Positions 1 to 33,500 of a stretch of DNA of 33,500 nt are shown in pieces. A program made the position numbers and the translations under genes. Origin of the DNA: Candidatus Uhrbacteria bacterium. GTDB taxonomy: Bacteria; Patescibacteriota; Patescibacteriia; 2-12-FULL-60-25. The notes below the pieces were generated by a model, which had not been told where the DNA came from, ran no database searches, and worked only from the letters and a program-made list of their open reading frames with translations. Where the stretch lies: positions 1-33,500 of the forward strand of contig JAHBAS020000008.1 of assembly GCA_018499965.2 (NCBI GenBank), read 5' to 3'. Position 1 is the first letter of the stretch. Each line of letters begins with the position of its first letter.

Positions 1-1
1 C

Positions 2-220
2 GCAACGATTGAAACGCTTTTCAAGCCAGACCATATCATCATCGGGGGAGGACTTTCGCGCGCATTCCGTTTCTTTGCATCAACGATGCGCCGGATTCAT
101 GCATTGCGTCGATTCCCGCAAGAAGCGCCGGTCGCCATCGTATCCCCATCTTCCTTCGGAGCAGAGCTCGGGGCGTACGGCGCAGCGATAACGGGCAAGT
201 GGCCAAGTTCGGCACAATGA
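2..220 (+). CDS. ROK-family sugar kinase, C-terminal end (partial)
   Basis: The reading frame is open from the left edge and ends in TGA, giving the last 72 residues of a protein whose start lies outside the window. It contains 'FKPDHIIIGGGLSRAF' followed by 'SSFGAELGAYGAAI'. These match the C-terminal end of ROK-family kinases, where a Pro-x-x-(I/V)-x-(I/L)-GGG strand-turn precedes a final GAxGAA helix that packs against the ATP site. ROK proteins are cytosolic sugar kinases (glucokinase, fructokinase, N-acetylmannosamine kinase) or, with an N-terminal helix-turn-helix, repressors. The fragment cannot separate these, because the catalytic Asp, the zinc motif and any DNA-binding domain lie upstream. 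The next gene is convergent and is separated by a strong hairpin. Confidence 0.75.
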   Translation, partial: ATIETLFKPDHIIIGGGLSRAFRFFASTMRRIHALRRFPQEAPVAIVSPSSFGAELGAYGAAITGKWPSSAQ

Positions 221-252
221 TACAAAACAAAAAAGCCGATCTCATGAGTACC

Positions 253-287
253 GGACTGCGCGTAGAGACGATCTCTACGCGCAGTCC
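253..287. terminator. Perfect 16-bp hairpin between convergent genes
   Basis: Positions 253-268 and 272-287 are exact reverse complements around a 3-nt loop. The stem lies between the ROK gene (plus) and the 294-1049 gene (minus). There is no T run directly after it on the plus strand. On the minus strand the nearest T run is about 18 nt further on (complement of 230-235). It probably ends transcription from the right or protects RNA 3' ends, but it is not a textbook intrinsic terminator. Confidence 0.5.
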
Positions 288-293
288 AGCCCA

Positions 294-1049
294 TTACAAT
301 CGACTGAGACGCGGATTGCGAAAGGAACGAAGATCTTGAGGAGCAGCAGCCGTACGAGACGATATATCACGAGAAGACGTTTCCATGATCGTTCGTGCGT
401 GAGGATCGATGTCTGATGACCCTCCATCTGAAAGATCAGGAGGGATTTTCGCGTTCGGCGTGACGAGAAATGCCCGCAAACGCTCACCCATCGTTATGGC
501 ATCCACACCCTCGAAACAGAAGACAAATATCCTCCCCACGTCTGTTTCATACACCACGCCATCGTCATCGCCGCCGCCGACAAGCTCCGAAAATTCTTTG
601 CGATCTTGCGGCGTCGTCAAAAATACGACATGTTTTGCAGACTCGGCATCTATGGAGATTGCAGGAATTCGATCATGAATGCGTTTAAGACGATCGAAGA
701 TTTCCCTTTGACCGCCTTGTCCGACCTGAACATCCACCCCTGGCAACCAAGGTAAAAATACGACGATCGGCGCATGGGTTCTGATCTTTTCGCACACGAC
801 GCTAAAATGTCGCTCGTATCGCGAAAAGACCATATCTTCATCACGAAACGTACAATGAATGTCCTGCGGCATAATGCAGCGACTCCAAATGATTCCCGCA
901 TGCGTCACAACGCTCTCGATCCGTTCGCGTACGACATCCTGAATAGGCAATCCTCTCGGAAAAAACAGAAGCGTAGATATGGCTTTTGTCACAACAATAG
1001 CCCTCCTCTTTTGTTTGACGGTCAAAGAACAACTCGCACGACCGTTCAT
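294..1049 (-). CDS. Hypothetical protein, 251 aa, orphan gene
   Basis: I do not recognise this family. The ATG at 1049 is chosen because a full AGGAGG lies 6 nt upstream; the frame stays open further upstream only through a TTG inside the promoter. The protein has a basic N-terminus, then 'KAISTLLFFPRG' and 'APIVVFLPWLPG', which look like buried beta strands. An acidic-glycine loop 'VGGGDDDG' lies in the middle, and the last 35 residues are rich in Arg and Ser and probably disordered. An 'IHCTF' motif recalls half of a 2H-phosphoesterase signature, but no proper second His-x-Thr follows, so I do not assign it. The gene is divergent from the 1203 gene, and their -35 regions lie in one palindrome, so the two may be co-regulated. 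It stands alone, with a hairpin after its stop. Confidence 0.7.
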   Translation of the reverse strand: MNGRASCSLTVKQKRRAIVVTKAISTLLFFPRGLPIQDVVRERIESVVTHAGIIWSRCIMPQDIHCTFRDEDMVFSRYERHFSVVCEKIRTHAPIVVFLPWLPGVDVQVGQGGQREIFDRLKRIHDRIPAISIDAESAKHVVFLTTPQDRKEFSELVGGGDDDGVVYETDVGRIFVFCFEGVDAITMGERLRAFLVTPNAKIPPDLSDGGSSDIDPHARTIMETSSRDISSRTAAAPQDLRSFRNPRLSRL

Positions 1050-1088
1050 CGGTAGCCTCCTGTACTTGTCATGTGCATGCATGAAAGC

Positions 1089-1131
1089 ATATTCAAGTGG
1101 GATTGACAAGATGTCAAACAATCTATACGAT
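1089..1131. promoter_or_regulatory. Divergent promoters sharing a TTGACA palindrome
   Basis: The plus promoter is TTGACA at 1103-1108, a 17-bp spacer and TACGAT at 1126-1131, driving the 1203 gene. The minus -35 is the TTGACA complementary to 1112-1117; its -10 is weaker (AATATG or GAATAT near 1088-1094). Together the two -35s make the inverted repeat TTGACAagaTGTCAA (1103-1117). RNA polymerase could hardly occupy both at once, and a dimeric repressor could cover both. Confidence 0.65.
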
Positions 1132-1202
1132 CCCTATGGCCTTTTATAAGGCTTTTTGCCCTTTCACACGTGAACCCAACCCCAACACCTTAGGAGGTTT
1201 CA

Positions 1203-2303
1203 ATGAAACCACCCTACCCTCGCAAACCCCACATCCACATCATGGTCGACGGGGAGGCTGTCTCCCGTTGGCCCAGTCCGCTTCTTACTGCGGAATACAT
1301 CAGCCGGCTCGCTCAAGCAGAAGGGGACATCCACTCTGCAATGGTCGTAGCCGACGTCAATCTTGCCGGCACAGCGCCAAATCAACCCTTTGATCAACGC
1401 GTGGATAGCTGGAAGCAGAATGGATTCGAAATCGTTTACACCAAGCGAGCAGCCGTGCCAGGCATTGGCACGAATATCAATACGATCTCCGTGACGCGAG
1501 AACACCTGATTGCTCATCTGCCCCACAAGCTCGATCTCATCCAACGAGATCCAGATGCCGTCCTCCTCCTCGTCATTGGAGACGTACGCTACACGGAACT
1601 CGTTCCGGAACTCGCTCGACGACAAATGCCGTTTATCGTTTTTGCGACAAACGCGATCCTCGATCGGGAAGACGTGCGAGCATCGGCGGAGTGCATACGG
1701 TGCCTGTACGACAATGGTGATACCGATCTTAGGGTCTACATGAGCATCATAGATCCGGTCAAACCGATACCAGCTGTTTTTCGACCCACGGAAGAAGAAC
1801 AGCGGGAGTTCGATCGGATGATCGCTTCTGAAATGGATTGCAAACGATGCGGACACAGAATCAAGATCGGACAGTACATTCAACATGAATGCTGCCCGCT
1901 CTATCGAGAGCCGTCCAACGTTCACATCGTGAATGCATCAGACATCGTCATTGCCATCAACGTGCTCGATGATATGGATGTCGTTGACTTCTTCCAGTGG
2001 TACCACGACATTCTTGAATCAAACACATCAGACGACGTCATCGACCTCGTCCTTCAACGATCGTCCGTGACGCAGGAAGTCATTGACGCGATATGCATCC
2101 TCCGATTCCTTATCAGAGAGGAGGGGTGCTTAGTGAGCGACCTCATAAGGAACATGGGAGCGATCCCAAGCGACCTTGAACGACTCGAGCAACTGCATCT
2201 CATTAGTGAGGATGATGGTGCGTATCAACTCTCAACGCAAAGCCCCCTCGATAAAGAGGCGTTACAGCGGCTGATTCGTAATCTCGACGACGACCTTCCG
2301 TAG
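1203..2303 (+). CDS. NYN/PIN-like domain protein with Cys cluster and C-terminal winged-helix-like region
   Basis: The 366-aa protein starts at ATG 1203 with AGGAGG 5 nt upstream. Residues 10-150 follow the plan of NYN (LabA/DUF88-type) nuclease domains. They show a first strand ending in an acidic residue ('IHIMVDGE', D16), a Lys-Leu-Asp segment at 109-111, and 'LLLVIGDVRYTELVPEL' (D127), which matches the family's SGDxDF-x-P motif. The usual Asn after 'DG' is Ala and the SGD serine is Ile, so the site is divergent and activity is uncertain. Residues 213-231 hold C213-x2-C216 and C230-C231, a likely zinc site. Residues about 290-345 look like a winged helix ('IREEGCLVSDLIRNMGAIPSDLERLEQLHLI'-type pattern). 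NYN proteins are RNA nucleases or RNA/DNA-associated regulators; here that is inference. It is a single gene with its own promoter and terminator. Confidence 0.7.
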   Translation: MKPPYPRKPHIHIMVDGEAVSRWPSPLLTAEYISRLAQAEGDIHSAMVVADVNLAGTAPNQPFDQRVDSWKQNGFEIVYTKRAAVPGIGTNINTISVTREHLIAHLPHKLDLIQRDPDAVLLLVIGDVRYTELVPELARRQMPFIVFATNAILDREDVRASAECIRCLYDNGDTDLRVYMSIIDPVKPIPAVFRPTEEEQREFDRMIASEMDCKRCGHRIKIGQYIQHECCPLYREPSNVHIVNASDIVIAINVLDDMDVVDFFQWYHDILESNTSDDVIDLVLQRSSVTQEVIDAICILRFLIREEGCLVSDLIRNMGAIPSDLERLEQLHLISEDDGAYQLSTQSPLDKEALQRLIRNLDDDLP

Positions 2304-2390
2304 CGACGTACGAGAAAACAAGGCATCCGTTTCTGGGGTGGATTCACATCTTTCTTTTCTTTGTCAAAACGCAACGTGCGCTGTTGACCC

Positions 2391-2443
2391 CAAGCGGTAC
2401 CGCCAGGATTTATCCTCGACTCGGTACCGCTTGTTTCGTTTTT
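2391..2443 (+). terminator. Intrinsic terminator of the NYN-like gene
   Basis: A 12-bp perfect stem (2391-2402 with 2422-2433, core AAGCGGTACCG) around a 19-nt loop is followed by TTTCGTTTTT. Confidence 0.8.
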
Positions 2444-2494
2444 CCTCATTCCGTTCTTATGGATCCTATGCTATCGTGACGCGCATTCATCCCT

Positions 2495-3079
2495 ATGCCG
2501 CGACGTGAAATTGTCTTTGATATCGAAACGCGAAATACGTTCCAAGATGTTGGAGCCTACAATCCAGCCCTGCTTCAAGTCTCTCTCGTGGGTGTCTATT
2601 TTTACGAGACGGACACGTTCGAGGCCTTCCTGGAAGAAGATCTTCCAAAGCTCTGGCCTCGTTTTGAACGTGCGGATCGCATTATCGGATACAATAGCGA
2701 TAACTTCGATTTTCCATGCCTGCAACGATACTACCCGGGAGAACTCGCAAAACTTCCATCGCTTGACCTTCTCGTAGAGATTCAAAAACGATTAGGCTTT
2801 CGCATCAAGCTCGACGACGTTGCACATGCTACGCTCGGCATGGGAAAAACCGGACACGGACTCCAAGCCGTTGAATTCTGGAAGAAAGGAGAGATCGAAA
2901 AGTTAAAAGACTACTGCTTGCAAGACGTTCGCGTTACACGAGACGTGTATGAATACGCACTCGAACATAAAGAAGTCAAATACACGGACCGCATGGGAAA
3001 CCTCCAAACCATCTCCCTCCCCATCGACCCTGTTGACGTACGCGTGACACCCACGATAAACCTTAGCTTGGGTTTGTAA
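2495..3079 (+). CDS. DEDDy 3'-5' exonuclease, RNase H-like fold (YprB/RNase_H_2 type)
   Basis: The 194-aa protein begins 'REIVFDIETRN', giving the ExoI motif D9-x-E11. 'IIGYNSDNFDFPCLQ' supplies the ExoII Asp (D72) in the N-x-(N/D)-F-D form typical of the family. 'YCLQDVRVTRDVYEYA' gives the ExoIII motif Y140-x3-D144. All four metal-binding acids and the tyrosine of a DEDDy nuclease are therefore present. These single-domain proteins act in the cytosol on DNA or RNA 3' ends; which one is not shown here. The nearest relatives are the predicted exonucleases with an RNase_H_2 domain rather than DNA polymerase proofreading subunits. A TATGCTAT box lies at 2467-2474, placing the start codon roughly 15 nt from the likely start site. 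No Shine-Dalgarno site is visible. Confidence 0.8.
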   Translation: MPRREIVFDIETRNTFQDVGAYNPALLQVSLVGVYFYETDTFEAFLEEDLPKLWPRFERADRIIGYNSDNFDFPCLQRYYPGELAKLPSLDLLVEIQKRLGFRIKLDDVAHATLGMGKTGHGLQAVEFWKKGEIEKLKDYCLQDVRVTRDVYEYALEHKEVKYTDRMGNLQTISLPIDPVDVRVTPTINLSLGL

Positions 3080-3144
3080 AAAACCCGCATCATTATTCGT
3101 TCAAGTCGAGTTATCCACTGAAAGAGTGGATTTCATCCGATCGA

Positions 3145-3192
3145 ACACAAGATGTTGTGCTATAATTTTCTGGCGACCACAAGATGTTGTGG
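3145..3192 (+). promoter_or_regulatory. Paired NrdR boxes over the nrdJ promoter
   Basis: Two near-identical palindromes, ACACAAGATGTTGTGC (3145-3160) and CCACAAGATGTTGTGG (3177-3192), lie 32 bp apart centre to centre, three helical turns. They match the NrdR consensus (C-A-C-A/T-A ... T-A/T-G-T-G) at 13 and 12 of 16 positions, and the spacing is that of known NrdR operators. The -10 box TATAAT (3161-3166) sits between them, and its extended TG element is inside the first box. NrdR binding would block the promoter when deoxynucleotides are plentiful. No nrdR gene is present in the window. Confidence 0.88.
3158..3173 (+). promoter_or_regulatory. nrdJ: Extended -10 promoter of nrdJ
   Basis: TGCTATAAT at 3158-3166 is a perfect extended -10 element. 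No good -35 is present at 17 bp, which extended -10 promoters tolerate. Predicted transcription start is near 3173. Confidence 0.75.
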
Positions 3193-3311
3193 TCGATAGG
3201 GTACGGGAAACGTAGCAACTCACCGAAGGCTTCTTCAGGTGGGTGGGATCTACCCGCGTTTTACGAGAAATGCGTCTGTCACGATGCATTTTGAAAAAAT
3301 GCTTACCCTAT
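3174..3311 (+). ncRNA. Candidate structured 5' leader of nrdJ
   Basis: The nrdJ leader is about 215 nt. It begins with a perfect 9-bp hairpin (3174-3182 with 3187-3195) formed by the second NrdR box. Next, 3196-3203 (ATAGGGTA) is an exact complement of 3304-3311 (TACCCTAT) and could close a domain of about 100 nt, extended by a G-T pair. Inside are a four-bp TACG/CGTA hairpin (3202-3205 with 3211-3214, competing with the closing helix), a stem ACTCACC-GAAG / CTTC-GGTGGGT around 3218-3242, and a 7-bp hairpin 3286-3302. Six Ts follow the closing helix from 3311, so it might double as a terminator. No known riboswitch consensus was recognised. The remaining 3312-3389 shows no clear structure and no Shine-Dalgarno site. 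Confidence 0.4.
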
Positions 3312-3389
3312 TTTTTGTTCGCCAAAAATAGCGAATAGAACTGCTTATCCTCCATCTTCACGACTCCATTCACTCCATTCTCGTTCAAT

Positions 3390-6300
3390 ATGCAGCCCCA
3401 TGCCTCGCCACGCGTCGAAGAGAAGCCTTCGACCGATTCTCACTCCGTTCCAAGCGCAAAAGCACAAGCTACTGCAATTTGGGACTACGTTACTTCCGTC
3501 CGATCCGTCCGAAAGCGTGATGGACGTGTCGAAGATTTTGATGCACAAAAACTCAAACGCTCCATTGAACGCGCCTTTGAAGCCAGCAGCCAACAGAAAG
3601 ACGAGCAGGGGATCGAACGGACCATCGCAAGCGTTCTCGGTCGATTAGCGAAAAAGTTCAATGGCATCCACGTTCCAGGAACCGATGATGTTCGAGAGAT
3701 CGTCGCCATGACGTTAATCGATCAGAACTATAGCCACGTTTGCAAAAATTTCCTCGCAAAGCGCATTGATATCCATCATCGATCGGATGTTCCGGTATAC
3801 GGCAAAGGGATTCGCTTTGAACGCTTCTTCACCAGACCAAGCGTGCACCCATATGACGCCATCACTTGGGAACGTCGTGACGCGCAGATCACGAACTCAA
3901 AAGGAGAAATTGTTTTTGAACAAAAAGACGTGGAATTGCCAGTATCATACAGTCAAACAGCGACGAATATCCTCGTTTCCAAGTATTTCCGCGGACGCCT
4001 TGGCACTCCTGAACGTGAAACGAGCGTCAAACAAATGGTGGATCGTGTTGCAAAAACCATCGCACAATTCGGACGCCTTGGTGGATACTTCTTGGAAGAA
4101 ACCGACGCGGAAACATTCGAAGCCGAATTGACCGACATCCTCGTAAACCAGCGCGCGGCATTCAATTCCCCAGTGTGGTTTAACGTCGGCGTGAACCCGC
4201 AGCCACAGTGCTCCGCATGCTTCATCAACTCGGTTCGTGATGACATGCGCTCCATTCTCAACCTCTCAGTCACCGAGGGCATGCTCTTCAAATTCGGTTC
4301 CGGCGCAGGATCTAACCTCTCACGCCTTCGCAGTTCCAAAGAAAAGCTCGGGGGATCATCTGGGCACTCTTCTGGCCCGGTGTCGTTCATGAAGGGCTTA
4401 GACGCCTTTGCTGGTGTTATCCGATCCGGAGGAAAAACGCGACGTGCAGCAAAGATGGTCATCCTTGACGTTGAACATCCAGACGTCACCCGATTCATCT
4501 GGTGCAAAGCAAAAGAAGAAAAGAAAGCGCATGCGCTTATTGATGCCGGCTATGACGGATCCATCGATGGAGAAGCGTACGGATCAATCTTCTACCAGAA
4601 TGCGAACAACTCCGTGCGCGTGACGGATGAATTCATGAAAGCCGTTGAAGAAGATGCGGATTTCTGGACGAAGTACGTTTTGACCGGCGAACCATGCGAA
4701 CGATTCAAGGCACGCGAACTCATGCGTCAGATCGCACAAGCGGCATGGGAATGCGGAGATCCTGGCATTCAGTACGACACCACCATTAACGACTGGCACA
4801 CCTGCGCAAACTCCGATCGCATCTACGCATCAAACCCATGCTCGGAATACATGTTCTTGGACGATACGGCCTGTAATCTCTCATCCGTAAACCTCATGAA
4901 GTGTCGACGTCCGGATGGCATCTTTGATGTGGACGCGTATAAGCACATCTGTAAGACGATGATCACCGCACAAGAAATCGTCGTAGATTTCTCAAGTTAC
5001 CCAACGCCAGCCATTGAGCAGAATTCTTGGGACTATCGAACACTCGGCTTAGGATACGCGAACCTCGGTGCACTCTTAATGAGCCGCGGACTCGCGTACG
5101 ACGGGGACGAGGGACGAAATCTCGCCGCAGCGCTCACCGCCATCCTCTCTGGCGTCGCCTACGAACAGTCCGCAAAAATCGCCGAGAAGCTCGGACCATT
5201 CCGTTGGTATCAGCGCAACGAAGATGCGATGCTCCGCGTGATTCGTAAGCATCGCGATGCCGCAAACCGCATCGATCCACGAGGCGTTCCAAGCGACATC
5301 CTCCAAGAGGCACATGTCTCATGGGATCGAGCGCTCGAAGAAGGGGAGCGTTCGGGATACCGCAATGCACAGATCTCCGTGCTTGCCCCAACTGGAACCA
5401 TCGGCTTCCTCATGGACTGTCAGACAACAGGTATTGAACCGCCAATCGCCCTCGTTTCCTATAAGTGGCTCGTTGGCGGAGGCATGCTCAAACTCGTGAA
5501 CGAAACCGTTCCGGAAGCGCTCCACGCTCTCGGGTATCGCGAAAACGAAATTCGAGACATTCTCGCATTCATTGATGAACGCGACACGATCGAAGGCGCT
5601 CCACACCTCAAAACAGAACATCTCCCGGTTTTCGATTGCGCGTTCAAGGCTGCCCAGGGTACGCGATCCATCGCTCCAATGGGACATCTTAAAATGATGG
5701 GTGCGGTTCAGCCATTCCTCTCCGGCGCCATTTCCAAAACCGTGAACATGCCGAACAACGCCACGGTGGACGAAGTGATGGATACGTACATCGAGGGATG
5801 GAAAATGGGACTCAAGGCGATCGCGATCTACCGTGACGGATGTAAGCGCGCGCAACCCCTTACCACAAGCAAGGAAGAATCGAAGAGCGAAAAAACGCCA
5901 GCACCAGTCGCCGTGACGCAACCAATCGCTTCCGTTCCCGTTGCAACCATCTCTTCCGCACCGATCGATGGTACCGAACCGTTCCAGGCACGTCGTCGCC
6001 GTCTTCCAGACGAACGCAAGGCCGTGACGCACAAATTCCGCATCGGTGTACACGAAGGATTCATCACGGTCGGCTTGTACAACGACGGAACGCCAGGTGA
6101 AATCTTCATCACAATGAGTAAAGAAGGCAGCACGCTTTCCGGACTCCTCGACTCGTTCGCCACATCCGTTTCCATCGGTCTTCAGTACGGCGTTCCGCTC
6201 AAAAAGCTCGTCAATAACTTCGCGCACGTTCGCTACGAACCATCCGGATTCACGAACAACCCGAACATCCGCATGGCGAAGTCGATTACGGACTACATCT

Positions 6301-6605
6301 TCCGCTGGCTTGCGCTCAAGTTCTTGCCATCCGAAGATCGACAGGCTTTAGGCCTCAAGGTCGACGACGAACTCATCCCAGCGTCCGACAACGGGGGAGC
6401 GGTTCTCGAAGAGCCGTCTGAAGAAGAAAAGCAGGCGAGCCTCCTCGATCTCCAGAAGTCACAGGAGAACGGCACGGATAAAATGACGTCAATGTTCGAC
6501 AACCAGTCTGACGCCCCGCTCTGCGATACCTGCGGTTCCATCATGGTTCGCAATGCCGCTTGTTACAAATGCTTGAATTGCGGCAATACGAGCGGATGCT
6601 CCTAA
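3390..6605 (+). CDS. nrdJ: Vitamin B12-dependent (class II) ribonucleoside-diphosphate reductase
   Basis: The 1071-aa enzyme reduces ribonucleotides to deoxyribonucleotides in the cytosol, using adenosylcobalamin to make the thiyl radical. Residues about 39-128 form an ATP-cone ('VRKRDGRVEDFDAQKL'), the allosteric dATP/ATP domain. The barrel carries the first redox cysteine in 'CSAC' (C274/C277), the catalytic loop 'NPCSE' (N482, radical C484, E486) and the second redox cysteine in 'TACNLSSVNL' (C495). The phosphate-binding loop reads 'PTGTIGFLMDCQTTGIEP'. After a Pro/Ala/Ser-rich linker near 820-860 comes the C-terminal NrdJ region, which ends with a four-cysteine cluster, CxxC...CxxC plus a final Cys, that re-reduces the active site. 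Length and order match NrdJ. The ATG has no Shine-Dalgarno site, but nothing upstream in frame is better. Confidence 0.96.
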   Translation: MQPHASPRVEEKPSTDSHSVPSAKAQATAIWDYVTSVRSVRKRDGRVEDFDAQKLKRSIERAFEASSQQKDEQGIERTIASVLGRLAKKFNGIHVPGTDDVREIVAMTLIDQNYSHVCKNFLAKRIDIHHRSDVPVYGKGIRFERFFTRPSVHPYDAITWERRDAQITNSKGEIVFEQKDVELPVSYSQTATNILVSKYFRGRLGTPERETSVKQMVDRVAKTIAQFGRLGGYFLEETDAETFEAELTDILVNQRAAFNSPVWFNVGVNPQPQCSACFINSVRDDMRSILNLSVTEGMLFKFGSGAGSNLSRLRSSKEKLGGSSGHSSGPVSFMKGLDAFAGVIRSGGKTRRAAKMVILDVEHPDVTRFIWCKAKEEKKAHALIDAGYDGSIDGEAYGSIFYQNANNSVRVTDEFMKAVEEDADFWTKYVLTGEPCERFKARELMRQIAQAAWECGDPGIQYDTTINDWHTCANSDRIYASNPCSEYMFLDDTACNLSSVNLMKCRRPDGIFDVDAYKHICKTMITAQEIVVDFSSYPTPAIEQNSWDYRTLGLGYANLGALLMSRGLAYDGDEGRNLAAALTAILSGVAYEQSAKIAEKLGPFRWYQRNEDAMLRVIRKHRDAANRIDPRGVPSDILQEAHVSWDRALEEGERSGYRNAQISVLAPTGTIGFLMDCQTTGIEPPIALVSYKWLVGGGMLKLVNETVPEALHALGYRENEIRDILAFIDERDTIEGAPHLKTEHLPVFDCAFKAAQGTRSIAPMGHLKMMGAVQPFLSGAISKTVNMPNNATVDEVMDTYIEGWKMGLKAIAIYRDGCKRAQPLTTSKEESKSEKTPAPVAVTQPIASVPVATISSAPIDGTEPFQARRRRLPDERKAVTHKFRIGVHEGFITVGLYNDGTPGEIFITMSKEGSTLSGLLDSFATSVSIGLQYGVPLKKLVNNFAHVRYEPSGFTNNPNIRMAKSITDYIFRWLALKFLPSEDRQALGLKVDDELIPASDNGGAVLEEPSEEEKQASLLDLQKSQENGTDKMTSMFDNQSDAPLCDTCGSIMVRNAACYKCLNCGNTSGCS

Positions 6606-6627
6606 AAGCAAAAGCTAAACGTGAAAG

Positions 6628-6655
6628 AAAAAGACGAGGTCACCCTCGTCTTTTT
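6628..6655 (+). terminator. Intrinsic terminator of nrdJ
   Basis: A 12-bp stem AAAAAGACGAGG / CCTCGTCTTTTT closes a TCAC loop and ends in Ts, 22 nt after the nrdJ stop. Confidence 0.9.
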
Positions 6656-6667
6656 CGTATACGTGAC

Positions 6668-6696
6668 TTTACAAAAAGAGCTTTTTCACGTACCAT
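6668..6696 (+). promoter_or_regulatory. Promoter of the 6729 membrane-protein gene
   Basis: TTTACA (6668-6673), 17-bp spacer, TACCAT (6691-6696). It places the start site near 6703 and rules out in-frame start codons further upstream. Confidence 0.6.
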
Positions 6697-6728
6697 ACGG
6701 CCCGCCTCTATCTATCAGACGGAGCCTG

Positions 6729-7388
6729 ATGCCCCTCGACCCCTCCCTCAGCGTTCAAATCAGCCCCTCCGCATCTTTAGATCCCAACATGTTACTCACG
6801 ATCCTCTTACTCCTCCTCGTGCTCTACGGCGTCACGCTGGCCTTCCTATGGGGATGGGCGATTGTGCACGCCTACACCACCCCTCGCATCCCGTTCTCCC
6901 GACGCGGACTCTGGACCGTTGCCCTATGCTGCAATCCGCTCGCAAGCATGTGGTACTGGTACATCTGGAAGCGTTGGGCATTCTGGATTCTCTTTGCTCC
7001 CACATTCATTTTCGCCGCACTTCTCCCAGAACTCCTGGAGGCGGTTATTCATGCATTGAGCATTCGAGAAATCGGTGATCGCTTTGTCAGTATCGCGAAC
7101 GTTTTTTTAACGAACATCCTCGATGCGATTCCGCTCCCTGTCGCAATCCCGCTTTTTGCCTTTCCATTCGTCCTTCGCCTTGCCGCGCTGGCACACCTCG
7201 GAGGGAATAACGACCTTGAAGCTGCAGATCGAAACGACCACGCCGTCACGTTCGCACTTCCACTCTTCGGATTCGGCGCAGCCATGACATACTGCCTCAA
7301 ATGGCGTCGTGGATGGGCGGTCATCGGATTCTGCTGGTTTCTCCTCGCGGTTGGCGTTACATGGTCACTGCTACGGTTTATCGCATAA
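6729..7388 (+). CDS. Multi-pass membrane protein of unknown function
   Basis: The frame is open from 6621, but that part overlaps the nrdJ terminator and the promoter at 6668-6696. ATG 6729, with GGAG 4 nt upstream, is therefore the likely start (219 aa). An ATG at 6789 at the edge of the first helix is the alternative. About six hydrophobic segments are visible, beginning with 'MLLTILLLLLVLYGVTLAFL'. An aromatic-rich loop 'SMWYWYIWKRWAFW' and a soluble loop 'GGNNDLEAADRNDHA' lie between segments. The C-terminus is the last helix. I recognise no family; a transport, sensing or envelope role cannot be told from the sequence. It stands alone, ends at a strong terminator and faces the 7449-7742 gene. 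Confidence 0.75.
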   Translation: MPLDPSLSVQISPSASLDPNMLLTILLLLLVLYGVTLAFLWGWAIVHAYTTPRIPFSRRGLWTVALCCNPLASMWYWYIWKRWAFWILFAPTFIFAALLPELLEAVIHALSIREIGDRFVSIANVFLTNILDAIPLPVAIPLFAFPFVLRLAALAHLGGNNDLEAADRNDHAVTFALPLFGFGAAMTYCLKWRRGWAVIGFCWFLLAVGVTWSLLRFIA

Positions 7389-7400
7389 AAAATTCGATAT

Positions 7401-7436
7401 AAAAAGCCACGAGCGAACCTCGTGGCTTTTTTTTTC
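7401..7436. terminator. Bidirectional terminator
   Basis: A 13-bp stem AAAAAGCCACGAG / CTCGTGGCTTTTT with loop CGAAC has T runs on both strands, between the 6729 gene and the convergent 7449-7742 gene. Confidence 0.9.
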
Positions 7437-7448
7437 TTAATGACCTTT

Positions 7449-7742
7449 CTATTCTTCTTCTCCAACGCCGACAAAATCCAGCGCCTCTTCTTGGAGGAGG
7501 GTCCGTTCCATCAATTCAAGTTCCGTCAGTCCATCAAGACCAAGGTCTTCGGATTCAGCGCGGCCACCGGTCTCATCGTCTATGACAGCATCGATGGAAA
7601 CAACCGTAACGCCATCAAGACCTTCTTCATCTTCTTCCGTGGAATCGCCAAAGGATTCGAGTTCACCTTTTTCAATCGCATTCAATCCCTGTGGATCCCA
7701 TTCATCTTCATCGAACTCTGGTTCGCGTGGTGCAGATAACAT
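7449..7742 (-). CDS. Small highly acidic protein, 97 aa, unknown
   Basis: The protein starts at ATG 7742 and ends at the bidirectional terminator. About a third of residues are Asp or Glu, with runs such as 'FDEDEWDP', 'STEEDEEGLDG' and a closing 'GEEE'. There are no cysteines, no membrane segment and little predicted core, so it is probably largely disordered or folds on a partner. An AATATA box lies only 6 nt before the start codon, suggesting a leaderless message; no Shine-Dalgarno site is seen. Acidic tails of this kind often contact basic proteins or ribosomes, but no function is assigned. Its position against a terminator that also serves the minus strand supports it as a real gene; short acidic frames can also arise by chance. 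Confidence 0.6.
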   Translation of the reverse strand: MLSAPREPEFDEDEWDPQGLNAIEKGELESFGDSTEEDEEGLDGVTVVSIDAVIDDETGGRAESEDLGLDGLTELELMERTLLQEEALDFVGVGEEE

Positions 7743-7897
7743 AGAGCGTATATTTTCACTTTTTCATGTCTTGGGGGTAACGGCGTCGAAGATAACAGGG
7801 TGGTTTGGAGATGTGAAGAAGGGGAGGTTGTGGATAAATATTTTCTCAATTCACACGCTTGATCAAACATGCCCCGCATGAGAACCTATACCAAAAC

Positions 7898-8956
7898 ATG
7901 GATCTTCTCCAACTCCTCACCATCGGACTCCTCGGCGCCGTTGTCATAGGTATTTTTTGGCTAGGAAAGCGCATCAGCGCCGCGCAAACGCCCCAAGCAT
8001 CCGGAGACCCTCAAGCGCTCTTCATGATTCAAAATCAGATGAATGAGCTTTCCAAAAATCTCGGCGATCGCATGGGAGATACGCATCAGGCCGTTCGCCA
8101 GAGCTTCGCCGCGAGTGCGAACATCATCCGCGAAGTCACGGAAAAAATCACGCGCATGGAAGAAACGTCCAAACAGGTCCTTGACGTCACGTCGCAACTT
8201 CAACAGATCCAAGACATGTTGAAAAATCCAAAACAACGCGGCATCTTGGGGGAGTACTACTTGGAAACGTTGCTGCAAAATGTTTTACCGCCGGAAAGCT
8301 TTAAGATGCAGTACGCATTCAAAGATGGAGAAATCGTAGACGCGGCCGTTTTTATCCGAGACAAGATCGTTCCGATTGATTCCAAGTTCAGTTTGGAAAA
8401 TTACAATCGATTAATCGAAGCCGAGAATCCGAGCGAACGCGATCGACTGGAAAAAGTATTCGTGAATGATTTAAAAAAACGTATTCAGGAAACAAGCAAA
8501 TACATTCGACCAGAGGAGGGGACTATGGAATTCGCATTCATGTTCATTCCGCATGAAGCCATTTACTACGACTTGCTCATCAATAAAATCGGAGCCGTTC
8601 AAGACGATACCGAAAACATCTTGCAACGCGCCGCGGGCTCGTATCACGTGATCGTGGTCTCTCCGACATCGTTTTTGGCATACCTGCAAACGGTTCTCCA
8701 GGGATTAAAAGCGCTTCAGATCGAAGAACAAGCCACGGAAATCCGCAAGCGCGTCGGCGATCTTGGGCGTCACCTTTCCGCGTATAACACGTATTTCTCC
8801 GGCATTGGGAAGCATCTCGGAACCACCGTAAATCAATACAATAGCGCCGCAAAGGAACTCCAAAAAATTGATAAAGACGTGTTGCGCATTTCCGGAGAAG
8901 CTCCGGGCATGGAGCAGATCCTTATCGATCGTCCATCTCTTGATCAGGACGCCTAA
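7898..8956 (+). CDS. rmuC: DNA recombination protein RmuC homologue
   Basis: The 352-aa protein has the RmuC layout. An N-terminal membrane anchor ('LLTIGLLGAVVIGIFWLG', about residues 6-23) is followed by a long coiled coil (about 30-115) and the RmuC domain, with 'KQRGILGEYYLETLLQNVLP', 'DKIVPIDSKFSLENY' and 'VVSPTSFLAYLQTV' as family signatures. RmuC proteins limit inversions and rearrangements at repeats; the domain resembles restriction-endonuclease folds and is thought to act on DNA near the membrane. ATG 7898 is preferred over a TTG 39 nt upstream, because it places the anchor at the very N-terminus and a TATACC box lies 5 nt before it (near-leaderless). The next gene starts 6 nt after the stop. 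Confidence 0.92.
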   Translation: MDLLQLLTIGLLGAVVIGIFWLGKRISAAQTPQASGDPQALFMIQNQMNELSKNLGDRMGDTHQAVRQSFAASANIIREVTEKITRMEETSKQVLDVTSQLQQIQDMLKNPKQRGILGEYYLETLLQNVLPPESFKMQYAFKDGEIVDAAVFIRDKIVPIDSKFSLENYNRLIEAENPSERDRLEKVFVNDLKKRIQETSKYIRPEEGTMEFAFMFIPHEAIYYDLLINKIGAVQDDTENILQRAAGSYHVIVVSPTSFLAYLQTVLQGLKALQIEEQATEIRKRVGDLGRHLSAYNTYFSGIGKHLGTTVNQYNSAAKELQKIDKDVLRISGEAPGMEQILIDRPSLDQDA

Positions 8957-8962
8957 TACCCT

Positions 8963-9643
8963 ATGAGCAACTGGGACGGATCTTATAGCGACTTGCCTTC
9001 GGGGACTTTTACACCGATGGCCAAATACCGCATCCCTTGGAAATGGATAATCTTTTTGGGTTTTCTCGGGGTGAATTTCATTCTGATTTCCATCATTTCG
9101 GTACAGGTGAGCTACGTCATCCGCATTCAAAAGCAAATGATTTCGCTTCCGTATGATGCGCAAGCTGCCATCATCCTCGGAGCCGCCCTTAAACCGGACG
9201 GTTCTTTATCCGACGTCCTTTCCGATCGCGTGAAAACCGGAGTCGAACTCTATAAATCACGCAGCGTACCATATCTCATCATGAGCGGAGACGACGGAAA
9301 AAATCATCGAGATGAAGTCACGGCCATGGCAAAAGCCGCACAAGCAGCCGGCGTTCCAGCAAAAGCGATTATCATCGACGGCAAGGGCTATCGAACGTAC
9401 GAATCCTGTAAAAACGCCATTCAAACCTATCACCTGACAAAAGCGATCGTTGTTACGCAACGATTCCATCTTCCACGTGCGCTTTTTCTCTGCAACGAGC
9501 TTGGCATCGAAACCTACGGCTTTGCCGCAGACAAACAGACATATGCCAGTATTGGCTGGTTCCGTTTCCGCGATCAACTCGCAAGCGTCAAAGCGTTTTG
9601 GGACATTTTCATCCATACCCCAAAATCGCCCGTGAAGGAATAA
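8963..9643 (+). CDS. SanA/YdcF-like DUF218 membrane-anchored protein
   Basis: The 226-aa protein has one N-terminal membrane helix (about 27-50) and a DUF218 domain. The diagnostic segments are 'AAIILGAALKPDGSLSDVLSDRV' in pieces from about 68, 'YLIMSGDD' (about 104-111), 'RTYESCKNA' and 'VVTQRFHLPRALFL'. This order is that of SanA/YdcF/ElyC proteins, which affect envelope integrity and peptidoglycan precursor or polyprenyl-carrier metabolism. The exact substrate is not known from the sequence. The ATG lies 6 nt after rmuC, so the two form an operon. A second in-frame ATG at 9017, nearer the helix, is possible; neither has a good Shine-Dalgarno site. The gene converges on the 9737-10213 gene. 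Confidence 0.85.
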   Translation: MSNWDGSYSDLPSGTFTPMAKYRIPWKWIIFLGFLGVNFILISIISVQVSYVIRIQKQMISLPYDAQAAIILGAALKPDGSLSDVLSDRVKTGVELYKSRSVPYLIMSGDDGKNHRDEVTAMAKAAQAAGVPAKAIIIDGKGYRTYESCKNAIQTYHLTKAIVVTQRFHLPRALFLCNELGIETYGFAADKQTYASIGWFRFRDQLASVKAFWDIFIHTPKSPVKE

Positions 9644-9683
9644 AAAACGAACCCCGCTACCAGATGTACAATCCGAGCGGGGT
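9642..9683 (-). terminator. Terminator of the minus-strand 9737-10213 gene
   Basis: ACCCCGCT (9651-9658) pairs with AGCGGGGT (9676-9683). On the minus strand the stem is followed by TTCGTTTTTT, so it terminates leftward transcription. This is independent support for the minus-strand gene. Confidence 0.8.
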
Positions 9684-9736
9684 CGAGGGGGGAGCGAATC
9701 CCCATACGAAGAACGAGATGAAAGAGAACGATGACG

Positions 9737-10213
9737 CTATGCTACAGCATAGTGTGGAGATACCGGTCGCCGACCTTGCCGTCGAGTGCGCGGCGAAACC
9801 GGACGTCGCGATGATGGAGCGTTTCTCGGCTTCATCATCGGATCTGCAAGTAGCTGCTGATACACTTCCTCCCACAAAGGAGAGGTTGCTTTTTGAAGCT
9901 TGTAAAGAACGGGCGCGAGTCGCCTGCACGCATTCTGGATACGCATCTCAGATTCTGAGAGCGAACCGATCACAACGAATGGCTCTGGCAAAACCAGTTC
10001 CAGCCTGAGACAGAATTCTTCGAGCCAACGGATCTCGGTATGCAAAGCCCTTCTTGCACCCATATTCCGACAATTCTGACTCAAGAGACTCCCAAGACAA
10101 CCTACTCGAACAAATCTTCGAAGATCCGCTCGATGTACTGCATCTCCCGGTGCAGCAAGGCTGACGATCCATGCGTTAAACTGATCAATCTGTCTACGAA
10201 CATTAGAATGCAC
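9737..10213 (-). CDS. Hypothetical protein, 158 aa, basic tail
   Basis: I do not recognise this family. GTG 10213 is taken as start because AAGGAG lies 7 nt upstream and a textbook promoter (10292-10320) lies before it; codons further upstream in frame fall in or next to that promoter. Residues 1-120 are predicted helical and contain 'RRQIDQFNAWIV', 'GARRALHTEIRWLEEFCLRLEL' and 'VYQQLLADP'. The C-terminal 30 residues are Arg/Pro/Ser-rich with a repeated 'RRPVSP', probably disordered and possibly nucleic-acid binding. It has its own promoter, its own terminator and a shared divergent control region with the 10404 gene. The plus-strand frame over the same bases lacks such signals. Confidence 0.7.
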   Translation of the reverse strand: MHSNVRRQIDQFNAWIVSLAAPGDAVHRADLRRFVRVGCLGSLLSQNCRNMGARRALHTEIRWLEEFCLRLELVLPEPFVVIGSLSESEMRIQNACRRLAPVLYKLQKATSPLWEEVYQQLLADPMMKPRNAPSSRRPVSPRTRRQGRRPVSPHYAVA

Positions 10214-10291
10214 GATCTCACTCCTTGAAAACCAAAACGTTCTGACGCCTTGGCCGCGCAAATATAGCAAAGATAACGTTTTTCGTAAAGG

Positions 10292-10355
10292 AGCATAGAC
10301 ATTCATAACCAAACCGTCAATTCAGGTTGACTTTTTTACCATTCTGTGCAAAACT
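10292..10355. promoter_or_regulatory. Back-to-back promoters of the 10213 and 10404 genes
   Basis: Minus: TTGACG (complement of 10315-10320), 17-bp spacer, TATGCT (complement of 10292-10297), a strong match. Plus: TTGACT (10327-10332), 17 bp, then a weak AAAACT (10350-10355) preceded by TGC. The two -35 boxes are 6 bp apart and form GTCAAttcaggTTGAC. Confidence 0.65.
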
Positions 10356-10403
10356 CTCTTCCATTCGTTCGAACTTTCAACCCTCAACAAAGCGAGGTAG
10401 CTC

Positions 10404-10967
10404 ATGAGTCACTACATTCATCCGGAAATCATCGCTCTTCAACAAGCCTTCCACGGCATCGAAGCCGTTGCGCACATCTTCGAGAAACACGGCATCCCCG
10501 TACTCGCAACATCATACAAGATAGAGCCGGATCAAGAAGACCAAGCTCGTAACGGATGGTCGTTACACCACGACGTCGCATCCGTAGAACGCTGCATTGA
10601 CGTATCCTATAACGTCTACCGGGAACATGCCGGTATCGGATATCAAGCCTTGTTTGATGTGCGATCAGAACTCCTTGACCCCTCTACAGACGACCCCGGC
10701 ACGAACATCGTCTTCTCCCTGGAATACATCGTCGCCACAGAAGACCGCAAAATCGGAGGACGAATATGCATAACCGATGACGATTCCGCGATAGGACACG
10801 CCTTCCTGAGAAACACCTTGGAGCTCTCGCGTCGGGAATTCGAAAAAATCTCAACACGTTCATCGAATCTCGACGAGCATCGCTTCCTTACTTTTTTAGA
10901 AAGGATCGTGCAACGCCTCGCTCCCATCATCACTTGCAATCAGAGCCTCCCTCAAATTCAAGAGTAG
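10404..10967 (+). CDS. Unknown protein, member 1 of a local three-gene family
   Basis: The 187-aa protein starts at ATG 10404 with GAGG 6 nt upstream. It shares three blocks, in the same order, with the proteins at 11108 and 13530: 'IFEKHGIPVL' (25-34); 'SLEYIVATEDRKIGGRICI' with 'DDDSAIGHA' (105-133); and a final amphipathic helix 'FLTFLERIVQRLAP' (161-174). The likely fold is an N-terminal helix, an antiparallel sheet and a C-terminal helix. It has no membrane segment, signal peptide or evident catalytic triad, so it is probably cytosolic. The function is unknown. The gene is monocistronic, with a TTGAC-type promoter and a hairpin after the stop. Confidence 0.75.
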   Translation: MSHYIHPEIIALQQAFHGIEAVAHIFEKHGIPVLATSYKIEPDQEDQARNGWSLHHDVASVERCIDVSYNVYREHAGIGYQALFDVRSELLDPSTDDPGTNIVFSLEYIVATEDRKIGGRICITDDDSAIGHAFLRNTLELSRREFEKISTRSSNLDEHRFLTFLERIVQRLAPIITCNQSLPQIQE

Positions 10968-10987
10968 CTTCTCTTTCGCCTCGTTAC

Positions 10988-11021
10988 ATGCCCCGCAATG
11001 GAAATCATTCCTGCGGGGCAT
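10988..11021 (+). terminator. Hairpin after the 10404 gene
   Basis: A 10-bp perfect stem ATGCCCCGCA / TGCGGGGCAT with a 14-nt loop is followed by TGTCG rather than a clean T run. The tail GGGGCATTGTC resembles those of the other two family members. Confidence 0.6.
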
Positions 11022-11042
11022 TGTCGTATATGCCTATTATGC

Positions 11043-11071
11043 TTGACCTCTTTATTTTTTCTTGATATAAA
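11043..11071 (+). promoter_or_regulatory. Strong promoter of the 11108 gene
   Basis: TTGACC (11043-11048), 17-bp T-rich spacer, TATAAA (11066-11071). Confidence 0.8.
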
Positions 11072-11107
11072 CGCACCGCATCAACCCTCTCAAGGAGTCG
11101 CTCATAG

Positions 11108-11677
11108 ATGCAATCAGACCCAAGCAGGATTACGTTCACACATCGAAGATTTACACGGATATCAGAAAGCCCAACCTTTCCGTCCGTTACCGCAGAGCAA
11201 ACACTAAGGACGATAATCGATACGTTCAAGCGACACAACCTCTTAGTCGCGGAAAACGCGAGCATCGTCGAAGACGGCGACATCACCTACATGGTCCGTG
11301 CCGTCTTCTCGAATGATCCGACATGGATCGTGCACATTCGATCCCATACCGACCCGGAAAATCATCATCTCATCCTGAGTCTAAGGCTCGAATATCGGCA
11401 ACGGGTTCCGCGTCAACTCATTCTCTTCTTTGACCAGGAGAAGGGGCAGGCATGGATTCATCCACGCTGCGTGCGCGATAGCGCCGTGGTGATGGAGGAC
11501 ATCCATATGTCCCAAACAAGCCTTCCTCCAAGTAAAGCATGTGAACCGTTTCGATTTGGCACCTTTTTAGCATTCGTGGATCGTATAGCGATACAGACCG
11601 CAAGAGGTCATAAAAAAAGCCGCCGTCAGCTGACGCGCGCATCGCCCCGACGACTTCGATCGCGAGACTCGCTCTAA
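11108..11677 (+). CDS. Unknown protein, member 2 of a local three-gene family
   Basis: The 189-aa protein starts at ATG 11108 with AAGGAG 10 nt upstream. Block 1 is 'TFKRHNLLVAEN' (39-50). Block 2 is 'SLRLEYRQRVPRQLILFFDQ' with 'KGQAWIH' (91-118), close to the 13530 protein's 'SLAFSEDSLRP...FVFDAINGIGHI'. Block 3 is 'FGTFLAFVDRIAIQTA' (150-165). Unlike its relatives it ends in a 25-residue basic tail (six or more Arg plus two Lys), probably disordered and possibly nucleic-acid binding. Residues 1-25 are also extended and basic. It is a single gene between a strong promoter and a bidirectional terminator. The function is unknown. Confidence 0.75.
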   Translation: MQSDPSRITFTHRRFTRISESPTFPSVTAEQTLRTIIDTFKRHNLLVAENASIVEDGDITYMVRAVFSNDPTWIVHIRSHTDPENHHLILSLRLEYRQRVPRQLILFFDQEKGQAWIHPRCVRDSAVVMEDIHMSQTSLPPSKACEPFRFGTFLAFVDRIAIQTARGHKKSRRQLTRASPRRLRSRDSL

Positions 11678-11703
11678 CTAGGTTTCAACGCTCGTTGAAA
11701 CAA

Positions 11704-11735
11704 AACCCCCTGAACTCAACGGAGATCAGGGGGTT
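11704..11735. terminator. Bidirectional terminator between the 11108 gene and sulP
   Basis: A 10-bp stem AACCCCCTGA / TCAGGGGGTT is followed by TGTCA on the plus strand and TTGTTTC on the minus strand. Just upstream, GTTTCAAC / GTTGAAAC forms a second hairpin at about 11682-11700. Confidence 0.8.
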
Positions 11736-11756
11736 TGTCACATCCTAGACTACCGA

Positions 11757-13382
11757 CTATGCCACAGCCTGAAATCCAAGTTCGCGCAACGCGTCCGTTG
11801 TACGTTCAAACACAGCGCCTTCTTTTTGCAGGCCTTTAAACACCGGGCTTTCTTGCAGCATTTCCTGGATCAGGGGATTGACGCCGGACACGAGCACGCG
11901 CTTTCCCTGAGCCCTGATTAACTCAACGATTTCATTAAACGCATCCACGCCATCCAAATCCATAAAACACAATTCGCGTAGTCGAATGACGACATTTTCA
12001 TACCCGTTCAATTTTTGTTCAAAGCGCGCGATATGCGACTGCGCATTAATGAATGCCAGCTGTCCTTTCATGGCATACACGAGCGTATCCGTCTTTTCCA
12101 TGGTATGCGGAAGCGTGTCCGAAATGATTTTTGAATGCAATCCTGTGCCTGTCTTATTCAAGAATAGTTCGAATTGCCCACGAGACAGCTTCTCCGTAAA
12201 GATGAGCAAGTTTACCGATGTTCCAACGAGAATGCCGATAATCGGATCAATGTAGACCGTAAGAGCCGCCACAACCATCGAAAGCGCAAAGCTGCGACGG
12301 TCGAACTTCCACATGCGCTCAAAGTGCTCACGCTCAATCATGCGAATCGCTACATAAACAAGGATCGCTGCAATGACGGCCATTGGGATGTATCGGAAAT
12401 AGCCCAACAGCAACATGGCGATAACGGCAATTGCGATACTACTGATCGTTGCGGACATCTGATTCGTTCCGCCAGTTTTGACGTTCAACGACGTTCGAGC
12501 AAGCGCAGCCGTGGCTGGGATGCCTCCAACGAGACCGGATACGATATTCGCCAAACCGAGACCCATCATCTCTTTTCGACCATTATGCTTCGTCTTCGTC
12601 ATTCCATCCGCAATCTTGGCGGAAAGCATCGTTTCGAGAATAGCAATGACAGCCACGGTAAAACCCGCAGAAAGAAGAGTCGGATGGAATGAGAGGTGCG
12701 GATTCAAAAAAATAGCCGGATTGATTTCAAATTTCTGCCCGAGCGTAATAAGTTGAAAGGGGAGTGAGCCACTCTGGCTAAGCATCCCAATGACGATACC
12801 GATCGGAGCGAGAAAAATCGCTGACGGAAGCTTTGGGAGGAGCTTTGCGAATGCGAACAGAAAAAACGTTGAAAACAAAAAGAGTACGAGAGCCGGAAGC
12901 GATGTCGAAGAAAGGTGGCTGAATGACTCTACAAGATTATTCCAAAATCGCTCATGCGCAGGCAGCCCGCTTAATCCGAGCGCGTAATTCATTTGACCGA
13001 ATCCGATCACAAACGCTACGCCTAACGTAAAACCATGAATCGTACTCGCGGAAATGAACACGAGATACCGTTCAAGGCGAAACGCGTATGCAATGAGAAT
13101 ATAGACACCCGTTACCACAGCAAGAGATGCGAGCGTGTTCGCGCCATGGGTCAAGGCATAGGAAGCGAGGATCCCAGAAAGCGCTCCAGTCGGACCGACG
13201 ATATTGAACTTGCTTCCACCGAAGATTGAAGCGATAAGTCCAGCCCAAATAGCCGTTATGATGCCAACCACAGGCGTTGACTGGGAGGCTACAGCCAAAG
13301 AAACAGAAAGGGGGATTGAGATGAGCGAAACCGTAAGACCGGACTTCCAATTCTCTTTTAGACGTTGAACGATAGATGACAT
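11757..13382 (-). CDS. SulP-family anion transporter with C-terminal STAS domain
   Basis: The 541-aa inner-membrane protein carries SulP signatures: 'GPTGALSGILASY' (63-75) and 'GGIPATAALARTSLNVKTGG' (287-306), within roughly 12-14 membrane helices. A cytosolic STAS domain (about 432-541) follows, with 'VVIRLRELCFMDLDGVDAF', the strand-helix where anti-sigma antagonist-like domains place their key residue. SulP proteins move sulfate, bicarbonate or dicarboxylates by proton or sodium symport; the substrate cannot be read here. ATG 13382 is chosen because a perfect-spaced promoter (13401-13429) lies just upstream. That excludes codons further upstream in frame and leaves a leader of about 12 nt without a Shine-Dalgarno site. 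It is a single gene. Confidence 0.92.
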   Translation of the reverse strand: MSSIVQRLKENWKSGLTVSLISIPLSVSLAVASQSTPVVGIITAIWAGLIASIFGGSKFNIVGPTGALSGILASYALTHGANTLASLAVVTGVYILIAYAFRLERYLVFISASTIHGFTLGVAFVIGFGQMNYALGLSGLPAHERFWNNLVESFSHLSSTSLPALVLFLFSTFFLFAFAKLLPKLPSAIFLAPIGIVIGMLSQSGSLPFQLITLGQKFEINPAIFLNPHLSFHPTLLSAGFTVAVIAILETMLSAKIADGMTKTKHNGRKEMMGLGLANIVSGLVGGIPATAALARTSLNVKTGGTNQMSATISSIAIAVIAMLLLGYFRYIPMAVIAAILVYVAIRMIEREHFERMWKFDRRSFALSMVVAALTVYIDPIIGILVGTSVNLLIFTEKLSRGQFELFLNKTGTGLHSKIISDTLPHTMEKTDTLVYAMKGQLAFINAQSHIARFEQKLNGYENVVIRLRELCFMDLDGVDAFNEIVELIRAQGKRVLVSGVNPLIQEMLQESPVFKGLQKEGAVFERTTDALRELGFQAVA

Positions 13383-13400
13383 AATTTTCTGGGAGACAAG

Positions 13401-13429
13401 ATTGTACACCCATAAAAACGCTTTATCAA
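13401..13429 (-). promoter_or_regulatory. Promoter of the SulP gene
   Basis: On the minus strand TTGATA (complement of 13424-13429), 17 bp, TACAAT (complement of 13401-13406). The start codon follows about 18 nt after the -10. Confidence 0.8.
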
Positions 13430-13454
13430 GCCACATTCGCTCCAATCAGCCGCA

Positions 13455-13483
13455 TTGACAAGTGTATTAAACTCTGTCATGTT
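13455..13483 (+). promoter_or_regulatory. Promoter of the 13530 gene
   Basis: TTGACA (13455-13460), 17 bp, CATGTT (13478-13483). The leader then reads TTTTTGCCCTTT, a string also found in the leader of the 1203 gene. Confidence 0.6.
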
Positions 13484-13529
13484 TACACCATGTTTTTGCC
13501 CTTTTTCACCTCAACCCCGGAGCATACCA

Positions 13530-14042
13530 TTGGCATCCTCAATACCCGCACTACAGATCGAAGAATCACTTCACCCTCTGATTGAGCTCATCAGCGGAGC
13601 CATACAGCTCACGCGCGACCTGAAGAGGGCATTCAAAGAGGCAGGATTTCCCCTCGTGCAAGAAGACGACCCGATCCCACAGACGGCTTTTTGTCCCTAT
13701 GTCTACAGGCATCAAGCGTTCACTGTAGGCGTCACACTCCAAATCAAAGACGTCGCATTCAAAGGCATCGATATCTCCCTCGCATTCTCGGAAGATTCCC
13801 TACGACCAGATCTTGGCCCAATCAGTTTCGTATTCGATGCAATAAATGGCATTGGTCATATTGAGCGCATGAGCGAATTCGACCCATTCTTCAAAGCGAT
13901 GACCCGCATTTTCGGACAAGACCGAGAGATCCTCGAACAACTCATCCGAGAAGGATATACCTTCGATAGAAAGGCCTTCCTTGCGCACATCGATCGCATC
14001 ATCGTTCACGCCAAACGCATCTCCGCACCATCTTCCTGCTGA
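13530..14042 (+). CDS. Unknown protein, member 3 of a local three-gene family
   Basis: The frame is open from 13455, but its first codon is the -35 TTG and the next ATG (13479) overlaps the -10. TTG 13530, with GGAG 7 nt upstream, is therefore the best start (170 aa). The family blocks are 'AFKEAGFPLVQE' (34-45), 'SLAFSEDSLRP' with 'SFVFDAINGIGHI' (83-111) and 'FLAHIDRIIVHAKRI' (150-164). An extra segment 'FFKAMTRIFGQDREILEQLI' (120-139) is inserted before the last helix. The protein looks soluble and cytosolic, and the function is unknown. The gene is monocistronic with its own promoter and terminator, and is divergent from the SulP gene. Confidence 0.75.
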   Translation: MASSIPALQIEESLHPLIELISGAIQLTRDLKRAFKEAGFPLVQEDDPIPQTAFCPYVYRHQAFTVGVTLQIKDVAFKGIDISLAFSEDSLRPDLGPISFVFDAINGIGHIERMSEFDPFFKAMTRIFGQDREILEQLIREGYTFDRKAFLAHIDRIIVHAKRISAPSSC

Positions 14043-14063
14043 GTCGCTCAACAAGGCAGCACG

Positions 14064-14098
14064 AACCCCGCACGAAAACGTCGCGGGGTTTGTCATTT
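14064..14098 (+). terminator. Terminator of the 13530 gene
   Basis: AACCCCGCACG pairs with CGTcGCGGGGTT around AAAA, with one bulged C, followed by TGTCATTTTTT. Confidence 0.85.
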
Positions 14099-14120
14099 TT
14101 TACGCGACTCCAAAAAATCT

Positions 14121-14128
14121 GCTATACT
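14121..14128 (+). promoter_or_regulatory. Extended -10 promoter of the 14161 small gene
   Basis: TGCTATACT gives a near-perfect extended -10 (TATACT at 14123-14128), with TTTACG 18 bp upstream as a weak -35. Confidence 0.65.
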
Positions 14129-14160
14129 CTTCTTGCAAGAACATCCTTAATTGCATCTTT

Positions 14161-14229
14161 ATGGCCAAAGGCAACAACGCCCAAGCGAAGAATAAGAACA
14201 AGAAGAAGCCAAAGACGAAGAAAAAATAG
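14161..14229 (+). CDS. Lysine-rich micro-protein, 22 aa
   Basis: The frame encodes 22 residues beginning 'MAKGNNAQAKNKN' and ending 'KPKTKKK'; 9 of the 22 are Lys and 4 are Asn. It lies between a strong extended -10 promoter and a near-perfect terminator that starts 17 nt after its stop, so the transcription unit holds nothing else. The bias recalls very small basic ribosome-associated proteins such as Thx and the short 'MAKGxN...KKK' proteins I recall from several phyla, but I cannot confirm homology. No Shine-Dalgarno site is present and the leader is about 27 nt. It could instead be a small RNA of about 140 nt carrying a chance frame. Confidence 0.6.
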   Translation: MAKGNNAQAKNKNKKKPKTKKK

Positions 14230-14246
14230 TCCCGGGCATCTTCATG

Positions 14247-14277
14247 ACATCCCGATGTCCATCGGGATGTTTTTTTA
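14247..14277 (+). terminator. Strong intrinsic terminator
   Basis: A 10-bp stem ACATCCCGAT / ATCGGGATGT with loop GTCC is followed by an eight-T run (14270-14277). It ends the micro-protein unit. Confidence 0.93.
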
Positions 14278-14284
14278 TTCAAGA

Positions 14285-14331
14285 TTGACGAAAGTTCAAA
14301 AATCCTGAAAAGTACCGATCGGAGGAAAACC
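14285..14331 (+). promoter_or_regulatory. Promoter and strong RBS of the 14332 gene
   Basis: TTGACG at 14285-14290 is a good -35, with a weak -10 (AAAAGT) 17 bp later. CGGAGG with GGAGG at 14321-14325 sits 6 nt before the ATG. Confidence 0.5.
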
Positions 14332-15114
14332 ATGGACCTTACACATCAAGATCTCACAAGAGGATATGACGTTCGATTTGACCCTAAACGAAAGCGATTC
14401 TCCATTCGCGTCCATCCAAGCATTCATCAAGTCCTGAAAAGAACTCAAGGTGAACGCCACGGACAGTATGCTGAAACAATTTGGTCTGAACTTTTCCCAT
14501 TTACGGCAGATGACTACCAATGGGGATACGGAGGCTTTCTCCAAATTGAAGACCAGACATCAGACACATGGCCCGAATGGACTTGTTCCTTCGAGCAGGG
14601 CTATTCGATCCTCTGGTGTGCCAATGGTCTCTGTAGCCTTGGAGACCTCCTCAAAACGATCAATGAAGAGCTCTTCGAGCACGGAACACAGCGCAAACGT
14701 ATCAACGTCTTTCAGGTCGGCGCCGTGCAACCGCTCTTTCAGGATAAACCGCAAGTGCCTAACTACTACGGAATGTACGCGAGCATCACGCCATTCGGCA
14801 TGAAGCAGTTACGCAAAAAAGATCCTTTGGCACTCACGACATCTGTCCAAGAGGCAATGCAGGAGGTCTATCTCACCATCTTTGGTGGCGAATATTCATG
14901 TCCGAACATCACGACACCGGTTCGACTGTCCGAGAATTGCATTGAGCTCAAATGTTGCGGCTTCGGGCTTCAGATGCCCATAGACGACCGTCCGTACGTC
15001 GATGCCGGCACAATGGCATCAATCGTAAGCAATCTTCCGAACCACATCGAATGGCTGCATCAAACCGTTCTTCTTGCAGGCATCTTCAAACTCTTTGAGG
15101 AGATCTCATCTTAG
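14332..15114 (+). CDS. Hypothetical protein, 260 aa, orphan gene
   Basis: I do not recognise this family. It is a soluble protein with no signal peptide or membrane segment. The N-terminal half is rich in aromatic residues ('WGYGGFLQIEDQ', 'WPEWTCSFEQGYSILWC'), suggesting a beta-rich domain, and the C-terminal part ends in a hydrophobic amphipathic helix ('HIEWLHQTVLLAGIFKLFEEI'). Seven cysteines are scattered; C-C pairs at 'KCCGF' and 'WCANGLC' might bind metal but form no standard finger. The start is fixed by a strong GGAGG. The gene has its own promoter and terminator like the three-member family nearby, but shares no convincing blocks with it. Confidence 0.75.
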   Translation: MDLTHQDLTRGYDVRFDPKRKRFSIRVHPSIHQVLKRTQGERHGQYAETIWSELFPFTADDYQWGYGGFLQIEDQTSDTWPEWTCSFEQGYSILWCANGLCSLGDLLKTINEELFEHGTQRKRINVFQVGAVQPLFQDKPQVPNYYGMYASITPFGMKQLRKKDPLALTTSVQEAMQEVYLTIFGGEYSCPNITTPVRLSENCIELKCCGFGLQMPIDDRPYVDAGTMASIVSNLPNHIEWLHQTVLLAGIFKLFEEISS

Positions 15115-15120
15115 CCCTCA

Positions 15121-15168
15121 CCCCCAGTCCGCATCTCGCAAGAGAACAGGCTGGGGGATTCGGTTTTT
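15121..15168 (+). terminator. Terminator of the 14332 gene
   Basis: CCCCCAG (15121-15127) pairs with CTGGGGG (15151-15157). An inner TCTC-GCAA-GAGA hairpin with a GNRA loop sits inside, and TTTTT follows at 15164-15168. Confidence 0.75.
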
Positions 15169-15538
15169 AACAGCCCATCAATCCTCTGCCGTAAAAACCT
15201 GAAAAGCGGGGGAGGGGCAAAAAACCCGAACCAGGATTCTCAGGATATACAGGGTAGTAGGATCGAAACGAAAAAATCGTACAATCTAAAAAATATTTTT
15301 TTAAATGCGTAATTTTATTTTACAAAAAAATTTCTGAAAAATCTTATGCATGCATCGTATAGCGTGACGCTCATTTGGACGAATTATTAAGCGACGCAGA
15401 GTAGGGGTAGGGATCAAAAGACACTCACAAACCTGCATTGTCGATAACCGCATGCGTCGCACAATATACCTTATACGACACATAGGGGGTCTTTTTGGCC
15501 CTATACCTTCTATACAGTCGTTTTAAGGCTAAAAGGAC
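15169..15538. other. Gene-free 370-bp region, A+T-rich, with palindromes
   Basis: No supported gene or RNA was found here. The part 15275-15340 is markedly A+T-rich compared with the rest of the window. AGCGTgACGCT (about 15360-15370) and ATAGGG...CCCTAT (15482-15487 with 15499-15504) are palindromes; the latter can form a 6-8-bp hairpin just downstream of ftsQ on the minus strand and may end that operon. A short minus-strand frame here has no start signals. Confidence 0.5.
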
Positions 15539-16390
15539 TTATTTGTAAAAAACCTTGCCCGGAATACGTGCGTCTACGTACTCGTAGATCTTTTCACCTT
15601 TCTTCACCTTCATGAATTCGTAATAGCTCTGAATCTGTCCTGCTAAAGGCTCCATGATATCGATATACACGTCATATGGCTCAAACATCCTCAGAATCAT
15701 CTTACTTGAGGTCGCTTGCTCCAGACTAGCACTGCGGTAGCCGAATCCTCGTTCCTTAAGCCCTTGCAAGGTATCCAACCACCTCTGCATCTGCGTATCC
15801 GTAATATATCCGTTTCCAACGATCGGCTGCGGATCCTGTGTTCGAATGTCTAAGAGGGGCAAACCTGTGCGCGAAGCAGACGGGCTGTCTGATGAGGCCA
15901 AGATCTCTTCCTGTTCTGGTCCTGGTTGTATTTCACGCATGATCAAGCCTGCTCGATCAACCTGATAGATCCGCTCTCCGACACGTAGAACAAGGCTGGA
16001 TTGCCTCTCTTCTATCTTGAGTCGTAAAATATTAGGAGCTTTTTTATCCACAACCACGGACTGCACGAATAAATTTTCTTTCAAAAACGATTCAAGTTCT
16101 TTTGTCTTTATAAGAAAAACATTTCCTTTTCGAAAAGGAAATACACGCTGTTTCAATAGCCCCTCCCCAATCGCTCGCTCTACCTCCCCCCTCTCGAGAC
16201 TAGCTACCCCCTCAATTTGTATCGTGCTTACAGAAAAAAATTCAGAAAAAAACAACACGTACGCCCAGCCAATGACGGCAATGCTTGTACATACGACTAC
16301 CGTAACCCTACGTCGAGCCGAACGCGAACGAAGACGATCCTCCACGAACGTCCCTTCGCTCTTCTTCATGAAAGATGACAGTTTGAACAT
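15539..16390 (-). CDS. ftsQ: Cell-division protein FtsQ/DivIB-type with POTRA domain
   Basis: The 283-aa protein has a basic cytosolic N-terminus (1-27), one membrane helix (about 28-49) and a POTRA domain from 'FSVSTIQIEGVASLERGEVERAI' to 'APNILRLKIEERQSSLVLRV' (about 52-137). A beta-rich extracytoplasmic region follows. This is the FtsQ/DivIB plan; the protein bridges early and late divisome components at the septum. Residues about 155-190 are Pro/Ser/Glu-rich and look like an inserted disordered loop. The ATG lies 2 nt after the alr stop, so translation is probably coupled. The pairing with alr fits a wall-synthesis and division cluster. Confidence 0.85.
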   Translation of the reverse strand: MFKLSSFMKKSEGTFVEDRLRSRSARRRVTVVVCTSIAVIGWAYVLFFSEFFSVSTIQIEGVASLERGEVERAIGEGLLKQRVFPFRKGNVFLIKTKELESFLKENLFVQSVVVDKKAPNILRLKIEERQSSLVLRVGERIYQVDRAGLIMREIQPGPEQEEILASSDSPSASRTGLPLLDIRTQDPQPIVGNGYITDTQMQRWLDTLQGLKERGFGYRSASLEQATSSKMILRMFEPYDVYIDIMEPLAGQIQSYYEFMKVKKGEKIYEYVDARIPGKVFYK

Positions 16391-16392
16391 GA

Positions 16393-17535
16393 TTAGTGAA
16401 CAATGATTCGTGGCGTACGTGGATTGATTCGGGTCAACACTTCATACTGAATCGTTCCAAGTGATTCTGCCATCTGTTCCGCAGAGACCAATGATTTTTT
16501 TTGAGATCCAATCAATACTACCTCATCACCGCTACGTGCGCCTGGAACATCTGTTACATCAACCATCATCATATTCATACAAACCCTTCCGATAACCTTG
16601 CAAACGTGGCCGCGAATAAGTACGCGACCGATGGATGAAAGCCCTCGATCATACCCATCCCAATACCCCACGGGTAAAACGGCAATCCTTGAAGCTCGCG
16701 TGACGCGTTCCGTAAGTCCATAACTCACCGGCGTTCCTTTTGCAACATCTTTCACTTGGGCAATGAGCGTCTTCCACGTTAGAACCGGCTGCAGTGTGAG
16801 TGACGGATACATTTTCTGAATCGCAATACGCGCTTCACGGCTTGGCCAGTGTCCGTACATCGCAATACCTAAACGAGCGGCGTCGAAACGAGTTTCCGGA
16901 TACATCAACGCAGCCGCACTCGCGGCGCTATGACGGATCAACGAATCGAAGCCTGCTTTCTTCAATCGATCACATTCACGATTGAATCGTGCCAACTGTT
17001 CTTTGGCATACGAAGGATCGAGTGTATCTTCGATATTGGCAAAATGCGTGTACACGCCCTCGATGGCCACCGATGGAATCGTTGCGGCCGCACGAGCGAA
17101 TGCGACGAGCTCCGAACCTTCCAATCCCTGACGGGTGGTACCGGTTTCGATTTTAAGATGAAGACGGAAGCTGCCCGGCTTAGCCTTTACGCGCCGTATC
17201 GCCGAAAGCATTTCTTTTGAATACGCGACAGCCGAACATCGGAGCTTCACGAGATCTGGTACGGATTCCGGAGGAATATAGCCGATAATCAATACTTTTC
17301 CTTTCAAACCCTGCGCTCGGAGTTCCCGCGCTTCATCCAGGCTATCGACAACCATCCAATCAACAAGAGGCGCTACAATCGATGCCGCCTCATGTAAGCC
17401 ATGCCCATACGCATTCGATTTTAATACCGCCATTGATGCCGATGGTGCAACGATTTTTTGTAACGCAACGAGATTATGCCGCAAGGCCGAGGATGAAACC
17501 TCGACCCATGTTTTACCCCTCGAAATCTTTTTCAT
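16393..17535 (-). CDS. alr: Alanine racemase
   Basis: The 380-aa enzyme interconverts L- and D-alanine with pyridoxal phosphate, supplying D-alanine for peptidoglycan. The PLP lysine is K39 in 'AVLKSNAYGHG', and the second catalytic base is Y272 in 'PVSYGLTERV', matching the Lys/Tyr pair of known alanine racemases. Other family landmarks are 'HFANIED', 'RHSAASAAAL', 'RLGIAMYG' and 'GRVCMNMMMVDVTD'. Fold order is the N-terminal TIM barrel (to about 245) and the C-terminal beta domain. It is the third gene of lysS-serS-alr-ftsQ, 24 nt after serS, with GGAGAG 12 nt before the ATG. Confidence 0.96.
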   Translation of the reverse strand: MKKISRGKTWVEVSSSALRHNLVALQKIVAPSASMAVLKSNAYGHGLHEAASIVAPLVDWMVVDSLDEARELRAQGLKGKVLIIGYIPPESVPDLVKLRCSAVAYSKEMLSAIRRVKAKPGSFRLHLKIETGTTRQGLEGSELVAFARAAATIPSVAIEGVYTHFANIEDTLDPSYAKEQLARFNRECDRLKKAGFDSLIRHSAASAAALMYPETRFDAARLGIAMYGHWPSREARIAIQKMYPSLTLQPVLTWKTLIAQVKDVAKGTPVSYGLTERVTRASRIAVLPVGYWDGYDRGLSSIGRVLIRGHVCKVIGRVCMNMMMVDVTDVPGARSGDEVVLIGSQKKSLVSAEQMAESLGTIQYEVLTRINPRTPRIIVH

Positions 17536-17559
17536 ACATTCGTATGAGTTCTCTCCGAC

Positions 17560-18837
17560 CTACGAGATGCGATCAAAACCGCAATACGGAATGAGCGCAT
17601 CTGGAATACGAATCGATCCATCCGGCTGCTGACCATTTTCCAGTACCGCAATCATCCCGCGCGACGTTGCGATCGCGGTTCCATTCAAGGTGTGTAAAAA
17701 TTCAATCGATCCATTCGGACGCTTTACACGAATACCTAAGCGACGCGCCTGATAGTCGGAGCAGTTTGAAGTTGAAGTGATTTCACCCCATTCACCGCGA
17801 CCACCATTCGCATTCGATTTTCCAGGCATCCATGCTTCAAGATCATACTTGCGCGTATATGGCGCACCAAGATCTCCCGTACAAATATCTAATACGCGAT
17901 ACGGAATACCGAGCTTGGTCCAAATCGCTTCTTCAACGCGAAGCAATTCCTGATGCATGGCTTCGGATTGTTCCGGTGAAGCGTAGATAAATAACTCCAC
18001 TTTTGAAAATTGATGCACACGATACAACCCGTACGACTCACGTCCATACGCACCAGCTTCCGTTCGATAGCAATGCGAAAATCCAACGATACGCATTGGA
18101 AGCTTTTCCTCTTCGATAATTTCTCCCTGATAGTACCCGGCAACCGTGATCTCCGCAGTTCCGATAAGCGAGATATCCTGATTCTCTATTGAGTATATTT
18201 GTGATTCATTACCTCGTGGGGTATAACCGGTTCCGGAAAGCATCTCGTCTTTGGCAACATCCGGTGTCGTCATCGGAGTAAACCCATGAGCCACAGCTTC
18301 ATCCAAAGCAAAACGAATCAATGCCTGCTCAAGCAATGCGAGCTTGCCCTTGAGATAGTAGAACTTGTTTCCCGAAACCTTTGCGCCGCGTTCAAAATCC
18401 AAAATATCCAAGGTCTTACCCAACTCAACGTGGTCTTTCACTTCTTCAATCACCGGAATCTCGCCTGAACGTCGAACTTCCTTGTTATCTTCATCCGTAT
18501 TTCCCACCGGCGCTTCTGGAGAGGCAATATTTGGCACCTGGAGCAGCAAGGTGAGCCACTCCCCTTCCGCTGCCACTAAATCAGCTTCTTTCACGGCTAA
18601 GGACTCTTTCAAAGCCTTCCCGCGCTCAATGAACGCCGGACGTTGATCCGGCGAAGCGGATTTCATGACGTCAGCGATCTCGTTTCGCTCTTTCCGAAGA
18701 AGCTCCACTTCTTTGAGGAGATCAAGACGTGCGGCGTCGACGCGCAGTAACGCATCAATATCGACGCGCATATTGCGATCTTCGCAGTTTTTCTTGACGA
18801 TGTCCGCATGTTCACGGATGAATTTGATGTCTAACAT
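17560..18837 (-). CDS. serS: Seryl-tRNA synthetase
   Basis: The 425-aa class II synthetase charges tRNA-Ser. Residues 1-105 form the antiparallel coiled-coil arm that grips the long variable loop ('VDAARLDLLKEVELLRKERNEI'-type helices). The catalytic core has motif 2 'FSHCYRTEAGAYGRESYGLYR' in two parts and motif 3 'SRGMIAVLENGQQPDGSIRIP', with 'NGTAIATSR' before it. Length and order are standard. The gene lies 37 nt after lysS on the minus strand and is probably co-transcribed with it. No Shine-Dalgarno site is seen before the ATG. Confidence 0.97.
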   Translation of the reverse strand: MLDIKFIREHADIVKKNCEDRNMRVDIDALLRVDAARLDLLKEVELLRKERNEIADVMKSASPDQRPAFIERGKALKESLAVKEADLVAAEGEWLTLLLQVPNIASPEAPVGNTDEDNKEVRRSGEIPVIEEVKDHVELGKTLDILDFERGAKVSGNKFYYLKGKLALLEQALIRFALDEAVAHGFTPMTTPDVAKDEMLSGTGYTPRGNESQIYSIENQDISLIGTAEITVAGYYQGEIIEEEKLPMRIVGFSHCYRTEAGAYGRESYGLYRVHQFSKVELFIYASPEQSEAMHQELLRVEEAIWTKLGIPYRVLDICTGDLGAPYTRKYDLEAWMPGKSNANGGRGEWGEITSTSNCSDYQARRLGIRVKRPNGSIEFLHTLNGTAIATSRGMIAVLENGQQPDGSIRIPDALIPYCGFDRIS

Positions 18838-18874
18838 AAGATTTTAGATATTCAGGATACGATCAGATATCGCG

Positions 18875-20380
18875 TTAAGCTGACGCTTCTTCGTCTGTTT
18901 CGCTCGCGAGCATTTGATTACTCACCGGCTTGAGCGTTGGGAAAAGGATCACGTCCTTGAGGCTCTTTTGGTTCGTAAGCATCATCACGAAACGATCAAT
19001 GCCCATACCCAGCCCAGCTGTTGGAGGAAGCCCGTGTTCCATGGCACGAAGAAACGCCTCGTCAATGGTCTGTGCCTCCTCATTCCCAGCCTCACGAAGC
19101 GCATCCTGAGCCTCGAAACGCTCACGTTGATCGATCGGGTCATTCAACTCCGAATACGCCTTCAAAAGCTCAAGTCCTCCGGCCAAAAGCTGGAAACGCT
19201 GCACATAACGTGGGTCGTATTCGCACTTCTTCGCGAGCGGCTCCATCTCGATCGGATAATCGATGATAAAAAGCGGCTGCATTTGCGGCTTGCGTACAGT
19301 CGCTTTGTAGAGATCGTCATACAGCGTTCCGAGATCCGCTTTAGAATCCGCATCAATCCCCTTTTCCCGCATCACGGAAATCAATTCCTCCCGAGAAATG
19401 CTTTCGATATCCACCCCGCAAGCGTCTTTCACAGCATCACGAAAACGCTTGCGCGGCCATGGCGCTTTAAAATCGATTACCTGATCATCGAAATTCACCT
19501 GAAGCGACCCAAGCACGTCCTGGATCACATTCGTCACCAGTCCCTCCGTAAAGGCCATGAGACCCTCGTAATTCTGATACGCCCAATAGAACTCCATGGA
19601 GGTATATTCCGGGTTATGGGACCAGTCGATCCCCTCATTACGGAATAATCGTCCGATTTCATAGACCTTTTCATACCCACCGACAACGCAACGCTTCAAA
19701 TACAATTCCGGAGCGATACGAAGATAAAAATCGTGGTTCAACGCATTATGGTGCGTCACGAAAGGGCGGGCGGTGGCGCCTCCGGCAATCGGCTGAAGGA
19801 TCGGCGTTTCCACTTCATCGAACCCGGCTTCATCCAAACGACGTCGAAACGCGCGAATGATCTTGGAGCGAGTACGGAATACTTCCCGCACCTCCGGATT
19901 TGAAACCAAATCCATTTCCCGCTCACGATACCGGATTTCGATATCCTTCAATCCATGCCACTTTTCCGGAAGCGGACGAAGCGCCTTTGCGAGCATTTTC
20001 CAGGAACGGACAGCTAAAGACTGCTGACCTCGTTTTGTTAAAAACAACACACCCGAGACCTCAATGAAGTCCGCGGGATCAATCCGATCAATCGCCAACT
20101 GAAACGATTCAGCACCAAGATGATCCTCGGTAAACTGAATCTGCAACGTTCCGCTCGCATCCGCGAGATCGGCGAACGCCATCTTTCCATGAATACGCGT
20201 TGCCGTAAGTCTCCCGGCGAGGGTGATCGTCTTTTCTTGAGCAGACCATGCATCAAAAGAAGCGATCGCCTCGCTTATAACCGTGTCCCGTCCACATGTT
20301 GAAGGGTACGGAGAAACTCCTTCTGATCGGAAGGAGTCCATTTTATCAATACGAACGCCGCGCTCGTCTTTTAATGCCAT
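18875..20380 (-). CDS. lysS: Lysyl-tRNA synthetase, class II
   Basis: The 501-aa enzyme charges tRNA-Lys. An N-terminal OB-fold anticodon domain (about 50-150, 'ITLAGRLTATRIHGKMAFADL') is followed by the class II core. Its landmarks are 'VETPILQPIAGGATARPF', 'YLRIAPELYLKR', motif 2 'EIGRLFRNEGIDWSHNPEYT' and motif 3 'GLGMGIDRFVMMLTNQ' near the C-terminus. The ATG is preceded by a TACTAT -10 that leaves only a few untranslated bases, so the message is probably leaderless. It is the first gene of the lysS-serS-alr-ftsQ run. Confidence 0.97.
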   Translation of the reverse strand: MALKDERGVRIDKMDSFRSEGVSPYPSTCGRDTVISEAIASFDAWSAQEKTITLAGRLTATRIHGKMAFADLADASGTLQIQFTEDHLGAESFQLAIDRIDPADFIEVSGVLFLTKRGQQSLAVRSWKMLAKALRPLPEKWHGLKDIEIRYREREMDLVSNPEVREVFRTRSKIIRAFRRRLDEAGFDEVETPILQPIAGGATARPFVTHHNALNHDFYLRIAPELYLKRCVVGGYEKVYEIGRLFRNEGIDWSHNPEYTSMEFYWAYQNYEGLMAFTEGLVTNVIQDVLGSLQVNFDDQVIDFKAPWPRKRFRDAVKDACGVDIESISREELISVMREKGIDADSKADLGTLYDDLYKATVRKPQMQPLFIIDYPIEMEPLAKKCEYDPRYVQRFQLLAGGLELLKAYSELNDPIDQRERFEAQDALREAGNEEAQTIDEAFLRAMEHGLPPTAGLGMGIDRFVMMLTNQKSLKDVILFPTLKPVSNQMLASETDEEASA

Positions 20381-20390
20381 AATGTTGAAG

Positions 20391-20419
20391 ATAGTAGCGA
20401 TGATGCAGGCTTTTGTACA
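20391..20419 (-). promoter_or_regulatory. Promoter of lysS
   Basis: On the minus strand TGTACA (complement of 20414-20419), 17 bp, TACTAT (complement of 20391-20396), about 10 nt from the ATG. Confidence 0.5.
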
Positions 20420-20453
20420 GAAAAAACGTCCCGATGGGCATCGGGACGTTTGG
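20420..20453 (-). terminator. Terminator of greA
   Basis: A 10-bp stem ACGTCCCGAT / ATCGGGACGT with loop GCCC on the minus strand is followed by TTTTTTCTG. It separates greA from lysS. Its core equals that of the 14247 terminator. Confidence 0.9.
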
Positions 20454-20454
20454 T

Positions 20455-20919
20455 CTATTTGACGCTCAGAATCGTATACACCGTTTCCCCTGACGGCGTG
20501 ATGACTTCGACCTCATCCCCTTTCTTTCGACCGAGGAATGAACTACCCAATGGAGACTCGTTTGAAATACGGCCACCAGCCGGGTCAGCCTCACTTGATC
20601 CTACGATCTGAAAAACTCGTCGATTTCCTTTCGCCTCAACCTCAATCGTGGATCCGATCTTGACCGTACCACCGTCTTTCTTATCATTTTCGATCAATTC
20701 GACGTCGCGAAGCTTTACGTCCAATTCCCGAATACGACCCTCGATAAATGCAAGATTGTCTTTGGCCTCATGATATTCGGCGTTCTCCGAAAGATCCCCA
20801 AGGGCTTTGGCCGCTTCAAGACGGCTGATCATTTCAGGGCGCTGGACCTTTTTAAGATCCTCAAATTCGGCTCGGAGCTTGTCCAAACCTTCTTGCGTGA
20901 GATACGTCGTCTGATCCAT
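20455..20919 (-). CDS. greA: Transcription elongation factor GreA
   Basis: ATG 20919 gives 154 aa, the usual GreA length; a TTG further upstream would add 16 residues foreign to the family. The protein starts 'YLTQEGLDKLRAEFEDLK'. It has the N-terminal coiled coil that enters the RNA-polymerase secondary channel, with tip acids in 'ALGDLSENAEYHEAKD', and a C-terminal FKBP-like domain ('GSTIEVEAKGNRRVFQIVGSSEADP', 'SPLGSSFLGRKKGDEVEV' in parts). It stimulates cleavage of backtracked RNA. It is a single gene with its own terminator. Confidence 0.96.
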   Translation of the reverse strand: MDQTTYLTQEGLDKLRAEFEDLKKVQRPEMISRLEAAKALGDLSENAEYHEAKDNLAFIEGRIRELDVKLRDVELIENDKKDGGTVKIGSTIEVEAKGNRRVFQIVGSSEADPAGGRISNESPLGSSFLGRKKGDEVEVITPSGETVYTILSVK

Positions 20920-20989
20920 AAAAACAATGAGTGAAAACGCGCATCCCTGTATGGAGGCGCGCTGCAATATTGATGTGCGTCAAGCGTAG

Positions 20990-21012
20990 CAAAAACTGAC
21001 AGAATCCGTCAA
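20990..21012 (-). terminator. Weak terminator after mrdA
   Basis: On the minus strand TTGAC / GTCAG form a 5-bp stem around GGATTCT, followed by TTTTTGC. It would end the mreBCD-mrdA operon. Confidence 0.4.
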
Positions 21013-21016
21013 ATAG

Positions 21017-22975
21017 CTACGGAGAGGAAGGGTACAGCCTTCCCCACCCTTCCAAAATCTCTTTTGCAACCGGAACAGCATAGGTCGAACCTTCGATTCC
21101 TTCTTCCATCAAAACCGTAACGACGATTTTCGGCTTATCGAATGGAGCGAAGCTCGTAAACCAGGCGTGGTTTGGTTTATCCGAGCGCCACTGGGCTGTA
21201 CCGGTTTTGCCCGCTGGAGACATCAACAAGCCAGACAAGGCCCTTCCAGACCCATTCGTGACCGTATCACGCATCCCTTGCTGAACCGTCTTCCAGGCGA
21301 GTGCATCAGCTTCGACAATCGGCACCTCGGAAGAAGCCTGTGAACCTTCGACAACATGAGGAATGACCGCACGTCCACCGTTCGCGATGATCGCAGTGAT
21401 GCGAGCGATTTGTAATGGCGTGACGAGCAAGTCCCCCTGACCGATAGAGAGGTTATACGTGTCGCCGATATACCAACGCTCCCCTTTTGTCTCAAGCTTC
21501 CACTCCTGACTTGGAACATGCCCAGCCGCTTCACCGATAATGTCCAATCCCGTTGGGGAACCGAGAAAGAATCGACGCATCCAATCCGTTAAACGATCAA
21601 CGCCTAGACCACGAAAATCCCCATACCCCCCACCGACGTAGTAGTAAAACGTATTGACCGACATGGAAATCGCCCGACGGACATTCGTGACACCGTGACC
21701 TCCTCCAAGCCAATCCGGAAAAAACCATGGGCCAACATGAATGCCACCGGTTGAAACCACGGTTGTATTCGGTGTGATGACTTTTTCCTGCAAGGCCGCT
21801 ACAGAAATCAACGGCTTGATCACTGATCCAGACGGAAATTGACCGGACCATGCACGTGGAAATAGCGGACGATCTTCATTCTCAAGAAGCGATGCGTAAA
21901 CAGTGCTCGAAACATGCCCGGCAAAAGCATTGTTATCATACGCGGGCCATGAAACGATCGCACGAATAGCCCCGGTCTGCGCATCCATGGCGATGGCGCT
22001 TCCTCGCGTAACCTTGGCGCGCTCCAACCCCTTCTTCAACGCCTGCTCTGCGACGCGCTGCAATTGCACGTCGATAGAAAGCGTTACGTCCTGACCGTCG
22101 ATCGGTGAACGTTCTTCCAACACGGCGCGAGGCCGGGCAAATGCATCCACCTCCACACGACGTTCCCCGGCGGTTCCCCGGATGCGATTCTCATACGTAC
22201 GCTCGATGCCCGCTTTTCCTATCTCATCATTCCGAAGATATCCGAGATCCTGATATCGCTCATGCTCTTTTACCGTAAGCGGTCCAACATATCCCAAGAT
22301 ATGCGAGAGCGATGGAATTTCGGCAGAAAAAGGATATCGCCGTTTTGCGGATGTGATGAGCGCGACGCCCGAAAATTCAGGCAATCGTACACTCGCGGCA
22401 ATCGCTTGATCGTACGGAACATCTTTCGCAACCGTAATCCATTCATCCGTATTCCAATCATCAGGACTCGTACCCGTGGTATGTAACATCCCGACCACTT
22501 CATCGCGGGACACGCCTGCGATACTTGAAACCCAATCAAGGGTTTCGCGTTGCTGCTTGAAATCCGTCGAAAGATCCGACCATCGAACGCGAAGATCAAA
22601 TGATGGAACGTTTTCTGCGATAATCACCCCCTTCGCATCACGGACAACGCCACGACGAGCCGGGAGGATCTCTGTTCGAAAACGATTATCGTCCGCCTGA
22701 GCGCGATACATAGCCCCATGAACCACCTGGAGCGAACCGGCCCGCAAAAGGAGGACGGTGAGGACAAGACAGGCGGAAACGAATCCGGCAATTAAACGCC
22801 ATTCAGGAATATGATTTCCTACGAATACCTCGCGATCGCGCACTTGCGTCACCTCGTCTTCATACAATACCTCATGACGAATGACTTCCGATCGCTCAAG
22901 GTTAATACGAAGAGCTCTCGAGGCTTTTGCCGGGATCCAGAACGGATTCTGCCGCTTGTCATCAAGATCTCCCAT
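21017..22975 (-). CDS. mrdA: Penicillin-binding protein 2 (elongation transpeptidase)
   Basis: The 652-aa class B PBP cross-links peptidoglycan along the side wall with the Rod complex. A cytosolic N-terminus of about 58 residues, longer than usual, precedes one membrane helix (about 60-78) and a dimerisation/pedestal region ('RGVVRDAKGVIIAENVPSFDL'-type segment, then 'DEIGKAGIERTYENRIRGTAG'). In the transpeptidase domain the motifs are S384-V-I-K387, S439-V-N441 and K590-T-G592 ('AGKTGTAQ'), all intact, so the enzyme should be active and bind penicillin. The gene starts 3 nt after mreD and closes the mreB-mreC-mreD-mrdA operon. Confidence 0.95.
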   Translation of the reverse strand: MGDLDDKRQNPFWIPAKASRALRINLERSEVIRHEVLYEDEVTQVRDREVFVGNHIPEWRLIAGFVSACLVLTVLLLRAGSLQVVHGAMYRAQADDNRFRTEILPARRGVVRDAKGVIIAENVPSFDLRVRWSDLSTDFKQQRETLDWVSSIAGVSRDEVVGMLHTTGTSPDDWNTDEWITVAKDVPYDQAIAASVRLPEFSGVALITSAKRRYPFSAEIPSLSHILGYVGPLTVKEHERYQDLGYLRNDEIGKAGIERTYENRIRGTAGERRVEVDAFARPRAVLEERSPIDGQDVTLSIDVQLQRVAEQALKKGLERAKVTRGSAIAMDAQTGAIRAIVSWPAYDNNAFAGHVSSTVYASLLENEDRPLFPRAWSGQFPSGSVIKPLISVAALQEKVITPNTTVVSTGGIHVGPWFFPDWLGGGHGVTNVRRAISMSVNTFYYYVGGGYGDFRGLGVDRLTDWMRRFFLGSPTGLDIIGEAAGHVPSQEWKLETKGERWYIGDTYNLSIGQGDLLVTPLQIARITAIIANGGRAVIPHVVEGSQASSEVPIVEADALAWKTVQQGMRDTVTNGSGRALSGLLMSPAGKTGTAQWRSDKPNHAWFTSFAPFDKPKIVVTVLMEEGIEGSTYAVPVAKEILEGWGRLYPSSP

Positions 22976-22978
22976 AGG

Positions 22979-23524
22979 CTATAGACGCACACGACCCATG
23001 CGTTTTGAAGCGCGTCCAATCGTAATAAGCGGAAGGAATCGCTTGCTAAATAACACGAAGAGAAAAAAGACCGTTGCCCCGACGATACACGACCATATCA
23101 CAGCAAATCCCAATGTCGCATGAGATTCGAATGTAAGTGATCTTCCGCTCCATATCTGCACATGCTCCATGAACCACAATACACTCCGATCAATGAGCGT
23201 TGCACACCCGGAAAGCGCCACCACGCTCATGAGCGAACGGTTGGTAAACAGGCGTTGTGATAAGTAGGAAATAACGAAACCAACGGCAAAAAAACGCAAT
23301 GGCATCAAGCCTCCGTTTGAAGATAAAAATGTACTCGCAACACTTCCAGAGACAATGGCTCCGATCATCCATCGCTCAGGAGAAGAGAAGATCGCCAGCA
23401 TGACCGTAAATAGCAATCCCACCTGAAGACCAGCCCATGAGCCTGGAAACCACGACGCGACGCAGGCGTCCCAGAGACCAGCGAGGACCGCCAAACCCGC
23501 TACCAACAATCGTCGTGACCACAT
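22979..23524 (-). CDS. mreD: Rod shape-determining protein MreD
   Basis: ATG 23524, 1 nt after the mreC stop, gives 181 aa; codons further upstream in frame overlap mreC. The protein is hydrophobic, with about five or six membrane helices and a basic C-terminus ('RASKRMGRVRL'). Sequence identity in MreD is low across bacteria, so the call rests on size, topology and its position between mreC and mrdA, which is the canonical order. It is the integral membrane partner of MreC in the elongation complex. Confidence 0.85.
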   Translation of the reverse strand: MWSRRLLVAGLAVLAGLWDACVASWFPGSWAGLQVGLLFTVMLAIFSSPERWMIGAIVSGSVASTFLSSNGGLMPLRFFAVGFVISYLSQRLFTNRSLMSVVALSGCATLIDRSVLWFMEHVQIWSGRSLTFESHATLGFAVIWSCIVGATVFFLFVLFSKRFLPLITIGRASKRMGRVRL

Positions 23525-23525
23525 A

Positions 23526-24326
23526 CTAATTTCCGCCAGGAACGATAATTGAAACGAGCCGAAGGCGATCAACAGGCGCAAGAGGCTCGATCACGGCATT
23601 CTGGAACGGATCCGTGGGCTTACGCTCCACGTCGATCACTAAGCCGATCGGCAAGTCTCCAGGAACTTTTTCTTCCGTTCCAGCCGTGACAATCACACCA
23701 TCCTTTTCCAGGGTGACTTCCTGAGGAACGAGCGTGAAATGCGCGACCGCATTCCCCCGTCCTTCAACGATACCCGTAACGCGGTCACTCCCCACAACGG
23801 TAGCAGCCAGGCGGCTCCGCGTATCAGATAACAACATGACGGATGATGTCCGATCTCCGGCACGAACAATCTTCCCGACGATGAATCCGTCTTCGGTGAT
23901 CACCGCTTGACCAATATCCGCACCATCGTTTTTTCCTCGATCAATTTCAACCACGGCTGTTTGTGAACTCACGGAACGGGAAATGACGCGTGCGCCAACC
24001 GTTCGAAATTCATGTTCGGAAATGAATTTCGCCTGCGCACGCAATGCACGGTTTTCTTCTTCAAGGGCACGCAAACGAACGTAATCCACGACCTGTGCGC
24101 GCAAACGCGCCTCCAACTCCTCACTGCGCGCATTCGCCTCCCTCGTTGTTCGATCGATGCGCAACGCGCTACCGACCGCCGATCCGAACCCCGAAAACAC
24201 CCGCGTGATCGGAAGCAACACACGCGCTCCGAAATCCCGCACCGGTCGAATGAATCCCGCAAGCGCAAAAAGCGCGATCACGATCAGCGCAATACCGATG
24301 TACGCAATGGTTCTTGGACGTGGCAT
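23526..24326 (-). CDS. mreC: Rod shape-determining protein MreC
   Basis: The 266-aa protein has one membrane helix ('IAYIGIALIVIALFALAGFI', about 7-26) and a coiled coil (about 60-100). Two beta-barrel subdomains follow, with 'GARVISRSVSSQTAVVEIDRG', 'GFIVGKIVRAGDRTSSVMLLSD', 'VTAGTEEKVPGDLPIGLV' and 'PLAPVDRLRLVSII' as MreC landmarks. It sits outside the cytoplasmic membrane and links MreB, MreD and PBP2. The stop is 1 nt from mreD. Upstream, 74 bp carrying heptameric repeats separates it from mreB. Confidence 0.94.
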   Translation of the reverse strand: MPRPRTIAYIGIALIVIALFALAGFIRPVRDFGARVLLPITRVFSGFGSAVGSALRIDRTTREANARSEELEARLRAQVVDYVRLRALEEENRALRAQAKFISEHEFRTVGARVISRSVSSQTAVVEIDRGKNDGADIGQAVITEDGFIVGKIVRAGDRTSSVMLLSDTRSRLAATVVGSDRVTGIVEGRGNAVAHFTLVPQEVTLEKDGVIVTAGTEEKVPGDLPIGLVIDVERKPTDPFQNAVIEPLAPVDRLRLVSIIVPGGN

Positions 24327-24334
24327 GAGAAGGT

Positions 24335-24390
24335 GGGGCGTGGGGCGTGGGGCGTAGAGAACTCCCTACACCCTACAGCCCATGACCCAT
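24335..24390. repeat. Phased heptamer array between mreB and mreC
   Basis: Read on the minus strand, eight consecutive 7-nt units stay in phase: two ATGGGNN units, two GTAGGGN units, one GTTCTCT spacer and three exact ACGCCCC units. The first four give four GGG runs with loops of 4-5 nt, a canonical G-quadruplex motif, in the mreB-mreC transcript. The three ACGCCCC units put GGGG runs on the opposite strand. Confidence 0.85.
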
Positions 24391-24400
24391 GCCTCCACAC

Positions 24401-25447
24401 TTATCGCATAACATCCTGAATCGGAAGCTCTACGTCGTGCAGTAACTTTGGGTCCTCCAATACGAGCCCCGTTCCTCGGACAACAGACATGAGCGGGTCA
24501 TCGGTAATTCGCACCGGCAAACCCGTCCCTTGCGCAATCGCTTGATCAAGACCGCGAAGCAATGCGCTTCCTCCAGTCAACACAATTCCGCGTCGATAGA
24601 TATCCGCCACAAGCTCCGGCGGCGTAATTTCCAAAATAGACTTCACATGATCCACGATCGCACGAATGGATCGAGACATCGCCTCCCGGATCTGATCATC
24701 ATTCACCGTGATTTCCCGTGGGAGACCCGAGAGCAAGTCTCGACCGCGCATCGACGCCTCCATGCGATTCCCTACTGGCGCCGCGCTCCCCACTTCGATT
24801 TTAATATCTTCAGCGACACGTTCACCGAGCAAGAGATTAAAGACGTCACGGGCGTATTGCGCGATATTTCGATTCAACTCATCTCCGGCGATCGTGATGG
24901 ATTTTGCCGTGACCACGCCATTCAGGGAGATGACCGCGATTTCCGTGGTCCCTCCGCCGATATCCACGATCATATTCCCAACCGGATCACTGATCGGCAA
25001 TCCCGCACCAATCGCAGCGGCCATCGGCTCTTCCAAGATATGAACCTCACGCGCACCAGCAGAAAGCACGGCATCGCCAACAGCTTTCCGTTCCACCTCG
25101 GTGACATCAAGCGGAACGCCAACGACGACGCGCGGACGCGGAAGGAATGCCGTTGTCTCGCGATGGATTTTTTCAAAGAAGTACCGAAGCATTTTTTCCG
25201 TCACCTCAAAGTCCGCAATAATCCCTCGTTGCAAGGGACGACTTACGAGCACGTTCGGCGGCGTCTTTCCGATCATTGCTTTTGCCTCATGCCCAACGGC
25301 GATGATTTGACCGTTGCGCTGATTGATCGAAACAACGGAGGGCTCATTCACAACAACACCCTGTCCCTTTGCGTGGATGAGTGTATTCGCGGTTCCAAGA
25401 TCAATTCCGAGATCCTTGGAAAGATATCCCATGATGGAGCCAAACAT
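24401..25447 (-). CDS. mreB: Rod shape-determining protein MreB (bacterial actin)
   Basis: The 348-aa actin-fold ATPase forms membrane-associated filaments that direct side-wall synthesis. Landmarks are the phosphate-1 loop 'DLGIDLGTANTLIH', 'RPRVVVGVPLDVTEVERKAV', 'LEEPMAAAIGAGLP', the phosphate-2 loop 'VDIGGGTTEIAVISL' and the adenosine loop 'GIVLTGGSALLRGLD'. Everything expected is present, and the length is standard. A second ATG five codons in ('MGYLSKDLG') is an alternative start that gives a shorter membrane-binding N-terminus. It is the first gene of mreBCD-mrdA. Confidence 0.97.
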   Translation of the reverse strand: MFGSIMGYLSKDLGIDLGTANTLIHAKGQGVVVNEPSVVSINQRNGQIIAVGHEAKAMIGKTPPNVLVSRPLQRGIIADFEVTEKMLRYFFEKIHRETTAFLPRPRVVVGVPLDVTEVERKAVGDAVLSAGAREVHILEEPMAAAIGAGLPISDPVGNMIVDIGGGTTEIAVISLNGVVTAKSITIAGDELNRNIAQYARDVFNLLLGERVAEDIKIEVGSAAPVGNRMEASMRGRDLLSGLPREITVNDDQIREAMSRSIRAIVDHVKSILEITPPELVADIYRRGIVLTGGSALLRGLDQAIAQGTGLPVRITDDPLMSVVRGTGLVLEDPKLLHDVELPIQDVMR

Positions 25448-25474
25448 AACCTATCGCTGGCTATCTTACTCGGC

Positions 25475-25503
25475 ATGTAAAACAGCGCGCAAGACCCCTA
25501 CAA
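25475..25503 (-). promoter_or_regulatory. Possible promoter of mreB
   Basis: On the minus strand TTGTAG (complement of 25498-25503), 17 bp, TTACAT (complement of 25475-25480). The match is modest. A TATTCGAATA palindrome lies further upstream near 25517-25526. Confidence 0.35.
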
Positions 25504-25594
25504 TGAACACTATTCGTGTTATTCGAATACCTCGTTGATCACGTATTGAGTACGACACAACGTCATTCAAAAAAGAAAAGATATCCACAACGCT

Positions 25595-26002
25595 CTATCC
25601 ACGTCCGTGATGCGCTTGAAGGAAAAGGTATTCAATAATCGAAGCAACGGCGATCAGTAAAAAGCTGTACCATGCTGAGAAATTTCCAGCAGAAGAAAGT
25701 GCTAATGAGACGATGGCGATCAGAGAACAGAGCACGCCGTGACGAAACGCTGTTCGGATTTCCCGTTCGATCACCGAACGTCGAAGGATGTACACGCGAA
25801 AAACCGAGAAAAAAAATGTTAGCGTGCCGATGAGCGCCACGACCAGCGTGGCATAAAACATCACGAATCCAGTAACGCCTGCTTCACGTGGACCGATATT
25901 TAAAATAATCATGGCCCACCCGAACCATGCAAGGACGGTTGCGAGTCCGATACTCGAAAGATACGCGCGAAGCCCCATATTGCGTACGCTATGATACCAC
26001 AC
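25595..26002 (-). CDS. Small membrane protein, 135 aa, unknown
   Basis: Four hydrophobic helices are visible: 'LSSIGLATVLAWFGWAMIIL', 'FVMFYATLVVALIGTLTFFF', 'VLCSLIAIVSLALS' and 'YSFLLIAVASIIEYLFL'. A basic cytosolic loop 'RVYILRRSVIEREIRTAFRHG' lies between helices 2 and 3. The GTG at 26002 is preceded by GGAAGG and lies 3 nt after the DUF721 stop; ATG 25978 is the alternative. The family is not recognised. Small four-helix proteins beside a uvrD/DUF721 pair are something I associate loosely with CPR genomes, without proof here. It is the last gene of the uvrD operon. Confidence 0.75.
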   Translation of the reverse strand: MWYHSVRNMGLRAYLSSIGLATVLAWFGWAMIILNIGPREAGVTGFVMFYATLVVALIGTLTFFFSVFRVYILRRSVIEREIRTAFRHGVLCSLIAIVSLALSSAGNFSAWYSFLLIAVASIIEYLFLQAHHGRG

Positions 26003-26005
26003 GAG

Positions 26006-26311
26006 CTACCGTCCTTCCCCCTTTGCACGAATGCGCAATACTTTACGTTCCCCCAGAGCGCGATTCGCTTCATTCATCCACGGCACGGTAATCGTACGAA
26101 GCATCGCGAGCGCCGAAGAAGACTTTACGCGCACCAATAATTCCCCCTCGGAGAAGGTCACCATCTCCACGGCAGACGCACGATCCTCTCCCCAGAGCCG
26201 CACGAGCGCGGCCTGCGACTCTTCCAGGACTCGCGTGGCAGAAACAGACGCGTCGATCCCCAACCTTCGCAGAGAGGCCGGGATGATACGTTTCATGGAC
26301 TGAAAAGACAT
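26006..26311 (-). CDS. DUF721/DciA-like protein
   Basis: The 101-aa protein shows the DUF721 pattern: a Trp near the middle ('AALVRLWGEDRA'), a strand 'EGELLVRVKSSSALAML' and a helix ending '...NRALGERKVLRIRAKGEG'. In the better-known homologue DciA this KH-like domain helps load or activate the replicative helicase DnaB. The protein has only the domain and no long tail, so a loader role is inference. The dnaB gene begins 7 kb to the right. The start lies 5 nt after the UvrD stop, so the two genes are co-transcribed. Confidence 0.75.
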   Translation of the reverse strand: MSFQSMKRIIPASLRRLGIDASVSATRVLEESQAALVRLWGEDRASAVEMVTFSEGELLVRVKSSSALAMLRTITVPWMNEANRALGERKVLRIRAKGEGR

Positions 26312-26316
26312 GGGAT

Positions 26317-29307
26317 TTAGAGTTTACGGTGTTCGCAGATATTCTTGAAATCGCAAAAACGACAGACGAAAGAGCTTGGCGACGGCTCATAGTCAGACGT
26401 CAGGATGGCATTCATGCGATCAAGCAGCTTTTCCGTAAACGCCACTTTCGCCTCGCCTTCGAGAACATCAACATCCGTTGTGACCATGCCTCGTACGTAG
26501 ACAAGCGCCAATCGGGAAACCTTCTCCCCCTTTTCTTCCATGGCCAGCTGATACATTCGTAACTGCTCCTTATCCTCAGCCGTAAGATCATCTTCGGCTT
26601 TGGCTTGTCCGGTTTTATAATCGTAGATCGCAATCGATCCGTCCGGCAGCTCGTCCATGCGGTCGATCGCGCCTTTGATCGAATGCTGGCCGATACGCCA
26701 GTCAAACGGCAATTCAAGCGATTTCGGATTCGGCGGATGCTCTTGGCACTCCCGAACGAATGCCCGAATGGCCTTTATCCCTTCGGCAAAATATTCATCA
26801 TGCTTGGCGCGATCAGGATACCACTCATCGATCCACCTTGATTGATAGATCACCTCCGCCTCTTCAGGCGAAACGCGAAAACCAGCCACACCCTGCTCCC
26901 CGACTTCCAGAAGAGGTCCGAAGAGACTCTCCTGCTGCATGGCCCCACGATCCGCATGAAGCTTCAAGATATCGTGCAATGCCATGTGTACGGATTGCCC
27001 GAAACTTTTCTGATAGGAACCGAGAATCGGGATACGGTAGAGGTGGGCAAACTTATACTGCAACGGACAGCTTCGGAATGCCGCAAGCTGCGTATAGGAG
27101 AAACGGCGCTTCAAAGGGAAGAGTTCTCGCACATTCGTTTCCGGCCCCTCAATGCGCTCAGCGTGCCTTAGAGAAAGGAGACTGGTATCAGACGCACGAT
27201 GAGCGTTCGTGACCGCGATCCCCGCCTCTGTAAGAAATGGAGACGGCTTCTTCGCTCGAGACCCACCATAGTCATCTGCTCCCGTAAACGTGACGGAATC
27301 TTTTGCACGCGTCACCGCGACATAGAACAGACGACGCTCTTCTTCGAGATGCGCGTCCCCTTCGGTCAGACGCTCTTTCACCAGACCCTCCGGAAGCGGA
27401 ATCGGATCAGGGCGACGGCGCGTAGGGAAGCGTTGGTCGACCATCGAAACGATGAACACATGTTTGAACTCAAGTCCTTTTGAGGCGTGTATCGTCAAAA
27501 TCTTTACGAGCTCCGGTCCGTCATCCGGATTCGCTTTCAACGCCCCCTCTTCCCCGCTCTCGATTTCGGAGGTGAGCTCGTCCAAGAATCCTTTGAGATT
27601 GGCACCTGCGGTATTCGCTTCATATCTCTTGATACGATTCGCAAAGCCATTCAAAAGATCAATGCCTTCGATCTTCTCTCGCTCCGGAAGATTTAAGATA
27701 TACGAGAGCAGTCCGAATTGTTCAAGCACGAACTGCAGCACCTTCAGCGGACGCTCGCGCTTGGCGTCTTCTGACAACTTTTCGATCTTCGAAACCACGC
27801 CCGTAACGAGCTTCTTCCCCGCTTCCGAAATACCCGGGATCGCCATGACATCATGACAAGCCTGCCAAAGTCCAATCCCCTTTTTCTCATCCGCATAAAA
27901 CGTAAGCTGCGCCGCATCCGCTGCCGCGATATCCACGGTCGGCATGTTCAACACGCGCCAGAGCGCCGGACTGTCTTGTTGATGGATGAGGAGCGTTAAC
28001 GCATTCACGAGATCAAGAATAATTGGCTTCGCGTACAACCCCCTTAATGCATAAAACCGGAATGGAATACTAAGATGATCCAGAGCGTCTACAAAGGGCT
28101 CTGCCCCGTCATTCGAGCGAACGAGAATCGCAATATCGTTCCAAGTGAGAGACGCATCTTCTGCTTTCAAGTCCGCGATCTGCTTAGCCACGCCATGCGC
28201 TTCTTCTTCGATACTCGGATACCAGAGTCCCCGTACGCCACCGCCGCTGGAACGAAAGGCCGTGAGACGTTTCGAAAGGCCCGTATCCTGCAATTTCACC
28301 TCTAGGCGATTTGGATTATTCAAAACGATAAAGTTATAGGCAAGGTCCAAAATCTCCTGCTTCGAGCGATAGTTGTCGGTCAGATAGACCGTTTTCGCAT
28401 CCGGATAGTCATCCCGGAATTGCAGGATATTTGCGAGCGATGCACCCCGGAACTTATAGATCGCCTGATCATCATCGCCTACGACCGTCACGTTTCGCGG
28501 ACGCGGGACAGACTTGCCGTCCACGACCACCTCGCCGTCCGTTAACAACTTCACCAACTCATACTGCGCCCAGTTCGTATCCTGGAACTCATCAACGAGA
28601 ATATACGGGAAACGCTGACGAAGCTCTTTGAGCACGCCCGGACGCTCTCGAAAAAGCCGCAGCGTTTCCTGGATCAAATCCCCGAAGTCCAGCGCTCCCT
28701 CGTCGCGCATGATCTTCCGATAGAAAAACGACAGGTCCGCAAGCTCCTGTAGACGCTTTCGTTCGGAATCGACGAACTCGGAATCCCCATCCAGAACGGA
28801 CTCGAGAGCGAATCGCTGATAGTCTTCCGGGCTCACGTTTTCATCCTTTGCACGCGACACGTGCGAGAGCAAAGCTCCGAGAAATTTCTGCGGATTTCCA
28901 AGGGGCCGATAGTGATTGAGCGGGAGATCTTCCAGCCTTCGTTTTAACATCAGCCATCCATCTGTTTGAGTGAGGAGCTTGAATCGATTCGGCAAGCCAA
29001 TCTCCAATCCCTTCTCTTCGAGAATGCGCTGGCAAAATCCATGAAACGTCGAGATCCAAAAATCATACGTTCCGTTTGGCAAGAGTTGTAATACGCGATC
29101 TTCCATTTCACCCGCAGCCTTTTCCGTAAACGTCAGTGCGAGAATATTCTCCGGCTTCAAGCCCTTCTCTTTAAGGAGCCAGGCATAGCGTCGCGTGAGT
29201 ACCGTTGTCTTTCCCGTTCCCGCACCAGCGACGATTAACAACGGCCCTTCGCCATGCGAAACCGCTTCTCGTTGTGCATCATTGAGGCCCTCTAAGAGAT
29301 CTTCCAT
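26317..29307 (-). CDS. UvrD/Rep-type helicase fused to a PD-(D/E)XK Fe-S nuclease
   Basis: The 996-aa protein is a superfamily 1A DNA helicase followed by a nuclease. Helicase motifs are Walker A 'AGAGTGKTT' (27-35), 'LALTFTEKAAGEM', Walker B 'ILVDEFQDT' (236-244), 'VVGDDDQAIYKFRG', 'LTIHASKGLEFKHVF' and 'RRLFYVAVTRAKD'. From about 725 the C-terminal domain has 'YTQLAAFRSCPLQYKF' (C747), the catalytic set D882, D896-Y-K898 ('YDYKTG'), and C982, C985 and C991. Those four cysteines match the 4Fe-4S staple of AddB/AdnAB-type nucleases. It probably resects or repairs DNA ends, in one chain what RecBCD/AddAB do in two. A TATGAT box 10 nt before the ATG suggests a leaderless message. Confidence 0.93.
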   Translation of the reverse strand: MEDLLEGLNDAQREAVSHGEGPLLIVAGAGTGKTTVLTRRYAWLLKEKGLKPENILALTFTEKAAGEMEDRVLQLLPNGTYDFWISTFHGFCQRILEEKGLEIGLPNRFKLLTQTDGWLMLKRRLEDLPLNHYRPLGNPQKFLGALLSHVSRAKDENVSPEDYQRFALESVLDGDSEFVDSERKRLQELADLSFFYRKIMRDEGALDFGDLIQETLRLFRERPGVLKELRQRFPYILVDEFQDTNWAQYELVKLLTDGEVVVDGKSVPRPRNVTVVGDDDQAIYKFRGASLANILQFRDDYPDAKTVYLTDNYRSKQEILDLAYNFIVLNNPNRLEVKLQDTGLSKRLTAFRSSGGGVRGLWYPSIEEEAHGVAKQIADLKAEDASLTWNDIAILVRSNDGAEPFVDALDHLSIPFRFYALRGLYAKPIILDLVNALTLLIHQQDSPALWRVLNMPTVDIAAADAAQLTFYADEKKGIGLWQACHDVMAIPGISEAGKKLVTGVVSKIEKLSEDAKRERPLKVLQFVLEQFGLLSYILNLPEREKIEGIDLLNGFANRIKRYEANTAGANLKGFLDELTSEIESGEEGALKANPDDGPELVKILTIHASKGLEFKHVFIVSMVDQRFPTRRRPDPIPLPEGLVKERLTEGDAHLEEERRLFYVAVTRAKDSVTFTGADDYGGSRAKKPSPFLTEAGIAVTNAHRASDTSLLSLRHAERIEGPETNVRELFPLKRRFSYTQLAAFRSCPLQYKFAHLYRIPILGSYQKSFGQSVHMALHDILKLHADRGAMQQESLFGPLLEVGEQGVAGFRVSPEEAEVIYQSRWIDEWYPDRAKHDEYFAEGIKAIRAFVRECQEHPPNPKSLELPFDWRIGQHSIKGAIDRMDELPDGSIAIYDYKTGQAKAEDDLTAEDKEQLRMYQLAMEEKGEKVSRLALVYVRGMVTTDVDVLEGEAKVAFTEKLLDRMNAILTSDYEPSPSSFVCRFCDFKNICEHRKL

Positions 29308-29316
29308 AGTGAGTGG

Positions 29317-29322
29317 ATCATA
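29317..29322 (-). promoter_or_regulatory. -10 element of the UvrD-nuclease gene
   Basis: TATGAT (complement of 29317-29322) ends 9 nt before the ATG at 29307, leaving about 3 nt of leader. TTTCGC 17 bp upstream is a weak -35. Confidence 0.5.
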
Positions 29323-29418
29323 GAGGATGCGCGCATGATGCGAAAGGTAAAAAATGCCCTGGGGACAGAATGGAAAATCATCATGACGTTATACAGTGAA
29401 TACCTAATGAATCCTTTT

Positions 29419-29446
29419 TTGATTCTTCTCCGTTTGTTCGTAAAGC
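29419..29446 (+). promoter_or_regulatory. Possible promoter of glyA-folD
   Basis: TTGATT (29419-29424), 16 bp, TAAAGC (29441-29446); a modest match. Confidence 0.35.
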
Positions 29447-29462
29447 CATTCCGTTGGACGAA

Positions 29463-30821
29463 ATGATGACATCCTCTGTAGCATATCCCCATATGATAAC
29501 GATCTCCGATCCTGATATCCAACGGATCATTGAAGACGAAACCTTGCGTCAGAGCTCAACGCTCACGCTCATCCCTTCAGAGAACCATACCTCCAAGGAC
29601 GTTCTCGCGGCACTTGGGACCGTGTTGTCCGACAAGTACGCTGAAGGATATCCAGGTAAGCGGTACTATGCCGGCAATGCCGTGGTCGACGAATTGGAAA
29701 CGCTTGTACAAGAGCGTGCCAAAAAACTTTTTGGCGTCCCGTACGTCAACGTTCAACCGTACTCTGGAAGTCCGGCGAACGTCGCCGTAATGCTCGCACT
29801 ACTTGAACCAGGCGATGCGATCATGGGACTCGATCTCCCCTACGGTGGACATCTCACGCACGGCTATGAGCGAAATATCACCGCCCGATTCTGGAAGAGC
29901 GTGCCGTATAAAATCAATCCTGATGGTTCGTTCGACATGGATGCGATTCGTGAACTCGCACGCAAACATCGACCAAAGCTTATCATCTGCGGAGGCACAG
30001 CCATTCCTCGATCCATTCCTTTCGAGGCCTTCGCCGAAGTCGCGCAAGACGTTGGAGCATACCTCTTGGCAGACATCTCTCATATCAGCGGACTCATTGC
30101 CGGTGGACAGCATGCAAGCCCGGCTCCATACGCGCATATCGTCACAACCACGACGCATAAAACGCTCCGTGGACCGCGAGGAGCCCTCATCATGGCAACG
30201 GAACGAGGCTTTGCCAAAGATGCTGACATCGGGAAAAAAATTGATAAGGCGATCATTCCAGGATTCCAAGGAGGTCCGCACATGAATACGATCGCAGGTA
30301 TCGGCATCGCACTCCTTGAAGCCGCGAAGCCGAGCTTCCAAGTCTATGCTGCGCAAGTCGTCACGAATGCCAAAGCGCTTGCAGACGCCCTCATCAACGC
30401 CGGGTTCTCTCTTGTCTCTGGAGGCACGGATACGCACCTACTCCTCATTGATCTCACGGCAAGTGGCATTGGACGCGGAATCGTCTTTCAAGAAGCTCTA
30501 GAACGCATCGGGCTCATTGCGAATAAGAATGCGATCCCGAACGATCCGAGCTCCGCCTTCTACCCAAGCGGCCTTCGTCTTGGAACGCCGGCCATCACCA
30601 CGCGCGGACTTACCGCATCGGATATGCGCCAGATCGCGAGCTGGATTTCCCAGATCGGCGAACGAACCAAGGATATTCAGATCCCAGGCGATGCCGAAGA
30701 ACGAGCCGCCGTTCTCCGACAATTCCGCGAATCCCTCAAAACAGATTCGTTTTACGAAACCTTGGAAAAAGACGTCCGAGCCCTTGCGGCCCGCTACCCG
30801 ATTCCAGCCCAATCCTCGTAA
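29463..30821 (+). CDS. glyA: Serine hydroxymethyltransferase
   Basis: The enzyme converts serine and tetrahydrofolate to glycine and methylene-tetrahydrofolate. Landmarks are 'LIPSENHTSKDVL', 'KYAEGYPGKRYYAGN', 'QPYSGSPANVAVMLALL', 'LLADISHISGLIAGG' and the PLP lysine in 'TTTTHKTLRGPRGALIM' (K233 from ATG 29463). Full length is 452 aa, with the C-terminal domain from about 300. Two adjacent ATGs (29463, 29466) are equally good starts; no clear Shine-Dalgarno site is seen. folD follows after 48 bp, so the two genes likely form a one-carbon operon. Confidence 0.97.
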   Translation: MMTSSVAYPHMITISDPDIQRIIEDETLRQSSTLTLIPSENHTSKDVLAALGTVLSDKYAEGYPGKRYYAGNAVVDELETLVQERAKKLFGVPYVNVQPYSGSPANVAVMLALLEPGDAIMGLDLPYGGHLTHGYERNITARFWKSVPYKINPDGSFDMDAIRELARKHRPKLIICGGTAIPRSIPFEAFAEVAQDVGAYLLADISHISGLIAGGQHASPAPYAHIVTTTTHKTLRGPRGALIMATERGFAKDADIGKKIDKAIIPGFQGGPHMNTIAGIGIALLEAAKPSFQVYAAQVVTNAKALADALINAGFSLVSGGTDTHLLLIDLTASGIGRGIVFQEALERIGLIANKNAIPNDPSSAFYPSGLRLGTPAITTRGLTASDMRQIASWISQIGERTKDIQIPGDAEERAAVLRQFRESLKTDSFYETLEKDVRALAARYPIPAQSS

Positions 30822-30869
30822 TACGCCTCCCCTTTGATCGTCTAGACGTTTTCCTGTAGGATACCGGCC

Positions 30870-31700
30870 ATGCATATCATTGATGGCCGTGCGCTCGCTC
30901 AAACCATTCGAGAAGACGTGACGCAACGCATTCTCGCCCATTCAACCCCACCGCGCCTCGGGGTTCTTTTGGTCGGAGAAGATCCTGCTTCCCATCTTTA
31001 CGTAAAGCTCAAAGAGAAAGCTGCGCAGGAGGTCGGTATTCAAACCGATATTCGACGCCTCTCGGCGGCCGTCACGGACGAGGAGTTAATTGCGGTCATC
31101 GAATCTTGGAATGCAGATCCAAGCGTAAACGCCATCCTGGTCCAGCTCCCCCTTCCAGAAGGACACGATACGGACCGCGTGATCGAAGCTATCGATCCTG
31201 TAAAAGACGTTGATGGATTTCATCCCAAAAACATCCAGGCGCTCGAAGAAGGAACAGCGACGATTTTCTCTCCAGTTCACGAGGCCGTATTACGACTCAT
31301 TGCTGCGACCGGATTCGATCCTCGCCATAAGAGCGCATCCGTGATCGCAAATTCAGATACGTTCGCCCACCCTCTTGAACTCCTCCTTCGCAAAGCCGGT
31401 TTTGTCACGACCACGATCTACCCCGATCATTTGGACACGGAAATCCTCCGAACATCAGACGTCATCGTCACTGCCGTTGGACGACCAGGCTTCATCAAAG
31501 CAGATCTCGTTCGACCCGGAACAATTCTAATCGATGTCGGAACGTCAAAAGACGAATACGGAAAAACCCGCGGAGATGTCGATGCAGCCTCGGTCGAACC
31601 GCTCGATGGTTGGATGACGCCAGTTCCAGGCGGCGTAGGCCCTATGACCGTCGCGCTCCTGCTCTTGAACGTGGAACGCTTGGCCAGCCAATCTCAATAA
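30870..31700 (+). CDS. folD: FolD-like methylene-THF dehydrogenase/cyclohydrolase with altered cofactor loop
   Basis: The 276-aa protein matches FolD: 'IIDGRALAQTI', Y44-x3-K48 ('YVKLK', the cyclohydrolase Lys), 'AILVQLPLP' (Q92), 'DPVKDVDGFHP' (D115) and the closing 'PVPGGVGPMTVALLL'. Two usual motifs are replaced. The PCTP motif reads 'SPVH', and the Rossmann loop G-R-S-x2-V-G-x-P reads 'ANSDTFAHP' (160-168). These residues hold NADP, so the dehydrogenase half may use another cofactor or be weak, while cyclohydrolase residues remain. I recall similar loops in CPR homologues. AGGA sits 8 nt before the ATG. Confidence 0.92.
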   Translation: MHIIDGRALAQTIREDVTQRILAHSTPPRLGVLLVGEDPASHLYVKLKEKAAQEVGIQTDIRRLSAAVTDEELIAVIESWNADPSVNAILVQLPLPEGHDTDRVIEAIDPVKDVDGFHPKNIQALEEGTATIFSPVHEAVLRLIAATGFDPRHKSASVIANSDTFAHPLELLLRKAGFVTTTIYPDHLDTEILRTSDVIVTAVGRPGFIKADLVRPGTILIDVGTSKDEYGKTRGDVDAASVEPLDGWMTPVPGGVGPMTVALLLLNVERLASQSQ

Positions 31701-31712
31701 TCATACGAATCA

Positions 31713-31741
31713 AAAAAAACAGGATGTGATCCTGTTTTTTT
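31713..31741. terminator. Bidirectional terminator after folD
   Basis: A 13-bp stem AAAAAAACAGGAT / ATCCTGTTTTTTT with loop GTG has T runs on both strands, between folD and the convergent 31755-32168 gene. Confidence 0.92.
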
Positions 31742-31754
31742 GTATCACGAACCT

Positions 31755-32168
31755 TTATACCAACCCTTCGGTTGCAGAACCTCCGGCAATCTCCCGCTTC
31801 TTCACCACATATGCCATCCACATGGCGCCGATATGAATCACCAGCGGGACGAGGATGTAGAACGCGGTTTGACGCGTAAACATATTCTGTCGGTATAGCC
31901 AACTAAAGAAGCTCGCCCAAAAAATAAAATCCCATACGAAGGTTCCGCCGATGATGATCGCAAGCGTACGAAGCGGAAGGTATCCGGTAGCAAAAAGCCA
32001 CTCGGAGAACAAGAAGGTGTTCAATGCAAAAATAAAAAGGAATACCGTGGTAAGAATCGCCTGTGGAATTTGCGCCGCGATCGTCATAAGGACGGCGACG
32101 TTAATGACGATAAAGAGGAGATTTTTTACCGTTGTGATTCCGAATGCACGGAGATAAGGAGATTTCAT
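31755..32168 (-). CDS. Small membrane protein coupled to the permease, 137 aa
   Basis: ATG 32168 overlaps the permease stop as ATGA, so translation is coupled; codons further upstream in frame lie inside the permease gene. Four membrane helices are visible: 'LLFIVINVAVLMTIAAQIP', 'ILTTVFLFIFALNTFLF', 'TLAIIIGGTFVWDFIFWASFF' and 'AFYILVPLVIHIGAMWMAYVV'. A short basic C-terminus follows. The family is not recognised. The overlap suggests a job together with the transporter, such as an accessory or stability subunit, but this is inference. Confidence 0.8.
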   Translation of the reverse strand: MKSPYLRAFGITTVKNLLFIVINVAVLMTIAAQIPQAILTTVFLFIFALNTFLFSEWLFATGYLPLRTLAIIIGGTFVWDFIFWASFFSWLYRQNMFTRQTAFYILVPLVIHIGAMWMAYVVKKREIAGGSATEGLV

Positions 32169-33313
32169 AGCATGTATTCGCTCACGAGCCAGAGAAGACT
32201 TGAGAGCGCAAGGAAGATTGAGACGAACACGGGCATGAATTCGCGCCACGCCCACGGAATAGAACGGACGTACGGATCCCGATGCAAAGCTTCACGACCC
32301 ATGAGAATCACGATGATCGCCAAGCTCGCCCCGAAGATGGAACCAACGAAACCGATCGTGGTCAAGAAACTGCGCGCACCCATCAAAAATAGCGCGAGCG
32401 GAACGCAAAGCGCAACAGACCAAGCCACCCACGGAGAAAAACGGTAATCCCGTTCAAACATGGTTCGCAAATCCAATGCACTCGAAAGGAACGAAGTGAT
32501 CACAGCCAAGAGGCCGAAGATCGGAATAGCGATCGAGATCCCCGGTGGCAAGAGACGCATGAGGTCTGCGGCAGATGCCCCGATACGCCCACCGGAAGCA
32601 AGCCAGGCAGATACGCCAAAGACATAGGTCAAAACCGATGCGATGAGCGTTGACGTCATCGCCGCTTTGATGAGCTCATCCCGTTTCTGGCCAACGATTT
32701 GCCCAGCTTCCGGCATACCTGTAATTCCAATGAGCGCAAAGAGGATCACGCCATACGGTTGGAATCCGCTCAGAGCCGGCATCTCCGTAATGAGCGTGAT
32801 ATCGGATTCCATGAGGAAGATACCCGCAATAAAAACGACAACGCCGACGAGGAGCCACGTAAGGTACACTTCGACCGCCGCGACCTGGCGTAAACCCAAA
32901 AAGACGATGAACGCTCCAACAGCCCAAAAACTTAATTGCCATACAACCAAAGGCAAACGAACATCCAAAACAATCGCAATGGCGGCCAAAAATTCTCCTC
33001 CGAGGATAATGTAGGCCAAATTACTTCCAAAAATTTGAAACGTCTGGATCGCGCCCGTCAAACGACCCGCACCCTTCCCTAAAAGCCGCTCGGCCTGACC
33101 CGCAATATGCGCTTTAGCGCGCGATCGAACAATAGCTTCCGCATAGAACGCATGTACGCAGCACATCACGGCTGTCAGCACGATAAAGGCGATCGTGGAT
33201 CGAAAAACACCCCATTGTCCGATAATAGCTGGAACGCCAAAAATGCCGGCGCCGACAATCGTTCCGAGCAATAAGAGCGTCGCCCTCCAGCGCAAGGCCC
33301 CTTCGTGTAACAT
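32165..33313 (-). CDS. Amino-acid permease, aromatic/hydroxy amino-acid family-like
   Basis: The 382-aa protein has about 11 membrane helices and starts with 'LLLLGTIVGAGIFGVPAII', the helix-1 G-x-G-I-x-x-x-P signature of LeuT-fold amino-acid permeases, especially the HAAAP group (Mtr, TyrP, SdaC). 'LFALIGITGMPEAGQIV' corresponds to the conserved segment of helix 6. It probably imports an amino acid by ion symport; the substrate is not shown. ATG 33313 follows a perfect extended -10 (TGCTATAAT) by 8 nt, so the message should be leaderless. The next gene overlaps its stop by 4 nt. Confidence 0.85.
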   Translation of the reverse strand: MLHEGALRWRATLLLLGTIVGAGIFGVPAIIGQWGVFRSTIAFIVLTAVMCCVHAFYAEAIVRSRAKAHIAGQAERLLGKGAGRLTGAIQTFQIFGSNLAYIILGGEFLAAIAIVLDVRLPLVVWQLSFWAVGAFIVFLGLRQVAAVEVYLTWLLVGVVVFIAGIFLMESDITLITEMPALSGFQPYGVILFALIGITGMPEAGQIVGQKRDELIKAAMTSTLIASVLTYVFGVSAWLASGGRIGASAADLMRLLPPGISIAIPIFGLLAVITSFLSSALDLRTMFERDYRFSPWVAWSVALCVPLALFLMGARSFLTTIGFVGSIFGASLAIIVILMGREALHRDPYVRSIPWAWREFMPVFVSIFLALSSLLWLVSEYML

Positions 33314-33321
33314 CAGGAGGA

Positions 33322-33330
33322 ATTATAGCA
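33322..33330 (-). promoter_or_regulatory. Extended -10 promoter of the permease gene
   Basis: TGCTATAAT on the minus strand (complement of 33322-33330), 8 nt from the ATG. No clear -35; the heptamer array lies just upstream. Confidence 0.7.
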
Positions 33331-33337
33331 TAACGAT

Positions 33338-33372
33338 CGCCCATTCCCCATCTTTCTATACCCACTCCCCAC
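33338..33372. repeat. Phased G-rich heptamer array upstream of the permease
   Basis: On the minus strand five 7-nt units stay in phase: GTGGGGA, GTGGGTA, a TAGAAAG spacer, ATGGGGA and ATGGGCG. This is the same unit type and phase pattern as at 24335-24390. Confidence 0.8.
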
Positions 33373-33374
33373 GT

Positions 33375-33403
33375 TTGACTGCCTCATGCCCGAACAGTAA
33401 GGT
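33375..33403 (+). promoter_or_regulatory. Promoter of dnaB
   Basis: TTGACT (33375-33380), 17 bp, TAAGGT (33398-33403). AGGG 4 nt before the ATG may act as a weak ribosome site. Confidence 0.5.
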
Positions 33404-33420
33404 TCTTCCATTCAGGGACT

Positions 33421-33500
33421 ATGAGTGAAAGCGAGCGACTTATCCCCCAAAACCTCGAGGCCGAGCAATCCCTCCTGGGGTCTATTTTGATCGATAAGGA
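33421..33500 (+). CDS. dnaB: Replicative DNA helicase DnaB, N-terminal start (partial)
   Basis: Only 26 codons lie in the window. They contain 'PQNLEAEQSLLGSILID', the opening of the DnaB N-terminal domain (P-x-N-x-E-A-E-x-S-x-L-G-x-x-L). The hexameric helicase unwinds the replication fork. The gene is divergent from the permease gene and has its own promoter. The remainder, including the RecA-like domain, lies beyond the right edge. Confidence 0.9.
   Translation, partial: MSESERLIPQNLEAEQSLLGSILIDK

Follow-up and report, generated by a model that had tools for sequence, protein, structure and literature searches.

Three small genes, here called A, B and C, lie between a DUF218 gene and ftsQ in a 33,500-nt stretch of a Candidatus Uhrbacteria genome (the window; the genome as a whole comprises 1.11 Mb in 46 contigs), and we consider it likely that they are paralogues, that is, duplicates of one transcription unit that have diverged almost beyond recognition. 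A preliminary description of the window had proposed that their products form a single family. This proposal is supported by a block of residues found in all three proteins, by the leader and hairpin sequences of the three units, and by a gain in AlphaFold confidence when the sequences are combined, but not by pairwise comparison. The features of the region are collected in Table 1.

Table 1. Sequence features between the DUF218 gene and ftsQ (positions are those of the window).
Feature	Positions	Strand	Description
DUF218-ftsQ interval	9640-15539
Gene E	9740-10213	-	Orphan, divergent from A; GTG start, AAGGAG upstream
Promoter-like site of E	10289-10261		TTTACG - 17 nt - TATATT
Possible promoter of A	10327-10355	+	TTGACT - 17 nt - AAAACT (weak -10); seen in the sequence, missed by consensus scan
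Leader word of A	10377-10383	+	TCAACCC, 27 nt before start
Gene A	10404-10967	+	187 aa; GAGGT Shine-Dalgarno-like sequence upstream; block 1 at residue 26, S-L at 105, D-x-G region at about 125, C-terminal block at 161
3' hairpin of A	10990-11018	+	GCCCCGCA...TGCGGGGC then ATTGTC; folded, and genome-wide pattern scan
Promoter-like site of B	11044-11072	+	TTGACC - 17 nt - TATAAA (good); seen in the sequence
Leader word of B	11081-11087	+	TCAACCC, 27 nt before start
Gene B	11108-11677	+	189 aa; AAGGAG upstream; block 1 at residue 40, S-L at 91, D-x-G region at about 108, C-terminal block at 153; basic C-terminal tail
Hairpin between B and SulP	11703-11735		AACCCCCTGA...TCAGGGGGTT, then TGTC on the + strand; between the convergent ends of the two genes
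SulP gene	11757-13445	-	SulP-family sulfate permease with STAS domain, intact; Pfam Sulfate_transp 2.7e-60, STAS 2e-9
Possible promoter of C	13455-13483	+	TTGACA - 17 nt - CATGTT (weak -10); divergent from SulP site 13429-13401
Leader word of C	13511-13517	+	TCAACCC, 19 nt before start
Gene C	13530-14042	+	170 aa from TTG; GGAG upstream; block 1 at residue 35, S-L at 83, D-x-G region at about 102, C-terminal block at 150
3' hairpin of C	14064-14089	+	AACCCCGC...GCGGGGTT then TGTCATTTTTT; folded
Tiny lysine-rich ORF	14161-14229	+	MAKGNNAQAKNKNKKKPKTKKK; between C and D; TATACT upstream
Hairpin and T run	14246-14271		Downstream of the tiny ORF
Gene D	14332-15114	+	260 aa; GGAGG before ATG

All three ORFs that had been described are present, each on the + strand, and the Shine-Dalgarno site reported for each gene is there as well. 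ORFs as long as these are expected by chance at only 0.01-0.025 per kb. The codon scores are 0.03 for A, -0.02 for B (the weakest) and 0.11 for C (the best), as against 0.12-0.30 in annotated genes, and since the antisense frames of A, B and C score equally or higher, codon usage alone is no proof of coding. We give almost no credence to the notion that one or more of the three, B being the most doubtful, is a spurious untranslated ORF. It would account for the scores of A and B and for the basic, low-complexity tail of B, but ORFs of this length rarely arise by chance, a Shine-Dalgarno-like site, a leader and a 3' hairpin are correctly placed in each of the three, and the best promoter-like site among them belongs to B. 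Still, B is the least certain gene of the set.

The best ungapped eight-residue block common to the three proteins, in a search that covered all position triples, is FLTFLERI in A, FLAFVDRI in B and FLAHIDRI in C, which begins 27, 37 and 21 residues, respectively, before the end of the protein. Its sum-of-pairs score of 81 compares with 50.8±4.8 (maximum 74) in 2,000 shuffles, for a Gumbel estimate of P 1.7e-4, and among 2,000 triples drawn from other proteins that do not match one another in BLAST, one reached the same score. The block statistic was picked after the data were seen; to limit post-hoc selection, we ranked all 165 triples of the 11 unannotated proteins in the window, and A-B-C came first, 17 points ahead of the next triple (64). 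The next collinear block, block 1 (FEKHGIPV, FKRHNLLV and FKEAGFPL), scores 47, less than the best block of a shuffled triple reaches on average, such that taken alone it is at chance level. The score of the three-way MAFFT alignment is marginal at P 0.03-0.06, and P is 0.008 for the count of invariant columns. The three conserved blocks are indeed collinear in A, B and C, as had been described, and their spacing from the C-terminus is similar, which favours kinship, but B lacks a strict match to the C-terminal and D-x-G patterns as we encoded them from the original wording.

When the proteins are compared two at a time, BLASTP returns no significant pair (E 0.06-7) and neither does hhalign with single sequences (P 0.07-0.12); with a two-sequence profile aligned to the third protein, hhalign gives P 0.035-0.17. 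In neither form does the hhalign probability exceed 2%, and pairwise shuffle tests range from P 0.02 to 0.75 by method (0.07-0.7 with local shuffles). The preliminary description had itself named the lack of any significant pairwise profile match as grounds for rejecting the family, and formally this is the outcome for A-B, A-C and B-C alike. The failure of every pairwise test, along with a full three-way alignment that barely beats chance and the chance-level score of block 1, is in keeping with A, B and C being three unrelated orphans, alike through chance and a common small alpha/beta architecture, with the leader and hairpin belonging to the general style of the genome. We regard this as rather unlikely; the C-terminal block is an outlier that argues against it, as do features of the flanking DNA and the predicted structure described below.

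Searched for at the DNA level, the C-terminal motif occurs nine times in the genome; apart from those in A, B and C, none of the occurrences falls close to the end of a similarly sized ORF. This bears on another alternative, that A, B and C are co-regulated but not paralogous and carry a common leader and a short helix at the C-terminus that serves for docking or targeting, in the manner of a cargo peptide. The restriction of the strongest signal to 8-9 residues near the C-terminus, and the common leader, would both fit, but we consider it very unlikely, as the proteins also have further collinear blocks and similar lengths and architecture, and the search found the motif near the C-terminus of no other protein of the genome, although cargo signals often recur.

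Outside the coding sequences, the three genes have the leader word TCAACCC in common. When other upstream regions are taken in triples, 0.03% have a 7-mer in common at aligned offsets (P 3e-4) and 0.8% have one in common anywhere (P 8e-3); as the offset tolerance was set post hoc, the true P lies between these values. The aligned leader weighs against three unrelated orphans. Each gene had also been credited with a TTGAC promoter of its own: TTGAC is present upstream of all three, but a good -10 element (TATAAA, after 17 nt) is found only in B, and shuffled sequences contain at least as many promoter-like sites as the region does.

The 3' hairpins of A and B fit the form CCCC...GGGGNNTTGTC, and the strict pattern (GGGG...TTGTC tail) has three separate sites in the genome, two of them at the ends of these genes; this statistic was chosen with the sequence already in view. 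The hairpin of C has a near form, GGGGTTTGTC, that is also in B. The hairpins said to follow the genes are real in all three cases, but only that of C leads into a clear T run. Because the pattern is nearly confined to the locus of A, B and C, it is not a general style of the genome, contrary to what unrelated orphans would require. Since a leader, a Shine-Dalgarno site and a hairpin accompany each gene separately, each reads as a single-gene unit, as had been suggested, and duplication of entire units would be a simple account of the shared leader and similar 3' hairpins.

Structure prediction was applied to C. Alone, it was modelled by AlphaFold with a pLDDT of 36.5 and a pTM of 0.27, too low to be of use; with just A and B added to the alignment, and without an unrelated-row control, these rose to 53.2 and 0.43. 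Such a gain is expected from real homologues and so supports kinship over unrelated origin, although a pLDDT of 53 is low. The better model arranges its elements in a plausible sequence, with a helix at residues 7-36, five strands between residues 56 and 110, and helices at 118-127, 131-140 and 146-164. Foldseek found no match to it below E 0.5, and VIA-align matched it to Mediator chains with Z scores of 9.0 and 8.2, the Z scores for C being mostly in the range that the tool calls common for unrelated models. At most, we would describe the predicted fold as an alpha-beta sandwich (helix-sheet-helices), and we claim no fold family.

No relative of the three proteins was detected elsewhere. Single-protein searches with A, B and C gave none in 40 other genomes of the family (3 of the same genus and 37 others), and a profile built from the three gave no convincing one in 380 other genomes of the class. 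Scans of viral contigs (A, B and C), a phage search (C) and scans of a collection of genome contigs (A and C) were likewise negative. There was no match of curated strength to A, B or C in Pfam, NCBIfam, PHROGs or PADLOC, no match to PADLOC models up to E = 1, and no match in Rfam. Within the genome, no further copies were detected, and no more units were recognised by motif and promoter-leader pattern, a pattern that is slightly too long for B itself and that units as short as B would escape. That the three proteins are undescribed is therefore borne out by the absence of curated matches and of relatives elsewhere. The suggestion that related genomes might hold further copies yielded none, and the picture of a locally expanding family finds no further copy in this genome to sustain it.

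Several candidate matches were set aside. A match in the class-wide profile search (genome G368, E 0.006) contains stop codons, and an ORF of genome G003 that matched C (E 0.018 in a tiny database) is antisense to a plausible ORF that is longer. VanA_C for C (E 0.01) scored 16.4 bits with a cut-off of 23.5, and CdiA_helical for B (E 0.21) also fell below its cut-off. PDB sequence matches (CheY, Sm-like, titin) were at chance level only, and sub-threshold matches in a search for relatives were dropped.

The congeners available are not close, with identities to this genome of 42-46% for FtsQ and 49-53% for DUF218. Apparent orphans are known to arise where homology goes undetected (PMC7660931), and by a simple decay estimate A, B and C would be missed only if they changed about 2.5 times faster than FtsQ does; they are thus either absent from the congeners or very fast-evolving. 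The extreme divergence among the three implies that the duplications are old or that the proteins evolve fast, which also leaves local expansion unsubstantiated.

The DUF218 gene and ftsQ are adjacent in most genomes of the family (loci L028-L047), separated by 0.3-8.6 kb. Here, RmuC and DUF218 genes (+) precede A, and past D there is a housekeeping run on the - strand that starts with ftsQ, alanine racemase and two tRNA synthetases. Judging from translations, the slot in relatives holds GreA-like, phosphoglycerate-mutase-like and ABC transporter genes, as well as DNA alkylation repair, endonuclease III-like and CTP synthase-like genes and unknowns. A BLASTP search of 20 DUF218-ftsQ intervals gave no relative of A, B, C, D or the SulP protein. 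As the content of the interval differs and no relatives of A, B and C came to light in those examined, these orphans occupy a variable slot. Curated libraries leave the neighbours E and D without relatives too, and neither is related to A, B and C; this would suit three unrelated orphans, since orphans evidently gather at this locus anyway.

The SulP gene described as interrupting the array is indeed intact and on the - strand; it separates B from C and is not a member of their family. As listed, its ORF begins upstream of its own promoter-like site, and the start is probably the ATG near 13383.

Other ORFs of the slot deserve mention. A congener (G001) has an ORF of 184 aa in the same relative place as E (L030:1970-2524, -), with PExxVIGxxxExxxRIxNA common to both and a BLASTP E value of 7e-4 among 607 ORFs; on this sequence similarity, E may be a fast-evolving gene retained in place. 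Gene D has no curated family match and is unlike A, B and C. More small orphan ORFs are found in the slot elsewhere (L029:2119-2640, -; L044, L046 and L047), those of the last three loci being alike by eye.

If A, B and C are paralogues, the ancestral unit would have consisted of a promoter, a leader, an ORF and a C/G-rich 3' hairpin, and would have been duplicated twice between the DUF218 gene and ftsQ. The copies would then have diverged until likeness survived only in the C-terminal helix, F-L-x-x-hydrophobic-[DE]-R-I, in a helix towards the N-terminus that closes with F-[EK]-x-x-[GN]-x-x-[VL], and in a strand with I-x-x-S-L. In each case the product is probably soluble and built from a long N-terminal helix, an antiparallel sheet of five strands and helices at the C-terminal end. 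As to function, we can only speculate that these might be small non-enzymatic binding proteins, chaperone-, adaptor- or immunity-like, in which the conserved C-terminal helix could pack on the sheet or dock to a common partner and a variable sheet face could give each copy its own ligand. More doubtful is the idea that duplication of the complete gene-plus-promoter-plus-hairpin unit gave rise to a lineage-specific family in a single species or among its near relatives, with divergence so fast that even paralogues separated by a few kilobases can hardly be recognised. An arms race would be expected to bring about divergence at such a rate, and so would a role as partner-specific binding proteins in an episymbiont.

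Several known systems offer points of comparison. The C model resembles Nqo15 of complex I (2fug chain 7; VIA-align Z 7.5, rmsd 3.7, 109 residues aligned) and frataxin entries (Z 5.2-6.8 for the same low-confidence model) in its arrangement of N-terminal helix, antiparallel sheet and C-terminal helix, but A, B and C have no sequence match to these proteins and no frataxin Pfam match up to E = 1. The same weak model is also similar to the type III secretion chaperone SycT (2bsh; Z 6.2 over 85 residues), likewise a small soluble protein with a helix-sheet-helix arrangement, but there is no sequence similarity to such chaperones, and the genes of the window that were tested include none for secretion. 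Immunity-type arrays of polymorphic toxin systems consist of tandem, strongly diverged small soluble proteins, and A, B and C are likewise tandem, strongly diverged, small and soluble. They differ in that the window contains no toxin gene and that none of the three matches an immunity family or a defence library.

Should A, B and C be paralogues, they would provide a worked example of an orphan set that grew by duplication and then lost pairwise similarity. Standard clustering would count them as three separate families, and three-way and flanking-sequence evidence could recover kinship that pairwise searches miss.

The closest parallel may be in the AGNOSTOS catalogue, which lists 45,788 species-level lineage-specific unknown clusters in Cand. 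Patescibacteria, where no other kind of lineage-specific unknown comes close to species-restricted ones in number (PMC9132574). Like these clusters, A, B and C have no relative detected in congeners and no known domain, and the small genome and gene content of their host appear typical of the group. The AGNOSTOS entries are single clusters, whereas A, B and C are three neighbours and apparently remote paralogues. Most likely, then, A, B and C resemble the common species-restricted genes of Patescibacteria, with a duplication history as an added feature.
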